A stretch of DNA of 64,000 nt from Acidimicrobiaceae bacterium (GCA_013044385.1 JABEUN010000005.1:1-64000), one strand, 5' to 3'. Shown: positions 1 through 64,000, numbered from the stretch's first letter. Numbers and translations are program-made. The notes: generated from the sequence alone by a model not told the origin.

Positions 1-217
1 CGACCACCGAGCACCTTACCGGCGCTATCGCCAAAGCGCATCTCCACGGTTGTTGGGTTCTCAGCCTTTCATGTCGGTCGAACGGGTTGAAGCCAGTTGC
101 TCCACTTCAAAACTACAGAGAAGTTACTCTAAATTGGCTTCGACAATGACCGTTGAGGTAATTTCTCTCAACTTGGCATACTGGACAAACGTCTAGCGTG
201 AACAAAGATTTGCCAAG
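1..217. other. left-edge stretch downstream of ligA
   Basis: No gene is supported here. On the minus strand a short reading frame opens with GTG/ATG at about 47/41 and runs off the left edge; it is too short to judge and does not look like the start of GatC, which often follows ligA in actinobacteria. No convincing terminator hairpin is visible after the ligA stop. Confidence 0.3.
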
Positions 218-2272
<2,055 letters not shown>

Positions 2273-2301
2273 TCATCAAGCGTGTGGCTCGAACCAACGG
2301 T

Positions 2302-3339
2302 TCAACTCCGAACGACACCGGAACCAAGAACTAGGTCACCACGGTAAAAGGCCACGGTCTGACCAGGAGCGACCCTACGAATCGGATGGCTCAGATAGAG
2401 GGAATTCTCGGCAAGGAAGGCCGTGCTCACCCTTCCGTGAGCGGCGGTTTGAATTTGCAACAGCTCGTCAGGTCCAGGAACATCGAACCTGAAGGCGAGC
2501 TGCTCCAGCGGTATGTTCTCGACCAACAGATCCGACTCGGAGCCAACTGTCACCGTGCCTGCAGAATGGTCCTTGGAGACTACGTAGCTTCTGCGCGCAC
2601 TCCCACCTATGCCGACCCCACGCCTCTGGCCGATGGTGACCGTCTCAATCGCCGGCACTTCACCAATCACTTCCTTCGAGCCGACCCTAACCACCTTCCC
2701 ACTATGGATTGGAACCCGATCGGCTAGAAAAGTCTCCCTCCCTTTTTGAGAAGAGATGAAGCAGACATCCAGCGAGTCGGGTTTATTGGCAGTTCTGAGG
2801 CCCATGTCCGAAGCAATCCTTCTGACTTCGTCCTTAGACATCTCCCCTATCGGAAGCAGGATCCTCCCGAGTTGAGATCTAGTGAGCATCGACAGTACGT
2901 ATGACTGGTCTTTCATCCTGTCCGCACCCCTTGCGAGCCACGGGCCATCCTGCTGTTCTACAATCCTCGCATGGTGCCCCGTAGCCAGAATGTCGTATCC
3001 AAGGCGATCCAACCGAGCCATCAGATCGCCAAACTTAAGATGGCGGTTGCACTCTATGCATGGATTCGGGGTCAGTCCGGCCATATGGGATGAAACATAC
3101 ATCTCAACGACGTGCTCGTTGAAGCTGTCAACCATGTTGAAAACAGAATGGCGTATGCCTAGCTGGTCAGCGACCCGCCTTGCATCCTCTACGTCGGAGA
3201 CTGAACAGCATCCACTGTCTGACTCACCACCCCACAACTTCAGGGTCACTCCGACCACATCGTGGCCCTGTTGAACCATGATCGCCGCCGCCACCGATGA
3301 GTCGACCCCGCCAGACATGGCGACCATAACTCGACTCAT
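2302..3339 (-). CDS. mnmA: tRNA-specific 2-thiouridylase MnmA
   Basis: It activates and thiolates U34 of the tRNAs for Lys, Glu and Gln in the cytoplasm, using ATP and sulfur relayed from a cysteine desulfurase. The N-terminal PP-loop SGGVDSS (residues 9-15) binds ATP. The catalytic cysteine pair is visible as NPCIECN (Cys94) and DVCFI (Cys193). The protein is 345 residues, usual for the family. The ATG at 3339 is preceded by GGAAAGGG. Stop-to-start distance to ligA is 41 bases. No cysteine desulfurase gene is in the window. Confidence 0.96.
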   Translation of the reverse strand: MSRVMVAMSGGVDSSVAAAIMVQQGHDVVGVTLKLWGGESDSGCCSVSDVEDARRVADQLGIRHSVFNMVDSFNEHVVEMYVSSHMAGLTPNPCIECNRHLKFGDLMARLDRLGYDILATGHHARIVEQQDGPWLARGADRMKDQSYVLSMLTRSQLGRILLPIGEMSKDEVRRIASDMGLRTANKPDSLDVCFISSQKGRETFLADRVPIHSGKVVRVGSKEVIGEVPAIETVTIGQRRGVGIGGSARRSYVVSKDHSAGTVTVGSESDLLVENIPLEQLAFRFDVPGPDELLQIQTAAHGRVSTAFLAENSLYLSHPIRRVAPGQTVAFYRGDLVLGSGVVRS

Positions 3340-3422
3340 CAGTTACCCTTTCCACAAATTTGAAGGCCCCATCCGGCGACACCTTGACTTTGGCCCCAAA
3401 ATATTCGCCTTTTGTCAACCCG

Positions 3423-4259
3423 TTACCGGTAAAGTACGCCCAGATCGTCAAGTTTCGACTGGAGTAGCGACGGACGATCCGAAATTATTCCATCACACCC
3501 GATTGAAACCAGCTCTTCAATTGTATTCACGTCGTCTACAGTCCAGACGTGAACCGCCAGTCCAGAACGGTGTGCGTACTCCAACAGATCCCGGCTCAAA
3601 TACTTGGCACCAGCCAATCTTGCCGGAACTTGCAGTGCGACGAACGGCGGCGAGTCCAGAGGTTCTCCCTCATTCTGCTGGAATGAGGCGTAAAAGCCGT
3701 ATGCCTCATCCGGTGAAGCAGCTGTGCTCAGCTCTGGGTCAAGGGATCTAAACCTGTCCAACGGTGCCTGGTGGAACGATGCTACGATCGTATTTTCTTC
3801 CACCTCGTATCGGCGTATTAGTCCGCTCACTAGCGGCTCAAGTGCCGAATCCGGGCCGTAATCCTCCTTGAGGTCGAAGTTCCAGATCAGGCCGGGATAC
3901 CGCTCTAGCAGCTCCTCGATCCTCACGAGGCGAAGCTCAGGGATCCTTGCCCGCACGCCCCTATATGGGAAGGTCCCATCATCGCCAACGAACCTGTATC
4001 CAGCGTCCAGTTCGGCAATCTCCTGAAAGTTAAGGTCCGACACCCGACCAGTCCCATTTGTACAGGCGTCGACGAAATCGTCATGGTTGACAACCACAAC
4101 TCCATCTCTACTCAAGTGCAGATCTAGTTCAACCGCCTTGATACCTATGGATACAGCTTTCTCGATTGCAAAGAGGGTAGATGCAGGCGCCTCTAAGGCG
4201 CCGCCTTGGTGGGCGTAGCCCAGAACTCGTCGATGAAGCCAGTCCCCAGACACATCCAA
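3423..4259 (-). CDS. glycerophosphodiester phosphodiesterase
   Basis: The protein belongs to the GDPD family, TIM-barrel enzymes that hydrolyse glycerophosphodiesters to glycerol-3-phosphate and an alcohol with a divalent metal. The family signature is present near the N-terminus as AHQGG...EAPAST (His17), then VELDLHLS (Glu44, Asp46) and VNHDD (His59). The usual HRG is HQG here. The C-terminal GCDGIISDRP motif that closes the barrel is intact. There is no signal peptide, so it is probably cytosolic. The start is uncertain: TTG at 4259 is used here, and GTG at 4253 is also possible. The start lies only 19 bases from that of the divergent gene at 4279. UgpQ-like function is inferred; the substrate is unknown. 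Confidence 0.88.
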   Translation of the reverse strand: MDVSGDWLHRRVLGYAHQGGALEAPASTLFAIEKAVSIGIKAVELDLHLSRDGVVVVNHDDFVDACTNGTGRVSDLNFQEIAELDAGYRFVGDDGTFPYRGVRARIPELRLVRIEELLERYPGLIWNFDLKEDYGPDSALEPLVSGLIRRYEVEENTIVASFHQAPLDRFRSLDPELSTAASPDEAYGFYASFQQNEGEPLDSPPFVALQVPARLAGAKYLSRDLLEYAHRSGLAVHVWTVDDVNTIEELVSIGCDGIISDRPSLLQSKLDDLGVLYR

Positions 4260-4278
4260 GACGCTAGCCGCTCAGCTA

Positions 4279-4890
4279 TTGTCTTTTGAGATGCTTGATC
4301 ATATCCTTTTAGACGTTGCGGGCGCGATCAGGGCGACAATGGAGAACGCCATGTTGGAGCGGGCTGCGCTCGAGGAGCGGTTTCAGACAGACATCTGGCT
4401 AGGCGACATCAGCTTCGAAACTTCATACTCCCTTCCCGGAGAGTCAAATCCGCCAAAAGTAAGAGCCGATCTCAGTTTTGAGTGGCCCACCTGGTCCCAG
4501 AGCGCCTATCGCTCTTGGGCAATAGGCGACTCAGAGGTAGATAAGCCAGAGCTCACACTGCAGATCGCACTCCGAATCCAGCGCCTGGCCGAACGCCCAG
4601 ATCTCTCCTCGCTTACGGCCGTTGTACCGCTGACCTCTCCGATTCTGCTCGAGGGATCCGCAGAACTCACGTCGATCAGCATCGAGGAGAGTCTCGAAAT
4701 CGAAGTTGGACGGACTGAATCAGCAGCTGAATTCCTGTACGAAGCCACTCTTCACCTAGGCGAATCGACAATGGAGGATCCGTCAACTCTCGAAGGTGAA
4801 CTGAAGCCCTTGGGTGCATGGTTGGCTTCGGTGCTCGTGAAGCTTGCAGACCTCCAACTCACTTACCTTCCACCGGAAGAGGACGACTGA
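4279..4890 (+). CDS. hypothetical acidic protein
   Basis: I do not recognise this 203-residue protein. It is acidic, has no signal peptide or membrane segment and ends in PPEEDD. The first 30 residues look helical, the middle alternates beta-like stretches (residues 40-75 and 110-135), and the last 30 form a likely amphipathic helix. The first in-frame start is TTG at 4279, but an ATG at 4291 is a good alternative: a TATTGT hexamer at 4277-4282 ends 8 bases before it, as expected for a leaderless transcript. It is transcribed away from the GDPD gene. Codon use resembles the neighbours, so it is probably a real gene. Confidence 0.6.
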   Translation: MSFEMLDHILLDVAGAIRATMENAMLERAALEERFQTDIWLGDISFETSYSLPGESNPPKVRADLSFEWPTWSQSAYRSWAIGDSEVDKPELTLQIALRIQRLAERPDLSSLTAVVPLTSPILLEGSAELTSISIEESLEIEVGRTESAAEFLYEATLHLGESTMEDPSTLEGELKPLGAWLASVLVKLADLQLTYLPPEEDD

Positions 4891-5208
4891 AACGGCGGCC
4901 AATCTCATAATTGCCAAGGTAGGCGAGCCCGAACGGGTAGGGACGGTTGCTGGCAGTGCCTCCATGCCGGGATCCCGACGAACTGGAACTTAGGCGGGGA
5001 TCTGCTCCGCGAGTCGGACCAGATGGCCAGGACAACCATGGAGGAGATTGGTCCGAAATGGGTCGGGACTACAAATTCACTGTCCCGGTGACCAGAATCA
5101 GCATGACTAGAACCAAAGCTCGGTATTGACGTGCAACTTGGCAAGTTCCACTGCTGAGTGGACCTACGAGTGCCGAAAGTGCAAGTGGCGAACTATCCCA
5201 GCAAGGAC
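4891..5208. other. 318-base intergenic stretch between convergent genes
   Basis: It lies between the end of the unknown gene on the plus strand and the end of the PfkB gene on the minus strand. Short open frames exist on both strands but none has family-like features or a ribosome site. No strong terminator was seen, only a short GC-rich inverted repeat around 4968-4979. Confidence 0.4.
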
Positions 5209-6222
5209 CTATGCAAGTCCCTGCTCTTTTGCTAGTTCCAAAATGTCAACTTGTGGTCTTGCCCCAAAGTGGGAGACGACCTCCGCCGCACATAAAAGGC
5301 CCAATGATGTCCTCTTTTCAAGGTCAAAGCCCTTGGCCAGCCCAGCCAACCAACCTGCTGCGAACTGATCTCCCGCACCAGTCGTGTCTACGAGATCGGT
5401 CGGATGAGCAGGAAGTCGGATCATCTGATTCTGGTCGAAGCCGAGCGCGCCTTCGGGCCCAAGGGTGATCGCCCCCGAGATACCCCGCTCGCCGAGCATC
5501 GCAGCTGCGAATGTTGGGTCGCCGCTATCGGTAAGATTCGCTGCCTCCTCGGCGTTTGCAAACACCACGCTTACACCGGAGTCGATCAGCTCCAAAAGGC
5601 GGGATCGGTGACGCTTCACCAACTCGGGATCCGAAAGCGAGACCGCAACTTTGCGGCCAAGTGCAGACGATTTAGCTGCAAGATCACGCAGAGGAGCAAA
5701 CATATCGGGGCAGTCAAGCAGGTAGCCTTCCAAATATGTCACTGGCGGAGGAGACGTCAAGAGCGTTGACATCTCCAATTCGCCGATCCCCGCCGAGGCA
5801 CCTAAGTAGGTGAGCATGGTCCGCTCCGCATCGGGTGTCACCATAACAAAACACCTCCCGGTGCCTAATGGGTCTGACAACGGGACATAGAACGGATTCA
5901 GTTCGACCCCCGCAAACTTTAGCTCCCCCTCAAAGACCAGACCCAGCACGTCTTCTTCCACCCGAGCTACCATCTTTGAAGGAACACCTAGTCTGGCTAT
6001 GCCGACCATGGTGTTGGCAACCGAACCACCGCCCTGCTCGTTGAGGCTCTCGATATGTTCCGCCACCTCAATTGAGACTTCCCTGCTAATCAGCGACATG
6101 GTGCCCTTCTCGAGAGAAAGATCCACCAGAACTGAATCTTCTACCTCGCTGAAGATATCGACGATCGCGCTTCCGACACCGACGATCATTTCATAGTTCT
6201 GCTCTGTCATCCATCCGAACAT
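5209..6222 (-). CDS. PfkB-family carbohydrate/nucleoside kinase
   Basis: This is a ribokinase-fold sugar or nucleoside kinase acting in the cytoplasm with ATP. The C-terminal PfkB signature DTTGAGDQF begins at about residue 279, with Asp285 as the expected catalytic base. The N-terminal glycine-rich GGGSVANTMVG motif binds the substrate. The overall look (AGxGELE region, RTMLTYLGAS) resembles the adenosine kinase/PfkB subgroup found in many actinobacteria, but the substrate cannot be read from sequence. ATG at 6222 or 6210. The gene starts about 44 bases from the inferred end of the tnpB element, so its promoter region may be disturbed. Confidence 0.9.
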   Translation of the reverse strand: MFGWMTEQNYEMIVGVGSAIVDIFSEVEDSVLVDLSLEKGTMSLISREVSIEVAEHIESLNEQGGGSVANTMVGIARLGVPSKMVARVEEDVLGLVFEGELKFAGVELNPFYVPLSDPLGTGRCFVMVTPDAERTMLTYLGASAGIGELEMSTLLTSPPPVTYLEGYLLDCPDMFAPLRDLAAKSSALGRKVAVSLSDPELVKRHRSRLLELIDSGVSVVFANAEEAANLTDSGDPTFAAAMLGERGISGAITLGPEGALGFDQNQMIRLPAHPTDLVDTTGAGDQFAAGWLAGLAKGFDLEKRTSLGLLCAAEVVSHFGARPQVDILELAKEQGLA

Positions 6223-6275
6223 ATGCCGTTAAGCACTCTATCTGGCCCGAAGGTATCTGAAATGGTTGACATCCT

Positions 6276-6295
6276 CCCCTCCCTCACGGAAGGGG
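6276..6295 (-). repeat. right-end subterminal hairpin / likely omega-RNA stem
   Basis: CCCCT..CC and GG.AGGGG pair around a four-base loop. In IS605-family elements this end both binds TnpA and forms the 3' part of the guide (omega) RNA that overlaps the end of tnpB. The stop of tnpB is 22 bases upstream. If the RNA follows the known pattern, its guide would be the roughly 20 bases just outside the element, at 6246-6265. Confidence 0.65.
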
Positions 6296-6317
6296 ATTCC
6301 AGAATGTAGATAGTGGC

Positions 6318-7580
6318 TCATGCCACTTCTTCTTCTAGGGGTTGACGCTTCATCGGGTCGCTGTGGCTAAGGGCCTGCGGTGTCCCTCCACATCCTGTGA
6401 CCGCAAGTCCTGCGGCGAGAATGTTCTGTGCTGCATTGATATCCGCATCTGCTTGGTAACCACATGCGACACAGCTGAAGACCGCTTGGCTCTTGCGGTT
6501 CTGTCGTGTGCAGTGTTTACATACGGAACATGTTTGAGAGGTGTACTTGGGGTTGACCTGAGTCACTACGACTCCGGACGAGTTTGCTTTGTCTTTGAGG
6601 CGCTTTCTAAAGAAAGACCAAGACTGGTTCAGGATCTCCCGGTTTAGTCCTTTCTTCTGGGCGACGTTCTTGCCGGGGTTTTCTTTCGTACCACTGGCTG
6701 AGCGGACCATGTTCTTTACCTTCAGGTGTTCTAGAACGTTCAGGTCGTAGTTTCGAACTAATTGGGTAGTCGTCTTTTCTACCCAGTCCTTGCGTCGGTC
6801 AGACTCTTTGGCTGCGAGCTTGGCTATGGATAGCTTGGTTCTTGCTCTGCTGTTTGAGCCTTTTTGCTGACTTGAAAGCTTCCGCTGGAGCCTGCGTTTG
6901 CGCTGGGACTCTGCGGGGCTAAGAAGCTTTGGCATATGGAGGTGCATCCCATCCGAAGTGGTGACGCTTGAGGCGATTCCCATGTCCAGCCCCACAATGG
7001 CTCCAGTTGATTCCCGCTCGATCTGTGGAGCTGGGCGAGTGAAGCTGACAAACCATCGACCCGAACGATCTTTAGTGACCCTTGCAGATGAAGCAGTCTC
7101 TATGTCGTTCCAATTACGAGTGATGCGAAACTTGACCCATTCGGCCCTGGGTACCAGTATTTCTCCCCAGTTGCGATTGAGTTTTCTGACTGAGAGATCT
7201 CGTACGTAAAATCCTTCGTTATCTCCAGCTTTGCGCCAGGTGGGGCGAAAGAAGTGTGCTGGGTTATTCCACCAGTTCTTAAATGCCTTGTCTAGATCAC
7301 GCAACGCCTGTTGCTGGACTGCCGATGACCCCTCTTTGAGCCAGGTGAACGCTTGTCTTGCTTCAGCTAGCTCTTTAGCTTGGGTGGGGTAATTGATCTT
7401 GGCCGTCCTGTCCTTACGCCAGAGATTCCTTTGTTCGAGACCCAAGTCGTAGACGAAACGCGCATTTGAGCAGTGCATAAGTAGGGTTGTGTTGTCATCC
7501 AAGTTCGGATACAACCTCTGGGAGATGCTCATGGGTGTAGTTTGACTCCCAATTGTGACGTTATTCTCTGTCGAAACCAT
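6318..7580 (-). CDS. tnpB: TnpB RNA-guided nuclease (IS605 OrfB)
   Basis: TnpB is the RNA-guided DNA endonuclease ancestral to Cas12; it cuts the empty donor site using an omega-RNA made from the element end. All catalytic parts look intact in 420 residues: RuvC-I GLDMGI (Asp199), RuvC-II NVLEHLKVKNM (Glu284), a zinc finger with CSVC and CVAC (Cys351, 354, 370, 373) and RuvC-III DADINAAQNI (Asp380). The ATG at 7580 gives an unusual 16-residue lead, and Met17 at 7532 (MSISQRLYP) resembles the normal family start. Neither has a clear ribosome site. There are no frameshifts, so it may be active. Confidence 0.93.
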   Translation of the reverse strand: MVSTENNVTIGSQTTPMSISQRLYPNLDDNTTLLMHCSNARFVYDLGLEQRNLWRKDRTAKINYPTQAKELAEARQAFTWLKEGSSAVQQQALRDLDKAFKNWWNNPAHFFRPTWRKAGDNEGFYVRDLSVRKLNRNWGEILVPRAEWVKFRITRNWNDIETASSARVTKDRSGRWFVSFTRPAPQIERESTGAIVGLDMGIASSVTTSDGMHLHMPKLLSPAESQRKRRLQRKLSSQQKGSNSRARTKLSIAKLAAKESDRRKDWVEKTTTQLVRNYDLNVLEHLKVKNMVRSASGTKENPGKNVAQKKGLNREILNQSWSFFRKRLKDKANSSGVVVTQVNPKYTSQTCSVCKHCTRQNRKSQAVFSCVACGYQADADINAAQNILAAGLAVTGCGGTPQALSHSDPMKRQPLEEEVA

Positions 7581-7609
7581 CTAGAGGTTTCGACGTGAGT
7601 GCTATCCTT

Positions 7610-7628
7610 CCCCTCCCGACGGAAGGGG
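7610..7628 (-). repeat. left-end subterminal hairpin
   Basis: CCCCT(C)CC pairs with GG(A)AGGGG around a three-base loop, giving the same stem, including the same internal mismatch, as the hairpin at 6276-6295. It marks the left end of the tnpB element. Confidence 0.65.
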
Positions 7629-7651
7629 TTTGACGCACATGTTGATCAAAA

Positions 7652-10279
7652 ATGGACAAGCCGCAACCTTGCATCAGGTATGGAGGCGGTTTTGGGCTAG
7701 TTTTAGTCTTAGTGAGCGAGAACCCAAAAGATACCCAATCCAATCCGTACAAGTTGCCCAGCCACACCAGGCCGATCAGGTATTCGATCCTGCTCGAGCC
7801 CGACTTGGTGGATTTACGCTTTAACGGCACCGAGACCATCGAAATCCAAGTCGACAAGGACTGTTCGGAGGTGAAGCTGAACTCAGTCGCTTTGGATATC
7901 CTCACCGCTTCTATAACCAGTGGTGGTAAAGAATTGGCCGCTTCGGTCCACTTCGATCCGGAGATGGAGATCGTGACCCTGAGAACCGACGGGACAATCC
8001 AGACTGGAGAAGCTCTTGTCAAGGTTGATTTTTCAGGAGAACTATGGGCGGGACTTGCTGGCTTCTACCACTCCGTATACACCGATGCAGATGGTAACAA
8101 AGAGACAATAGCAACGACACAGTTCGAAGCGACAGACGCACGTAGGGCGTTTCCCTGTTTTGACGAACCCGAGTTGAAGGCCATCTTCAGTATTTCGATC
8201 CGCTCGAACGAGGACCTGATGGTCGTCTCCAACTACCCAGAAAAGTCCTCTACTCGGACTGGGGACGGAAAGAAATTGACCGTCTTCGAGGACACCATGG
8301 TGATGTCTAGCTACCTGGTCGCCTTCGTGATCGGCAATCTCGAGGCTTCCGAGACGAGCATGTCTGGGACTACCCCGATCAGAGTGATAACGCCGAATGG
8401 CAAGGGTCACTTGGGATCGTACGCACACTTGGTCGCTGACCACTCAATCAAGTTCTTCACAGAATGGTTCGGGATCGCCTACCCAGCACCAAAAATGGAC
8501 CTTCTGGCAATCCCGGACTTCGCCGCCGGTGCTATGGAAAACTTGGGCGCAATCACATTCCGGGAAGCCGATCTACTGATAGATCCCGAGTCGGCATCGA
8601 TGGACGAGCAGATCCGAGTAACAGAGGTGATCTGTCACGAAATAGCTCATATGTGGTTTGGCGATCTAGTCACGATGAAGTGGTGGAACGGCATCTGGCT
8701 CAATGAAGCCTTTGCGACCTACATGAGTTTCGCCGCCGTTGACGCGTTCAGGCCAGACTGGCGAGTCTGGGAGAGATTCGGAATCATGAGCCTCATGGCA
8801 CAAGAGATCGACTCCTTGGCTACAACCCGGCCGATCGAGTATCCAGTGATCGCTCCGTCAGACGCAGATGGGATGTTCGACCTGCTGACATACGAGAAGG
8901 GCGGATCGATACTGCGGATGCTGGAGCAGTATCTTGGTCTCGAAAGATTTAGGGCAGGAATCAGGCTCTATCTTCAAAAGCACGCTTACGCAAATGCCGA
9001 GACGACGGACCTCTGGGACGCTCTGGAGGAGGCGAGCGGTGAACCCGTCCGCCTGATCATGGATACCTGGGTCTTCCAAGGAGGGCACCCGACGGTCTCA
9101 CTCGAGACGACTGCCGGTGGATTCAGGATCTCACAGCAACCCTTCAGATACCTATCAAGACCCGAGGACCTCAAAGGGGCCATTGGTGACAATTGGCAGA
9201 TCCCGGTAGGAATCCGCACGAACGACGGTACCACAGCCAAAGTACTCCTCTCAGATGAGAGCCTAGGCCTGTCGGAGACGGCAGGTGTTCCAGTCATCAA
9301 TGCAGACGGGTCCGGCTTTTACAGGTCCCACTATGATCAAGCCTCGTCTTCGGCGATATTGTCTGGATTGCGCGAGTTATCCACGCTCGAAAGACTCAAG
9401 TTTGTGTCGGATTCTGTAGCTCTGTGGCAGTCAGAAACCCTGCCCCTCGCCAACTTGGTCGAAGTATTGCGTGCTCTCGGTGACGAGCGCGACCCGACCG
9501 TATTGGCCGCAGGTCAGAGTGCACTATCGATGCTGAACCGGATCGCCACTCCTGCCGAAAGACCTTTGGTTGCAACGTTGGCATCCAGCATCTTCTCAAA
9601 GGTTCTGGACGGATTCGGTATGTCAAGCGACATCGGCGACTCTGCCCAGGACAGAGCTGCCCGTGCGATCGCTCTGGACGTACTCGGGACCATCGCCAAC
9701 GACGTAGAGGTCCGGGACTACTGCTTCGAAGCATTCAGAATGGATATGGCGGGTGATGTGGGGTTGGAGCCGGATCAGGCCGGTTCGATCCTTCACGTGG
9801 TGTCGACCCATGGCGACGAGACCGAGTTCGCCTTCATTCTTGACCGTTACCGGCATCCATCGTCCCCACAGGACGAGATGCGATTCCTATACGCGCTCAC
9901 GGGCTTCAGTCAGGCCGGACTTGCATCGAGGCTATGCTCCATGGCCCTTGGCGAGGTGCGGACCCAAGATGCACCTTACGCAATCGCAAGAGCGCTGGCA
10001 AACCGGTCCATTTCTGAAGTGGTTTATCGCTTTATCGAGACTAATTTTACTGAGATCAAGTCCCGCTTCCCGGAGAATTCCCTTCCGAGGATGCTGAGCA
10101 GCCTCGGCTCATTCTACGCAGATGAGAACTACCGTCTCGCCCCAGAGGTCCGTAAATTCGTAGGCGACAACCCTCTCAAGTCCGGTAGTAAGACGGTGGA
10201 TCAGGCGATGGAGAAGCTGGAGGTCGGACTACGGGTCAGGGGTTCATATGCCGGTAGACTTGCAGAGTCCTTGAAATAG
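7652..10279 (+). CDS. pepN: M1-family aminopeptidase (PepN-like)
   Basis: This zinc metallopeptidase removes N-terminal residues from peptides in the cytoplasm. The substrate-binding GAMENLGA motif is at about residue 293 and the zinc site HEIAHMWFGD at about residue 329, followed 18 residues later by the third ligand in LNEAFATY. The N-terminal beta domain, thermolysin-like core and long helical ERAP1-type C-terminal domain make 875 residues, normal for the family. The first 20 residues do not look family-like; a GTG at 7712 (VSENPKDTQ) is a plausible true start. The tnpB element ends just 8 bases before the upstream ATG. No ribosome site clearly marks either start. Confidence 0.94.
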   Translation: MDKPQPCIRYGGGFGLVLVLVSENPKDTQSNPYKLPSHTRPIRYSILLEPDLVDLRFNGTETIEIQVDKDCSEVKLNSVALDILTASITSGGKELAASVHFDPEMEIVTLRTDGTIQTGEALVKVDFSGELWAGLAGFYHSVYTDADGNKETIATTQFEATDARRAFPCFDEPELKAIFSISIRSNEDLMVVSNYPEKSSTRTGDGKKLTVFEDTMVMSSYLVAFVIGNLEASETSMSGTTPIRVITPNGKGHLGSYAHLVADHSIKFFTEWFGIAYPAPKMDLLAIPDFAAGAMENLGAITFREADLLIDPESASMDEQIRVTEVICHEIAHMWFGDLVTMKWWNGIWLNEAFATYMSFAAVDAFRPDWRVWERFGIMSLMAQEIDSLATTRPIEYPVIAPSDADGMFDLLTYEKGGSILRMLEQYLGLERFRAGIRLYLQKHAYANAETTDLWDALEEASGEPVRLIMDTWVFQGGHPTVSLETTAGGFRISQQPFRYLSRPEDLKGAIGDNWQIPVGIRTNDGTTAKVLLSDESLGLSETAGVPVINADGSGFYRSHYDQASSSAILSGLRELSTLERLKFVSDSVALWQSETLPLANLVEVLRALGDERDPTVLAAGQSALSMLNRIATPAERPLVATLASSIFSKVLDGFGMSSDIGDSAQDRAARAIALDVLGTIANDVEVRDYCFEAFRMDMAGDVGLEPDQAGSILHVVSTHGDETEFAFILDRYRHPSSPQDEMRFLYALTGFSQAGLASRLCSMALGEVRTQDAPYAIARALANRSISEVVYRFIETNFTEIKSRFPENSLPRMLSSLGSFYADENYRLAPEVRKFVGDNPLKSGSKTVDQAMEKLEVGLRVRGSYAGRLAESLK

Positions 10280-10341
10280 AGGGCACTAGTTCAGGTCACC
10301 CATAAGCGCCTATAGGTTTCTACCTACCAGAAGGTGGTTCG

Positions 10342-11016
10342 TTGGCTGAAACACCCAACCGGGTGTTGGTAGTTGATGATGAGTTCGCCCAGCGTAAACT
10401 ACTCAGCACCTACCTTCACCGAGAGAGCTTCCATGTCATCGAAGCCAGTTCTTACATAGAGGCGATCGATGCGTTCGAGCGCCAAGGAGCCGACATTGCG
10501 ATCATAGATGTGATGATGTCAGGCTCTGACGGCTTCGAACTCGTCAAGGCGATCAGAGCACGGTCCGAGATTCCGATCATCATGCTGACTGCAAGGGGCG
10601 AAGAGGCGGCAAAGATCACTGGACTTGAGCTCGGCGCTGACGACTACGTCGTGAAGCCTTACTCCACTCCCGAGGTCATCTCACGAATTCGGGCTCAACT
10701 TCGTCGTTCGCAAGGATTCAGGGTCCAGACCACGGAGGTTACCTTCTCCGGGATAAGGCTAAACCGCGCCGCTAGGCGATGCTACGTCGGCGGCGAAGAG
10801 GTAGACCTATCTAGGCGGGAGTTCGATCTGCTCTGGGTCATGGCGACCAATCCCGGAAAGGTATACTCACGCGAGAGCCTACTACTTGCCGGCTGGGGAA
10901 CCACCTACATGGTCGAAAAGACAGTTGACGTGCACGTTGCATCCCTCCGAAAGAAGATCGGCGACGACCTGAAGATCAAGTCGCTCCGCGGTATTGGCTA
11001 CCGACTGGATCCATAG
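10342..11016 (+). CDS. OmpR/PhoB-type response regulator
   Basis: It is a two-component response regulator. The receiver domain (residues 7-118) has the acidic pair Asp12/Asp13, phospho-acceptor Asp56, Thr83 and Lys105. The C-terminal winged-helix DNA-binding domain (about 128-224) contains LSRREFDLLWVM and ends in GIGYRLDP, typical of OmpR-type regulators. The start codon is TTG at 10342, supported by an AAGGTGG ribosome site 7 bases upstream. The histidine kinase gene starts on the next base after the stop, so the pair is translationally coupled. The stimulus and target genes are unknown. Confidence 0.95.
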   Translation: MAETPNRVLVVDDEFAQRKLLSTYLHRESFHVIEASSYIEAIDAFERQGADIAIIDVMMSGSDGFELVKAIRARSEIPIIMLTARGEEAAKITGLELGADDYVVKPYSTPEVISRIRAQLRRSQGFRVQTTEVTFSGIRLNRAARRCYVGGEEVDLSRREFDLLWVMATNPGKVYSRESLLLAGWGTTYMVEKTVDVHVASLRKKIGDDLKIKSLRGIGYRLDP

Positions 11017-12369
11017 GTGTTAGGAAAGCTCAACTCCCTGAAGTTCCAGATACTCTTTGTCTCCTTCGTGGTGGCAGTGGTAGGTCTACTGTCGTCATAC
11101 TTCGTCTCCCGGGCGATTGAGGCGAAATCGGTGAAGACGGAGTCGGTAAAATCCATGAAGGTGCTCGCTGGGGTAGCGGCTGAATCGGTCTCGGCAACCA
11201 AAGACTTTACGCAACTAATGACGCTTAAGACGCTCAATCCGGATGTCAACTTCGTGGTATTACAGAATGGCAAGAAGGTCTTTGCATCCATAAGCAACAC
11301 CTCCAAAAATGACACGGTTTCCACCTCAGCGACCGTGAAGTCGGTAACTGTGGTCGCTTCGACTGCGCTGCAAGGTGTGTCGGCGGTCTCGGCCGAAGTT
11401 ACTGCGGTCTCTGCCACCTTGGTACTTCTGATCCTCGCTGCTGGATTCGCAATGAGTTCTCTTCTGACCAAGGCACTCAAAGAGCCAATCAACGATGCCG
11501 TAATAGCGGCGGAGCGCATTGCTGCCGGAGATCTCTCAGCAAGGATGAGTTTCGAAGGACCCGATGAACTCGCTAAGTTTGCCCAGGCATTTGACTACAT
11601 GGCAGAAAGACTCGAGGAGTCCGACGCCTCCCAGCGGAGATTCCTCTCTGACCTCGCACACGAGATCGCCACTCCGCTCAATGCGGTCTCAGGGTTCGCA
11701 GTAGCCCTCACAGACGGCACTATTACCGAATCCGAATCTCAGCTTGAGGCAGCCTGGATCATAAAGGCCGAGACCGAGCGACTCCACAACCTGCTACAAG
11801 ATATGAGGAACCTCGACGCACTGGACCTCTACAGCGATGGTCAGCACATGGCGATTGACGTGGAGACATTCCTCGGTGACTTCTCCAAGCGGTTTGGTCC
11901 CCAACTCCGCCAGAAGTCGATCAGCGTCACCATCCAATCCTCGAAGGCGAAAGTTGTCGTGGACAGAAAGCTTCTCGGTATGGTCATTGAGAACTTCCTG
12001 ACCAATGCGATCAGGTATGTCGACCCAGGCGGAGCCATCGTGCTACACGCCACAGAACATGGACATCAGGACCTCGCAATAGGTGTGAAGGACAACGGGA
12101 TCGGGATCTCAGCGGATCACATCCACCACATATTTGACAGGTTGTACCGTGTTGACGAGGCTAGGACAAGAGAGAGCGGCGGTTCGGGTCTCGGCCTGGC
12201 GATTGCCCACAGCGCTGCGCTCTCGCTCGGAGGAAGGATCGAGGTGACGTCTTCGCAGGGTAATGGCTCCGACTTTGTACTGATTCTGCCCCGTAAACCG
12301 AGGATTCGCACCAACCGCAGGGTTGCTGGAAGGATCACGCCGCCGACAACGTTACCAAGCCCCAATTGA
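11017..12369 (+). CDS. membrane sensor histidine kinase (HAMP-HisKA-HATPase)
   Basis: This is the sensor partner of the regulator just upstream. Two membrane helices (about 10-31 and 131-150) flank a small extracytoplasmic domain of about 95 residues, rich in Ser, Thr, Val and Lys. A HAMP domain follows (about 150-203), then HisKA with the phospho-acceptor His215 in LAHEIATPLN (most kinases have HELRTPL). The ATPase domain has NFLTNAIRY (N box), DNGIGIS (G1) and GGSGLGLAI (G2). It starts with GTG directly after the regulator stop. The sensor domain gives no hint of the signal. Confidence 0.95.
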   Translation: MLGKLNSLKFQILFVSFVVAVVGLLSSYFVSRAIEAKSVKTESVKSMKVLAGVAAESVSATKDFTQLMTLKTLNPDVNFVVLQNGKKVFASISNTSKNDTVSTSATVKSVTVVASTALQGVSAVSAEVTAVSATLVLLILAAGFAMSSLLTKALKEPINDAVIAAERIAAGDLSARMSFEGPDELAKFAQAFDYMAERLEESDASQRRFLSDLAHEIATPLNAVSGFAVALTDGTITESESQLEAAWIIKAETERLHNLLQDMRNLDALDLYSDGQHMAIDVETFLGDFSKRFGPQLRQKSISVTIQSSKAKVVVDRKLLGMVIENFLTNAIRYVDPGGAIVLHATEHGHQDLAIGVKDNGIGISADHIHHIFDRLYRVDEARTRESGGSGLGLAIAHSAALSLGGRIEVTSSQGNGSDFVLILPRKPRIRTNRRVAGRITPPTTLPSPN

Positions 12370-12486
12370 CAGTTGGGCATTGTTACGCACCTTCTCGCCC
12401 CGTATGATCAGCCGATACCTCGGTTTACGGAACAGCTTCGCACGACCAATCACGTCCAACCGTCAGCTACGTACTAGGTTGGAACC

Positions 12487-13125
12487 ATGGCTATTTTCCC
12501 TGAAAACCTTGCCGAGCTGGCGAGGGGTACAAAGGGGTTCATGCCGACCAAAGAGGGTCTGGCCCTTTTCGACCTCGCTAGTGCAATACCATCCACCCTT
12601 TCCGGCCCGATTGTCGAGATAGGAAGCTACTGCGGACTGTCGACGATCTACCTCGGTGAAGCAGCACGTCAGACTGGCAGAAGTATGCTAACCGTCGATC
12701 ACCACCGCGGTTCGGAGGAGATGCACCCGCCATCTCCATACTTCGATCAGAGCGTGATTGACCCGGTCACTAAACGAGTCGACACCCTTCCGTTCCTCAG
12801 GCGCACGCTCGAACTCTCTGAACTGGAGAGTGTAGTTACCGTAGCGATTGGAGATTCGGCAGTCGTTGCTGGTCTAGTAGCCGATCCGATTGCCTGCCTA
12901 TTCATCGATGGAGGACACGGAGCGCTCCAGGAGTGGGTCGATTATGCAAGCTGGGCAGACAAGATCACAGTCGGCGGTCTACTCCTGATCCACGACGTCT
13001 TCGAAGATGAAAAAGATGGAGGAAGGCCACCGTTCGAGATCTACACTGCTGCTGTCGCATCCAAGCAGTTCGCAACGTTCACAAAGGACATGGGTTCGCT
13101 CAGGGCACTTAGACGAGTGAGTTGA
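12487..13125 (+). CDS. class I SAM-dependent methyltransferase (Methyltransf_24 type)
   Basis: The 212-residue protein has a Rossmann methyltransferase fold: IVEIGSYCGLST binds SAM, LTVDHH ends strand 2, and FIDGGHGALQEW followed by LLLIHDVFE is the pattern of the Methyltransf_24/cephalosporin-hydroxylase-like group. Members often methylate sugars or secondary metabolites; the substrate here is unknown. It starts at ATG 12487 and ends base-to-base against the convergent toroid protein gene (stop at 13123-13125, next gene stop at 13126-13128). Its position opposite a glycosyltransferase/methyltransferase operon suggests a shared product. Confidence 0.8.
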   Translation: MAIFPENLAELARGTKGFMPTKEGLALFDLASAIPSTLSGPIVEIGSYCGLSTIYLGEAARQTGRSMLTVDHHRGSEEMHPPSPYFDQSVIDPVTKRVDTLPFLRRTLELSELESVVTVAIGDSAVVAGLVADPIACLFIDGGHGALQEWVDYASWADKITVGGLLLIHDVFEDEKDGGRPPFEIYTAAVASKQFATFTKDMGSLRALRRVS

Positions 13126-14187
13126 CTACTCCGATGACCTGGAACAAATAGACCCAATCGCATCTGCAAGTGAGCAGCTCAGGCCAGATGTGAGGATGGC
13201 ATCGGCAATCAATACAGCCGCAGCCGTATAGCTCGATCGCTCATGACCTGGGAAGGTCCGGCCCGACTCATATGCGAATCCAGTGAAGTAAGACCCGTCG
13301 GAATCCCTGTAGCGTTGGGTAAGTGCTAGCAGACTTCTCGCCTGAATAGGAGAGGAGTTCAGCGCCAAGGCGGCTGCCATCTCAGATGTCTCTGCGGCAG
13401 TAGTCCATGCAGAACTAGACACACAAAGCACTCCCCACCCCGGAACGACCCTTACCGGGAGCATCCCCCGCAGCCTTGCACGAGCATCCGATGGTTCAAG
13501 GGCGCCTACTAACGAAGGGTAGTATCCATCCATTGCCCAATCTGATTTGTCCTCGAATAGAGAGGCATTCCCCAGGCAGGAACGAATGGCGATCGCGAGT
13601 CTGTCACGGGCCTGCGCCCAGTGTCGCGTCCTGACGCCTAGCATCTCACCGGCTATGACTGCAGCATCCAGTGATGAAAATATGGAAGAACAGCCCGTCA
13701 GAAGGGAACTCCCATAGACGTACCCTCCCGGATCAACAGCCCACGGAAAGGCTCCCGAGGGGAGTTGAAATTCCACAACAAAATCGACAGCCGCAGCTAT
13801 AGAAGGCCAAAGCTCTAGGGCGGTGTTCTGATCCATTCCCGCTGAGAGACACGCTAGAAAACCCATAGCAACGTAAGCACAGGTGTTCAGATCCCTCCGC
13901 GGCTCCTCGACTCCGATAGTAAGAAAGTACTGACAGAGAGAGCCATCTTTGTTCTGTACGCCGCAAAGCCACCTAAGTCCCGCTACTGCGGCTTCCAACT
14001 CACCTTTCATCGCGAGAGCAATGAGGGCCTCAGTGTGGTTCCAAGGGTCGGCATGGCCACCCTCGAACCAGGGGATCATGCCCGTATCAAGCTGGAGGTT
14101 ACAGAGGTAGCTGACCGTCAATTTGATCTCATCGGAACTTAGAAACCCTTCACTCCCGGCCTGAAATTCAGAGAGTGTCTGACTCAT
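13126..14187 (-). CDS. alpha/alpha-toroid (prenyltransferase/squalene cyclase-like) protein
   Basis: The 353 residues are built of repeated helices with QW-like motifs: LQLDTGMIPW near the N-terminus, VQNKDGSLCQYF at about 95, FQLPSGAFPW at about 155 and a final DSDGSYFTGF. This matches the alpha/alpha toroid shared by squalene/hopene cyclases and protein prenyltransferases. I see no DxDD catalytic motif and no prenyltransferase zinc site, so terpene cyclisation is not supported; it could bind or trim an isoprenoid or glycan. It overlaps the upstream methyltransferase by 4 bases (ATGA) and is the last gene of a coupled three-gene operon. No signal peptide is evident. Confidence 0.75.
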   Translation of the reverse strand: MSQTLSEFQAGSEGFLSSDEIKLTVSYLCNLQLDTGMIPWFEGGHADPWNHTEALIALAMKGELEAAVAGLRWLCGVQNKDGSLCQYFLTIGVEEPRRDLNTCAYVAMGFLACLSAGMDQNTALELWPSIAAAVDFVVEFQLPSGAFPWAVDPGGYVYGSSLLTGCSSIFSSLDAAVIAGEMLGVRTRHWAQARDRLAIAIRSCLGNASLFEDKSDWAMDGYYPSLVGALEPSDARARLRGMLPVRVVPGWGVLCVSSSAWTTAAETSEMAAALALNSSPIQARSLLALTQRYRDSDGSYFTGFAYESGRTFPGHERSSYTAAAVLIADAILTSGLSCSLADAIGSICSRSSE

Positions 14188-14915
14188 CCCAACCTGCCTT
14201 TTTCGTAAGGCTTCTGGGCGAATATGACTTGAGACTTTCCAAGTATCGGGTTGGCCAGACGCTCAAGGCGCCTCAGCCATGGAATCGGGGTGAACATGTC
14301 CTTCACCAAAAGTTCTTCGAAGCGATTGACAAGCGGATTGTCCTTTGTGTTGACCCCTGCCAAGCACTTCAGCCACCAGTAGGGGCTATGGATTGAGTGG
14401 ACTTTATCGAAGCCCAAGATTGTGAATCCGGCTCGCTCGACCAACTCTTTCAGCTCCATCCGGGTAAAGATACGTATGTGGCCGCCCTTTGCAGAGTGAT
14501 ACTCTTTCGAAATTCCCCAATTGACAAACTCTGGGAGGAAGCTCGGTACGGTCACAGCAAGGTTGCCCCCGGGTCGAAGTGTTCGACAGAGCTCGGAGAG
14601 AACCTTGGACTCTTCATCCAGGTGCTCGAGTACCTCAGCGCATATTGCGCCGTCGAAGACGCCATCATCGAACGGGAGGTTTCTTGCATCGGCGCTCAGG
14701 GTCGAAATAGCCGGCAGCTTGGCAAATTCGATTGACTTGCTGAGCTCATCTGAGTACCGGCTAATACCTCTCAGGTCGACGAGATCCAGATCAACGGCGA
14801 CGGATCTGATGCCACGCCGCATCGCCTCGAAACTATGTCTTCCCCCGCCCGCCCCCAGATCCAAAAGAAGGTCGCCCTCCTCGAGGTCCATTCGGTCGAA
14901 GTCTGCCGTAATCAC
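14184..14915 (-). CDS. class I SAM-dependent methyltransferase
   Basis: This methyltransferase has 243 residues. Motif I is LLLDLGAGGGRHSFEA (residues 18-33), followed by VAVDLD, LPFDDGVFDGAICAEVLEHL and LRPGGNLAVTVPSF, a Methyltransf_11-type core. The C-terminal third (RIFTRMELKELVERAGF, then a hydrophobic stretch YWWLKCLAG) may contact a lipid-linked substrate. It is the middle gene of a coupled operon, overlapping the glycosyltransferase by 4 bases upstream and the toroid gene by 4 bases downstream. The substrate is unknown; a lipid-linked or secreted glycan is inferred from neighbours only. Confidence 0.85.
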   Translation of the reverse strand: MITADFDRMDLEEGDLLLDLGAGGGRHSFEAMRRGIRSVAVDLDLVDLRGISRYSDELSKSIEFAKLPAISTLSADARNLPFDDGVFDGAICAEVLEHLDEESKVLSELCRTLRPGGNLAVTVPSFLPEFVNWGISKEYHSAKGGHIRIFTRMELKELVERAGFTILGFDKVHSIHSPYWWLKCLAGVNTKDNPLVNRFEELLVKDMFTPIPWLRRLERLANPILGKSQVIFAQKPYEKGRLG

Positions 14916-16264
14916 AGGTCCGCTGCCTTTGCATCTACGACGCCGAAATCCGAATCCACACTAATAGCTGAATGCTGGGGTGACCCGTCTAGTGCCTCGA
15001 GATACCTATCGACGGTTCCTAGGGCGGCTGCGCGCCAAGAGAAGCGTGACCTAGCCCTAATGATCGCCCTATGGGCCATACGTTCGGCAGACTCAGGCCC
15101 ATGAAGTAAGTCTGAAACAGCTGAGGCAAGGGCTCTGGCGTCTCCAGCCCTGACCACTCGCGCGCAGTCGCCATCCGCACCGGCGACTTCCGGAAGCGCT
15201 CCGCCATCTGACACCACCAGCGGAGCGCCACACGCCATCGCCTCAATAGTGGGCAGGCTGAAGCCTTCGTAAAGTGAAGGCACCACGGCCACCGATGCGG
15301 AGCTGTAAAGCCTGACCATCTCATCCTGGGTAACCTTCCCCAAGAACTCCACATATGGCGACAGGCCCAATCTCTCGACGCTACGTTGCACAGGAGAGTC
15401 GTCGCGTCTCTGCCCCATGATCTTTAAAACGATCGGCCGCTCACCTCCGGCCACGAGCATCTGCATCGCCTCAACTAGGACCGCCAGGCCCTTAAGTGGC
15501 ACGTCGGCCGACGCTGTAGTGACGATCAGGCCGGGCTGCCTGGCCTGATCCGGGATAGGACGGAAAGTGGTGGGGTCTACCCCTACTGGAACTACCCGCA
15601 TCTTGTTTCGCCCGATGCCCATCTCGCGCGAGATGTCCCTGGCGGAAGTGTCCGACACGGTGATTATGTGGTCAAGTCGATTGGCCACCTTGGTCTGCAT
15701 CCTCACGAATCCGTAGAATCGAGTCACCCCAAACTGTTCTTTGAAACCATCGGCGTGGTCGAGGCCAAGTTTCTTGTCAACTGTTATGGGGTGATGGATC
15801 GAAGCTACGACGGGCCAGCCCTGAGCTTGGAGTCTGAGGATTGACCAAGAGAGGCTCTGGTTGTCGTGAAGTATGTCGAACTCGGGCCGCCTATTCGACA
15901 AGAGAGAATAAAGCCGCTTCCCGAAAATCCTCGGTTCGGGGAAGCCGCCTGTGCACATTATCGCGAACTCCATAAGATCCCAGGAGTTCCTGAACTCGCG
16001 CAATTTTGGGATCCGGAATGGGTCATCCGGTCGGTAAAGGTCAAGGGAGGGTACTTCGGTGAGGCGAATCGAAAAATCGACCTCCGGGTATGGCTGACCG
16101 GAGAACACTTCGACATGGTGTCCGAGACTCTGCAGTTCTCTACTCAGGTATTTCGTATAAACACCCTGACCACCAGAGGTCGGATTTCCTCGATAGACAC
16201 TGAATGCAACCCTCAGTGGGCAACTTCCCGAAAGTTGAGCTTCACGTAACTCAGAATCAGACAC
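14912..16264 (-). CDS. GT4-family glycosyltransferase
   Basis: The enzyme is a retaining GT-B glycosyltransferase. The N-terminal domain opens with LRVAFSVYRGNPTSGGQGVYTKYL; the C-terminal nucleotide-sugar domain has the EX7E pattern in EGFSLPTIEAMACG and VVSDGGALPEV. The likely start is GTG at 16264 (MSDSELREAQ), overlapping the Nramp stop by 8 bases behind a GGGTGG site. A frame extending up to 16315 would overlap the carrier gene by 59 bases and is less likely. It is the first gene of the three-gene toroid operon and may be read through from the cation-transport genes. Confidence 0.9.
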   Translation of the reverse strand: MSDSELREAQLSGSCPLRVAFSVYRGNPTSGGQGVYTKYLSRELQSLGHHVEVFSGQPYPEVDFSIRLTEVPSLDLYRPDDPFRIPKLREFRNSWDLMEFAIMCTGGFPEPRIFGKRLYSLLSNRRPEFDILHDNQSLSWSILRLQAQGWPVVASIHHPITVDKKLGLDHADGFKEQFGVTRFYGFVRMQTKVANRLDHIITVSDTSARDISREMGIGRNKMRVVPVGVDPTTFRPIPDQARQPGLIVTTASADVPLKGLAVLVEAMQMLVAGGERPIVLKIMGQRRDDSPVQRSVERLGLSPYVEFLGKVTQDEMVRLYSSASVAVVPSLYEGFSLPTIEAMACGAPLVVSDGGALPEVAGADGDCARVVRAGDARALASAVSDLLHGPESAERMAHRAIIRARSRFSWRAAALGTVDRYLEALDGSPQHSAISVDSDFGVVDAKAADL

Positions 16265-17603
16265 CAAACCACCCAAGCACCGTCTGTATGACCAACAATG
16301 CTGAGAGGCTACCAATTAGTAACACCACGGCCAGCGCAATCTTTCTAAATATGGGACCATTTACATACTTGCCGAGCACTGCTTTTCTGTTGGCGAGCAC
16401 GAGTATGAACGCGAGGATCACTGGCGTGAGTATCCCCTGGATCACCTGGGTCCCTATCAGCAGGTTGATCAGATTGACCGGCAGAAGGCTTACCAGGGCC
16501 CCAAAGACCACCTGAGCAGTGAAGAGACCCAGAAATAACGGCGCCTCTCTGTACTTTCGTGAGACCGATCTCTCTACTCCCAGAGTCTCAGCCACCACAT
16601 AGGAGGTCGACAAGGGGACCACAGCACCTGCTAGTGCAGAAGCACCAAGTAGACCGAGCCCAAACAGGATCTCTGCGCCGCTCCCCGCCACGGGCTTAAG
16701 TGCCCGAGCCGCCTGTGCGGCCGAGGTCAAAGGTCCCGAACCACCGATCGTCGCTGCGGTGGCGATGATTATGAACATAGAAATCAGGTCTGCGAATATG
16801 GCACCGCCAACCGCGTCGATCCGCTCAAGCGGATACTCATCCGGCCCTATTCCCCTATCCACCACTCCTGCTGCACCGTACAGCTGCATATACGGCGAGA
16901 TAGTAGTTCCGATCAGTGCAACCCCGAGAAAGACGAAGTCCTTGGTGTAGACGAAGTGCGGAGTAATCGTCTGCACAAGTACGAGATGCCAATTCGGATT
17001 CCCGAGGATGGCGGCTATCGGGTAGGCAAAAAACGCCAGCGATAGCACTAGAAAGATGCGCTCAGCGTATCGATAGCTCCCGAAAAGCACCAAACCCCAT
17101 ATGACCAAAGCGGCGAGGGGAACCGAGATGTATCTGGACACACCGAACAATCCGAATGCTGCGCCTATGCCCGCAAACTCGGAGACGACTAGGCCAACGT
17201 TGGAAAGTAACAAGCAGACCATCGCAAGTCCGGTGAGACGAATCGAGAACTCTTCTCTGATCAAGGAACCCAGGCCCTTGCCGGTGATCGCTCCCAGGCG
17301 AGCAGCCATCTCCTGCATCACCACTAGCCCCACAGTTACAAGGACCATGAAGAAAAGTGTTCTATACCCGTACTGGGAGCCAGCAGAGGCATAGGTGGCG
17401 ACACCCCCGGCGTCATTCCCCGCATTTGCAGCAATAAGTCCAGGTCCAGCGGCTGCTAGGTAGACGAGAAACCTTCTACGACTTCTGACCTTGGGTTTCC
17501 CCTTGGCCCCGCTCGCTTCTCCAACGCTGACCGGTTTCGAAGCCTTTGCAGCCGCTCTTGTGGAGCGCAGATTTCTCAACTGTGTGACCTTCGACCTCTC
17601 CAT
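16257..17603 (-). CDS. Nramp-related divalent cation transporter with altered metal site
   Basis: This polytopic membrane protein (about 11 helices, 448 residues) has the LeuT-like Nramp fold. In helix 1 the canonical DPGN is replaced by DAGG (context GNDAGGVATYASAGSQYGY), and in helix 6 the canonical MPH is replaced by SPY (GTTISPYMQLYG). Loss of the binding-site Met and Asn is what I recall for Nramp-related Mg2+ transporters (NRMT), so Mg2+ is a better guess than Mn2+/Fe2+; this is inference. The chosen start, ATG at 17603, is 14 bases past the stop of the MgtE-N/CBS gene. An in-frame extension to 17720 would overlap that gene by 103 bases and begins with a non-family, basic stretch. Confidence 0.85.
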   Translation of the reverse strand: MERSKVTQLRNLRSTRAAAKASKPVSVGEASGAKGKPKVRSRRRFLVYLAAAGPGLIAANAGNDAGGVATYASAGSQYGYRTLFFMVLVTVGLVVMQEMAARLGAITGKGLGSLIREEFSIRLTGLAMVCLLLSNVGLVVSEFAGIGAAFGLFGVSRYISVPLAALVIWGLVLFGSYRYAERIFLVLSLAFFAYPIAAILGNPNWHLVLVQTITPHFVYTKDFVFLGVALIGTTISPYMQLYGAAGVVDRGIGPDEYPLERIDAVGGAIFADLISMFIIIATAATIGGSGPLTSAAQAARALKPVAGSGAEILFGLGLLGASALAGAVVPLSTSYVVAETLGVERSVSRKYREAPLFLGLFTAQVVFGALVSLLPVNLINLLIGTQVIQGILTPVILAFILVLANRKAVLGKYVNGPIFRKIALAVVLLIGSLSALLVIQTVLGWFGV

Positions 17604-17617
17604 CTGTGACCCAACTC

Positions 17618-18949
17618 CTAACGAAGCAGTCTCGGGAACACCGACCGACCTCTGTCCGGAAGGAGCGCCTCCACGACATCGTCGGCGAGGATACGTCCAA
17701 GAGGAATGCCAGCTGCACACACTAGAATCGAGGCTCTGCGAGACTCCATGAGCATCTGGGCGACCTCCAAGAGTGAAGCGTCAGGCTCAACAAATCCATT
17801 CGCATCATCGTCTCCAAGAAGTTCTCCTAGGGTCTGGTCGTCAGTCGCCACCAGGATCTCGAAAAGGGCAAGATCGCCGAGGAGGGCACCCGATTCATCG
17901 ACCACCACGACACCATCAACGTCGGAGCCATGATCTCCGACCTCTTTGAGCCTCTCACGCACCACTGCGACAGTCTCGCTAACCGAACCCCGGACCAAAA
18001 GGGTCGTCATGGCACCCCCCGCCGTGTCCTCTTCGAAGCTAAGTAAGGCATTCAGTTGGTCCGACTTGTCCCTATCCATGCGGGCCAACAAACCTTCCCT
18101 CTCACTATCATCTAGATCTCGCAGTGCGTCGACGGCCTCGTCCGGCTCCATCTGTGCCACGATTTCGGCCGCCATCTCAGGCTCTGACTGGCGGAGCAGT
18201 GTCTCAAGCTCATCTGCCTCCATCTCCTCCAGCGCGTCTGCGGCGATATCGGTGTCGAGAACTTCGAGGAGGCTCTGCCTTTCGGCCCTTCCAAGATTCT
18301 CAAGCAAGTCAGCAAGATCGGCCGGCCTAAGCCGCTCGATCCCACCCGAACTGTCGCGCAACTTCAAGTCTCGTCCGACCCCATCAAAAGGAGCGATCGA
18401 TGCCCAGTCAACGACACTCTCGGGTGTGGGTCTGATCCTAAAACGGGCGGGGCCAATCCTTCTCAGCAGCGATGAGAAGGAGATATCCACTCCAACTAGC
18501 CGGACTCGCCCGAGCACTCTAGCCAGGTATAAGTCGGCCGCCCGGATCACCTTGATACCGTCAACGTCAACTAGCTGATGGTCGAGAACATCCCTTGCTA
18601 GCAGCACTTCGCCCTTGCGGCGCTTAAAGTCGCGCAGGTCGACCTTCGACTTCTTGAGCTCGATCCGATTCGGCTCGATCGTAGCGACCCTTTCAAAGTC
18701 CAAAAAGGTGAGTCGCCTTCCGACTTTGACAACGACGCCGGTCACCGGTGGGTAGTCCGAATCCTTCGACCAACGGGCGACGAAGTCGACGAGGGACCCT
18801 ATCTCGGCACCGTTCTGTATGTAGACCGGCCTACCAATCAGACCAGCGACTGAGATAATCGACTCCCGCACCGAGCGTATCGACGTGACGCGCTGACTTC
18901 GAGATCGGGAAAACGGCCTGTGTATCAGTAGATTGGGCGCCTTTGCCAA
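17618..18949 (-). CDS. soluble MgtE-N / CBS-domain protein with PRC-barrel-like N-terminus
   Basis: This protein lacks the MgtE membrane channel but has its cytosolic sensory parts. The first half contains PRC-barrel-like beta segments (IGRPVYIQNGAEIGSLVDF; LLARDVLDHQLVDVDGIKV). An MgtE-N helical domain follows (LRPADLADLLENLGRAERQ to about residue 300), then a CBS pair (TAGGAMTTLLV to the end). In MgtE these domains sense Mg2+. The best start is TTG at 18949, 8 bases after a GGAGGAGGG site; an upstream GTG at 18985 is less likely. It sits directly before the Nramp-like carrier, suggesting it regulates that carrier in response to Mg2+ or another cation. Confidence 0.85.
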   Translation of the reverse strand: MAKAPNLLIHRPFSRSRSQRVTSIRSVRESIISVAGLIGRPVYIQNGAEIGSLVDFVARWSKDSDYPPVTGVVVKVGRRLTFLDFERVATIEPNRIELKKSKVDLRDFKRRKGEVLLARDVLDHQLVDVDGIKVIRAADLYLARVLGRVRLVGVDISFSSLLRRIGPARFRIRPTPESVVDWASIAPFDGVGRDLKLRDSSGGIERLRPADLADLLENLGRAERQSLLEVLDTDIAADALEEMEADELETLLRQSEPEMAAEIVAQMEPDEAVDALRDLDDSEREGLLARMDRDKSDQLNALLSFEEDTAGGAMTTLLVRGSVSETVAVVRERLKEVGDHGSDVDGVVVVDESGALLGDLALFEILVATDDQTLGELLGDDDANGFVEPDASLLEVAQMLMESRRASILVCAAGIPLGRILADDVVEALLPDRGRSVFPRLLR

Positions 18950-19266
18950 CGGACCCTCCTCCGAACTAACGGGAAGGCTCCGCACGCCTGCTCGACTACG
19001 TCGTTACTCAGAAAGCGACGACTGAACCATACAGGGCACTGGAGCATTCCGAATCATTATGCGACTTTCTCTTACCTGAAGTGAGGTACTCGGGGGTTCA
19101 TCGAGATTCAAAGGGCACCTCCCCTTGTTGGCTAGATCGGAAGACAAAAAACCGGCTCAGGCCGACTAACCCGTACAGGTGCAGCATAAACCGTATGTAA
19201 AGATAGCAGACCGATGTCCGCTCGATCACTGGAATCAGTTCAACGATCCAGAGGGATGGTCCTTGT
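18950..19266. other. 317-base intergenic region upstream of the MgtE-N gene
   Basis: This stretch should hold the promoter of the cation-transport operon on the minus strand and the end of the methyltransferase gene. I looked for an M-box-like Mg2+ riboswitch and could not recognise its conserved sequence blocks. A weak inverted repeat (TACCT/AGGTA) lies near 19074-19090. Nothing else is supported. Confidence 0.3.
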
Positions 19267-19974
19267 TCAGCTGCAGCGGCCCACGATGACAGCTGCTTCG
19301 TTCACAACCGGTGTAATCGATATGTCCAAGAGGCCGGCTCCCTCAAATATCCTCGTCCACGCAGCCTGCGATATCGGCTTCTCCTGCAGTCGGAAGATGA
19401 AACGACCTGCATTCTTCGCTATCCGCCACCAGCCAGGGGGGCCCATCTTGAGGAACTGAGTCACTTTGGACTTGATGATCGCTCTATCCTCTGACGTCAT
19501 TCCACGCCCGAACATCATGTCACCGATCACGATCATTCCACCCGGCTTGAGCCACTTTGCTGCCGAACGTATCAACGCTGCCTTCTCATCGTCAGACAGG
19601 TGATGCAGAACGTAGTTTGAGACTACTAGGTCCACCGAGGCGGGCGGAAAGGACAGCTTCTGGAGCGGGGCAACCATCCCTTCCACGTTTGTTAACCCGA
19701 ATCGTTTTGACTTCTCATCGAGCAGTTCGATCATCTTCGGAGATATGTCCACGCCGACAATGCGTCCGAAACTTCCCGCTAGCGGTAGAAGAACCTGACC
19801 AGATCCGCAACCAAGGTCGACAGCAAAGTCCCTCTCTTTGGGATCACAGTGGTCAATGACGGCCGCAACTACCTGCTCTAGACCGGGATTCTCCATTGCT
19901 TCCCAGGTCTCAGCTCTCCTCGACCAGACCGTACTCTGCAACTTGAGGCCGAATTCCTTTAGCTTGTTTCCCAT
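19267..19974 (-). CDS. class I SAM-dependent methyltransferase (UbiE-like)
   Basis: This cytosolic methyltransferase has motif I AVDLGCGSGQVLLPLAG, VGVDISPKMIELL, then VVSNYVLHHLSDDEK and WLKPGGMIVIGDM, a Methyltransf_11/25 core. A basic Gly-Trp-Trp-Arg segment follows in the C-terminal half. The chosen start is ATG at 19974 (MGNKLKEFG); an in-frame stretch up to 20040 does not look family-like. There is no operon partner: the gene is divergent from the iron-type ABC operon (180 bases) and ends near the MgtE-N promoter region. The substrate is unknown. Confidence 0.82.
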   Translation of the reverse strand: MGNKLKEFGLKLQSTVWSRRAETWEAMENPGLEQVVAAVIDHCDPKERDFAVDLGCGSGQVLLPLAGSFGRIVGVDISPKMIELLDEKSKRFGLTNVEGMVAPLQKLSFPPASVDLVVSNYVLHHLSDDEKAALIRSAAKWLKPGGMIVIGDMMFGRGMTSEDRAIIKSKVTQFLKMGPPGWWRIAKNAGRFIFRLQEKPISQAAWTRIFEGAGLLDISITPVVNEAAVIVGRCS

Positions 19975-20154
19975 GGGACCAGAGTAGCGGCAGCTCCTAG
20001 AAGTAGCGGAACTTCCTTTTCGTTGGAGGACAGACGACACACGGATCGGTCAAAGCACCCCTGACTGACGTTTGGCCCATCTGTTGGCGAATGCGTAACC
20101 TGCTGTTCACCGAAAGGGCACTTCCCGTTTCCTTATCCAGACAATTCTGGGTGG

Positions 20155-21276
20155 GTGACTGAAAACACTCAACTAGAAAAGAGCTACGAGTCTGAGCGCC
20201 AACTTGGACTCGGTAGCAGATCAGGAAAGAGAAGTGCCCTTACGACGAGTTTAGTGCTTGTCCTGGGCGGGCTGCTTGCAGCTTGCGGGTCTGCTTCGGC
20301 TACAGCGTCGGGAACGACGTCTTCGTCAAAAGCTCCGGCACCAACACTTGTCGTCTACTCCGCTCAGGGCTATGACGCTTCGACCGTCCAAGCTTTCCAC
20401 AAGGCGACGGGCATTCCCGTCTCCCTCGACGACGACTCAACGGGACCGCTTTTGACGAAGATCCAAGCAGAGGCGTCAAATCCAAAGTGGGGCGTGCTCT
20501 GGGTCGACGGCGACGAGGCATTCGCTGCCATGGACCAGCAGGGAATGCTGCTTAAAGGTTGGGAGCCAAATGTGAGCTTCAACTCAAGCGGCACGGCCCT
20601 GATTCCGGCCGACAAGAGTTACATCCCAACCGGACTCACCATGGCCGGCACCCTCGTCTACAACTCGTCCGTCGTAACGAGTCCACCTAAGACGTGGGCC
20701 GACCTCCTTTCGCCGCAATGGAAAGGTCAGATCGGAATGAACGATCCCGCCGTCTCCGGGCCAACCTTCCCATTCGTCGCAGGAATGATGAACTACCTAG
20801 GAGGGGTCAACCAGGGGGAGACCTTCTTCAGTCAGCTCAAGTCGAACGGACTTCAGGTGTTCCAGACCAACGGCGACACACTGCACGCACTTGAGTCCGG
20901 CCAGATAAAGCTCGCACTTATCCAGAGTTCTGCTGGGATCGGTGCCGGAATCAAGGCACCCGGGATCAAAACGGTATTCCTTGCCCCTTCCACCCCGATA
21001 CCGGGTGTCATTGGAATCGATGCAAAGATGCCTCCTGCCGTTATCGCTGAAGCCAAGAAGTTTGTCGAGTTCGTGCTATCCCCTGCTGGTCAGAGGGCAA
21101 TGCAGTCCGGCGATCCTACAGGCGATTCGCTCTACTGGCCAGTCATAAACGGAGTGAGTCCGCTTCCGGCAGTCCCGCCATTAAGCAGCGTCACCACACA
21201 GGTGATAGATCCGTACAAGTGGGGTCCGCAGGAGGGCACCATCAACACTTGGTTCACTAACAACATCGTTGGGTAG
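20155..21276 (+). CDS. ABC transporter substrate-binding lipoprotein, Fe(III) type
   Basis: The N-terminus is a lipoprotein signal: a basic segment, the hydrophobic run SLVLVLGGLLAAC and the lipidated Cys44. It has a long 26-residue lead, so the start (GTG 20155) may lie further in. The mature part (PTLVVYSAQGYDASTVQAF...) is a class II periplasmic-binding fold like FbpA/AfuA, which bind ferric iron; relatives bind thiamine or phosphonates. It is the first gene of a five-gene operon, ending 3 bases before the permease. No Fur-like operator was recognised in the 20041-20154 spacer, which also serves the divergent methyltransferase. Confidence 0.88.
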   Translation: MTENTQLEKSYESERQLGLGSRSGKRSALTTSLVLVLGGLLAACGSASATASGTTSSSKAPAPTLVVYSAQGYDASTVQAFHKATGIPVSLDDDSTGPLLTKIQAEASNPKWGVLWVDGDEAFAAMDQQGMLLKGWEPNVSFNSSGTALIPADKSYIPTGLTMAGTLVYNSSVVTSPPKTWADLLSPQWKGQIGMNDPAVSGPTFPFVAGMMNYLGGVNQGETFFSQLKSNGLQVFQTNGDTLHALESGQIKLALIQSSAGIGAGIKAPGIKTVFLAPSTPIPGVIGIDAKMPPAVIAEAKKFVEFVLSPAGQRAMQSGDPTGDSLYWPVINGVSPLPAVPPLSSVTTQVIDPYKWGPQEGTINTWFTNNIVG

Positions 21277-21279
21277 GTT

Positions 21280-23073
21280 ATGACATCCGTTGTTGAACAA
21301 CGAACTCAGGTTCAAACGGAGTTGACGGGAGGGCGCAGGGGAGATAGTCCCCGCGCCCTCCTAGTTGCGCTACCGAACCTTCCATCTCTCCTTCTCTGGG
21401 TGGTCTTGGCACTGCTCCTGATCGTTCCTGTGCTGGCATTCCTTGGTCAGGCGGTCATTCCGGGCCTGTTCGGTACCTCCAAGGCTCTCTCAGGTCTGCA
21501 ATCATTTAAGTTGGCCCTGACGGGACCAACATTCAGAGGAATCCTCGACTCACTTATAGTCTCCGTATCATCTGCAACCTTGGCGATGCTGAGCGCACTT
21601 GGACTCGCATGGCTAACACAGAGAACTAACGTAATCGGCAAGAAATCGTGGTCGATGGCGGTTTGGATACTCCTGCTGGTTCCAACCTACCTAGTGACCG
21701 AGGGTTGGCAGAGGCTGATCGAACCGCACGGTGTCCTCTACAACATCGGCATCAACTCGTCCGGGTTCTACCATGTATTCTTCGGACCTGTCGGAGTAAT
21801 AGTCGTACTCACCACGTCGGGAACTCCATTTGCATACCTCGCGATCAGCTCGGCGCTCCTCGGACTCGGCTCAGAGTTCGAAGATGCCGTACGAGTACAC
21901 GGCGGAGGTATCTTCCAGACAGCAAGAGTTGTAATTCCCATAATCGCCCCGGCGATCATGTCAGCGCTGGCCATAGTATTCGCCGAATCGATGAGCGACT
22001 TTGGCGTCGCCTCCACGCTTGCCGCCCAGGCCAACTTCCCAGTCGCCACCTATTCACTTTTCAACGCCATCGACTCCTTCCCTCTCAACTTCGGCGTCGC
22101 CGCAGCCATTGGCTGGATCCTTGTCGCAGCAGCAGCCATACCAATTGCAGTTCAGTCGAGGGCACTCAAAGGAAAAAGCTACGAGGTTCTCTCTGGTCGT
22201 ACTAGGAGGCCGAGAATGGTAGCGCTCGGACGAAAAGGTCAGGCCCTAGCACTCATCGCTCTGCTCGCATATTTCGGAATCGCTCTCGGAGTGCCAGCAA
22301 TCGGCGTGGTCAGTGCTTCGTTACTCTCTAACTTCGGTGCATCCTTCACGACCCATGCCCTCACACTTGGCAACTACCGGAAGGTTCTCCACTCGTCGAC
22401 CCTCTTTGCACCGTTGACTTTATCTTCCGCACTATCTTTCGTAACTGCAACTGGAGCCGCCATACTCGGCGTTGCCGTGGCGAGGGTGATGACAAATCGA
22501 CGGGCCAAGGCCGCCGCCCGCCTGGTCGACTTGGTCATGCTGGGATCTGTCGCACTGCCCGCTATCGTGCTCGCCGCCGGCTACATCTTCTTCTACAATC
22601 TGCCGGTCATGTCAACATTCGGGATCAACATATATGGGACCACCAAACTCCTGGCTCTCGGCTACCTGGCTGGCGCCCTGCCATCCGCCGCTCGACTCCT
22701 GGTCGGACCGGTGTCCCAAATCCAGTCAAACCTCAGGGACGCAGCGCGAGTGCACGGAGCAAATGGACGCGTTAGCTGGATAAAGGCACAGCTCCCACTA
22801 TTGGCACGACCCGTACTCTGGGCGTGGTTGCTTACCTTCTCGAAGACGCTGCTGGAACTCCCGCTCTCTCAACTCCTCTACGCACCGAACTTTCCGCCAA
22901 TTTCGGTCTCGATTAACAAACTCACCGCCGGCTATGACTTCGGCGGAGGTACTGCGATGTCGGTCTTGGCTTTGATACTCGCATTCGGCGTGATTCTCAT
23001 CGTCATGGGTCTCTTCAAGCTGTTGACACCCAAAGGTTGGCAACGTGTCGGTGGCGGATACACGCCCAAGTAA
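21280..23073 (+). CDS. ABC transporter permease, fused double domain (FbpB/ThiP-like)
   Basis: This is a 597-residue membrane protein with two homologous six-helix halves. Each half carries an EAA coupling loop: DAVRVHGGGIFQTARVVI at about 205-222 and DAARVHGANGRVSW at about 487-500. This fused architecture is typical of Fe(III), thiamine and 2-aminoethylphosphonate importers. The first 25 residues are cytosolic. It starts at ATG 21280, 3 bases after the binding-protein stop, and the ATPase starts 12 bases after its stop, so the three work as one importer. Confidence 0.93.
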   Translation: MTSVVEQRTQVQTELTGGRRGDSPRALLVALPNLPSLLLWVVLALLLIVPVLAFLGQAVIPGLFGTSKALSGLQSFKLALTGPTFRGILDSLIVSVSSATLAMLSALGLAWLTQRTNVIGKKSWSMAVWILLLVPTYLVTEGWQRLIEPHGVLYNIGINSSGFYHVFFGPVGVIVVLTTSGTPFAYLAISSALLGLGSEFEDAVRVHGGGIFQTARVVIPIIAPAIMSALAIVFAESMSDFGVASTLAAQANFPVATYSLFNAIDSFPLNFGVAAAIGWILVAAAAIPIAVQSRALKGKSYEVLSGRTRRPRMVALGRKGQALALIALLAYFGIALGVPAIGVVSASLLSNFGASFTTHALTLGNYRKVLHSSTLFAPLTLSSALSFVTATGAAILGVAVARVMTNRRAKAAARLVDLVMLGSVALPAIVLAAGYIFFYNLPVMSTFGINIYGTTKLLALGYLAGALPSAARLLVGPVSQIQSNLRDAARVHGANGRVSWIKAQLPLLARPVLWAWLLTFSKTLLELPLSQLLYAPNFPPISVSINKLTAGYDFGGGTAMSVLALILAFGVILIVMGLFKLLTPKGWQRVGGGYTPK

Positions 23074-23085
23074 GGAGCACAAAGA

Positions 23086-24252
23086 TTGATCAACGCCGCA
23101 CAGGAAGTCCGGCTGAAAGCAGTAACCAAGTCCTACGGAAAGCAGAAGAAGGCGCTCTCTGCTGTCTCGATGATGGTTGAGCCGGGATCCTTCACGGTCC
23201 TACTGGGTCCATCTGGCTCTGGAAAAACGACGCTACTCAGGTCGATAGCCGGCATTGAACGGATATCCGATGGCGAGATATGGATCGGTGGCCAAGCCGT
23301 CGCCAAGGGGACCTCGAAGCACCTTCCGCCCGAGCGCCGTGGGCTCGCCATGGTGTTTCAGGACTACGCGCTCTGGCCACACATGAAGGTTTGGGAGAAT
23401 GTCGCCTTCCCGCTCAAAAGGCAAAAGGTGGCAAAAGAACCCACACGTGCATCGGCATTCGAGATGCTGGAGCGGGTCGGGCTCGCACAGCACACCGAGA
23501 AGTATCCCAACGAACTCTCAGGCGGCGAACAGCAGAGGGTCGCCCTCGCAAGAGCGCTAGTGGCCAGTCCGGGTCTCGTTCTGTTCGACGAGCCACTTTC
23601 CAATCTTGATGCAGATCTCCGAGAGAGAATGAGGATCGAAATCGCTACACTAACTAGGGAGAGCGGCGCCACTTCAATCTACATAACTCATGACCAGGCG
23701 GAAGCTTTCGCACTCTCAGACCAAGTCGGCGTCCTCGAGCGTGGCCGACTCGTGCAGTTTGGAGAACCCGAGGAGATCTATAACTCCCCGGCAACGGAGT
23801 TCGTTGCCCGCTTCACCGGGATAGCTGGTGAGGTATCGGCCGCCTGTACAGACCAAACAGGTCCAGCCGAAATCGGCGTAATTGTGCCTCACGGGTTCGG
23901 ACCGACCATACGTGCAAGATCAAACGGAAAGTTTACTGCGGGAGATCCTGTTCGGATTCTGCTCAGGCCATCCGCCGTCCAGATCTGTGACCCATTCGGC
24001 GATCAGGCCCAACTATCTGCTATTGTCCGTGACGTGGCGTTCCGGGGAAGGGGATATGAGGTTGCACTCTCACTTCAAGACGGAACCCAGCTAAACTCAG
24101 TCTTCAGTTCGCACCGGATGAAGCGCGGTGAGTCGGTTGGTGTCAGGCTCGACTCCGAGGGATGTTTGACCTTTTCCGCATTGGGCGAGCTCGCCCCGCC
24201 ATCTCCTATGATCGATCTTCCTGAAAGTTCGGAAAGGGAATTACAGCCATGA
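23086..24252 (+). CDS. ABC transporter ATP-binding protein, Fe(III)/polyamine type
   Basis: This is the ATPase of the importer. Visible are Walker A GPSGSGKTT (about 44-52), Q-loop FQDYALWPHM, signature LSGGEQQRVALARAL, Walker B LVLFDEP, D-loop SNLD and switch His in ITHDQAEA. A TOBE-type regulatory domain fills the last 130 residues. The start is TTG at 23086, supported by AAGGAG 8 bases upstream. The stop overlaps the next gene by 4 bases (ATGA). The FbpC-like assignment follows family resemblance and the operon; the substrate is not proven. Confidence 0.94.
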   Translation: MINAAQEVRLKAVTKSYGKQKKALSAVSMMVEPGSFTVLLGPSGSGKTTLLRSIAGIERISDGEIWIGGQAVAKGTSKHLPPERRGLAMVFQDYALWPHMKVWENVAFPLKRQKVAKEPTRASAFEMLERVGLAQHTEKYPNELSGGEQQRVALARALVASPGLVLFDEPLSNLDADLRERMRIEIATLTRESGATSIYITHDQAEAFALSDQVGVLERGRLVQFGEPEEIYNSPATEFVARFTGIAGEVSAACTDQTGPAEIGVIVPHGFGPTIRARSNGKFTAGDPVRILLRPSAVQICDPFGDQAQLSAIVRDVAFRGRGYEVALSLQDGTQLNSVFSSHRMKRGESVGVRLDSEGCLTFSALGELAPPSPMIDLPESSERELQP

Positions 24253-25004
24253 GCAGCTCGGTCCTGTTCCTCGCAGTCTTCATAGCATGTGCGGTCGAAT
24301 CAGTAGAGGCGCTGACTATCGTGCTTGCCGCTGGCATCACGCGCGGATGGAGATCGACGTTTCAAGGGGTGGCGGCGGCACTTGGAACACTTGCTGTGCT
24401 GGTCGCTGTCTTGGGTCCAACACTCGTCCACTACGTACCGATCAGGACGCTACGCATAGTCGTGGGTGGCCTGCTCCTAATCTACGGAATGCAGTGGTTG
24501 CGCAAGGCGATCCTTCGACAATCGGGCTTCAAGGCGATGCACGACGAGGACAAGATATTCGATGAGCAGGTATCGGAGCTCTCTAAGATACCAAAGTCGA
24601 GCGGCTACGACTCAACGGCATTCACCGTGGCCTTCAAGGGCGTATTCCTCGAGGGACTCGAGGTAGTGATCATCGTGCTCACTCTAGGGACGAGCTCTCA
24701 CCGCTTAGGTCTCGCGGCAATTGCGGCCGGTGCCGCAGCCGCAATGGTAATTGCAATTGGCTTGGCAGTTTCAAAGCAGCTCTCAAAGGTCCCTGAAAAC
24801 GCCATGAAGATGGTGGTCGGACTGATGCTGGTCAGTTTCGGTTCGTTCTGGTCAGGTGAGGGCCTCGGCATGACCTGGCCCGGAAACGACGCATCCATAA
24901 TCTGGCTCCTCGCGCTCTACGGATTGGCGACAGCGCTGATAATCTCCTATTCGGCCAGACTGAGGCGTAAGGTTGCCATCTCTGGGTCTGGACAGACCGC
25001 ATGA
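24249..25004 (+). CDS. COG4280-like membrane protein in iron-type ABC operon
   Basis: This 251-residue protein has about seven membrane helices. Its first helix carries VESVEALTIVLAAG and a later one FLEGLEVVIIVLTLG, so each half has a glutamate-rich ExxE motif inside a helix, reminiscent of FTR1-type iron permeases (REGLE) and of GDT1-type cation exchangers. From memory it fits the uncharacterised COG4280 family. The coupled position after an iron-type ABC ATPase (4-base overlap) suggests metal transport across the cytoplasmic membrane; the function is inferred. The following small membrane protein overlaps it by 4 bases. Confidence 0.75.
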   Translation: MSSSVLFLAVFIACAVESVEALTIVLAAGITRGWRSTFQGVAAALGTLAVLVAVLGPTLVHYVPIRTLRIVVGGLLLIYGMQWLRKAILRQSGFKAMHDEDKIFDEQVSELSKIPKSSGYDSTAFTVAFKGVFLEGLEVVIIVLTLGTSSHRLGLAAIAAGAAAAMVIAIGLAVSKQLSKVPENAMKMVVGLMLVSFGSFWSGEGLGMTWPGNDASIIWLLALYGLATALIISYSARLRRKVAISGSGQTA

Positions 25005-25216
25005 AGTACGTAAAGGCGTTCTTTATGTTCTGGTTCGACTTTCTAATTGGAGATACCCCGGAAATCTTCGTTGGAGCCCTGATAGTCCTCGGAGTCGCCG
25101 CCGTTGCTGCCAAGAGTTCCATCTCCACTGAACTGCTTCCGGCCCTAGTAATCGTCACACTGGTACTCAGCGTTGGGTGGGCGGTAACACGATCAGTTTT
25201 GAAAACAAAGCGATGA
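25001..25216 (+). CDS. small two-helix membrane protein, partner of COG4280-like protein
   Basis: This is a 71-residue protein with two predicted membrane helices (about 4-35, including FWFDFLIGDTPEIFVGA, and 44-64) and a basic C-terminus KTKR. It overlaps the preceding gene by 4 bases and has a normal ATG. I recall similar small proteins beside COG4280 genes elsewhere, so it may be an accessory subunit, but no function can be named. It is the last gene of the operon. Confidence 0.7.
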   Translation: MKYVKAFFMFWFDFLIGDTPEIFVGALIVLGVAAVAAKSSISTELLPALVIVTLVLSVGWAVTRSVLKTKR

Positions 25217-25237
25217 GCCAAGGCTAAATAGTTCTAT

Positions 25238-26527
25238 CTACTCCACAACGGTTCCGTCAACAACGTCAAGTTGACCGAGTTCCTCAATCGGAAGATCTGG
25301 GTCCACAGTCCTAGACTCCCCCCGTCGTCGAGCGCCGAACAGGAGAATTGGACCCGATATCAGGGCCGAAACCGCTCCCATCGCTAGCGCTACCCGGGTA
25401 CCGTAGTCTTGGGCCACCAAGCCAACAAGCGGCGCTCCGATAGGTGTTGTTCCGAGAAACGCCACTGTATAAAGCGCCATGACCCGTCCCCGCATCTGCG
25501 GGTCCGAATTGAGTTGGAGGTTTGAGTTTGCCAGGGCGATAAATGTTATTGATGCCGCTCCCATCGGCAGCATAGCTATTAACGCCGGCACGAGACTAGA
25601 CACCGAGGCCAGAGCCAAGATGGTGACGCCGAAGATCAAAGAGACATATCCGAGTCTTTTTAGCGAAGTCTTACCAATCGCAGCGGCGGCCAGACCGCCG
25701 ACCACAGCGCCAGCACCCATGAAGGAAGTCAGCGCCCCTACCGAGCCTGAACCAGCCTTATACGTGTGGATTCCAAGCAGGGGAATCAGGACTTGGAAGT
25801 TGTAGGCGAAGGTCCCAACTAGGAAGACTGCGATCAGCGTGAACCTTAATTCCCGCGTTCTGTATACGTAGACCAGACCGGCCTTGATCTGCCCCTTTGC
25901 TCTAATTACTGGCTCCACCGGGAAAAAGGTACGTTTGTCCATCGCCAACAAGGCCACGACCACAGCTCCGAAGGATCCGGCATTCACGAAGAAACAGACG
26001 GCCTCGCCGGAGACCGCTATCAACAGCGCTCCGATCCCAGGGCCGATTACCCTCGCCGCGTTCATGACGACCGAGTTCAGACTGACGGCGTTCTGGACGC
26101 TTTTTCTTCCGACCATCTGCTCGACGAAGCTCTGTCGCGCCGGCGTATCTACCGCATTGATAAAGCCCATCAGAAGCGCTAGCGAGTAGACCATCCACAG
26201 CCTCACCACGCCAGTTGCGGTAAGCACACCCAGCATGGCGGCTTGCATGGCGAGCAGAGACTGAGTGGTCAGGATCAGTTTCCGCTTGTCAAGCCTGTCG
26301 GCTACAAGTCCTCCAGCAGTCCCGAACAGCAGAACCGGAAGAAAGGCGAGTGCACTCACTAACCCCAGGTCCACACCGCTACCCGTGATCTTCAAGACCA
26401 GCAGCGACTGTGCTATCGACTGCATCCAGGTGCCCGAGTTCGACACAATCTGCCCAAAGAAGTAGAGTCTGAAATTACGGCTGGAGAGGGATCCGAAGGT
26501 CTTCCGAACCACGCCTATCGACTTCAA
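25238..26527 (-). CDS. MFS transporter (EntS/MFS_3-like exporter)
   Basis: This is a twelve-helix major facilitator of 429 residues. It begins NFRLYFFGQIVSNSGTWMQ, typical of the MFS_3/EntS group of exporters, with the loop motif GGLVADRLDKRK between helices 2 and 3. FINAVDTPARQSF is also characteristic. The start is uncertain (TTG 26527, with nearby in-frame GTG codons). It converges on the ABC operon end (21 bases apart) and follows the second MFS gene on the same strand, 80 bases downstream. The substrate is unknown; siderophore or drug export would fit the family. Confidence 0.88.
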   Translation of the reverse strand: MKSIGVVRKTFGSLSSRNFRLYFFGQIVSNSGTWMQSIAQSLLVLKITGSGVDLGLVSALAFLPVLLFGTAGGLVADRLDKRKLILTTQSLLAMQAAMLGVLTATGVVRLWMVYSLALLMGFINAVDTPARQSFVEQMVGRKSVQNAVSLNSVVMNAARVIGPGIGALLIAVSGEAVCFFVNAGSFGAVVVALLAMDKRTFFPVEPVIRAKGQIKAGLVYVYRTRELRFTLIAVFLVGTFAYNFQVLIPLLGIHTYKAGSGSVGALTSFMGAGAVVGGLAAAAIGKTSLKRLGYVSLIFGVTILALASVSSLVPALIAMLPMGAASITFIALANSNLQLNSDPQMRGRVMALYTVAFLGTTPIGAPLVGLVAQDYGTRVALAMGAVSALISGPILLFGARRRGESRTVDPDLPIEELGQLDVVDGTVVE

Positions 26528-26607
26528 TCAGCAACACCTAACTCGAACTTATCCAGGACTAAACCGAACTACCCTTCAAATCAAAATCCGCGGACAATTC
26601 CATCCGC

Positions 26608-28200
<1,593 letters not shown>

Positions 28201-28217
28201 TTAACTGGCCCGGTTAA
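28201..28217. promoter_or_regulatory. imperfect palindrome in the DHA2/SRAP divergent spacer
   Basis: TTAACTGGCCCGGTTAA is a 17-base palindrome with one T-G mismatch pair around a central C. It lies 13 bases upstream of the DHA2 start in the divergent spacer and is a candidate repressor site. Confidence 0.4.
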
Positions 28218-28261
28218 CTATTCCGCAACAATCAACTCTTTTCAGGTATTCTCTGATCGGA

Positions 28262-28273
28262 TATGATCAAGCC
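28262..28273 (+). promoter_or_regulatory. -10 box of a likely leaderless SRAP transcript
   Basis: TATGAT at 28262-28267 is followed after 6 bases by the GTG start codon at 28274. There is no ribosome site. This is the layout of a leaderless actinobacterial gene. The -35 region is weak. Confidence 0.5.
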
Positions 28274-28987
28274 GTGTGCGGTCGATTTGTGCAAGGATTG
28301 ACCAGCGATGAGGTTACCGAGTTCCTCTCATCAGTCTGGAGTATCCCGGTTCTCAACTATGGAACAGTCGAGACTCCCAACTTCAACGTCTCACCTTCGC
28401 AGACCTGCTCGGCAGCAGTAGCTTCATCTGACAACTCAGAAGTTGAGGTGCGGCCTCTTCTGTGGGGCGTGCCGAGTTTCACGCCACCGAACCGGCAACC
28501 AGTGCGACCGATCAACGCAAGACTCGAAACGGTATCGGAAAAACCGACGTTCCGCCGCCTTTTCGATAAGCACCGCTGTGTGCTCGTTGCCGACGGATAC
28601 TACGAGTGGGGCACTTCTGGCCAAGGGCCCAAGACCCCTTACTACTTCTCCCGAGTCGACGGACTACCACTGCTTCTGGCCGGCGTGTGGTCGCCTTCCA
28701 AGACGGAAGTCGACATGCCGAGTTTCGCCCTGCTTACCACCGCCTCTTCAGGAGTTCCCGCCCGCATCCACGATCGTATGCCGGTAATGCTCTTGGAGGA
28801 CTCTGCCTTTGAATGGATAAAGCGGCCAATCAATTTAGCCGCGTCACCGGCGAGTTTTAGCTACAACTCCGACAACCTCGGAATGTTTCGCGTTTCAAAG
28901 AAGGTAAACAATCCACGCTACGAAGGACCTGACCTTATTGAGCCGGAGAGTGAGCCTGAAGTAGTCCTTTTCGACTCAGGAAGCTAA
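28274..28987 (+). CDS. SRAP-domain protein (HMCES/YedK family)
   Basis: SRAP proteins bind abasic sites in single-stranded DNA and form a protective covalent bond through the N-terminal cysteine (residue 2). Here translation must begin exactly at GTG 28274 to give Met-Cys-Gly-Arg, which fixes the start. The other active residues are visible: Asn81 in PINARLE, Glu111 in DGYYEW and His166 in IHDRMPV. Length 237 is normal. The stop codon overlaps that of convergent dxs in the four bases CTAA (28984-28987). It is probably a constitutive DNA-protection enzyme; no SOS box was seen. Confidence 0.94.
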   Translation: MCGRFVQGLTSDEVTEFLSSVWSIPVLNYGTVETPNFNVSPSQTCSAAVASSDNSEVEVRPLLWGVPSFTPPNRQPVRPINARLETVSEKPTFRRLFDKHRCVLVADGYYEWGTSGQGPKTPYYFSRVDGLPLLLAGVWSPSKTEVDMPSFALLTTASSGVPARIHDRMPVMLLEDSAFEWIKRPINLAASPASFSYNSDNLGMFRVSKKVNNPRYEGPDLIEPESEPEVVLFDSGS

Positions 28988-30918
28988 ACCTCACCTGAGG
29001 CGTCCCCACTCGACAAGGCCGCAATAGCCCCAACTCGTGCCAATATCGAGTCAGCGACCCCAGCCGGATCCAATCCCAGCTCAGCCAGGATGGCGTCCGG
29101 TTTGCCTTGGCCAAGAAAACGCGTCGGCACTCCTAGTCCCATAAAATTCTGGGCGTAACTCAGTTCGGAAAGCGCTGCCGAAATATGGCTTCCGGCTCCA
29201 CCGGGGACAAAGCCATCCTCAACGGTGACCACAAGGCTGCACGTAGCGATCTCCTCGAGCATCGCAGGGTCGAGAGGAGAAACAACTCGCGGATCCCAAA
29301 CGTTGACGTCTAGCCCCTCAGCAAAGAGGCGTTCGGCGGCAATCATCGCTGTTTCGGCCATCTTGCCAACGGCGACGATCGACACCGGTGACGCACCTGT
29401 CCTAATTTTGTTGGCCTTCAGTCCCGCCCCAATGTTTTCTGACACCCTCTTTGGACCAGACGTCTTCGGATACCTAATGGCGACCGGAGTGCCAAGTCCT
29501 AAAGCAAACTCGAGCATCTGCTCCAGTTCATCGGTACCCGAAGGCGCCAACACCGTCATACCCGGGATGGAGAGGAACTGGATCAGATCCATCATGCCAT
29601 TGTGGGACGGTCCATCGTCCCCTGTCATTCCAGCTCTATCAAGGACGAATACCACGGGAAGTCGATGCAATGCCACGTCGAGGTTGACTTGATCGAAAGC
29701 GCGAGACATGAACGTCGAGTAGATGGCGACAACTGGGAGAAGTCCGCCCATTGCCATACCCGCAGCAGTAGTGACCGCATGCTGCTCGGCTATGCCAACA
29801 TCGAAGAAGCGGTCTGGATAGTTTCTTTGGAACTCGAGAAGTCCTGTCGGTGATGCCATGGCAGCGGAAATCGCAACCAATTCACCCCTAGAATGCCCCA
29901 ACTCCACAAGCTTTTTAGAAAACACCTCGGTGTAGGAGTAGCGCTCGGAATTGCCCTGAGATGCCTGGGGCATCACCTTCAGATCATGGAGTCTTTGGAT
30001 CTCATCGGATTCAGCTGGGCCGTATCCTCTACCTTTTTGGGTCAGCACGTGGACAACAATCGGCCCATCCCACTCCGCAGCACCCCTCAAGGCGTACTCC
30101 ATCTCGGCAATGTTGTGACCATCGACCGGACCCGTGTAGCGAACCCCGAGCGCCTCAAAGAAGACCTTGGGTTCTATCGCCTCTCTGAGAGCACTTGTAA
30201 GGCCCGCAAAACCCGATGCTGCAAGCTGACCAACCCCGGGCAGGTCAGAGATTACCCGCGAGATCTTCGTCCTGGCGTGCATGTAGGAGGGGTGCAACCT
30301 CAACTTGGTCAGACCCTCCGAGAGCCTCGACACCGTCGGCGCATACGAACGTCCATTATCGTTCCAAACGACGATGACCTTCGATTGGGAGTGTCCGATG
30401 TTATTCAGCGCTTCGTAGGCCATACCGCCGGTAAGTGCACCATCACCGACAATTGCGATCACGCGCCTCTCGCCACCTGGATCGCGCCTAGTGCTCGGAG
30501 CTGATCCAACCTCGGGGCCGTGATTTCTGGCTATCGCCGCAGCGAGGCCATGGGCGTAACTGAGTGAGGTCGATGCGTGAGAGTTCTCGACCCAGTCATG
30601 AGGGGACTCGGCTCGACTCGGATAGCCAGACATCCCGCCTTCGCTCCGTAAGGTATCGAACGCACCGGCCCTTCCAGTCAGAATCTTGTGCACGTAGGCC
30701 TGATGCCCGGTATCGAAAACAATGATATCCCGCGGTGAGTCGAAGACTCTATGAATGGCAACTGTCACCTCTACCGCGCCCAAATTGGAACCTAGGTGTC
30801 CACCGGTGGTGGTCACGGTATCGACGATCTTCTCTCGAATCTCCGTACAGAGCTCGTCCAGAGATTGATAGTCAAGGGAGTCCAAGTCAGATGGGCTTGC
30901 GATCTTATCGATCCACAT
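28984..30918 (-). CDS. dxs: 1-deoxy-D-xylulose-5-phosphate synthase
   Basis: Dxs condenses pyruvate and glyceraldehyde-3-phosphate with thiamine diphosphate, the entry step of the MEP pathway to isopentenyl diphosphate. The 644 residues hold the family markers: DTGHQAYVHKILTGR, the ThDP/Mg2+ motif GDGALTGGMAYEALNN, and the pyrimidine domain with YSTFMSRAFDQ and RAGMTGDDGPSHNG. The ATG at 30918 encodes MWIDKIASPSDL, normal for the family. It lies on the same strand as the crtE-I-B operon several kb downstream of it and supplies precursors for the carotenoid genes. Confidence 0.97.
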   Translation of the reverse strand: MWIDKIASPSDLDSLDYQSLDELCTEIREKIVDTVTTTGGHLGSNLGAVEVTVAIHRVFDSPRDIIVFDTGHQAYVHKILTGRAGAFDTLRSEGGMSGYPSRAESPHDWVENSHASTSLSYAHGLAAAIARNHGPEVGSAPSTRRDPGGERRVIAIVGDGALTGGMAYEALNNIGHSQSKVIVVWNDNGRSYAPTVSRLSEGLTKLRLHPSYMHARTKISRVISDLPGVGQLAASGFAGLTSALREAIEPKVFFEALGVRYTGPVDGHNIAEMEYALRGAAEWDGPIVVHVLTQKGRGYGPAESDEIQRLHDLKVMPQASQGNSERYSYTEVFSKKLVELGHSRGELVAISAAMASPTGLLEFQRNYPDRFFDVGIAEQHAVTTAAGMAMGGLLPVVAIYSTFMSRAFDQVNLDVALHRLPVVFVLDRAGMTGDDGPSHNGMMDLIQFLSIPGMTVLAPSGTDELEQMLEFALGLGTPVAIRYPKTSGPKRVSENIGAGLKANKIRTGASPVSIVAVGKMAETAMIAAERLFAEGLDVNVWDPRVVSPLDPAMLEEIATCSLVVTVEDGFVPGGAGSHISAALSELSYAQNFMGLGVPTRFLGQGKPDAILAELGLDPAGVADSILARVGAIAALSSGDASGEV

Positions 30919-31064
30919 CTAAAGCCGCCTCCGATCGCTCTGGATCACTCGTCCGGGAAACCTCATGCTTACCAATTCTGCCACCTCAAGCGCACTGTAC
31001 CAACCCAGCCAGCCATCAGGGTAGATTATGGACCTGCACGCCACCCCCAGCGACCCAACGCTCC

Positions 31065-32795
31065 TCAACCGGCACAAACCGAACTCGGATCGCTGAAAAA
31101 CACCGTCAGCATTCTAGTCAGCGAAAGATGGAATCTAACTGAGGCCACTGCATGGGAGGTCACATTCCATAGGGTCAATCCATTGGAACTGCGATACAGG
31201 CACCCGGTACTCGGTATCAAATAGGGCGAAAAGTGGATGGAAAGCCGGTAGGTGCCCCCTGCGGGGAGGCGGGCCGTGATAGACGTACGACCCATCGCCA
31301 CCGCATTACCACCACTCACGATTGCAACCGGATTACAGACGCTGTAGATGGTAACCTCACCCGCATTGGCAACCTGTGTGAGGCAGTCTTTGGTGACCGA
31401 CAGGCGCCTGACGAGTTGGGCCTCTTTCTGAGAGCTGAAGTCGTAGGGGCCCAACGGTAGGGCGACAAACTGAACCGACAGATCATGCAGCCACGCCAGA
31501 TACGCCGTAGCGGTGAGAGACGAGCGGTAAAGAAGCGCATCAGTTGGAAAATCCGCTTGTCGAAACCACCCTCTTACCAGCGGAATACCGGACTTGGCCA
31601 AGTAGTAATCACCACTATGGTCCGAGGGGTCCACCAGCTCCACCCTGTAGGAGGTACCCAGGTGTCCCTCCAACCAACTGACCGCTCCACTCCAGTAGGC
31701 GGAGGTCGAGCGCGCTGCTACTTGCGGATCAGTCAGTGCCGACGTTACTAGCGTCGACCACCAGTAGGCACTAAAGAGGATCAAAAAGGCAGAGAAGATC
31801 CGCCTTAGCACTCCCGCCCTCGCCCAGATGAGCGATACGATCAGGATCGAACCGAACAGCGAAGCGTCAGACAGCCTTGCAACGTTGGAGCCGAGTTCAG
31901 TCGGAACGAAGAACGCAACTAGGCAAACGAGAAGATAGACGCCTAGCGCGATTCGAAAGAACCTGAAACCCCGCCTTGGCAAGACCAAGGTCACAAGTAG
32001 TACGAAGGCCACTATCTCGGCTAGATCTGTCCACCAGAATGGGTAGTAGGCCATGGTAGGAAACAGCTTGGAAGATACGAGTCCAACTAGCGCCACCGCC
32101 GAACCAGCGACTAGGGGAAGGTCGATTGCCTTGTAAAAAGAGCTGATGATCCCCCTGATCGATACGCCGGCTCGGCCAAGATCGAGATCTGCAAGCCGGA
32201 TGAAACGCGCAATCAGAAAGAGCTCCACGAAGAGAACGCCGAGTGGAGACGCACCGAGCTGAAGAAGGAGGAGGACAACTATGAAGGTTTTCCGTGTCCT
32301 GTCACCGATCGAATGGGAACATGTCCCGCCGGCATAGTCTCCGATGCCTAGCCGACCATCTGCCAATACGAGAAGCACTACCACAGCCCCAAGAGCCTGA
32401 GAGAGCATGTATGGATATGCGCCACTCAGCACCTCCGTCGGCCACAGCAGCGTAGCGAGCAGAGAGGCCAGCAGGAGACGTGTCGGAATGAGACGGCTGA
32501 CCATCATGGACACTGCCCAGACGCCGAGTCCGACCGACATCACTACTGTCGTCCCCATGCCGATTAGCTGGGATAATGGGTAGAAGAGAATCGAATATCC
32601 TACGAAGCTATATCGGCCTGCATACCAGAAGTTGTCCCAGAGGGTAAAGCCGAAATGACCGAAGAGCCACAGCTGGTACTGGTGAGCTGGCCGGTCCACT
32701 CCGGCTGGTCCAAAGGTAAGGATCAATGTTGCCAAGAGCATCGAGATTGTTGCTGAGGCTAGAGCCACACGCCAATGCTTAGCCGTCAGGTCCAC
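31065..32795 (-). CDS. polytopic membrane protein, GT-C-like, function unknown
   Basis: The 576-residue protein has about ten hydrophobic helices in residues 10-350. A soluble, probably extracytoplasmic C-terminal domain follows (about 370-576) with two cysteine-containing segments. The first loop, after helix 1, contains DRPAHQY and is followed by WDNFWYAGRY; acidic/aromatic first loops of this kind occur in GT-C glycosyltransferases, but no signature proves activity. It starts with GTG at 32795. It lies between dxs and the lycopene cyclase genes, so a role in carotenoid or envelope glycosylation is possible but only by position. Confidence 0.6.
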   Translation of the reverse strand: MDLTAKHWRVALASATISMLLATLILTFGPAGVDRPAHQYQLWLFGHFGFTLWDNFWYAGRYSFVGYSILFYPLSQLIGMGTTVVMSVGLGVWAVSMMVSRLIPTRLLLASLLATLLWPTEVLSGAYPYMLSQALGAVVVLLVLADGRLGIGDYAGGTCSHSIGDRTRKTFIVVLLLLQLGASPLGVLFVELFLIARFIRLADLDLGRAGVSIRGIISSFYKAIDLPLVAGSAVALVGLVSSKLFPTMAYYPFWWTDLAEIVAFVLLVTLVLPRRGFRFFRIALGVYLLVCLVAFFVPTELGSNVARLSDASLFGSILIVSLIWARAGVLRRIFSAFLILFSAYWWSTLVTSALTDPQVAARSTSAYWSGAVSWLEGHLGTSYRVELVDPSDHSGDYYLAKSGIPLVRGWFRQADFPTDALLYRSSLTATAYLAWLHDLSVQFVALPLGPYDFSSQKEAQLVRRLSVTKDCLTQVANAGEVTIYSVCNPVAIVSGGNAVAMGRTSITARLPAGGTYRLSIHFSPYLIPSTGCLYRSSNGLTLWNVTSHAVASVRFHLSLTRMLTVFFSDPSSVCAG

Positions 32796-32900
32796 CCTCT
32801 CAGACTAGGTGGACCGAGAGAGGTGTCGATGGGGGGGCAAACTGCGCAATGTTCCCCAACGCCTTCAGCTCCACCGACTCTAAAGTGGTAGAACTGATGC

Positions 32901-33254
32901 ATGGCCCACTACCAATACCTGGCTGAATTAGCAGCCTGCCTGCTGGTCACACTTCCCTTAGAATTTCTGTTTGGGGCCAGAGTATGGCGCCAGCCTAGGC
33001 GACTCGCGCTATCTGTCCTTCCCCTCGCTTTAGTCTTCTCCATATATGACATCTACTCCATAAAAGCTGGCTGGTGGCATTACGCTGCCCGTTACGTCAC
33101 GGGCATCGACCTTCCGGGTCACCTCCCAATCGAGGAGGTACTTTTTTTTATTGTGGTACCGATATGCGCGATCCTCAGTTTTGAGGCGGTCAAGGCGACT
33201 CCAACACTGTTCAACCGCTACTTGAGGAGCCGGGGCTCCAAGGGCGAGACGTAG
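32901..33254 (+). CDS. crtYc: lycopene cyclase subunit, CrtYc type
   Basis: This is half of a heterodimeric membrane lycopene cyclase, which turns the open ends of lycopene into rings. In 117 residues it has three helices. The family motif is IEEVLFFIVVP, with paired glutamates in helix 3, and IYDIYSIKAGWW is also typical. The stop shares one base with the start of crtYd (TAGTG), so the subunits are translated together. ATG 32901. It begins a plus-strand cluster crtYc-crtYd-crtZ. Ring type (beta or epsilon) cannot be read from sequence. Confidence 0.9.
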   Translation: MAHYQYLAELAACLLVTLPLEFLFGARVWRQPRRLALSVLPLALVFSIYDIYSIKAGWWHYAARYVTGIDLPGHLPIEEVLFFIVVPICAILSFEAVKATPTLFNRYLRSRGSKGET

Positions 33255-33619
33255 TGCACGCCTACAGCTACGGAGCTATTCTGTCAACCCTCGCGGCCGT
33301 ACTCTATGAACTCCTCATCGCCCGCTCCGGCATCTTCAGGCGTTGGCAGTTCTGGTCTGCGCTGGTAATTGTCTTCCTCTTCCAGATCCCCGTCGACGGA
33401 TGGTTGACGAAACTCTCATCGCCGGTAGTCATTTATAACAGCCACCACATGAGCGGTATCAGGATCTTTTTTTCGACCCCAATCGAAGATTTCGGATATG
33501 GTTTCGGGTTGGTGACGTTCGCCATATCCACCTGGGAACGGCACGGCTCGGCTCGGAACAACGACAAGGGGTACCTTTCCGGTGGTGGACGACATGAGAA
33601 ATCGTTGAGTTCAGATTGA
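33254..33619 (+). CDS. crtYd: lycopene cyclase subunit, CrtYd type
   Basis: This is the second subunit of the heterodimeric lycopene cyclase. Three helices and the motif TPIEDFGYGFGLV near residue 75 match the lycopene-cyclase domain repeat; QIPVDGWLTK is also characteristic. It starts with GTG 33254 overlapping the crtYc stop by one base. The C-terminal tail after residue 98 is hydrophilic and variable. The hydroxylase gene follows 14 bases later. Confidence 0.9.
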   Translation: MHAYSYGAILSTLAAVLYELLIARSGIFRRWQFWSALVIVFLFQIPVDGWLTKLSSPVVIYNSHHMSGIRIFFSTPIEDFGYGFGLVTFAISTWERHGSARNNDKGYLSGGGRHEKSLSSD

Positions 33620-33633
33620 TCTAGACTGATGAT

Positions 33634-34167
33634 ATGGGTGCGCAAAGAATCATCATCGTCGTGCTTGTATTTCTCGCCATGGAGCCTGTCGCATATCTGG
33701 CACACAGGTACTTGATGCACGGAGTCGGTTGGGTACTTCACGCCTCGCATCATCGAACACGGACGACGAGACTCGAGGCGAACGATGCCTTCCCCGTTAT
33801 CTTTGCCGCCTTCGCAATTACGGCATTCGCCATAGGCACCGCCCAACGGACATCTGTCCTAGTTCCGACGGCCATCGGCGTTACGGCATACGGAGCTATC
33901 TACGCCTTCGTGCACGATATCTACATACACCAAAGGCTCGGTAAGCTTCCCAAGATTGAGCTGCTCGAAAAGCTAAAGCGGGCGCACAGGCTGCACCACC
34001 TCTTCAATGGCGAACCGTATGGAATGCTCTTCCCGGTGGTCCCGACCAAAGTCAAACGTCGTTATGATGCGCTAGTGTCCTCGATGAAGGCCGACTTCGG
34101 CGAGGATCTTGAGCTTCTGGAGAACTGGGACCTGGGCTCGAGAAGCAAATACGTCATAGTCGAGTAA
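33634..34167 (+). CDS. crtZ: beta-carotene hydroxylase CrtZ-like
   Basis: It is a membrane di-iron hydroxylase of the fatty-acid hydroxylase superfamily that would add 3-hydroxyl groups to beta-ring carotenoids. The histidine clusters expected for the di-iron site are visible: HRYLMH (about 24-29), HASHH (about 36-40), HDIYIHQR (about 93-100) and HRLHH (about 117-121). ATG 33634. Its last 32 codons overlap crtB on the other strand by 96 bases, and both reading frames stay open and family-like there. It predicts a xanthophyll such as zeaxanthin as end product, an inference from the gene set. Confidence 0.88.
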   Translation: MGAQRIIIVVLVFLAMEPVAYLAHRYLMHGVGWVLHASHHRTRTTRLEANDAFPVIFAAFAITAFAIGTAQRTSVLVPTAIGVTAYGAIYAFVHDIYIHQRLGKLPKIELLEKLKRAHRLHHLFNGEPYGMLFPVVPTKVKRRYDALVSSMKADFGEDLELLENWDLGSRSKYVIVE

Positions 34168-34929
34168 TCGGATCCGGTCCAAGATGCCCGAATATATAAT
34201 TCGCGCAGCACGTATGCATCTAAGCGAGCTCCCGCTTAGATATCTGTCGCCTGCAATAGAACGGGTATAGAGCTCCGCAGTCCTAGCTATTTCAAATTTC
34301 ATCAACTCTTTGAACTCATCGGTGGCAGTTCGTGTCTCAAATGCACTGCGAGCTCCAAATCCGTCGATATCGTCATCTGGGATGTATGTTCTACCTCGCT
34401 CCAGATCTTCTGGTATGTCACGAAGGAAGTTGGTCATCTGAAAAGCCAGGCCAAGCACCCGGGCATGGTCGATGGCCTGTTCGGAATTGGGACGCAGAAT
34501 CGGCAGTACCATCTCCCCGATAACTGCAGCTGAGCCATCCATATACGACATCAACTCGTCATAGTTCCCATAATGATTCGTATCAAAATCCATTCGCATC
34601 GATCGTAGGAACCGATCAAAATACACTTTCGGGATATCGAACTTTCTGACTGTGTCTACTACTGCCCTCAAGACAAGGTCATCTGAGTCACCACGCTCCA
34701 GGTCGGCGTAGAACCTCTCCGTGAAGGCGTCCAAAGTGGTTTGGCGATGTTCAATTGAGACGGGTCCGAGGTCATCGACAATGTCGTCTGCGTATCGGCA
34801 GAATCCATAAAGCGCATGCACATGTGGCCGCATCGGCGCCTCAAGGAGAAAGGTCGAGTAGTAATAACTCTTGCCGAATCGCTTGTTGAGTGCCTTGCAG
34901 GCCTTGTACGAATCAGACAGACTCGCCAC
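34072..34929 (-). CDS. crtB: phytoene synthase CrtB
   Basis: It joins two geranylgeranyl diphosphates head-to-head into phytoene. In 285 residues the two aspartate motifs of squalene/phytoene synthases are intact: ADDIVDD (about 47-53) and NFLRDIPEDLERGRTYIP in the second half. The C-terminal LDYDVFASRAQVP is typical. The start is GTG at 34929, sharing the G of the crtI stop (TAGTG). It is last in the crtE-crtI-crtB operon. The 3' end overlaps convergent crtZ by 96 bases. Confidence 0.95.
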   Translation of the reverse strand: MASLSDSYKACKALNKRFGKSYYYSTFLLEAPMRPHVHALYGFCRYADDIVDDLGPVSIEHRQTTLDAFTERFYADLERGDSDDLVLRAVVDTVRKFDIPKVYFDRFLRSMRMDFDTNHYGNYDELMSYMDGSAAVIGEMVLPILRPNSEQAIDHARVLGLAFQMTNFLRDIPEDLERGRTYIPDDDIDGFGARSAFETRTATDEFKELMKFEIARTAELYTRSIAGDRYLSGSSLRCIRAARIIYSGILDRIRLLDYDVFASRAQVPVLQKLKILAEVGLHRGH

Positions 34930-36434
34930 TATGCACCCCCGAGGTGGCCGAGCACCCTTTCCGCAGCCAATCTGCCCGAGACCAGAACCATCGGCACTCC
35001 AACGCCAGGTATGGTGCTAGAGCCGGCAAAGAACACATTCGGTAGTCTGGCATCGAAATTCTGAGTTCGAAATGGACCACTCTGGAAGAACTTGTGTGAC
35101 GCGGCGAACGGAGTGCCTCGCTCCATACCCATGCGTTGCCATTCCAATGGGTCGATACGCCTCTCCACCTCAATCTGGCTAGTGGCTTGCAGGTAACCTG
35201 AGCTCAGCAATCTCTCTCGCAGGGACTCGGTGATCCTGTCGCTTTCATAGGTCCAATCGACCTTCCCGTCGAGATTTGGCACTGGCTCCAGCACGTAATA
35301 GATCTGGCCACCGACAGGAGCAAGATCTGGATCGGTAACGTTCGGAATGCTCACCAAGTAAGACGGGTCACTCATCCTGGTACCGTCTTTGAGCAGCTGG
35401 TCAAAGGAGTCCTTCCAACGTCCTCCGAAGTAGATGTTGTGGTGAGTAGAGTCAGAGGGCCGCTCCGATCTAGCCCCGATGAGCCAAAGGAAACAGGAGG
35501 GCGAGTAGGTCGAGTTCAAGATGGACCGCTTGGGTGCAGTGGGCGCCAGTAGTTCTCTGTAGGCGGCTCCGAGCTCCGAGGTGATAACGATTGCGTCGAC
35601 CTCGCGTCGACCTCCAGATTCCAGCTCGATCGCCTTCACTGGGCCACTGTTCCCACTTCCGCGTAGGACTCGCGCCACTGCCGAGTTGAATTCGAACCTG
35701 ACTCCCGCAGACTCTGCCGCCATCTCCAACGCCACGGCGGCTGCGTTCATACCTCCCTTTGGGAAATAAACCCCCTGAATATTGTCCATGTAGGCGATGA
35801 TCGAATACACACCCATTGCCTCCAACGGCGACAGCCCCGCGTACATAGCCTGAAAGGTGAACAGTCTCCGAAGTCGCTCGTCCTCGAGGTACTTGGCTAT
35901 CAAATGATCGAGCTTTCCCAAGGCACCCATTGCGATCAGCTTCATTAGCGGTGCCACCGGCCTCGTCATTGAAAAAGGCGACGCAAAGTTCCGGCTGATG
36001 AAGTGTGGAAACTCAGTCTCATACAGATTGGCCAGAAAGGTAGCCAGCCGCACGTAGCCGTCGGCATCTTGACGGGAACAGGTCCGCTCGATCTCGGAGT
36101 ACATATCGGACTGATCGGAATACACCCTTATCTCACCCGCTCCAGCCGGAGTAGATCCGTCAGAGTAGAGGGCTCTATAAGCGGGATCGACCTTGATTAG
36201 GTCCACCAAGTCCGAAAGCCTCGAACCAGCAGCTTCTACTGCTGCCTCTAGGTATCCAATCATGGTTAGAACCGAGGGCCCGGTATCAATCCGGTAGCCA
36301 TCGCGTTCTATGAGTCCAGCCCTCCCACCAGCAATGGACTGCTTTTCGTAGACAACTATCTCATGGCCAGAACGGGCTAGATAACACGCTGCTGACAGGC
36401 CGGCGAAACCGGCCCCAATGATCGCGATCTTCAA
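34929..36434 (-). CDS. crtI: phytoene desaturase CrtI
   Basis: This FAD-dependent desaturase introduces double bonds into phytoene to give lycopene or neurosporene. The N-terminus is the Rossmann dinucleotide-binding motif IAIIGAGFAGLSAACYLA. The family C-terminal motif FFAGSSTIPGVGVPMVLVSG is present. The start is best placed at TTG 36434 (MKIAIIGAG), one base after the crtE stop and 8 bases after AGGAG; an in-frame TTG at 36458 would overlap crtE by 23 bases without need. It is the second gene of the operon, overlapping crtB by one base. Confidence 0.95.
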   Translation of the reverse strand: MKIAIIGAGFAGLSAACYLARSGHEIVVYEKQSIAGGRAGLIERDGYRIDTGPSVLTMIGYLEAAVEAAGSRLSDLVDLIKVDPAYRALYSDGSTPAGAGEIRVYSDQSDMYSEIERTCSRQDADGYVRLATFLANLYETEFPHFISRNFASPFSMTRPVAPLMKLIAMGALGKLDHLIAKYLEDERLRRLFTFQAMYAGLSPLEAMGVYSIIAYMDNIQGVYFPKGGMNAAAVALEMAAESAGVRFEFNSAVARVLRGSGNSGPVKAIELESGGRREVDAIVITSELGAAYRELLAPTAPKRSILNSTYSPSCFLWLIGARSERPSDSTHHNIYFGGRWKDSFDQLLKDGTRMSDPSYLVSIPNVTDPDLAPVGGQIYYVLEPVPNLDGKVDWTYESDRITESLRERLLSSGYLQATSQIEVERRIDPLEWQRMGMERGTPFAASHKFFQSGPFRTQNFDARLPNVFFAGSSTIPGVGVPMVLVSGRLAAERVLGHLGGA

Positions 36435-36435
36435 A

Positions 36436-37506
36436 TTATGATCTCCTGCTTGCGACAAAGATCGCCAGCGCCTCGAGCTCCGAGATCGCCCGGTGGGTCA
36501 ATTCAGAGGCTGAGATCGCGACAAGAGCCCGATCGACCAGCATCTCTATACGCGACTCGACAAGAGCAAGTGCCCCAGACTCGACAATTACCGCCTGAAG
36601 TTGGCATATCTCTGCCTCATCCAAGTCCGGCCGTCCGAAGAGATCTTCTATGGTTGCCAAGGATGCAACGTCGCCCTTCTCGGCGGCCAGAGCGACCAGT
36701 AGGGTGGGCTTGCCCTCCCTCAAATCGTCACCAACTGGCTTACCGGTGACAGTTGCGTCACCAAAGACACCAAGGACATCGTCCCGTAACTGGAACGCCT
36801 CTCCCAGTGGCAGCCCGTAGTCGGTCAGAGGCGCTTGAAACTCCTCAAGTGCTCCATTAAGCGCGGCACCTAGGTGCAAAGGACGCTCGACGGTATACTT
36901 CCCGGACTTGAAGATGCACACCTTGGAGGCGAATTCGGGGTCTAGAATTTTCTTGGCGGTTCCATAAACATCTAGATACTGACCTAGATTGACCTCCAAG
37001 CGGAGCTCGGTGAAGACATCCCTCGCCGGTCTTGGTGCGGCGGCGAGCATCTGGTCTGCGTAAACAAAGGCGAGATCACCAACTAGAACTCCAACACCAT
37101 CGCCGAATCGTCGGGACTCGCCTCGCCAGCCAGCCAATCGGTGGCGATCCGAGAAAGTGACCTGCACAGCATCTAGGCCGCGGCGCTTTAAGGAGCCATC
37201 CATAATGTCATCGTGGATGAGAGCAAAGGTATGCAGTAGCTCAAGTGCAGCTCCTGCGTCGACAACCAGGGAGTCGTCGGGGTCGCCACCCGCGCCCACG
37301 TAGGCCCAGTAGCAGAATGCGGGGCGGAGCCTCTTACCTCCGGCTGCAACCATACGCCAAAGTTCCTCGAGCGGCTCGACCAGACAGGTATCTATGCCAC
37401 TCCATCTGACCTTTTCGGCATCGAGCATCTCCTCGATGCGGACCTGCACGACACCGCCAAACTCCTCCAGGCTGGCCGGAGTCTGGGAGTTACTCAGTTC
37501 GATCAA
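36436..37506 (-). CDS. crtE: geranylgeranyl diphosphate synthase CrtE
   Basis: It is a trans-prenyl diphosphate synthase that makes C20 diphosphate from isopentenyl units. The first aspartate-rich motif is DDIMD (residues 99-103) and the second is LRDDVLGVFGD in the later half; GGKRLRP at about 57-63 binds diphosphate. The start is TTG at 37506 after an AGAGGAAAG site. It leads the crtE-crtI-crtB operon under the promoter at 37582-37610. The product length (GGPP) is inferred from the carotenoid context. Confidence 0.93.
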   Translation of the reverse strand: MIELSNSQTPASLEEFGGVVQVRIEEMLDAEKVRWSGIDTCLVEPLEELWRMVAAGGKRLRPAFCYWAYVGAGGDPDDSLVVDAGAALELLHTFALIHDDIMDGSLKRRGLDAVQVTFSDRHRLAGWRGESRRFGDGVGVLVGDLAFVYADQMLAAAPRPARDVFTELRLEVNLGQYLDVYGTAKKILDPEFASKVCIFKSGKYTVERPLHLGAALNGALEEFQAPLTDYGLPLGEAFQLRDDVLGVFGDATVTGKPVGDDLREGKPTLLVALAAEKGDVASLATIEDLFGRPDLDEAEICQLQAVIVESGALALVESRIEMLVDRALVAISASELTHRAISELEALAIFVASRRS

Positions 37507-37581
37507 AGTGACTTTCCTCTAGGGTTGGGCTGCTCCCGAATCGAGAAACGCGGGCTCGCGATCATTCATTACAGACTAGGG

Positions 37582-37610
37582 CTTATAAAGAACTACGCAA
37601 AAAGTGTCAC
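37582..37610 (-). promoter_or_regulatory. sigma-A promoter of crtE-crtI-crtB
   Basis: On the minus strand GTGACA (37605-37610) and TATAAG (37582-37587) are 17 bases apart; each differs from the consensus by one base. Transcription would start near 37575, giving a leader of about 70 bases before crtE. Confidence 0.7.
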
Positions 37611-37648
37611 TACCTAAAAAATGTCGTCCTTCGGTGACGCGATCCAAT

Positions 37649-38686
37649 CTAGACAGGAACCGAAGGCTTCGCGAAGTCCCGCTTATGGCCAACTGCAAGG
37701 GCGAATGCACCGAAGAGGCTTAGGGCTAGGTTAATCCCATAGACAAGAAGTCCGAGAGCGATCGCCTGCGAAGTGGAGACACCCAAAGGGCGAAGGAAGA
37801 GGATGAAAGCACCTTCTCTGATCCCCAATCCCCCAAAGGTCACTGGAACCACCTGAAGAATTGCAACCGCAGGCACGAAAGCAAGAAGCACCGTCCAGCT
37901 CAGAGATAGAGAAAGTGCGTGGGATATCTCCACCGCACTTGCCACAACCACTAGCTGATATGCGAAGCTGACCGCAAGTACCTCGACCAAAAGTCTGGGC
38001 GAAGCTACAATCCCGAACAGGCCCGACCTAATGCTCTCTATATATCTCCTTACAGCCCTCTCCGAATTGGAGTTCGACGGAGCGGATCTAAACGCCAGGA
38101 ATACCGCCCCGACTAGAGCTATCAAGGTAACTACACAAACAGCAACCGCCAGTCGACTAGCGGGGCCGAGTCTGAGCAACTGAGGATTGAGCAGCAGCCC
38201 TGTGATAGTTATGACCGGCAGCACAAACCAACCCGAGAATCGCTCAAGGACCACTGAAGCCACCGCGTCATCAGATCCCGGCACCAGCCGCGACAGCCAA
38301 GATGCCCTGGCGATGTCCCCGCCGATGGTGGAGGGTAGGAAGTTTGACACAAAGAGTGAGGCAAAGTACATGCGCACCAAACTGAGCGGTCTCGACTTCA
38401 TTCCCAGAGCTGAGAGCACCCTTTGCCAGCGAAGGACCGAGAGGAGAATACCAACAAAAGCAATCACCGCAGCGAAGATTAGGAGCTTTATGGCGGCTCG
38501 CCCTTGCGGGATGAGAGAAGCCCACTTGACCCTATGCACCACCAATAAGAGCATCGCAATCGATATCACGATACGGATCTTCGGCCAATAGAACTTGAAC
38601 CCAGAGCTGCGGGCGCGACCATCTGAGCGCCCTCGTTGCCTAGGCGAAACCCCGTCAGGTCCTGAAACCCCAAGACCTCCTGCCAC
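37649..38686 (-). CDS. flippase-like membrane protein (LPG_synthase_TM / UPF0104 family)
   Basis: The 345-residue protein has about eight membrane helices and belongs to the family of the MprF flippase domain and AglD-type proteins. Family marks are FVSNFLPSTIGGDIARA (about 112-128) and the late GGLGIREGAF. Such proteins move or bind lipid-linked substrates. There is no synthase domain. The N-terminal 27 residues are hydrophilic and the start (GTG 38686) is uncertain. It sits between the carotenoid operon and tldD, without an obvious partner. Confidence 0.85.
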   Translation of the reverse strand: MAGGLGVSGPDGVSPRQRGRSDGRARSSGFKFYWPKIRIVISIAMLLLVVHRVKWASLIPQGRAAIKLLIFAAVIAFVGILLSVLRWQRVLSALGMKSRPLSLVRMYFASLFVSNFLPSTIGGDIARASWLSRLVPGSDDAVASVVLERFSGWFVLPVITITGLLLNPQLLRLGPASRLAVAVCVVTLIALVGAVFLAFRSAPSNSNSERAVRRYIESIRSGLFGIVASPRLLVEVLAVSFAYQLVVVASAVEISHALSLSLSWTVLLAFVPAVAILQVVPVTFGGLGIREGAFILFLRPLGVSTSQAIALGLLVYGINLALSLFGAFALAVGHKRDFAKPSVPV

Positions 38687-38755
38687 ACACGCTCCCCGGG
38701 ATAGCTGTCCCTAGTTGATAGAGTCTATTCGAGCTAGAAATTTTTGGAGGGCGCT

Positions 38756-40147
38756 ATGTCAAGCCAATTGATTGAGCGAAACGTCATTGACAGGGCTATC
38801 TCCGAGGCGATGGCCCAGGGCGCCGACTTCGCAGAAGTATTTGCTGAGGACTCCCGAAGCTCAGTCGCTTCTTTGGACGACTCAATCGTCGATGAACTCA
38901 GTGCGGGTCATTCAAGAGGTGTCGGCATCAGGATCGTCTACGGAGAGACGACCGGTTTCGCACACACCTCAGACCTAAGCGAGAAGTCCATCCTCGAGGC
39001 CGTGCGAGCGGCTCGAGCTGTTCGCAATGTAGGCGAGTCAAAGGTGATCGACCAGGTTGGCACCTCGCCCAAGGGCATCGAACCAAGGGATGTGAAGATC
39101 GACAAACAGAGGCAAGTGGAACTCCTCCGAAGACTCGATGCCGTGGCCCGAGACCAAGGAGATCAGATCGCTCAAGTCGTCGCAGGCATAGGGCAATCTC
39201 AGAGGCGAATTCTTGTTGCAAACTCAAACGGACTGTTTGTCTCAGATGAGCAGTTCAGAAGCAGGATCTCCGTCAGTGCAGTCGCAAAAGGAGATACCGG
39301 CCTGCAGACCGGTTACCATACGGCGGCACTCACCCTGACGCTTGACGAACTAATGGATCGGGTCAATATTGAAGATGTAGCTATCGAAGCGGCCCTGCTG
39401 GCGCTTTTGAAGCTCGACGCCAAACCTGCGCCGTCAGGCGCTCTCCCGGTGGTGATCAAGGGTGGTAGCGGAGGAATACTTTTCCACGAAGCGTGCGGAC
39501 ATGGACTCGAAGCAGACCACATTGTCAAAGGTGCCTCGGTCTATGCAAACAGACTCGGAGAAAAAGTCGCAAGTGACCTGGTCACGCTCGTTGATGACGG
39601 CACAGTCGGATCGGAATGGGGTACTTACCGATACGACGATGAAGGCAATCCTGCGCAGACTAACGTTCTCATTCAGGACGGAGTGCTTGTCGACTACATG
39701 TGGGATCGGAACCGCTCCGTGAAAGAAAACCACGAGGTATCTGGAAATGGCAGACGACAGAGCTACAAACACCTTCCAATGGTTCGGATGACCAATACAT
39801 TCATGCTCGCTGGAGCGGACCAACCAGAAGATATCATCGCAGACACTCCTAACGGTATCTACGTGGCCAAACTGAGTGGGGGCCAGGTCAATACCACCAC
39901 TGGCGACTTCGTTTTCGGAACCTCAGAGGCATACTTGATCGAGAATGGTCGAATCACTGCGCCCCTTAGGGATACGAACCTGATAGGAAATGGACCGGAG
40001 ATCCTCTCCCTCATCGATGCTGTCGGAAATGACTTCTCCATGACCCCGGGCACCTGCGGAAAGGCTGGTCAGAGCGTTCCAGTTGGGTGTGGCCAGGCGA
40101 CACTTCGGGTGTCATCAATGACGGTTGGAGGTACCGCTGATGCCTGA
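38756..40147 (+). CDS. tldD: TldD-family metalloprotease subunit
   Basis: TldD and TldE form a cytosolic zinc peptidase complex that trims unfolded peptides and matures some ribosomal peptide products. The zinc motif HEACGH (His244 to His249, HExxxH) is intact, marking this as the catalytic subunit. The C-terminal GQATLRVSSMTVGGT is typical. The start is ATG at 38756, 6 bases after GGAGG; an in-frame TTG 12 bases earlier would cover that ribosome site. The end overlaps the partner gene by 8 bases. Confidence 0.95.
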   Translation: MSSQLIERNVIDRAISEAMAQGADFAEVFAEDSRSSVASLDDSIVDELSAGHSRGVGIRIVYGETTGFAHTSDLSEKSILEAVRAARAVRNVGESKVIDQVGTSPKGIEPRDVKIDKQRQVELLRRLDAVARDQGDQIAQVVAGIGQSQRRILVANSNGLFVSDEQFRSRISVSAVAKGDTGLQTGYHTAALTLTLDELMDRVNIEDVAIEAALLALLKLDAKPAPSGALPVVIKGGSGGILFHEACGHGLEADHIVKGASVYANRLGEKVASDLVTLVDDGTVGSEWGTYRYDDEGNPAQTNVLIQDGVLVDYMWDRNRSVKENHEVSGNGRRQSYKHLPMVRMTNTFMLAGADQPEDIIADTPNGIYVAKLSGGQVNTTTGDFVFGTSEAYLIENGRITAPLRDTNLIGNGPEILSLIDAVGNDFSMTPGTCGKAGQSVPVGCGQATLRVSSMTVGGTADA

Positions 40148-41489
40148 GATGCAGGATGTAAAAAAGCTGGTTCAAGAGATCGTCGAGAGGGCGACCGGCC
40201 GAGAGCAGATCGAGGTCGTGGCGTCAAGGGCTGTAGAGACCGACATCATGGTTTACGAGGCGAATGTCGAATCCCTCACCCGAGCCGAGTCGATCGGCAT
40301 CGGGATCAGGGTTATAAACAACGGAAGGATGGGCTTCGCCCACTGTGGAACGTCGGACTACGATTCGGTTATAGAGGCTCTCGAAGCCGCTAGGGACAAC
40401 TCCAGATTCGCCACCGAGGACCAATTTGCTGCCTTGGTGGCTCCTGACGGCGTAGATGCTGCGACGCTGGATCTTATTGACCCAGAATTCCACAAACCTA
40501 CCTTAGAGGAGAAGATCGCCCTCGCTATGGAGCTTGAGGCATTGATAACCCGAGGGGACCCCCGTGTTACCAAGGTGGAGTCGTCCAACTACAGCGAGGC
40601 CGAGGCCGAGGGCTTCGTGGCGTCTTCGGAGGGCATCTTCGCTCACACAAGGGAGACCTTCGCATACATCAGCGGACATGCCATAGCTGAACAAGACGGT
40701 GACACGAGAACCGGGGGAGGTTACAGCGTCTCACGCGGCTTATCAGGTATCGACGTCAACAAGGCGGCCAACGATGTCGTATCCCGCTGCACCGAACTTC
40801 TAGGGGCAAAGAAGCCCGCCTCGACGCGGGCGACAGTCATATTCGATCCGCGAATTACTGCTACGCTTCTCAGCATCGTAGGTGGCTCTCTCTCGGCCGA
40901 CGCTGCCCAGAAAGGGCGCTCGATGTTTAGCGGGCGAATAGGCGAACAGATTGCTTCACCGGCATTTCAACTCGTGGACGACCCAACTGAACCCAGAGCC
41001 CAGGGAGCGAGCCTGTTCGACGGCGAGGGACTCGCGTGTCGAAGGAATTCGCTCATCGAAAATGGTGTCCTGATGACATTCCTCTACGACTCCTACACTG
41101 CAAGGAAAGAGGGTCGGGCCAGCACGGCATCGGCAGTTCGTGGCTACTCTTCCACACCATCACCCGGACCGATGGCGTTGCAGCTCGCGCCGGGCGAACT
41201 GGATCAAGAGGAGCTGATCAAGCTCGTTCAGAACGGAATCTTAATTAGGTCCATCTCTGGGGTGCATTCAGGCGTAAACCCGATCTCTGGAGACTTCTCG
41301 GTCGGGGCCGAAGGGATTATCATCCAAGACGGCGAGAGGAAACATGCCTTCAAGGAGGCGACGATCGCGTCCACGATCCAGCGGATGCTAATGGGCGTGG
41401 TAGCGATCGGATCCGACGTCGAATGGCTTCCCGGCATCTCGGCCGGCCCCTCGATTGCTATCGAGAACATGAGTCTCTCGGGGATCTGA
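40140..41489 (+). CDS. pmbA: TldE/PmbA-family protein
   Basis: This is the non-catalytic partner of TldD. The 449 residues align by style with PmbA: early GIGIRVINNGRMGFAH, late GVNPISGDFSVGAEG, and no HExxxH motif. The start is ATG 40140 behind GGAGG at 40127-40131, overlapping the tldD end by 8 bases (translational coupling). The PHP gene follows 11 bases after its stop. The complex may have a general proteolytic role; no peptide-antibiotic genes are nearby. Confidence 0.93.
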   Translation: MPEMQDVKKLVQEIVERATGREQIEVVASRAVETDIMVYEANVESLTRAESIGIGIRVINNGRMGFAHCGTSDYDSVIEALEAARDNSRFATEDQFAALVAPDGVDAATLDLIDPEFHKPTLEEKIALAMELEALITRGDPRVTKVESSNYSEAEAEGFVASSEGIFAHTRETFAYISGHAIAEQDGDTRTGGGYSVSRGLSGIDVNKAANDVVSRCTELLGAKKPASTRATVIFDPRITATLLSIVGGSLSADAAQKGRSMFSGRIGEQIASPAFQLVDDPTEPRAQGASLFDGEGLACRRNSLIENGVLMTFLYDSYTARKEGRASTASAVRGYSSTPSPGPMALQLAPGELDQEELIKLVQNGILIRSISGVHSGVNPISGDFSVGAEGIIIQDGERKHAFKEATIASTIQRMLMGVVAIGSDVEWLPGISAGPSIAIENMSLSGI

Positions 41490-41500
41490 CAAGCCATACA

Positions 41501-42208
41501 TTGACCAAAAGCCGTCTGAAAATCGATCTGCATACCCATACCCACTTTTCGGGGGACTCGACTACTACGATCGAAGAGTTCATAACGGCCTTTAACGCCT
41601 CCGGCTTAGATGCCGTTGCGGTCACGGACCATCTTGTGATAGATGGTGCACTCAGTCTCCGAGGAATACTCGGTGACCGGGTTATCATCGGTCAGGAGTT
41701 CCGTGTACGTGAAGGAGAGCTCATCGGACTCTACCTGCAGGAGAAGATCCCACCACTTCTCAATGCCGCAGAGGCTGCCAGAAGGATCAGAGCCCAAGGT
41801 GGCTTGGTGTATGTGCCACATCCTGGTGACACGAGGCGCACGAGCGTTAGTCTCTCCATGGTCGACAAACTGGCCTCCGAAATGGTAATCGACATCGTTG
41901 AAGTTGCCAACTCAAAAGTCTCTGACCCTAACCTCCTCGAGGCTGTCAAGTCGGTTGCAGTCCTTCATGGCCTCGGGCTAGGTGCGGGATCCGATTCACA
42001 CGTACCCGAATCATTAGGCTCGTCATTCGCCGAAGTCGAAGCGTGTTCATCTGCTGAAGAGCTGTTAGCAAGCCTCAAATCCGAACCATGGATCTGTTGG
42101 AATTACTTCGATCCACCCCGCAGCTTCAAGAGACGGATTGTACCTTCAGTTGGCAAACCCGACGAGCGGGCTACATCCCAAGCACACCGCAGAGTACCAC
42201 CCCCCTGA
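41501..42208 (+). CDS. PHP-domain phosphoesterase
   Basis: The N-terminus KIDLHTHTHFSGDST carries the first metal-binding histidines of the PHP superfamily; later ligands are seen in AVTDH, VYVPHPGD and GAGSDSHVPE. Enzymes of this group hydrolyse phosphoesters such as nucleoside-phosphates or histidinol phosphate. The probable start is TTG at 41501 (MTKSRLKIDLHTH), 11 bases past the pmbA stop; an in-frame extension to 41423 would overlap pmbA. The basic C-terminal 30 residues look unstructured. The substrate is unknown. Confidence 0.85.
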   Translation: MTKSRLKIDLHTHTHFSGDSTTTIEEFITAFNASGLDAVAVTDHLVIDGALSLRGILGDRVIIGQEFRVREGELIGLYLQEKIPPLLNAAEAARRIRAQGGLVYVPHPGDTRRTSVSLSMVDKLASEMVIDIVEVANSKVSDPNLLEAVKSVAVLHGLGLGAGSDSHVPESLGSSFAEVEACSSAEELLASLKSEPWICWNYFDPPRSFKRRIVPSVGKPDERATSQAHRRVPPP

Positions 42209-42274
42209 CTATTGCAAATTTGACCGATCCGCTCTAGTTGCTATCGGTTATCTTTGCTTTGAGCTCCCAAACCA

Positions 42275-42631
42275 TCAAGCAGCGTCAGTGGAACCTGAAG
42301 AACCCGAAGCTGATCCAGAACTGGCAGATTCTGATTTGGTTCCTTCGGACTTAGTGGTCTCGGTCTTGGTTGACTCTGACTTTGTGGTCTCGGCCTTGGT
42401 TGACTCGGACCCCGCCTCTGCGGACTTTGCCGGCGAACGGGTGGCTGAGGAATTCGAGCGGGAGTCAGTTCGGTAGAAACCACTCCCCTTGAATGTGATA
42501 CCTATACTGCCAAACACCTTCCGGAGCTCACCACGGCACTTGGGACAGACCTTGAGCGGCTCGTCATGAAAGGACTGGAAGACCTCCAGGGGTTCACCAC
42601 AAGACTTACACACGTACTCATAGGTTGGCAT
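42275..42631 (-). CDS. FmdB-family zinc-ribbon protein with Ser/Thr/Lys/Glu repeat tail
   Basis: The N-terminal 40 residues are an FmdB-type zinc ribbon: MPTYEYVCKSCG with Cys8/Cys11 and Cys29/Cys32. FGSIGITFKGSGFYRTD, typical of the family, follows. The remaining 60 residues are low complexity, with 10-residue repeats of the type ESTKxETTKS and a Ser/Gly tail. The ATG 42631 has a CGGAGG ribosome site. A CIRCE element lies 13 bases before the start codon, so heat-shock control by HrcA is likely. The molecular role of FmdB proteins is poorly known. Confidence 0.93.
   Translation of the reverse strand: MPTYEYVCKSCGEPLEVFQSFHDEPLKVCPKCRGELRKVFGSIGITFKGSGFYRTDSRSNSSATRSPAKSAEAGSESTKAETTKSESTKTETTKSEGTKSESASSGSASGSSGSTDAA
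42348..42407 (-). repeat. two 30-base tandem repeats inside fmdB
   Basis: Units at 42348-42377 and 42378-42407 differ at only a few positions and encode the 10-residue repeats ESTKTETTKS and ESTKAETTKS. A partial third copy (EGTKS) adjoins at the lower-coordinate side. Confidence 0.8.
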
Positions 42632-42644
42632 CTAGCCTCCGCAC

Positions 42645-42671
42645 TTAGCACTCACACACTCCGAGTGCCAA
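42645..42671 (-). promoter_or_regulatory. CIRCE element (HrcA operator) upstream of fmdB
   Basis: On the minus strand TTGGCACTC-N9-GAGTGCTAA matches the CIRCE consensus TTAGCACTC-N9-GAGTGCTAA with one change, and that variant is common in actinobacteria. A TAGAAT -10-like box overlaps its upstream edge at 42670-42675. It ends 13 bases before the fmdB start codon, a position suited to repression. Confidence 0.85.
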
Positions 42672-42834
42672 TTCTAATCGCCCGACTGCGTTCATCATTC
42701 GGAGGAATCTTCCTAACCTGCTGGGAGAAGGACCATGGCCGATAAACAATGGGATGCGATAGAGTTAGAGAGGAGGGACTCACCTTCGGATGAGAGAAGC
42801 TACCTGAGCTGGCAGACGCGAACAAAAGGCGGCG

Positions 42835-43815
42835 ATGAATACCAGGATCAAGAAAGTGGTTATACCGGCTGCCGGCTTGGGGACCAGGTTCCTGCCTGCC
42901 ACCAAAGCCCAGCCGAAGGAGATGCTGTCGATAGTCGACAAGCCGGCCATTCAGTACATACTTGAAGAAGCAGTACGTTGTGGCCTCTCAGATGTCCTTC
43001 TGGTAACCGGAAGGGGTAAGCGTACCCTTGAGGACCACTTCGACCGTTCGTTCGAACTCGAATACTATTTAGAAGCGTCATCCAAAACTAACGAACTAGA
43101 GCAGATTCGAGCGATCTCCAGCCTCGCCGACATCCACTATGTACGTCAGGGCGATCCAAAGGGTCTCGGCCACGCCGTCTTGGCGGCCCGGGCCCACGTA
43201 AGTGACAAGCCCTTTGTGGTCATGCTCGGCGACGACATCATGATCGAGACGTCTACTTTACTGTCTGACATGCTCGACACTTTTGAGAGGCATGGCAGAT
43301 CGGTCATAGCGCTCAAGAGGGTTCCCAAGAACGAGATCTCATCCTACGGGTGCGTCTCTTACGACTGGGTCGGAGACAACATCGTCCGCATCTCTGGGAT
43401 AGTGGAAAAGCCGAGTCCAGAAAACGCTCCCTCCGACTTGGCTGTGATGGGTCGTTATGTCTTCACACCTGCCATCTTCGACAGTCTCGCCCAAACCAAG
43501 CCGGGCAGGAACGGCGAGATCCAATTGACAGACGCAATTGCGCACCTTTCCGAGAAGCAGGCTATCTACGGAATCGTATTCGAGGGGGGCCACTATGACA
43601 TAGGGTCCAAGCTTGACTACCTCAGAGCCACTGTCGAACTCGCACTGATGAGGCCAGATCTTGGGCCGGCCTTTCGAAACATACTTCAGGGAATCTTGGC
43701 GAAGGATGTGGGTATGGGGTCCAACGGTGCCACGTCGAAGGATGGCTCATCCTCATTCGATCCGATTGAGACCGTAAAAGCCACAAAAAGGATTGAGCCC
43801 CTTCCGCAGTCATAG
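42835..43815 (+). CDS. galU: UTP-glucose-1-phosphate uridylyltransferase GalU
   Basis: It makes UDP-glucose from UTP and glucose-1-phosphate for envelope polysaccharides and trehalose. The nucleotide-binding signature AAGLGTRFLPATKAQPKEM occupies residues 12-30. Further marks are VMLGDDIM, GCVSYDW and FEGGHYDIGSKLDYL. The 326 residues include a variable Ser-rich tail after about 295. The ATG 42835 has a weak AAGGCGG site. moeA starts 13 bases after its stop, the galU-moeA order known in other actinobacteria. Confidence 0.96.
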   Translation: MNTRIKKVVIPAAGLGTRFLPATKAQPKEMLSIVDKPAIQYILEEAVRCGLSDVLLVTGRGKRTLEDHFDRSFELEYYLEASSKTNELEQIRAISSLADIHYVRQGDPKGLGHAVLAARAHVSDKPFVVMLGDDIMIETSTLLSDMLDTFERHGRSVIALKRVPKNEISSYGCVSYDWVGDNIVRISGIVEKPSPENAPSDLAVMGRYVFTPAIFDSLAQTKPGRNGEIQLTDAIAHLSEKQAIYGIVFEGGHYDIGSKLDYLRATVELALMRPDLGPAFRNILQGILAKDVGMGSNGATSKDGSSSFDPIETVKATKRIEPLPQS

Positions 43816-43828
43816 GAGCGAAATAACC

Positions 43829-45067
43829 TTGATACCTTTATCTGAAGCGAAAGCTTTCGTAAACGACCGTATCAGTAGGGCAAGACCCATAGCGGTCGAT
43901 CTTGAGGATGCACTCGGCCTATACACCTCCGTTGCGCTCACCTCCGAAGTGGACGTACCAGGCTTCGCCAACACTGCAGTTGATGGATTCGCGGTCGTTG
44001 TCTCCGATGTCGCGCATGCGACAACTGAGATCCCCGTTGAACTCATGGTGGTTGGGACAATTGCAGCGGGCGACCTTCCGAATTTACGCCTCGTACCTGG
44101 GTCGTGCGCGCGCATCATGACCGGCGCTGCGGTACCAAATGGAACTGAGGCGGTCGTCATGATCGAAGATACGAGCGTCGTCGAGGGCTCTCAGGGGACC
44201 AGGATCCGAATCCATCGCAGCGTCGATGTTGGTGACAACATAAGGCTTGCCGGCTCCGACATCAAAGAAGGATCAATTCTCTTCGACGCGTTCACCAGGG
44301 TCTCACCTACGGTCCTCGCCAGCCTCGCTTCAGTAGGAATAAGACGGGTGCCGACATTCAGACGGCTGCGAGTGGCTGTGCTTTCAACTGGTTCAGAACT
44401 ATCGGATTCGCCTACTCTCGAGTATGGAAAGATTAGAGATACAAACCGGCCTGCGCTCATCTCGACACTGACTGAACTTGGCTTCGTTCCGGTGGACTAT
44501 GGATGTGTGCCAGACGACGAGGCCCTTCTGTCTGCGACGTTCCAAAAGGCCGCCGAGCAGTGTGATGCGGTCATCACCTCCGGCGGCGTAAGTGTCGGAG
44601 ACTTCGACCTTTCGAAGCTCGTCCTTAGTCGCCTCTCAAACGGTGATATGCGATGGATGCAGATTGCGATCAAGCCGGCAAAGCCGTTCGCCTTCGGACT
44701 CATCGACAACACACCGACGTTCTGTCTGCCCGGGAATCCAGTCTCCTCGCTGATCAGCTTCGAACTCCTAGCAAGGCCAGCCCTCAGGTTGATGATGGGC
44801 GCACCGCACCCGGAACGAACCTTGATACGTGCCATCGCTGATCAGGATCTGTCCCGTACGCCAGATGGCAGAGTGCATTTTGTCCGCACGTCGGCGAGGT
44901 TTGGAACCGATGGAAGGCTTCACGTCCGACCCCTGGATGGTCAGTCCTCCCACATGCTCAACGCTCTAGCGGGTGCCAATTCGTTAGTAGTACTTCCAGA
45001 TGGGCACGGAGTCAAGTTCGGACAGGAGATCAACGCAATGGTTCTGAGCGTTGACGAGTGCTACTAA
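43829..45067 (+). CDS. moeA: molybdopterin molybdenumtransferase MoeA / gephyrin-like protein
   Basis: MoeA inserts molybdate into adenylylated molybdopterin. Domain marks: PGFANTAVDGFAV, ARIMTGAAVPNGTEAVVMIE, TGSELSDSP, SGGVSVGDFD and CLPGNPVSS. The likely start is TTG at 43829 (MIPLSEAKAF), after AGGAG at 43814-43818; a frame from 43793 overlaps galU. In Corynebacterium a MoeA paralogue in the same galU-linked position (Glp) is a cell-division protein that binds FtsZ. The sequence alone does not decide between the roles, but mobA, moaA and moaC nearby favour true cofactor synthesis, alone or in addition. Confidence 0.92.
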   Translation: MIPLSEAKAFVNDRISRARPIAVDLEDALGLYTSVALTSEVDVPGFANTAVDGFAVVVSDVAHATTEIPVELMVVGTIAAGDLPNLRLVPGSCARIMTGAAVPNGTEAVVMIEDTSVVEGSQGTRIRIHRSVDVGDNIRLAGSDIKEGSILFDAFTRVSPTVLASLASVGIRRVPTFRRLRVAVLSTGSELSDSPTLEYGKIRDTNRPALISTLTELGFVPVDYGCVPDDEALLSATFQKAAEQCDAVITSGGVSVGDFDLSKLVLSRLSNGDMRWMQIAIKPAKPFAFGLIDNTPTFCLPGNPVSSLISFELLARPALRLMMGAPHPERTLIRAIADQDLSRTPDGRVHFVRTSARFGTDGRLHVRPLDGQSSHMLNALAGANSLVVLPDGHGVKFGQEINAMVLSVDECY

Positions 45068-45250
45068 AGAGCACTGCAACCAACTCCAACAGACTCTGTT
45101 TAGTAGTCAAACGCCGACTTGACTGCTAGCTGGGTCAACTTCCGACGGAGTTGCGTCATTACCGCTTCAGGTGCGCCGTGTTCCTACCGATCAACCAAAC
45201 ATCGGATGCGGTGGGCGACCACCGGTTAGGACTGTCTGAGGCACAACGGA

Positions 45251-45880
45251 ATGGCAAAGCAAATAGGCCAAGGAGGGCCTTCCCTGAAGCGGAAGCCCGC
45301 TGCAAAGCGTGGACCGGTTCGGCGAGGCGGAAGCGTAGAACGCGTCTCGAGAAAAGAGATGATCGTTGACGCGACTCGAGAACAGATGTTACAGGGCGGC
45401 ACAGATGCCGTCACTATCCGGGGAGTGGCATCTAGGGCGGGCGTCGACCCAGCTCTCGTATACCACTACTTCGACTCCAAAGAGGGCCTGCTTCAGGCGG
45501 CACAGGAACTCCCCTTCGATCCAAGTGCCATGATCCCCGCCCTACTCTCCTCGGGTAGGTCCGAACTCGGAACACGTCTCGTTAGGACGCTTCTCACGGT
45601 TCTGGATTCAATGGGAGCTCAGGCACCCATGAGTTTCCTGTTCCGAATGTCTTTCGCCAACCCGACCTGGGAGGACACTTTCAGGGATATGGTCACCAAC
45701 TCGTTTATCACTCCACTTTCGTCTCTTTTCGATGAAGAGCCGGAGTTGAGTGCTGGCGCGGCAGCGGTGACCTTGGTCGGCCTCATCTGGGCGCGCTATG
45801 TCAACCGCATCGCACCTATAGCCGGAGCAGATGCCGAGCAACTTTCCTGCATCTTTGGGCCGAAACTAGGATTGGGCTAA
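45251..45880 (+). CDS. TetR-family transcriptional regulator
   Basis: This 209-residue repressor has a basic 30-residue lead, then a helix-turn-helix (VTIRGVASRAGVDPALVYHYFDSKEGLLQAA, about residues 55-85), and a C-terminal ligand domain of the TetR_C group. The ATG 45251 is preceded by CACAACGGA. It is flanked by moeA (183 bases upstream) and convergent mobA, with which it shares the four-base stop overlap CTAA at 45877-45880. Its target is unknown; the upstream region has a CGGTGG-GCGA-CCACCG hairpin at 45209-45224 that could be part of its own control. Confidence 0.9.
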   Translation: MAKQIGQGGPSLKRKPAAKRGPVRRGGSVERVSRKEMIVDATREQMLQGGTDAVTIRGVASRAGVDPALVYHYFDSKEGLLQAAQELPFDPSAMIPALLSSGRSELGTRLVRTLLTVLDSMGAQAPMSFLFRMSFANPTWEDTFRDMVTNSFITPLSSLFDEEPELSAGAAAVTLVGLIWARYVNRIAPIAGADAEQLSCIFGPKLGLG

Positions 45881-46491
45881 TCCTCCAAAACAACAGGGCT
45901 AGTCACTGTCCTTTGGGACTTGTACTCGAGTGGATCGTCCGCATCGAGTAATCCATCGGACAGACCTAGCTGGTCTCCGTTGAGTTCCACCCGGTTCTCG
46001 ATAGAGACGATGGCGCGACCGAGACTCATGTTCCCAGACTTGAAGCTTTCAGAGAGCTGGGCCAATCCGGGAGTCGACAGAAGCACCGCCGTCCAATTGA
46101 CCACTCCGGAAACCCTGAACATCACAGCGTCGGCAGATCTGGGCTCTACGAGAACCTCTAGCTCTCGACGGCTTATCCGGTAGAGGTCACAGGCCAAAAT
46201 GACGAACCTGGAGTCGACTGAAATGTCCTTAAGTGACTCATAGGCGTGTATCAAGGCACCGAGAGGACCCTGCCTTGGCTGATCATCGATATGGATATCT
46301 GGACTTCCCCACCGCTCGCCAAGCTGGACTGCGACCGCACCTATTTCGTGTGCCAAACCGACAAGCCTTTCGGCATTGGGGAGATCGCCATCTATGCCTG
46401 CGAGACCAGCCTTTGCAGTACCCATCCTTTCACTGCTTCCACCGGTTAGGATCAGGAGGAACAGCTCAGTATGAATTTGCGGTGAGTCCAT
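45877..46491 (-). CDS. mobA: molybdenum cofactor guanylyltransferase MobA-like
   Basis: It attaches GMP to the molybdenum cofactor to give MGD. The nucleotidyltransferase signature LLILTGGSSERMGTAKA is near the N-terminus, with QGPLGALIHAYE and ILACDLY following. It is rather divergent: DLY stands where DMP is usual, and the protein is 204 residues from the chosen ATG at 46491. That ATG overlaps the divergent moaA ATG in the four bases CATG. An in-frame stretch up to 46620 lies inside moaA and is not credible. Confidence 0.8.
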   Translation of the reverse strand: MDSPQIHTELFLLILTGGSSERMGTAKAGLAGIDGDLPNAERLVGLAHEIGAVAVQLGERWGSPDIHIDDQPRQGPLGALIHAYESLKDISVDSRFVILACDLYRISRRELEVLVEPRSADAVMFRVSGVVNWTAVLLSTPGLAQLSESFKSGNMSLGRAIVSIENRVELNGDQLGLSDGLLDADDPLEYKSQRTVTSPVVLED

Positions 46492-47539
46492 GAACCAAGA
46501 CCTATCAAAGTCGCCCCTAGACGGAGCAGGATCGCGAACAGAGGCGTTGGTCGATCCATTTAATCGTACAGTGCGTGACCTCAGGATATCCATAACCGAC
46601 CGGTGCAACTTCCGATGCACCTACTGCATGCCAGAAGAGGGTATGAAATGGATGGACAGAGTCGAGGTGCTCACTTTTGAAGAGATCGAACGTGTCGCCA
46701 ACATCTGCGTACAAAGATTCGGCTTTGACGGTATCCGTCTAACGGGAGGAGAACCAACCGTTAGAGCACAGCTACCAGTCCTCGTGTCGAGGTTGGCGGC
46801 TATCAAATCACCCTTGACCGGAAGACCTATTGATCTCTCCATGACGACGAATGGAGCGACGCTCACGACGCTCGCTCCAGACCTCAAACAGGCGGGCCTG
46901 AACCGCATCAACATCTCTTGCGACTCACTCTCAAGGGAACGCTTCCAAAAACTCACCAGACGCGACCAGCTCGAAAGAGTATTAGCCGGCATAGATGCTG
47001 CCATAGATGCTGGATTCGACCCGGTCAAGCTGAACATCGTTGCCATGCGTGGGGAGAACGATGACGAGATGGTCGACTTCGCCACCTTCGGTCGGAATAA
47101 AGGCGTCCAGCCTAGGTTCATCGAGTTCATGCCCTTGGATGCGGACAAGGGATGGAGCATAGAACAGGTTTTCACAGCAGAGGAGATCGTCGCCAAGATC
47201 AACGCGGTCTATCCCGTCGAGGCAGTCACGCGGGGGTCCGATCCAGCGACTCTCTACCGATACCTTGATGGCAAGGGCTACTTCGGTGTCATCCCCTCCG
47301 TCACCAGACCATTCTGCGAGAGCTGCGACCGAATCCGAATAACCGCTGAGGGCAAACTCAGAACTTGCCTCTTTGCAATCAAAGAGTTCGATATACGGGC
47401 GCTTCTCAGAGGTGGCGCCACAGATGACGAACTGGCCGACGCACTAAAGGGGGCGGTTGCCACCAAGTGGGCGGGACACAAGATCGGACAGGTCAATTTC
47501 ATTAGACCTGCGAGATCTATGAGTCAGATTGGCGGCTGA
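46490..47539 (+). CDS. moaA: GTP 3',8-cyclase MoaA
   Basis: This radical SAM enzyme starts molybdopterin synthesis by converting GTP to the 3',8-cyclo compound. The SAM cluster motif CNFRCTYC (Cys39, 43, 46) and LTGGEPTVR are intact. The second cluster near the C-terminus is FCESCDRIR...LRTC, and the chain ends in the functional double glycine (SQIGG). ATG 46490 is used; a TTG at 46547 (LVDPFNRTVRDL) is an alternative closer to the family start. moaC follows 38 bases downstream. Confidence 0.96.
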   Translation: MNQDLSKSPLDGAGSRTEALVDPFNRTVRDLRISITDRCNFRCTYCMPEEGMKWMDRVEVLTFEEIERVANICVQRFGFDGIRLTGGEPTVRAQLPVLVSRLAAIKSPLTGRPIDLSMTTNGATLTTLAPDLKQAGLNRINISCDSLSRERFQKLTRRDQLERVLAGIDAAIDAGFDPVKLNIVAMRGENDDEMVDFATFGRNKGVQPRFIEFMPLDADKGWSIEQVFTAEEIVAKINAVYPVEAVTRGSDPATLYRYLDGKGYFGVIPSVTRPFCESCDRIRITAEGKLRTCLFAIKEFDIRALLRGGATDDELADALKGAVATKWAGHKIGQVNFIRPARSMSQIGG

Positions 47540-47577
47540 TCCAACCTTGCAGGGTCGGACTGCTCTAGAGTGGTCTC

Positions 47578-48084
47578 ATGTCTGAAGGCGGTCTAACTCA
47601 TCTCGATCCACTCGGCCGAGCCCGAATGGTGGACGTAACTCCAAAGGAACCTACGCACCGACGAGCAATCGCTCGTTGCAAGGTCTTCATGAAACCCGAG
47701 ACGACGGCCATGGTCGCCAGTAACGCCATCAACAAAGGTGACGTTTTGGGGGCCGCGAGGATAGCTGGAATTCAAGCTGCAAAGCGAACTCCTGACCTGA
47801 TTCCTCTCTGCCACCCACTGTTGGTCGGATCGGTGTACGTCAACTTCACCCTTGGCGACGACTACGTAGAGATCGAATCCCAGGTGGAGACGGTCGACCG
47901 GACCGGAGTCGAAATGGAAGCGCTCACGGCGTGTTCCGTGGCCGCGCTAACTGTCTATGACATGTGCAAGTCTTCAGACCGATCGATGGTGATTGGAGAG
48001 CTTGCCCTCTGGGAAAAGACTGGCGGAAGATCGGGAATCTGGCGCCGTCCAACCTCTGATTCCATAGACGAGCTGCTTGAGTAG
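47578..48084 (+). CDS. moaC: cyclic pyranopterin monophosphate synthase MoaC
   Basis: It converts the MoaA product to cyclic pyranopterin monophosphate. The 168 residues show the family motifs RMVDVTPKEPTHRRAIA, TPDLIPLCHPLLVG, GVEMEALTACSVAALTVYDMCK and the end GGRSGIWRR. ATG 47578. It is transcribed with moaA. MoaD/MoaE genes are not in the window. Confidence 0.96.
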   Translation: MSEGGLTHLDPLGRARMVDVTPKEPTHRRAIARCKVFMKPETTAMVASNAINKGDVLGAARIAGIQAAKRTPDLIPLCHPLLVGSVYVNFTLGDDYVEIESQVETVDRTGVEMEALTACSVAALTVYDMCKSSDRSMVIGELALWEKTGGRSGIWRRPTSDSIDELLE

Positions 48085-48170
48085 TTTCTACTCATTCAGC
48101 CGCAGAATCAGCATGACTGGTTATATAAAACCCACGGGCGGTAGCCTTCGGTTCTCAAATGGTGTTATTG

Positions 48171-48182
48171 TTGTAATTACAA
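48171..48182. promoter_or_regulatory. 12-base perfect palindrome upstream of the GlpR-like gene
   Basis: TTGTAATTACAA is self-complementary and lies 14 bases before the ATG at 48197, in an A+T-rich spacer. It could be a regulator site; no regulator is identified. Confidence 0.35.
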
Positions 48183-48196
48183 GGGTGTGATTAACG

Positions 48197-48733
48197 ATGG
48201 GGTCTAAGTTGGCACTCGCCCTGATTGGCACAATATGGCTATTGATTGCGACAATTCCATTAGTCGTGAGGCATAGGGAACAGAGCAACATCGCCTCGGT
48301 CAACAGATTCAAGAGGTCGCTGTCGGTGCTTGGTCGCCAGTGTGAGATTCTCGAAAGGGCCGACAAGATCGACTTGACCCTCTCCTTGTCGGTTACACGT
48401 GGTCAGTCCAACTACGCCTTCGTTGATGCCGATACACGCCAAATTAGAATTAGCGCAAAAACTTTGCAGCGGCGACGTCAGGTTCTGTTCATTCTCGCAG
48501 CGGGTTCCGTTGCACCACTGCTTGGCTACTTCGCTCTAGGCATAGGTTCAGCTCTGTACCTCTCCACCATCTTTGCAGTTTTGCTCGGCACCTACACTGC
48601 CACCATCGCTGCGGTGACTAGGCAGCAAAGGTTGCAGGTGGCAAATACCGCAACCGTTCGTAGACAGATTCAGTCGAGGACGCACACGGAACCGGCCAGT
48701 TCCTATGCGTTACCCGTACAACTGACTCGCTAA
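48197..48733 (+). CDS. small membrane protein, GlpR-like
   Basis: The 178-residue protein has an N-terminal helix (about 5-24, LALALIGTIWLLIATIPLVV) followed by a basic RHREQSNIASVNRFKRSL segment. A central soluble region follows, then two helices (about 96-116 and 118-137) entered by QRRRQVLFILA and left by TRQQRL. This layout resembles GlpR, the membrane receptor of the gephyrin-like division protein Glp in Corynebacterium, whose gene is also near galU and moeA. The homology is judged by eye only. Here the genes are separated by tetR, mobA, moaA and moaC. Confidence 0.6.
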   Translation: MGSKLALALIGTIWLLIATIPLVVRHREQSNIASVNRFKRSLSVLGRQCEILERADKIDLTLSLSVTRGQSNYAFVDADTRQIRISAKTLQRRRQVLFILAAGSVAPLLGYFALGIGSALYLSTIFAVLLGTYTATIAAVTRQQRLQVANTATVRRQIQSRTHTEPASSYALPVQLTR

Positions 48734-48748
48734 ACTGAGCGACCTGAT

Positions 48749-48821
48749 GGGGGTGTAGCTCAGCTGGTAGAGCGCTACGTTCGCAACGTAGAAGTCGGCG
48801 GTTCGAGTCCGCTCACCTCCA
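48749..48821 (+). tRNA. tRNA-Ala (CGC anticodon)
   Basis: The 73 bases fold into a full cloverleaf. The acceptor stem GGGGGTG/CACCTCC includes the G3-U70 pair that marks alanine tRNAs. The D arm is GCTCAGCTGGTAGAGC, the anticodon stem CTACG/CGTAG with loop TTCGCAA (anticodon CGC), and the T arm GGCGGTTCGAGTCCGCT-like. The discriminator is A. CCA is not encoded. Confidence 0.96.
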
Positions 48822-49040
48822 CTCCGGTGAAGAGCCGAGTCCGACAGCAAGGCGCTATGCCACGGTCTTACTCGCGAGGTTTGCCGTCACCGTTACTTAC
48901 GAATCGTCTTGGTACGTTGCGACTTGACGTCGACGTCGTCGTGCACCTTGGTAACCCAAATGGGCCGACCAAGTTTCTCGGATCGCTTGATCAGAACGTG
49001 GCCGCAAGTATCGAAGCCCAACCGATGGCACTTCCTCGGT

Positions 49041-49427
49041 TCAAGATTTCATTCTCTCTATCTCTTCGAGATAAAGTCGACCGGCAATTACCTCGACGTC
49101 CAGTCGCGAGCTGGCGACGTCGTAGACGAGCTGGAATGCTTCGTCGTCGGTGAGCTGCGGGGCCATCCCGTTGAGATCGCAGAATACGACCGTGCTCAGC
49201 CACGCGATTCGCTTGTTGCCATCCACGAGGGTGTGATTCTTGGACATCGACTGCAAGAGCGCAGCTGTCTTGAGGCTGATTGTTGCGAAGGCGTCCTCAC
49301 CGAAGGCACTGGACTTGGGCCTGTTGACCGCCGAGTCCAACAGTCCAACATCACGAATCGGACCGATTCCAAGAATCCGGACTATCATGATGATGTCCTC
49401 GAGTTCGAGGTATTCGATTTCGCTCAT
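49041..49427 (-). CDS. Doc/Fic-family toxin of a toxin-antitoxin pair
   Basis: The 128-residue protein fits the death-on-curing (Doc) group, Fic-fold enzymes that inactivate EF-Tu by phosphorylation. The Fic motif is visible as HTLVDGNKRIAW (His65 to Lys72-Arg73). The N-terminal EYLELEDII and IRDVGLLDSAVNRP are typical of Doc. It overlaps the antitoxin gene by 4 bases and is translated after it. Its 3' end adjoins 219 bases without recognisable genes next to tRNA-Ala. Confidence 0.88.
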   Translation of the reverse strand: MSEIEYLELEDIIMIVRILGIGPIRDVGLLDSAVNRPKSSAFGEDAFATISLKTAALLQSMSKNHTLVDGNKRIAWLSTVVFCDLNGMAPQLTDDEAFQLVYDVASSRLDVEVIAGRLYLEEIERMKS

Positions 49428-49630
49428 GCAGAGCCAAGTCGCTCCAGGACATCGTTCCAGCGGGTCGCCATGCGATGAGTCGAGTCACCGACCCGAGCCA
49501 CATGGCCAGAACGCTCGAGTCGATCGAGCACCGCGCGCCGGATGACTTCTTGGCGTGAGACGCCTTCAAATTCGGATAGGGAGGTGAGCGCCTCCTCGAG
49601 AGTGGCGTCGGTTCTAAGGGTGAATGCCAT
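49424..49630 (-). CDS. ribbon-helix-helix antitoxin partner of Doc
   Basis: The 68 residues begin MAFTLRTDATLEEALTSLS, then VSRQEVIRRAVLDRLE, a CopG/RHH-like DNA-binding segment; the C-terminal tail (MATRWNDVLERLGSA) would neutralise the toxin. The ATG at 49630 coincides with the expected transcription start, so the mRNA may be leaderless. A palindromic operator sits between its -35 and -10 boxes, pointing to autorepression, the usual scheme for such pairs. Confidence 0.85.
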   Translation of the reverse strand: MAFTLRTDATLEEALTSLSEFEGVSRQEVIRRAVLDRLERSGHVARVGDSTHRMATRWNDVLERLGSA

Positions 49631-49636
49631 TCGATT

Positions 49637-49664
49637 CTGATACCACTCTGGTATCGATTGTCAA
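49637..49664 (-). promoter_or_regulatory. promoter and operator of the toxin-antitoxin operon
   Basis: On the minus strand TTGACA (49659-49664) and TATCAG (49637-49642) are 16 bases apart. The perfect inverted repeat GATACCA-CTC-TGGTATC occupies 49639-49655, between and over these boxes. The predicted start of transcription is at or next to the ATG at 49630. Confidence 0.7.
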
Positions 49665-49866
49665 CTCTCGGCACTTGGTGTTCAGAGGTCTCCATTGTGC
49701 AGTTCACGACCAGACACCAATTAATCACGCCGATCACACCGACGTCGTCGAACCAAGGGCCACAGACAGAGAAACCTGCTCGACGACATACTTCAAGACC
49801 CGTGTCTCCGGATCTTATTGTGTCCCTCAAGGTCCACAGAGTTGAATCGAATGAATCGCACTGGGT

Positions 49867-50060
49867 TCAGACGGTAATTACGTGGATCAATTCTTCGAGA
49901 CCAATGAAGTAGTCTGGGTTGCGCGTGTAGAGCGTCAGACCGTTCGTGTGGGCGATTGCCGCGATCAATAGATCGGCCATGCGTGATCGGTTGGCTCGGC
50001 CGGTGCTGGCAACAGCCGCAACTACTTGCCCGAAACTACGCGCCGCCGCAGTGCGGCGAT
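49867..50060 (-). pseudogene. truncated VapC (PIN-domain) toxin remnant
   Basis: The last 55-60 codons encode a clear PIN-domain C-terminus: RSRMADLLIAAIAHTNGLTLYTRNPDYF with the two acidic residues expected in ADLLIAA and NPDYF, then a normal stop. The N-terminal half with the first catalytic aspartate is missing. Upstream, the open frame continues only as the antisense of arsR, which is not VapC-like. No VapB antitoxin is seen. It is a decayed module within the accessory stretch after tRNA-Ala. Confidence 0.7.
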
Positions 50061-50133
50061 TCCCGTTGCGATGATCGTGGAGTGTAACGAACCCAGTTGA
50101 CTTTAGAAGTCTATCTAGTATCGTCGATGATCG

Positions 50134-50496
50134 ATGAATGAAAATCTGATTGATCGCCCAACTGCCGAGATGTACGCGGAATGGTTCCGCGCTCTTGCGG
50201 ATCCCACTCGGGTTCAACTCTTGGCGCTGCTCGCTCAATGCCGCGAGCCGGTATCGGTTGGGGAGCTGACCGCCGCTCTGCCGGTTGGCCAATCGACGGT
50301 CAGCCACCACCTTTCGGTGCTCGCAGCCATGCGCTTCGTGCAGGTGGAGCGGCGAGGCACCAACTCTTTCTATTCAGTCAACCCCAGCTGCGTGGAATGC
50401 TTCCCGAGCGCCGCGGATGTGGTCATGGGCCGAATACCCCCGATCCCCCGCCGACTTGTTACGGCCCCGACTGCGAAAGGTCTCAACCATGAATGA
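50134..50496 (+). CDS. arsR: ArsR-family metalloregulator
   Basis: The 120-residue winged-helix repressor has the ArsR/SmtB DNA-binding core: [17 protein letters not shown], then [28 protein letters not shown]. There is no early ELCVCDL metal site; cysteines lie near the C-terminus (SCVECF), which may bind As(III). ATG 50134. It overlaps arsM by 8 bases, so the pair is co-expressed. G+C appears higher than in neighbouring genes, suggesting acquisition by transfer. Confidence 0.92.
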
Positions 50497-51313
50497 AGCC
50501 GCCGACCGCGACGTCAACCCAATCCGCGACGCCGTCAGGCGTCGATATGCAGCCACTCTTACCATCTCCGGCGACACCGGCGTTTGTTGTGGAGAGGCCC
50601 TTCCCGGCATTACCGACGAGGAGGGTCGCGTCGTGTTCGGCTCCGAGCTGTACGACCCTGAAACGGCCGATGGTGCCACCGGCGGCGCTCTCAGCGCTTC
50701 CCTCGGCTGTGGGGTGCCGACCGCTGTGGCTGATCTGCGCCCCGGCGAGACCGTCTTGGATCTCGGCTCGGGAGCGGGCGCGGACGTGTTGATCTCTGCC
50801 CGCCGCGTGGGTCCGTCGGGCAAGGCCATCGGGCTGGACATGACCATCGAGATGCTCGAGCTCGCCCGAGCGAATGCCGCCGAGGCCGGAGCCGTCAACG
50901 TCGAGTTCCTCCAAGGTTACCTCGAGGATATCCCCCTGCCCGACGCCAGCGTCGACGTGGTCATCTCGAACTGTGTGATCAACCTAGCCGCCGATAAGCA
51001 CCTCGTGATTCGCGAAACGGCCCGCGTCCTTCGCCCCGGCGGCCGCTTCGCCGTCTCCGACGTCGTCGCCGATCCGAACATGGACCAAGCCACTCGAGCT
51101 AACATGGAGCGCTGGACCGGTTGCATCGCCGGCGCTCTTACTGCCGAGCAGTACAGAGAGCTTCTTACGGCTGCGGGCCTGATCGACGTGTCGATCACCG
51201 CGACCCATCGGGTACACAGCCACGCATTCAGCGCTATCATTCGCGCCATAAGACCCGACGCTATTCAGGGTGTCGCAACCGTTGAATTTCTAGGGGGTCC
51301 TAGCGGGATCTGA
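50489..51313 (+). CDS. arsM: arsenite methyltransferase ArsM
   Basis: It transfers methyl groups from SAM to arsenite, giving methylated arsenicals. Motif I is [15 protein letters not shown]. The cysteines needed for As(III) binding are in [15 protein letters not shown] and WTGCIAGAL. The signatures [10 protein letters not shown] and [13 protein letters not shown] are usual for the family. The true start is ATG at 50489 (MNEAADRDV, 274 residues); a longer frame from 50285 lies inside arsR. It is regulated with arsR, probably by arsenite. The region is G+C-rich compared with its surroundings. Confidence 0.94.
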
Positions 51314-51817
51314 TGCGGTGCACAAGTACTTCAGCCTGCGGCGGAAGCGCGAACGCCGCCCCAGGAGGTAGTTCGTCAACCGCAATGGCCCTGACGCCTG
51401 GCTGGGGTTGGCTAACGGCCGGGGTACTCTCAGTATTTACGTCATGGCCAATCCACAATAACTTCGTCATCGAGTTAGTGGCATTGCGCATTCGTCAAGG
51501 TAGAGCGGTCCATAACACGGGTATTCGTGGCAGCCGATATCCAAACTGGGGCTGGCTCCTTCCCAGCACTCAAATGAGATAGGCCTAAGGAGCATACTGA
51601 GTCACCAAGGCAATCCAAATATGCCTTGGTCATCGTCGAACTGATTGACCGCTTCTAAAGTTGGAGCGCCGTGGCGCCAGAGGAGATGGCTAGAGAGTCC
51701 TCCATGTAGGGCCTCAAGCAATTTCGGAGATCTGGGTAACGGACACTACACGAAGGCGGACTGGGCACAGAGCTACGGGCCCTGGGTCAGGACGTAGAAA
51801 ATGCTAGGCTCGGCAAA
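51314..51817. other. 504-base stretch with no supported gene
   Basis: Short open frames on both strands lack family features. A hairpin with 9-base arms (ACCAAGGCA / TGCCTTGGT) at 51604-51630 might end transcription but has no T-run. The stretch may be decayed sequence at the border of the accessory region. Confidence 0.4.
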
Positions 51818-52357
51818 ATGAGCAGCTTCGATGAGCAGGGTCGCCCGCAACCTCCTTCCAACGGTGACGAGGTCGATACCATTTTGGGTTTTCTGGAGTT
51901 CCTGAGAGCAACTTTTGCCTGGAAGTGTTCGGGCCTAGATGCCGACGGATTGAGAGCAACCGTTCCCCCATCAGACATGACACTTGGTGGAATGTTGAAG
52001 CACTTGGCATATGTCGAGGACTGGTGGTTCTCCCAGTGGCTAGGCGGCAATGACCAAGCGGCCCAATTTGATAGCGTTGATTGGGACGTTGACCCACAAT
52101 GGGACTGGCGCTCCGCTAAAGACGACTCCCCCGAACAACTCCTAATGCTCTGGCAAGATTCGGTCTCACGTTCCCGCTCCCTCGTGGAAGAGGCGCTAAA
52201 GGAGGGCGGACTAGGCACGCTCGCAAAGCGGTCCGATCCAAGTGGACTCGCGTCGAGCCTACGATGGATCCTGCTACACATGATCGAGGAATACGCAAGG
52301 CATAATGGACATGCTGACCTGATTCGGGAGTCGGTCGACGGCCTCACCGGAGAGTAG
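51818..52357 (+). CDS. DinB/DUF664-family protein (putative thiol-dependent enzyme)
   Basis: The 179 residues form a DinB-like four-helix bundle. Metal-binding histidines are visible: KHLAYVEDWW (His62) and HMIEEYARHNGHADLIRE (His154, 162, 165). DUF664 members in actinobacteria are thought to be mycothiol-dependent transferases or detoxification enzymes. There is no clear ribosome site before the ATG. It stands alone, with more than 100 bases on both sides. Confidence 0.88.
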   Translation: MSSFDEQGRPQPPSNGDEVDTILGFLEFLRATFAWKCSGLDADGLRATVPPSDMTLGGMLKHLAYVEDWWFSQWLGGNDQAAQFDSVDWDVDPQWDWRSAKDDSPEQLLMLWQDSVSRSRSLVEEALKEGGLGTLAKRSDPSGLASSLRWILLHMIEEYARHNGHADLIRESVDGLTGE

Positions 52358-52499
52358 AAGTTCGCCATACGATCGGGTCACGCTCTTTCGCTTCGCGACT
52401 AGAACAATCCGCAGCGATCATCGCTCAGCGTAGTCTCATCAATACTTTCTGACCCTCCGCTAGAATCAACAGATAAAGTAATCCCTAGAAGGTTCAGGT

Positions 52500-53519
52500 A
52501 TGTCGCGACCAGTTTCGATCAAGAGGCGAGCCGCAACTCTACTTCTCGGACTGTCGATAGCGCCGTTTCTTCCAGCGGGGGTAGCATCCGCCTCGCCCGC
52601 ATCGGGACGACCGCCCACGTACCCATTCGCCCCGTTCGTCAACCACGGTTACCTTCGTCCACCGGTTGGACCTTACTCATTTCCGCAGATCTGGTATTCA
52701 CCCGCGCCGTTGAACCCAACCTTCCCCAGCAACGATCCCAACCAAGGGGTATACCGCCCGATCGGAAATTCGGGGCCAGGTGGATACGCCGAGTTCGTGA
52801 CCTACCTGACTCCATCGGCGGGTGTTTCGCCGGTTCCCGTCGTCTGGATAAACCAGTCGTATGCAAACCTCCAGATCTACGCAGGTACAACTCAACCTGG
52901 AGGTATCTGGCCGACTCAAGGTTCAGTTCCATCCTCCCTCTTCCCCAACCTCATCGGTGCATTCGAAGGTGGATTCCAGTTCAGCTCATCCCAGGGCGGC
53001 TTCTATCAGAACGGAAGACTCGGCATTGCTCTCGTTCCCGGGGCGGCTTCTATCGTCCAGTATCAAAATGGGAGTCTCCAGATCGGCAGCTGGGACAAGG
53101 AGGTATCCATGTCTCCCTCGGTGGTGGCGGTCCGACAAAATTTGAAGCTACTGGTTGACAATGGACAACTCACTCCGTTGGCCACGTACAACCCGCTGGT
53201 GACCTGGGGATACTCTCTCGGGGAGGTGCTTTATACCTGGCGGAGTGGAATCGGCATTGATGCCAACGGCAACTTGATCTGGGTTGGCGGCCCGGGTCTA
53301 TCGCCGCAGACGCTGGGGCAGACCCTGATTCAGGCGGGAGCCATCAGGGGAATGCAGTTGGACATCAACCCAGACTGGGTACACTTTGCGTCCTTCTCCT
53401 GGAGCAACACAGCAGGCATTTCCGGCCAGAATCTCCTAGGCAACATGATCGCGCCTCCGGGCCGTTTTCTCCAGCCCTTTTGGCGTGACTTTGTGGCCGT
53501 ATTCCTTAAAGGGTCCTAA
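52500..53519 (+). CDS. secreted phosphodiester glycosidase-family protein
   Basis: A signal peptide is clear (basic MSRPVSIKRRAA, hydrophobic core, cleavage near ASA-SPA at about residue 33). The mature protein has a proline-rich start. It then shows the NAGPA/phosphodiester glycosidase pattern: EGGFQF, SLQIGSW, VRQNLKLLVDNG, TWRSGIGIDANGNL and the late MQLDINPDW. Such enzymes remove GlcNAc from phosphodiester-linked sugars; in bacteria they may act on wall polymers. It probably works outside the cytoplasmic membrane. The ATG 52500 has a weak AGAAGG site. Confidence 0.85.
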   Translation: MSRPVSIKRRAATLLLGLSIAPFLPAGVASASPASGRPPTYPFAPFVNHGYLRPPVGPYSFPQIWYSPAPLNPTFPSNDPNQGVYRPIGNSGPGGYAEFVTYLTPSAGVSPVPVVWINQSYANLQIYAGTTQPGGIWPTQGSVPSSLFPNLIGAFEGGFQFSSSQGGFYQNGRLGIALVPGAASIVQYQNGSLQIGSWDKEVSMSPSVVAVRQNLKLLVDNGQLTPLATYNPLVTWGYSLGEVLYTWRSGIGIDANGNLIWVGGPGLSPQTLGQTLIQAGAIRGMQLDINPDWVHFASFSWSNTAGISGQNLLGNMIAPPGRFLQPFWRDFVAVFLKGS

Positions 53520-53699
53520 CCGAACTAGTACCCAACGAAGACCGGAATGCGAACCTACCTTTAGTCGGATCTCATCGTGAGTCGTCTTGGCAAGCAATGG
53601 CCAAGACCGCCTCTTCCAACGAAAGAGAATTACAAGGGCCATCCAACTTTGGAGTTTGCCCGTTTGTCGGTTCCGTCGAGGTCGAGTTTCGCAATATTT

Positions 53700-53732
53700 G
53701 TAGGGTGCCAGCGAGTAGAACTAGCACCCTAC
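53700..53732. terminator. bidirectional hairpin between convergent genes
   Basis: GTAGGGTGC pairs with GCACCCTAC (9 bases) around 15 bases, in which AG/CT can pair further. It lies between the end of the secreted glycosidase and the end of the YceI gene. It lacks a T-run on either strand. Confidence 0.5.
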
Positions 53733-53753
53733 TTCAACACATGAACCTGGCGT

Positions 53754-54296
53754 CTACGCCCTGTTGAAGACGGCGGTCACCAAAAGCTTGTTATGGATAC
53801 CAGCACCCATCTTCGTCCACCCGATACCCCACGCAGTACGATCCAACATGGTCACTACGGAAACCGTTAGCTGATTGGTTCCGCCGTCGAAAGCGACCTT
53901 CGCATCGAGTTCAAGTGGACGGGTACTGGTTCGGACTGTCAGAGTTCCTATGAGCTTGTAGTTGGAATCGTCGATACTCTTCACGTCTGTGACAACATAC
54001 CTAAAAGCTGGGTGCCGCTCCACTTCGAAGAAGTCCGCCGTTCGAAGATGAGCGTCACGCTTGGGTGTCTTGGTATCAACTGAACCGGCATCTACCAACA
54101 GCTCGCCCGCAACTGATCCATCACCGCATACCTTTGCCGAACCACCAGATGCCCGGAAGGTTCCTTTCACCTTTACAAGTCCCCACAGGGCCTTTGTGTT
54201 CAGCGCAATCGTGGTCGCGTCCTTTTCGAGGCTCCATTCGCCCACAAACTGGCTCAGATGGCCGGACTGAGCCGAGCTCTGGTCGATGTCTCCCAT
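53754..54296 (-). CDS. YceI-family lipid-binding protein
   Basis: The 180 residues form a YceI lipocalin-like barrel, known to bind isoprenoid chains. Marks: FVGEWSLEKD, LKTADFF-like LRTADFFEVERHPAF and the end MLDRTAWGIG. No signal peptide is present, so it is a cytosolic form, common in actinobacteria. The ATG 54296 has a strong GGAGGA site. The gene is divergent from a MarR regulator, with a perfect palindrome between them, so it is likely its target. Confidence 0.92.
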   Translation of the reverse strand: MGDIDQSSAQSGHLSQFVGEWSLEKDATTIALNTKALWGLVKVKGTFRASGGSAKVCGDGSVAGELLVDAGSVDTKTPKRDAHLRTADFFEVERHPAFRYVVTDVKSIDDSNYKLIGTLTVRTSTRPLELDAKVAFDGGTNQLTVSVVTMLDRTAWGIGWTKMGAGIHNKLLVTAVFNRA

Positions 54297-54340
54297 AATT
54301 GGGTCCTCCTACTGATGGATAGCGCTGGTCGAGATCCCTA

Positions 54341-54362
54341 ATTTAGTATGAGCATACTAAAT
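54341..54362. promoter_or_regulatory. perfect palindromic operator between yceI and marR
   Basis: The 10-base arm ATTTAGTATG is followed by AG and its exact reverse complement. The site is 45 bases from the yceI start and 68 from the marR start. Its size and A+T-rich character fit a MarR dimer site. Confidence 0.75.
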
Positions 54363-54429
54363 ATTTGACCAACCTAAGCATTTGTCGGGATGAAGGTTCT
54401 TCCTCGTATCTGAGAACTAGAATGGACGA

Positions 54430-55062
54430 GTGAAGGGCGCAAGGCGAGACATGCCACCGAAGGAGTCAGCCCAAGGTTCGGATCTCTCCGCGCACGCATC
54501 GTCCGGCTCCGATTGCAAGCATCAAAGCACACAGCAGGATGAATCATTCGCTACCTGCCTGAAGAGCCTCATCCAACTATTACCGTCGCTCGCACGGGGT
54601 CTTAGACGACGTAGAGGCTCCGAACTACCCTTCGATGGTGCCGATCTCGGTCCCAGGCACGGCGCAACACTCTCCCTTTTGAGGAACAATGGCCAGATGA
54701 CGGTTGGACAACTCGCCCAGAGTCTGGAACTCACTCTCGGAACAGTTAGCGGAATTGTTGCTGACATCGAGAAAGCGGGACTAGCCGAACGTAGCGCCGA
54801 CCCTAGCGATCGAAGACGGATCATCGTCACACTTCGCCAAGACCAGAAGGTTACCGTAGACACTTGGTTGAAGGATGCTACTGGCCCAATGGAGAGGACA
54901 CTTGAGAGGCTCACGCCAATTGAGCGAGAGTCCTTCCTAAAGGGCATCAAGTTCCTGGAGGCAGAGCTCAATTCGCCTGATTCCGATCGTCCAGCGTGGG
55001 CCAATACTGGCCGACGACGCTCCGCTAGGCGACCAAGCGATGTTATGCATGAGACCAAGTAG
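54430..55062 (+). CDS. MarR-family transcriptional regulator
   Basis: The 210-residue protein has a MarR winged helix: MTVGQLAQSLELTLGTVSGIVADIEKAGL, then the wing SADPSDRRRIIVTL (about 110-150). The N-terminal 45 residues are polar and probably disordered, and the C-terminus is basic (RRRSARRPS). The start is GTG 54430 or ATG at 54451. It is divergent from yceI. The palindrome at 54341-54362 is the obvious candidate for its own operator. Confidence 0.9.
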   Translation: MKGARRDMPPKESAQGSDLSAHASSGSDCKHQSTQQDESFATCLKSLIQLLPSLARGLRRRRGSELPFDGADLGPRHGATLSLLRNNGQMTVGQLAQSLELTLGTVSGIVADIEKAGLAERSADPSDRRRIIVTLRQDQKVTVDTWLKDATGPMERTLERLTPIERESFLKGIKFLEAELNSPDSDRPAWANTGRRRSARRPSDVMHETK

Positions 55063-55234
55063 CGACAACTGCCGAATCCCAAGGCCGATGTACTCCTCAG
55101 GATCCTGAGCGTGATGAAAGGTGCAGCCAGTTAACAGTCTCCATTCGCATCAGTCGTATTCAGCTAGAGACCACCGGAATTGGGAAACTCAATGCAAACT
55201 TGATGGATCGCACGATAGAAGAAGGCAGGTGTGG

Positions 55235-55260
55235 GGTGATCATGGCCGGCCATGATCACC
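55235..55260. repeat. perfect 26-base palindrome
   Basis: The half-site GGTGATCATGGCC is followed immediately by its exact reverse complement, without a spacer. Flanking AGGT/ACCT could extend it with a bulge. No gene starts nearby. It could be a protein-binding site or the remnant of an element end. Confidence 0.8.
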
Positions 55261-56008
55261 ACCTGGTCCGACGCTACGCAGCAGCCTGCCTAGTGCTTCC
55301 GCTAGGTCCAACCTGCAAGCCTTCCGATTATCGCACCATGGCCGAATCGCGTCTTCGGATCGACAATTGGAGCTCTCGATAACTTCCGAGATAAGCACCG
55401 AAGGAGTTTGGACCATGCCACGTCCGATAACACGGCTTTCCTGACACTGACGGCCGAGGAGGACGAGTCGTTTACCAGGACAGAGTATTTCCATTCACAC
55501 CGATCGCACCTTCCATAACAACCAGCTACCAAATTGGTGGATTAAGCTGGACACAGCACGAATGTCTAGTCGCCAGTGGACATTGGCCCCGGACACCATC
55601 ACATGGTGCTTTCGAGCGCAACGGGTCGGCATGAGCATCTTGATTCTCCCCATCGTTGTGACACTCGATAGAAACATCACAACGAGCATCTGCACCAGAA
55701 ATCGGAATCGTTCGTACGGCATGTGACATATGCCCATCTGACAAAGGAAGCGATTGGCGCAGTATCCGTCGCAGTCGTAAGCCCCGTCGACGCTCGAACC
55801 CAATGCTTGGTAAGGCAGGACGTCCGACACCAAAATCTCAAGCCGACCCAACTGAGCTAGGTTTTCGCTCTAAGTTGGTGCGGGTAGGGATGGTTTATGA
55901 TCCCACGCATAGTGACGCTTTCATAAAGTCGGCAGGCAAGAGCCACGCTCCGTTGCGCTCACCTTGACATCGGCTCATTCTCAGTGTAACTTTAGCGATT
56001 GCTAAGAA

Positions 56009-56022
56009 TTTTCTTCGGAAAA
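56009..56022 (+). promoter_or_regulatory. TTCG-tetraloop hairpin in the leader of the surface-protein gene
   Basis: TTTTC-TTCG-GAAAA forms a hairpin with a stable UUCG loop. A second small hairpin TTAGC-GATT-GCTAA is at 55992-56005. Both lie within 60 bases of the ATG at 56052; they may affect mRNA stability. Confidence 0.4.
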
Positions 56023-56051
56023 ACAATTATCTAAAGCAGGGAGATCGCTCT

Positions 56052-58352
56052 ATGCGACGACTAATAATTGCTTCAGCGGTAGCGCTCGTCGGATTATTTC
56101 CGATAGCGGCTACCGCCCTCACTGGGTCAGTAGCAAGTGCTTCACCGAGTGCTTCGCCGACCTACAGTCCCGTGCCACTGGACTTGGCCAATCTGATTAA
56201 CAACTCCTCCAGTGGGATCAGCCTGAGCACTCACTTCGAACAGACTCTTTTGGACGCCTCGGGGAACTACTGGGTGGATACTACGGATGGAAAGCTGATC
56301 GAGATCAGCGGTTCGGCACCGCACGTCTCGATCGGCTACATAGATGTCGGTGGATCCCTTTTCGATGCAGTGGCAGGCCCCAACGACCAGCTCTTCATAA
56401 TCAACCAAGGCAGTAGTTCCTGCCCCGTGGAAGTGATCAGTGTGGCGCCGAGCAATCTGACACTCAATCAGTCCACTCTGCAGTTCTCATTGGGAACTGG
56501 CCCGACCTGTATCACGCCTCTAGCTGGCAACAGCTTCGGCAGCTCGAGCTCCTACTCGATCACCTCCGATGGGGCCAATATCTTCTTCACTCAGGACACA
56601 AACCAATCCGGCATCAGTGGGGGCAACTCGACCCTATGGATGATCAACCCAAACACCCTTGTCGCAACGCCATACCCACTTTCGGTCAGCATCGACCAGG
56701 CCATGACTGTGGCGGGGGGCTACCTCTTTGCTGGCAGTAGTTCGCACAACCGCGTCTACCAGTTCAAGTTGAGCGGAATGTCGGGTGCTCTCAACACACC
56801 AGTTGATACCTACACAGTCAGCGGATCAGGCAGTCTCGGAGACTTTCAGTACGTGACGGCACCGGCTGGAGCCAGCTACTCAAATGAGCTGTGGTTCGTT
56901 AGGGAGTTCACTGGCCAAGTGGGATACGTACCCGTCGCCTCGAGCCCATCTGCGAACACCATCGCCGGCACTGATTACCAGGTGGCAGGAGCGCCCAATT
57001 CAGAGACCGAATCCATGACGCTCGATCCGGCTACAAACAATCTCTGGATTGCGTCTGGAAATGTCAATGGCATTTCCTTTCCGAACGTAAGTTTCGGCTA
57101 CTTCAATCCGGGGTCCTTACCGACCTCTGGAACGATTAATCCAACCTTCGTGAACACCCCGAACAACGTCAGCTTGAGCGCTGACGACTTCGTTTTGGAG
57201 AATGGTAACCCCACCTACTTCGACAATTCACCACTCAATGCACTCACCAAGACCGATAACGTCGGAGGAAAGACCCTGGACAGCCAGAGTTTCAACTTCA
57301 CCATCAATCCTTCAATCGCCAGTACCTCGCCTATAAACGGTTACGGCTCGTATGAACTCATCGATCCAATGCCAACCGGGATTACAGTCACTGGCGTCTC
57401 GGCGCCCATGGTGATCCCGCTGGGCCAATCCATCGCAAAGTGGAACTGCACACGCAGCAAAACCACTTCGACTGCAGGCGGAGTCGGTACGGTAAAGTGC
57501 TACCTATTCACATCTCCCACAACGCAGTTTGTAGCGGGGACGCAGCTACCACCAATAACCATCACTGCCTATACCACCGGCACGGCAGGCGTACCCATCA
57601 CTAACACGGCAACGCTCAGCAACTTTCTACCGATCAATCTTTGCGGTGCACCGGAATCGTTCAATGTGAATTCAGCCCAGAACGCGCCCCCCACATGTGT
57701 GGTTGCTCCAGCTGTAAGTGCATCCGATACCATCACTCCCTACTCGGCACCGGTTACACCTCCGGCTGCACCTTCAGTGATCCTCACCAAGACGGCCGCG
57801 CAACCGATCGTCTCACCCGGTGGAATCGACAGTTTCACCATCGCAGGAGCCTTCACGGGTAACATCAACGCACCTGCTACGGTGACTGATACCTTGCCAA
57901 CCGGCCTCAGCCTGGACGGAACTCCTTCCATTACTGGATCTGGCTTTGCCTCCGCAAGCTGTTCGACCGCTGGAAACACCGTCACCTGTACCTTGGTTCC
58001 ATCAGTAACAGGTGTCTCAAGTCCCGCAATCGGCATCGTCACGGTGCCGGTATCGGTGAACTCAACAGCGACTGGAGCAATCACCAACACTGCGACTGTG
58101 AGCGACCCAGGAGACAACATCTCTCCAGTTTCGGCACAGGCGACTATCACGGTGACAGCACCCCCCGTGGCCGCTTCAGCTTCTGCGTCCTCTGCGCCTA
58201 CCACTACCGTGGCACCAAAGGTGATAACAGTTCCTTCCACCCACACGGGTGAGCCTTGGAGCGCAGTGACTTACTGGTGGCTCCTGAGCTCGCTTGGGCT
58301 CGCCGGAACGATACTCATCTTCCCAGTCGGGAGACTCAAGAAAAAGGCGTAG
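56052..58352 (+). CDS. large cell-surface protein with DUF11-like domain and sortase-like tail
   Basis: The 766-residue protein has a signal peptide (MRRLIIASAVALVGLFPIAAT, cleavage near ASA-SPS). Residues 50-380 are rich in Gly, Asn and Ser with repeated YWVDTTDGKL- and LWFVREF-like blades, suggesting a beta-propeller of the Vgb/NHL kind. Residues 390-550 and 575-700 look like DUF11-type immunoglobulin-like domains (TVTDTLPTGLSLDG, ITNTATVSDPGDN). A Ser/Thr/Pro linker follows, then PSTHTGEPW, a membrane helix and RLKKKA, a layout like an LPxTG sorting signal with THTG in place of the usual motif. The ATG 56052 has an AGGGAG site. Confidence 0.85.
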   Translation: MRRLIIASAVALVGLFPIAATALTGSVASASPSASPTYSPVPLDLANLINNSSSGISLSTHFEQTLLDASGNYWVDTTDGKLIEISGSAPHVSIGYIDVGGSLFDAVAGPNDQLFIINQGSSSCPVEVISVAPSNLTLNQSTLQFSLGTGPTCITPLAGNSFGSSSSYSITSDGANIFFTQDTNQSGISGGNSTLWMINPNTLVATPYPLSVSIDQAMTVAGGYLFAGSSSHNRVYQFKLSGMSGALNTPVDTYTVSGSGSLGDFQYVTAPAGASYSNELWFVREFTGQVGYVPVASSPSANTIAGTDYQVAGAPNSETESMTLDPATNNLWIASGNVNGISFPNVSFGYFNPGSLPTSGTINPTFVNTPNNVSLSADDFVLENGNPTYFDNSPLNALTKTDNVGGKTLDSQSFNFTINPSIASTSPINGYGSYELIDPMPTGITVTGVSAPMVIPLGQSIAKWNCTRSKTTSTAGGVGTVKCYLFTSPTTQFVAGTQLPPITITAYTTGTAGVPITNTATLSNFLPINLCGAPESFNVNSAQNAPPTCVVAPAVSASDTITPYSAPVTPPAAPSVILTKTAAQPIVSPGGIDSFTIAGAFTGNINAPATVTDTLPTGLSLDGTPSITGSGFASASCSTAGNTVTCTLVPSVTGVSSPAIGIVTVPVSVNSTATGAITNTATVSDPGDNISPVSAQATITVTAPPVAASASASSAPTTTVAPKVITVPSTHTGEPWSAVTYWWLLSSLGLAGTILIFPVGRLKKKA

Positions 58353-58387
58353 TTCCGGCAGTAGGGTGAGTCAAAATTGACACACTC

Positions 58388-58424
58388 GTTCGGGCGGTGC
58401 TGGACTAACCAGCACCGCCCGAAC
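58388..58424 (+). terminator. strong hairpin after the surface-protein gene
   Basis: A 16-base perfect stem (arm GTTCGGGCGGTGCTGG) closes on the loop ACTAA. It begins 36 bases after the stop at 58352. There is no clear T-run, as is common for actinobacterial terminators. Confidence 0.8.
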
Positions 58425-59206
58425 TCAACTTTGCCGCCGATCCAAAGCGCTTTTGCTCAGCGCACATCTGATCTCAAGGCTTCCAAAATCCCAGCGACCG
58501 AATCAACATCCACTTAGAAATGTCGGTCTCGCCACCTCGGTCGGAAGCAAATTGCCAACCGCAGGCTCACTAGCATCACTCGAACTGGCGGGTATGCGTG
58601 GAGCAGAATCACGTAATGCCTGGTCGATAAAGTGGCACGACAGATGCTTTCCCCGCGATGCAACAAGACGTTGCCACCTACTTTGGTCTCGGCCATGGAC
58701 CGATTGTCATTAGCCAGAAGTGATGCACTCGGCCGTAACAAGCCAGAGGTCGCATTCGGCCACTCTCGCACTGATTTCCCGGTTTGAACCCTCAACTGCT
58801 CGAACCATACCTTCAGATGGTCCAGTTTTGTAGCCCAGCTTCGTCGAAGTTATAAATCATTTGAAAATTTGCCATGGCGGTCGCAGTCCAAAGCATGCCA
58901 AGCGGAAAACTATGCCTCTCGCCGGCACAACTGGAGTTTCGCGGTCAGCCTTGGTGCGTATCCCAGCAGACGGACTCGTTCGAATGGGGATGACACCACT
59001 CATCTCTTTCTCGCCAGACATTACCGGATCCCATTCGGTTGACGAAACCAAAGCTTCGTGCTCGCTAGCCTGAGAGCCGTGCCATCGGACTACGACTTAG
59101 GCGACCCAAAACTATCCAGATGAGACACTAACTCACCTTTCCAGCACTGAACGAAGGAGAACGTCAACGGTATGCCGGGATCAAACACCAAGATCATGGA
59201 GAAGAT
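58425..59206. other. gene-poor stretch between surface protein and MFS gene
   Basis: About 780 bases after the terminator contain no open frame with recognisable features on either strand and no clear repeat. The last 50 bases should hold the leader of the MFS gene. Confidence 0.4.
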
Positions 59207-60457
59207 TTGACCACCGACAGTAGAAATCGAAGAAGAAGGTTAGAACCGGCACTTTTATTGTCCGCAAGAACAATCAGGGAGGTTGCCTTCGGATTCATCT
59301 CCATAGTCCTCCCCGTCTACTGGCACGAGCAGGGATACTCGGTCGTTACGATAGGGCTCCTTTACACATTCGCCCTTATCGGCTCGTCGATCCTCTCACT
59401 CACCCTCGGCAGGTTCGTCGACCGGCTAGGTAGGAGAAGGATACTCGTCACCAGCAGCATCCTCTGGATCGTCACCACCCCGTTCCTCCTCGCCTCTAAA
59501 GACGTAACTCTTATCGGGGTTGTGATGCTTCTTGGGAGCATAAGCCCAACCGGAAAGGAGATAGGAATCTATCTTGGAGTGGAGCAGGCGATGCTCTCCC
59601 GACTATACGTAGGTCAGGCGCGCACCAACACCTACGCTTGGTTCAATCTCGTCGGTTACACCGCCACTGCAGTAGGTGCACTGCTCGCATCGGTAGTAGG
59701 GATCACTGCATCCACTAGTACGGGAAGTGGAATTGGCGCGACGATGTTCAGGGGCATTGTCATCTCCTATACGGTCGCTGGTGTGATCCAGCTGGCAATC
59801 TACGGGCTGCTCACTCCCTCCGTGGAGGCAGAAGCATCAAAGGCCGCAACTGACGGCACACACCACGTTCCAGAAAGATCGACGCGCCGCCTCGTCTATC
59901 GCCTTTCCAGCCTCTTCGCCCTTGACTCATTTGCCGCAGGCCTCATCGTCCAAGGAATTCTCGTCTACTGGTTCAGGGTCCAATACCACGTAGACCTCAC
60001 GCAACTGGGTCTGATCTTCTTCGGCACTAACACGCTTTCGGCACTCTCATCTCTCGCTGCGGCGCGGATCGCAAAAAGGATTGGCCTGCTAAACACTATG
60101 GTCTTCACCCACCTTCCCTCCAACGTGCTCCTCATGCTCATTCCATTCATGCCGAATGCGACTCTCGCCGTCGCCATACTGCTAACCCGCCACCTGCTCT
60201 CTCAGATGGACGTGCCCACACGGCAGGCCTACTCAATGGCGATGGTGGATACCCAAGACCGCAGCTACCTGGCGGCTTGGACCAACGGAGCAAGGACGCT
60301 GGGCACGAGTCCGACCCCAGTACTTAGTGGAGCTATGCTCGCCACATCCCTCACCGGTCTCCCGTTTCTGCTGGCAGGGGGGCTGAAGATCATCTACGAC
60401 CTATCGCTATTCGTCACCTTTCGGAAAGTTCCGCTGGACTTTTCCGAGAAGAACTGA
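59207..60457 (+). CDS. MFS transporter
   Basis: This 416-residue major facilitator has about twelve helices. The loop motif GRFVDRLGRRRILV follows helix 2, and a polar central loop of about 30 residues (VEAEASKAATDG...) separates the halves. The second half has QMDVPTRQAYSMAMV, similar to a group of uncharacterised exporters. The start is TTG 59207, with a GGAG site at 59198-59201. It converges on the chemoreceptor gene (40 bases apart). The substrate is unknown. Confidence 0.85.
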   Translation: MTTDSRNRRRRLEPALLLSARTIREVAFGFISIVLPVYWHEQGYSVVTIGLLYTFALIGSSILSLTLGRFVDRLGRRRILVTSSILWIVTTPFLLASKDVTLIGVVMLLGSISPTGKEIGIYLGVEQAMLSRLYVGQARTNTYAWFNLVGYTATAVGALLASVVGITASTSTGSGIGATMFRGIVISYTVAGVIQLAIYGLLTPSVEAEASKAATDGTHHVPERSTRRLVYRLSSLFALDSFAAGLIVQGILVYWFRVQYHVDLTQLGLIFFGTNTLSALSSLAAARIAKRIGLLNTMVFTHLPSNVLLMLIPFMPNATLAVAILLTRHLLSQMDVPTRQAYSMAMVDTQDRSYLAAWTNGARTLGTSPTPVLSGAMLATSLTGLPFLLAGGLKIIYDLSLFVTFRKVPLDFSEKN

Positions 60458-60497
60458 CGAATGGACATCTTAGAAGAGCCGAACGGTGAGCTACTTT

Positions 60498-62435
60498 TTA
60501 GGCCTGGATCAAGTCCTGATGTTCTGCTACGAGACTCTTCAGGGTAGATGCCATAGTTGCGAGCTCGGAGGCCGCTTGGAGTGCGTCATTCGATCCACCG
60601 GCGGTTCCTCTAGCGGCCCCTGCTGCCACCGAGATGTGTTCGCTGATCTGCTCGGAACCTTCCGACACAACTCGGACGTTCCGAATGACAGCAGAGGTGG
60701 TGATCGTCTGCTGGTCAACGGCCGCAGAGATGCTGGACTGGATGTTGTTGATCCTGCCAATAGTTTCACCGATACGTTCTATGGCCTCAACTGAGGACTC
60801 AGTGTCGCGCTGGATGGCCGAAATCATAGATCCGATCTCGTCAGTCGCCTTCGCCGTCTTTGTCGCAAGCTCCTTCACCTCACTCGCCACGACGGCGAAT
60901 CCCTTGCCAGCCTCACCCGCTCTGGCCGCCTCAATTGTCGCATTTAACGCCAATAGGTTCGTCTGTTGAGCGATTGCCGTTATCACGTCGAGCACTTGGC
61001 CTATTTGAACAGACGAGTCTGCGAGTTTTGCGATGGTCAGACTTGTCTCCTCCGACTCGCGCTGCGCCTCGATCCCTACTGCCAGTGCCTCTGCTGTGTT
61101 TCGAGTGATGTCAGATATCGACGACGCCATGTCCTCAGCACTCTCTGCGACAGTCCGGGTGCTGTTAGTTATCAATGAACTCTTCTCAGCAACCAAGTCT
61201 GCCTGGGAAGACGCCTCATCAGCTCCCGTCGAGAGTTGACGTGCAGTGGCAGTCAATCGATCAGAAGATCCAGCCAGCACCTCAGCGTTCTTGGCAACCT
61301 CCGTGAGCAGTGCAAGCAGAGTTGCCTCCCTCTCCTCCGTCGAATGTTGCCTTTCGTCATTCTCGGATTGCGTCTTGCGTACTGTATAGGTAAGTCTCAC
61401 CCCAGTGACAAAGAGCGTCAAAGTGGCGATGGCAATGGCACCCGAGCCAACCTTAGAGATGCTGGCGAAGAGAAGTATCACCAAGCCTGCACCAGCACCC
61501 ACGCCGGGCAAAACGAATCCCCCCGTCTTAGACGGCGCTAGCTTCGAGTCGTGCGGCGACTGCTGCCAGGCTGCGATTGAGATCAGAAGAAGCGAGATGG
61601 GCCAGGCCGCAGCGTTGGCGATGTATCCCATGCGGCTATTCGGTTGGAGAAGGTTGTAGGTGTCACCGATGGCGTTGACCGAGACTGCCAGGGCAATCAG
61701 GCCAAGTACACGCCTGCGGTCCCGAGGCACAGCGGCCAGCCCACCTATGGCAACAGCCAGAAGAATTAGGTCTCCCGCCGGATACACCATGCTCGTAGCC
61801 GACGAGAGGGACCAACCTCCCACCGCCTTCAGGACTGGTCCGACTATGAATGCCGAAAACACGGTCGCCACACCGAGTGCAGCTATGACCCTATCGAGCC
61901 AGGTGGTCAAGGTGGGATCGCCCGCCTCCCGCTTTACGAGCGTGGTGATTCCCAAGAAGCAGAGCGGAAAGAAGATTATGTAGAAGGCGTCGGCAACCGA
62001 TGGCGATGAAGGGCTTGCACCCCCCGAAGACTCTATGGTCAGGGCGATATCTCCGATTGCCCAAGCCATGCTCCCAATTCCGACGAAGAGGGGAAAGTTC
62101 TTCCCCTTTGCCACGTTCGCTCTCCAGGCCGGATCAAAATATCTGTAAACGGCAAAGGCACCGGCAGAGAGTTCGAACAGTGCCGTGCCATATCCGTCCA
62201 CTGGTGCGTAGAAGGAGCCAACACTTCTTACTAGCAAGGACACAAAAAAAGCAGCTAGCAGTACGCCAGCTACTAGGAACGTCCATTTTGCACGTCGCCG
62301 CAGTTGATTATCACCGATATACGCAAAGGCATCTTTCATCGCCAGCTCCCATGACTCGTCGGCACCAATTAGCGGCAGGGTAGGAGCCCTACCGCCACTA
62401 GCGCGTACATGACTGATCGGCTCTGATATTGACAT
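60498..62435 (-). CDS. methyl-accepting chemotaxis-type receptor with polytopic sensor
   Basis: Residues 45-355 form about ten membrane helices with the pattern [41 protein letters not shown] and [14 protein letters not shown], which I know mainly as the N-terminal sensor of actinobacterial GGDEF proteins. Residues 370-645 are a long helical signalling domain; its hairpin tip is [18 protein letters not shown] followed by [13 protein letters not shown], diagnostic of chemoreceptors. There is no periplasmic ligand domain and no HAMP. No che genes are in the window. The ATG 62435 has no clear ribosome site. Confidence 0.92.
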
Positions 62436-62598
62436 CTTTAATTGCCATATAAGGTAAATTGGAAAATTGTGCCAGATTCTGGTGAAGGCGAAGCCGATTC
62501 ATACCGCATGGACTTGCCAATACTCGATTACATAATCCGAACCAGAGCGTGCTCGGCAACGCTTTCAAGAAAAAAGGGTCGGCAGAGCCAATGTTCCA

Positions 62599-63444
62599 CT
62601 AATGGAATCGCGAGGCCGGCAGCTGCAACTTAGACGGAGGAGCTATCGATACGAAGTCGGCGACCCGGGAACTAAACAAAGCGAGTCGGTCGATAGCAGA
62701 AGATAAAGTTACGTCTTCTGGAAGCAGGATCTCTCTGCTCCATAGGAGGGGTGAAAGCCTCTCCAGATGGACAAGACGCTCGCCGGATACCAGTGCTCTA
62801 TGGGCGGGCGACATCCAGACCGACTCCCTGTGATGGAGTCTTACCGCATCGGTTGTCTCCTCCGGGAATCCCCAACGTTCCAATGCCGACGAGCCAAGAT
62901 CGGGATGTGATATCCCGTACGCCTCGATCTCAGCTCCTATGTATTCGGACTGCGCCTCCCTGGTCAAGCCGTTGTCTAGGTACGATTCGACGGCTCGGTA
63001 ACCCACAGGGTCGAAGTTTGCCAAAAGGATGGCACCGAAGTCGTGGATCAACCCCGTCGAATATGCAAGGGCCGGATCATCTCCGTAGATCTCGGCGTGA
63101 AGCTGAGCCGCTACTGCAACACTCAGGCAGTGATTCCACGTCCGATCCTCGAGCGTGCCGATCTCCCTGATCAACAACAGTGCCGCCATCGATCTCAGTG
63201 TCCAGACGCCGAGTAGCGAGACAGCAAACTTCAAACTCGTCACTGCGTCACTCCGCCTGTAATGAGGTGAGTTGGCCAGACGTAGGACACTGTCGGCGAA
63301 CAATTTGTCTTGTTCGATCATCTCCGCCAGCCTCGCCAGTTCGAACTCACCTCGGGAGATGAAATCAAGCAGGTCACCAGCGACAGATGTCGATCTGCCA
63401 AGCATCTCGAATTCCGATAGGAAACGCTTCAGATCTTCCCTCAA
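62599..63444 (-). CDS. HDOD-domain signalling protein
   Basis: The 281 residues cover one HDOD domain (about 15-215), a catalytically dead relative of HD phosphohydrolases: LADSVLRLAN-like FADSVLRLANSPHY, YSTGLIHDFGAILL and a late LHHRE. HDOD proteins take part in signalling with two-component, chemotaxis and cyclic-di-GMP systems. The start is TTG 63444 with an AAGGGCG site. It lies upstream of the receptor gene on the same strand (163-base gap), so the two may act in one pathway; this is inferred from position only. Confidence 0.88.
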   Translation of the reverse strand: MREDLKRFLSEFEMLGRSTSVAGDLLDFISRGEFELARLAEMIEQDKLFADSVLRLANSPHYRRSDAVTSLKFAVSLLGVWTLRSMAALLLIREIGTLEDRTWNHCLSVAVAAQLHAEIYGDDPALAYSTGLIHDFGAILLANFDPVGYRAVESYLDNGLTREAQSEYIGAEIEAYGISHPDLGSSALERWGFPEETTDAVRLHHRESVWMSPAHRALVSGERLVHLERLSPLLWSREILLPEDVTLSSAIDRLALFSSRVADFVSIAPPSKLQLPASRFH

Positions 63445-63615
63445 ACTTCGCCCTTAGAACGTCGACCCTTGGAGGTGGGGGTGGACGTCGAAAGGCTTAT
63501 CGGAGCATCTACGGTCCAGATGGACTGAGATGGTCAGCATCGACCAGACGACCGAGAACCCCCACCAGCCATTTAGTTCTTTATCGACAGTTGAGTTCCA
63601 AGAGTTGACTCGGAT

Positions 63616-64000
63616 TCAAATTGGTGTGGACTCATTCGGCACGAATGCAGATCCATGTCCAGGAATTATCCAGCTCGGATGCAGGTCAAGAATCCGTCGC
63701 CTAGACGCCGCCAGCACCGATCTGTCCAGCGAATACGGATCCTCGGCTGGTCCGTCGCTGTCCCACCAAAGATGGCTGTAGACGACGAGTCCATCAGAGG
63801 TCTCGAAACCGACTGAGATGTCTTGCGGGGTATGACCTGGCGTCTCGATCAAGTAGACGGAATTCGACAAGCGGACCCCCTCGGCCTCCCTCGAATACCA
63901 GTCGTCAGCCTTGTAAGCGGCTTGGAAGTCATGAACCCTTGCCTCTGGAAAAAGCGCAACATTGACAGTGTGGTCTGGGTGGTGGTGACTGAGAACCACG
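63616..64000 (-). CDS. metallo-beta-lactamase-fold hydrolase, 5' part outside the window
   Basis: The visible 128 codons start with VVLSHHHPDHTVNVALFP, the zinc-binding HxHxDH motif of the fold. LIETPGHTPQDISV carries the next ligand, and WIIPGHGSAF near the end carries the last. The set resembles MBLAC1-type hydrolases. The frame stays open to the right edge, so the N-terminus is missing; the GTG at 63999 is not a real start. Confidence 0.88.
   Translation of the reverse strand, partial: VVLSHHHPDHTVNVALFPEARVHDFQAAYKADDWYSREAEGVRLSNSVYLIETPGHTPQDISVGFETSDGLVVYSHLWWDSDGPAEDPYSLDRSVLAASRRRILDLHPSWIIPGHGSAFVPNESTPI

Follow-up and report, generated by a model that had tools for sequence, protein, structure and literature searches.

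The closest described relatives of the locus analysed here are the NrmT genes of Shin et al. (2014), who found a gene encoding only the N domain of MgtE beside most of them and proposed feedback regulation and, likewise, a chaperone activity of the MgtE-like fragment (PMC4072509). In that report, the NrmT of A. capsulatum, which has an MgtE-like gene adjacent to it, rescued a Mn2+ defect fully but a Mg2+ defect only at low millimolar concentrations, co-expression of the MgtE-like fragment (the sole such test given there) was without effect on the Mg2+ rescue, and the NrmT of C. acetobutylicum worked without its fragment. Since the A. capsulatum carrier behaved mainly as a Mn2+ transporter, the pairing alone does not imply Mg2+ specificity.

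The second system is EleNRMT of Eggerthella lenta (PDB 7QIA), a carrier with the LeuT fold. According to PMC8806188 it carries Mg2+ and Mn2+ but not Ca2+ and was found by experiment to have no proton coupling; the NRMT alpha-6 consensus given there is TxxA/T, devoid of the metal-site Met, and the accessible text mentions no partner protein of EleNRMT. EcoDMT mutated to the NRMT site gained no Mg2+ transport (same source), hence the NRMT motif alone is no proof of Mg2+ transport. A search of the available literature from 2015 on for NrmT or NRMT together with MgtE returned the EleNRMT paper only, and no later experiments on the fragment were found.

The locus described here consists of the same two adjoining gene families as the NrmT and MgtE-N genes of C. 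acetobutylicum (Ca_c0685 operon) and A. capsulatum, and our feedback hypothesis is the same as that of 2014. The suggestion of the first-pass annotation that a detached MgtE sensor gates an Nramp carrier is thus a rediscovery and less novel than supposed, the pairing being known since Shin et al. In contrast to the pairs of that study, the present one is without an M-box riboswitch (which accompanies a subset of the family), its sensor is a single gene with PRC-like barrels, and its carrier has a Ser in the alpha-6 motif (SPY). New here are the strict linkage that is specific to DAGG carriers, the surviving Mg2+ ligands of the sensor, the contrast in MgtE channels and the pairing with DUF1003, none of which is described in the accessible parts of PMC4072509.

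Organization of the locus

Both genes were found on the minus strand of the window, i.e. the whole stretch of 64,000 nt that was analysed:

16257..17603, minus strand: NRMT-type Nramp-related carrier gene, 448 aa, ATG at 17603, stop at 16257
17618..18949, minus strand: gene of the detached sensor of MgtE type, 443 aa, starting with TTG; its product has PRC-like barrels, MgtE_N and the CBS pair but lacks a channel
19150..19167, minus strand: terminator-like hairpin, upstream of the sensor and behind the preceding methyltransferase gene

The sensor gene starts with a TTG at 18949, ahead of which there is a Shine-Dalgarno-like stretch, GGAGGAGGG, and it stops at 17620-17618. The gap to the ATG of the carrier is 14 nt, and an AGGAG located there overlaps the stop region of the sensor gene. 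Neither an M-box nor any other Rfam riboswitch was detected between the hairpin and the sensor; Rfam gave no match in the whole window, none in the sensor leader at E<=5, and none in 20 related loci at the gathering threshold. Riboswitch control of the pair was rejected on these grounds. In close relatives the synteny extends to a GT4 glycosyltransferase, a methyltransferase and one more gene, which occupies 13126-14187 in the window.

The carrier resembles EleNRMT

17403..17414, minus strand: alpha-1 motif DAGG, aa 64-67 (in place of the classical DPGN; the metal-site Asp is kept as D64)
17178..17180, minus strand: E142, part of SEFAG, which aligns with the EleNRMT glutamate on alpha-3 (assumed to be Glu133)
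16890..16898, minus strand: alpha-6 motif SPY, aa 236-238 (MPH in classical Nramps)

The carrier belongs to the Nramp family (Pfam, 2e-77), and the closest solved protein is EleNRMT (7QIA, E 2.5e-105, 44% identity over aligned residues), with the best MntH far behind at E 4.5e-15. The replacement of DPGN by DAGG and of MPH by SPY, which the first-pass annotation had pointed out, is borne out at aa 64-67 and 236-238. The classical MntH motifs DPGN and MPH are absent from the carrier, which scores 118 bits against a cut-off of 430 in the NCBIfam MntH model. Alpha-1 (17414-17403) conforms to DxxG, with the Asn lost as in NRMT proteins. Alpha-6 reads TxxS, i.e. the metal-site Met is absent and a Ser stands where the NRMT consensus has Ala or Thr; a close relative has a Thr at this position. 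Both alpha-6b histidines of the proton-coupled Nramps are absent as well, their places being taken by Tyr and Gly. DAGG, the alpha-3 Glu and the lack of alpha-6b histidines are shared with EleNRMT, whereas the alpha-6 motif differs (APW in EleNRMT, SPY in the window carrier). The homology to EleNRMT thus gives good support to the proposal that the carrier is a Mg2+-type Nramp relative, as the first-pass annotation had predicted, and by the same homology its substrate would be Mg2+ and its transport would lack proton coupling.

The sensor retains some of the Mg2+ ligands of MgtE

18389..18850, minus strand: two PRC-like beta barrels, sensor aa 34-187 (AF2 strands 41-98 and 114-155; PRC matches in the family)
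18026..18331, minus strand: MgtE_N domain, sensor aa 207-308 (Pfam 3e-23)
17660..18025, minus strand: CBS pair, sensor aa 309-430, the start of the plug helix being truncated after D424 and followed by a conserved FPRLL tail
18236..18238, minus strand: D238, equivalent to T. thermophilus MgtE E59 (Mg7 ligand; E59 as D in the family)
18140..18142, minus strand: D270, equivalent to MgtE D91 (Mg4 ligand)
18128..18130, minus strand: D274, equivalent to MgtE D95 (Mg6 ligand; D or E in the family)
17678..17680, minus strand: D424, equivalent to MgtE D247 (Mg4 ligand)

The upstream gene had been described as the sensing parts of MgtE without the channel, and this description holds: Pfam detects MgtE_N (3e-23) and a weak CBS match in the gene, and no MgtE channel domain (PF01769). 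The top Foldseek matches of its AF2 model are MgtE cytosolic domains (T. thermophilus 2YVY/2ZY9, E. faecalis 2OUX; N and CBS fold, TMt ~0.82). Unlike MgtE, the protein has no channel, its plug helix is cut short, and PRC-like barrels are added at its N end. The latter, also noticed in the first pass, are supported for the family, in which 19 of 40 members have a Pfam PRC match (best 7e-6, at aa ~14-88); the window sensor itself has no such match in Pfam, and its AF2 model suggests a beta-rich N-terminal part with two barrel-like stretches.

In MgtE, the acids of the Mg4, Mg6 and Mg7 sites lock the N domain to the CBS domain, and the plug helix carries the gating. We located the Mg2+ sites by means of the assignment of residues to sites in PMC5882242, which is for T. 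thermophilus MgtE, and the ATP pocket as per PMC5529423. The Mg4, Mg6 and Mg7 acids are common to MgtE and the sensor; the equivalents of E59, D91, D95 and D247 are near-invariant among 49 aligned sensors, where just six acidic columns are conserved at >=95% and these equivalents account for four of them (hypergeometric p 9e-4). Other sites of MgtE are lost: the sensors are without the ATP pocket (in the window sensor Y170 is replaced by G346, R187 by F363 and F227 by R405), and at the Mg5 acid D226 the window sensor has R404.

Linkage of sensor and carrier in other genomes

The 60 related genomes gave 53 sensor matches, of which 43 have a gene of the Nramp family at a distance of <=1.1 kb, and the layouts of these 43 pairs are diverse: 24 are co-directional with the sensor first, 16 convergent, 2 divergent, and 1 has the carrier first. 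Among carriers with DAGG (and APW or SPY) 43/47 are linked to the sensor, and three of the other four are cut off by a contig edge, whereas carriers with other Nramp motifs (DAGS/DVGS-MPW, DPSG-SPY, DAGA-APW, DIGD-TPY) are linked in 0/27; the count omits one partial carrier with its alpha-1 motif off the contig. The difference has a Fisher p of 3e-16, a value that overstates independence since the sequences are related. The linked DAGG carriers cover 13 genera and 6 families. This co-occurrence survey strongly contradicts the refuting case named in the first pass, in which the two families would not be linked elsewhere. Carriers with DPSG-SPY fit DxxG-TxxS, yet they are without sensor linkage; therefore, it is membership of the DAGG clade, rather than the motif itself, that goes along with the sensor.

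The pair is also found on plasmids of Bacillota, Pseudomonadota and Actinomycetota, in two cases with MgtC nearby, and in a Gottesmanbacteria MAG. On annotated plasmids (Leifsonia, Mycolicibacterium, Cellulomonas, Arthrobacter, Alicyclobacillus, Citrobacter) the sensor-linked carriers have DAGG or DAGA. Some of the plasmid copies lie within heavy-metal islands together with ArsR and P-type ATPases. Long open frames (G043, with 1196 aa, G093, G108, G150 and G253) were considered as candidate fusions of sensor and carrier, and none was confirmed: G043 has its sensor and carrier genes on opposite strands, and in the other four the frame of the sensor is not of the same length as that of the carrier.

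Full-length detached sensors were also counted across the class, in 247 genomes that were sampled evenly. Among the 72 found, 48 adjoin an Nramp gene, 23 adjoin a same-strand DUF1003 gene, and one is at a contig end; none of the 72 adjoins both. A direct search for the MgtE channel domain in the same 247 genomes found it in 7 of the 69 with a detached sensor and in 147 of the 178 without one. MgtE channels are thus depleted where the detached sensor is present, a descriptive contrast between differing lineages that is phylogenetically structured. The genome to which the window belongs is 95% complete; neither CorA nor an MgtE channel was found in it, and MgtA did not exceed the cut-off. This genome has a second Nramp relative, with DAGA, on contig C77, which is without a sensor.

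A putative carrier with a separate brake, and alternative explanations

We think it rather probable that the two genes make up a Mg2+ uptake unit, i.e. an uncoupled Mg2+ carrier that is throttled by a Mg2+-sensing partner. The carrier, presumably a LeuT-fold Nramp relative, would let partly hydrated Mg2+ enter down the electrochemical gradient with no proton coupling and, being uncoupled, would have no built-in brake; the cytosolic MgtE-type sensor would be the brake. At high intracellular Mg2+, the N and CBS domains of the sensor would close on Mg2+ at the Mg4, Mg6 and Mg7 sites, as in MgtE, and the closed sensor might then bind the carrier through a specialised CBS surface, the tail or the PRC-like barrels and so throttle it. 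The present data establish the identity of the genes, their homologies, their linkage across genomes and the pattern of retained and lost sites; physical contact between the two proteins and inhibition of the carrier are predictions, and the retained ligands by themselves need not suffice for Mg2+ switching. If Mg2+ enters through a carrier that is not coupled to an energy source, a brake is needed, and the data indicate that an unrelated channel may have supplied it in the form of a protein encoded by a gene of its own. The feedback hypothesis of 2014 becomes directly testable through the strictness of the pairing, the particular residues that are retained and a genome without other recognised Mg2+ importers.

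It is rather unlikely, in our opinion, that the carrier is mainly a Mn2+ importer or a broad divalent transporter whose sensor answers to Mn2+ or the overall load of divalent ions, as has been proposed for the A. capsulatum pair. The full Mn2+ and weak Mg2+ rescue by that NrmT with its adjacent MgtE-like gene (PMC4072509), the Mn2+ transport by EleNRMT (PMC8806188) and those plasmid copies that share a heavy-metal island with ArsR and P-type ATPases would all fit such a role, but the binding site of the window carrier is that of EleNRMT and not of classical Nramps, the sensor has retained MgtE-type Mg2+ ligands, and the window's genome is the one described above, without another recognised Mg2+ importer. 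We also see a small chance that the sensor acts on the carrier other than by gating, be it on insertion or stability, by buffering Mg2+ in the cytosol or chaperoning the ion that comes in, or by membrane anchoring via the PRC-like barrels. The hardly ever broken retention of the Mg4, Mg6 and Mg7 acids, which form the N-to-CBS lock in MgtE, argues against this, even though the plug helix, the gating part of MgtE, is shortened and all NRMT-linked sensors except one lack the Mg5 acid D226. Shin et al. had a chaperone activity among their proposals, and in their report the A. capsulatum fragment had no effect on rescue (PMC4072509); however, a rescue assay at low Mg2+ is blind to a brake that acts at high Mg2+. 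A brake is not expected to aid growth at low Mg2+, therefore this null result is compatible with the brake that we favour, yet lends it no support.

That the two genes are chance neighbours, or share a conserved order without functional coupling, is very improbable. The order is in part just inherited, because in close relatives the synteny runs on past the pair into the GT4 glycosyltransferase, the methyltransferase and the gene at 13126-14187, but the two genes stay together in different phyla, whether their layout is co-directional, convergent or divergent, and among the relatives the linkage is confined to DAGG carriers. We rejected chance adjacency on the linkage counts of DAGG and other carriers (43/47 and 0/27) and on the 71 of 72 detached sensors that stand beside an Nramp or a DUF1003 gene.

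DUF1003 as a possible second partner of the sensor

The loss of the Mg5 acid tracks the partner of the sensor: NRMT-linked sensors, the Gottesmanbacteria copy being the one exception, have R or N at the position of D226, whereas the DUF1003-linked sensors kept all six tested ligands in 5/5 cases examined, which is a small sample. On this basis we tentatively speculate that the detached sensor is a plug-in Mg2+ regulator of two unrelated membrane partners, the NRMT carriers and the two-helix DUF1003 proteins, and that it was retuned for each of them, since the sensors linked to the former lack the Mg5 acid and those linked to the latter have the complete set. DUF1003 might then be a transporter, channel or regulator whose regulation by Mg2+ has so far gone unrecognised, a possibility that we regard with some doubt. 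A CorA-like fold was considered for DUF1003 and dropped, the AF2 model having no PDB match in Foldseek. In the literature searched, just two papers mention DUF1003. The family is widespread and has not been assigned a function, for which the pairing offers a lead, and in the AF2 model DUF1003 appears as a short membrane protein with two transmembrane helices and a long cytosolic helix.

Neighbours of the detached sensor and of the carrier

Of the 24 detached MgtE-type sensors in the class sample that lack an Nramp neighbour, 23 are directly adjoined by a DUF1003 gene in the same orientation. Four of these DUF1003 genes are given as examples (genome:contig:positions); others exist in the sample.

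G037:C1:22838-23134, same strand as sensor, DUF1003
G039:C196:52378-52677, same strand as sensor, DUF1003
G041:C1:4709422-4709727, same strand as sensor, DUF1003
G042:C45:18825-19121, same strand as sensor, DUF1003

Weak, below-cut-off DUF1003-like matches also lie close to Nramp relatives with DAGS/MPW motifs that are not linked to a sensor (contigs G012:C57, G022:C94 and G031:C303), and because of this proximity DUF1003-like proteins may pair directly with Nramp relatives.

The window's own genome encodes a second Nramp relative (L002, G000:C77:21754-22818) that has DAGA/APW motifs and no sensor, unlike the DAGA carriers found with a sensor on three plasmids. Around the plasmid-borne sensor-carrier pairs (L165, L166, L167, L169 and L171) we note MgtC/SapB in Leifsonia and Mycolicibacterium, ArsR with heavy-metal P-type ATPases in Cellulomonas and Citrobacter, and ArsR in Arthrobacter.

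The stretch 13126-16263, downstream of the window's carrier, begins with a gene for a GT4 glycosyltransferase whose apparent start codon, GTG, overlaps the carrier's stop; a methyltransferase and one further gene come next, and these genes are also downstream in two named actinobacterial MAGs (L004, L005). Upstream of the pair, on the opposite strand, is what inspection of the translations by eye suggests to be an ABC transporter operon (20155-24252; substrate-binding protein, permease and ATPase), resembling the ferric-iron or thiamine type.
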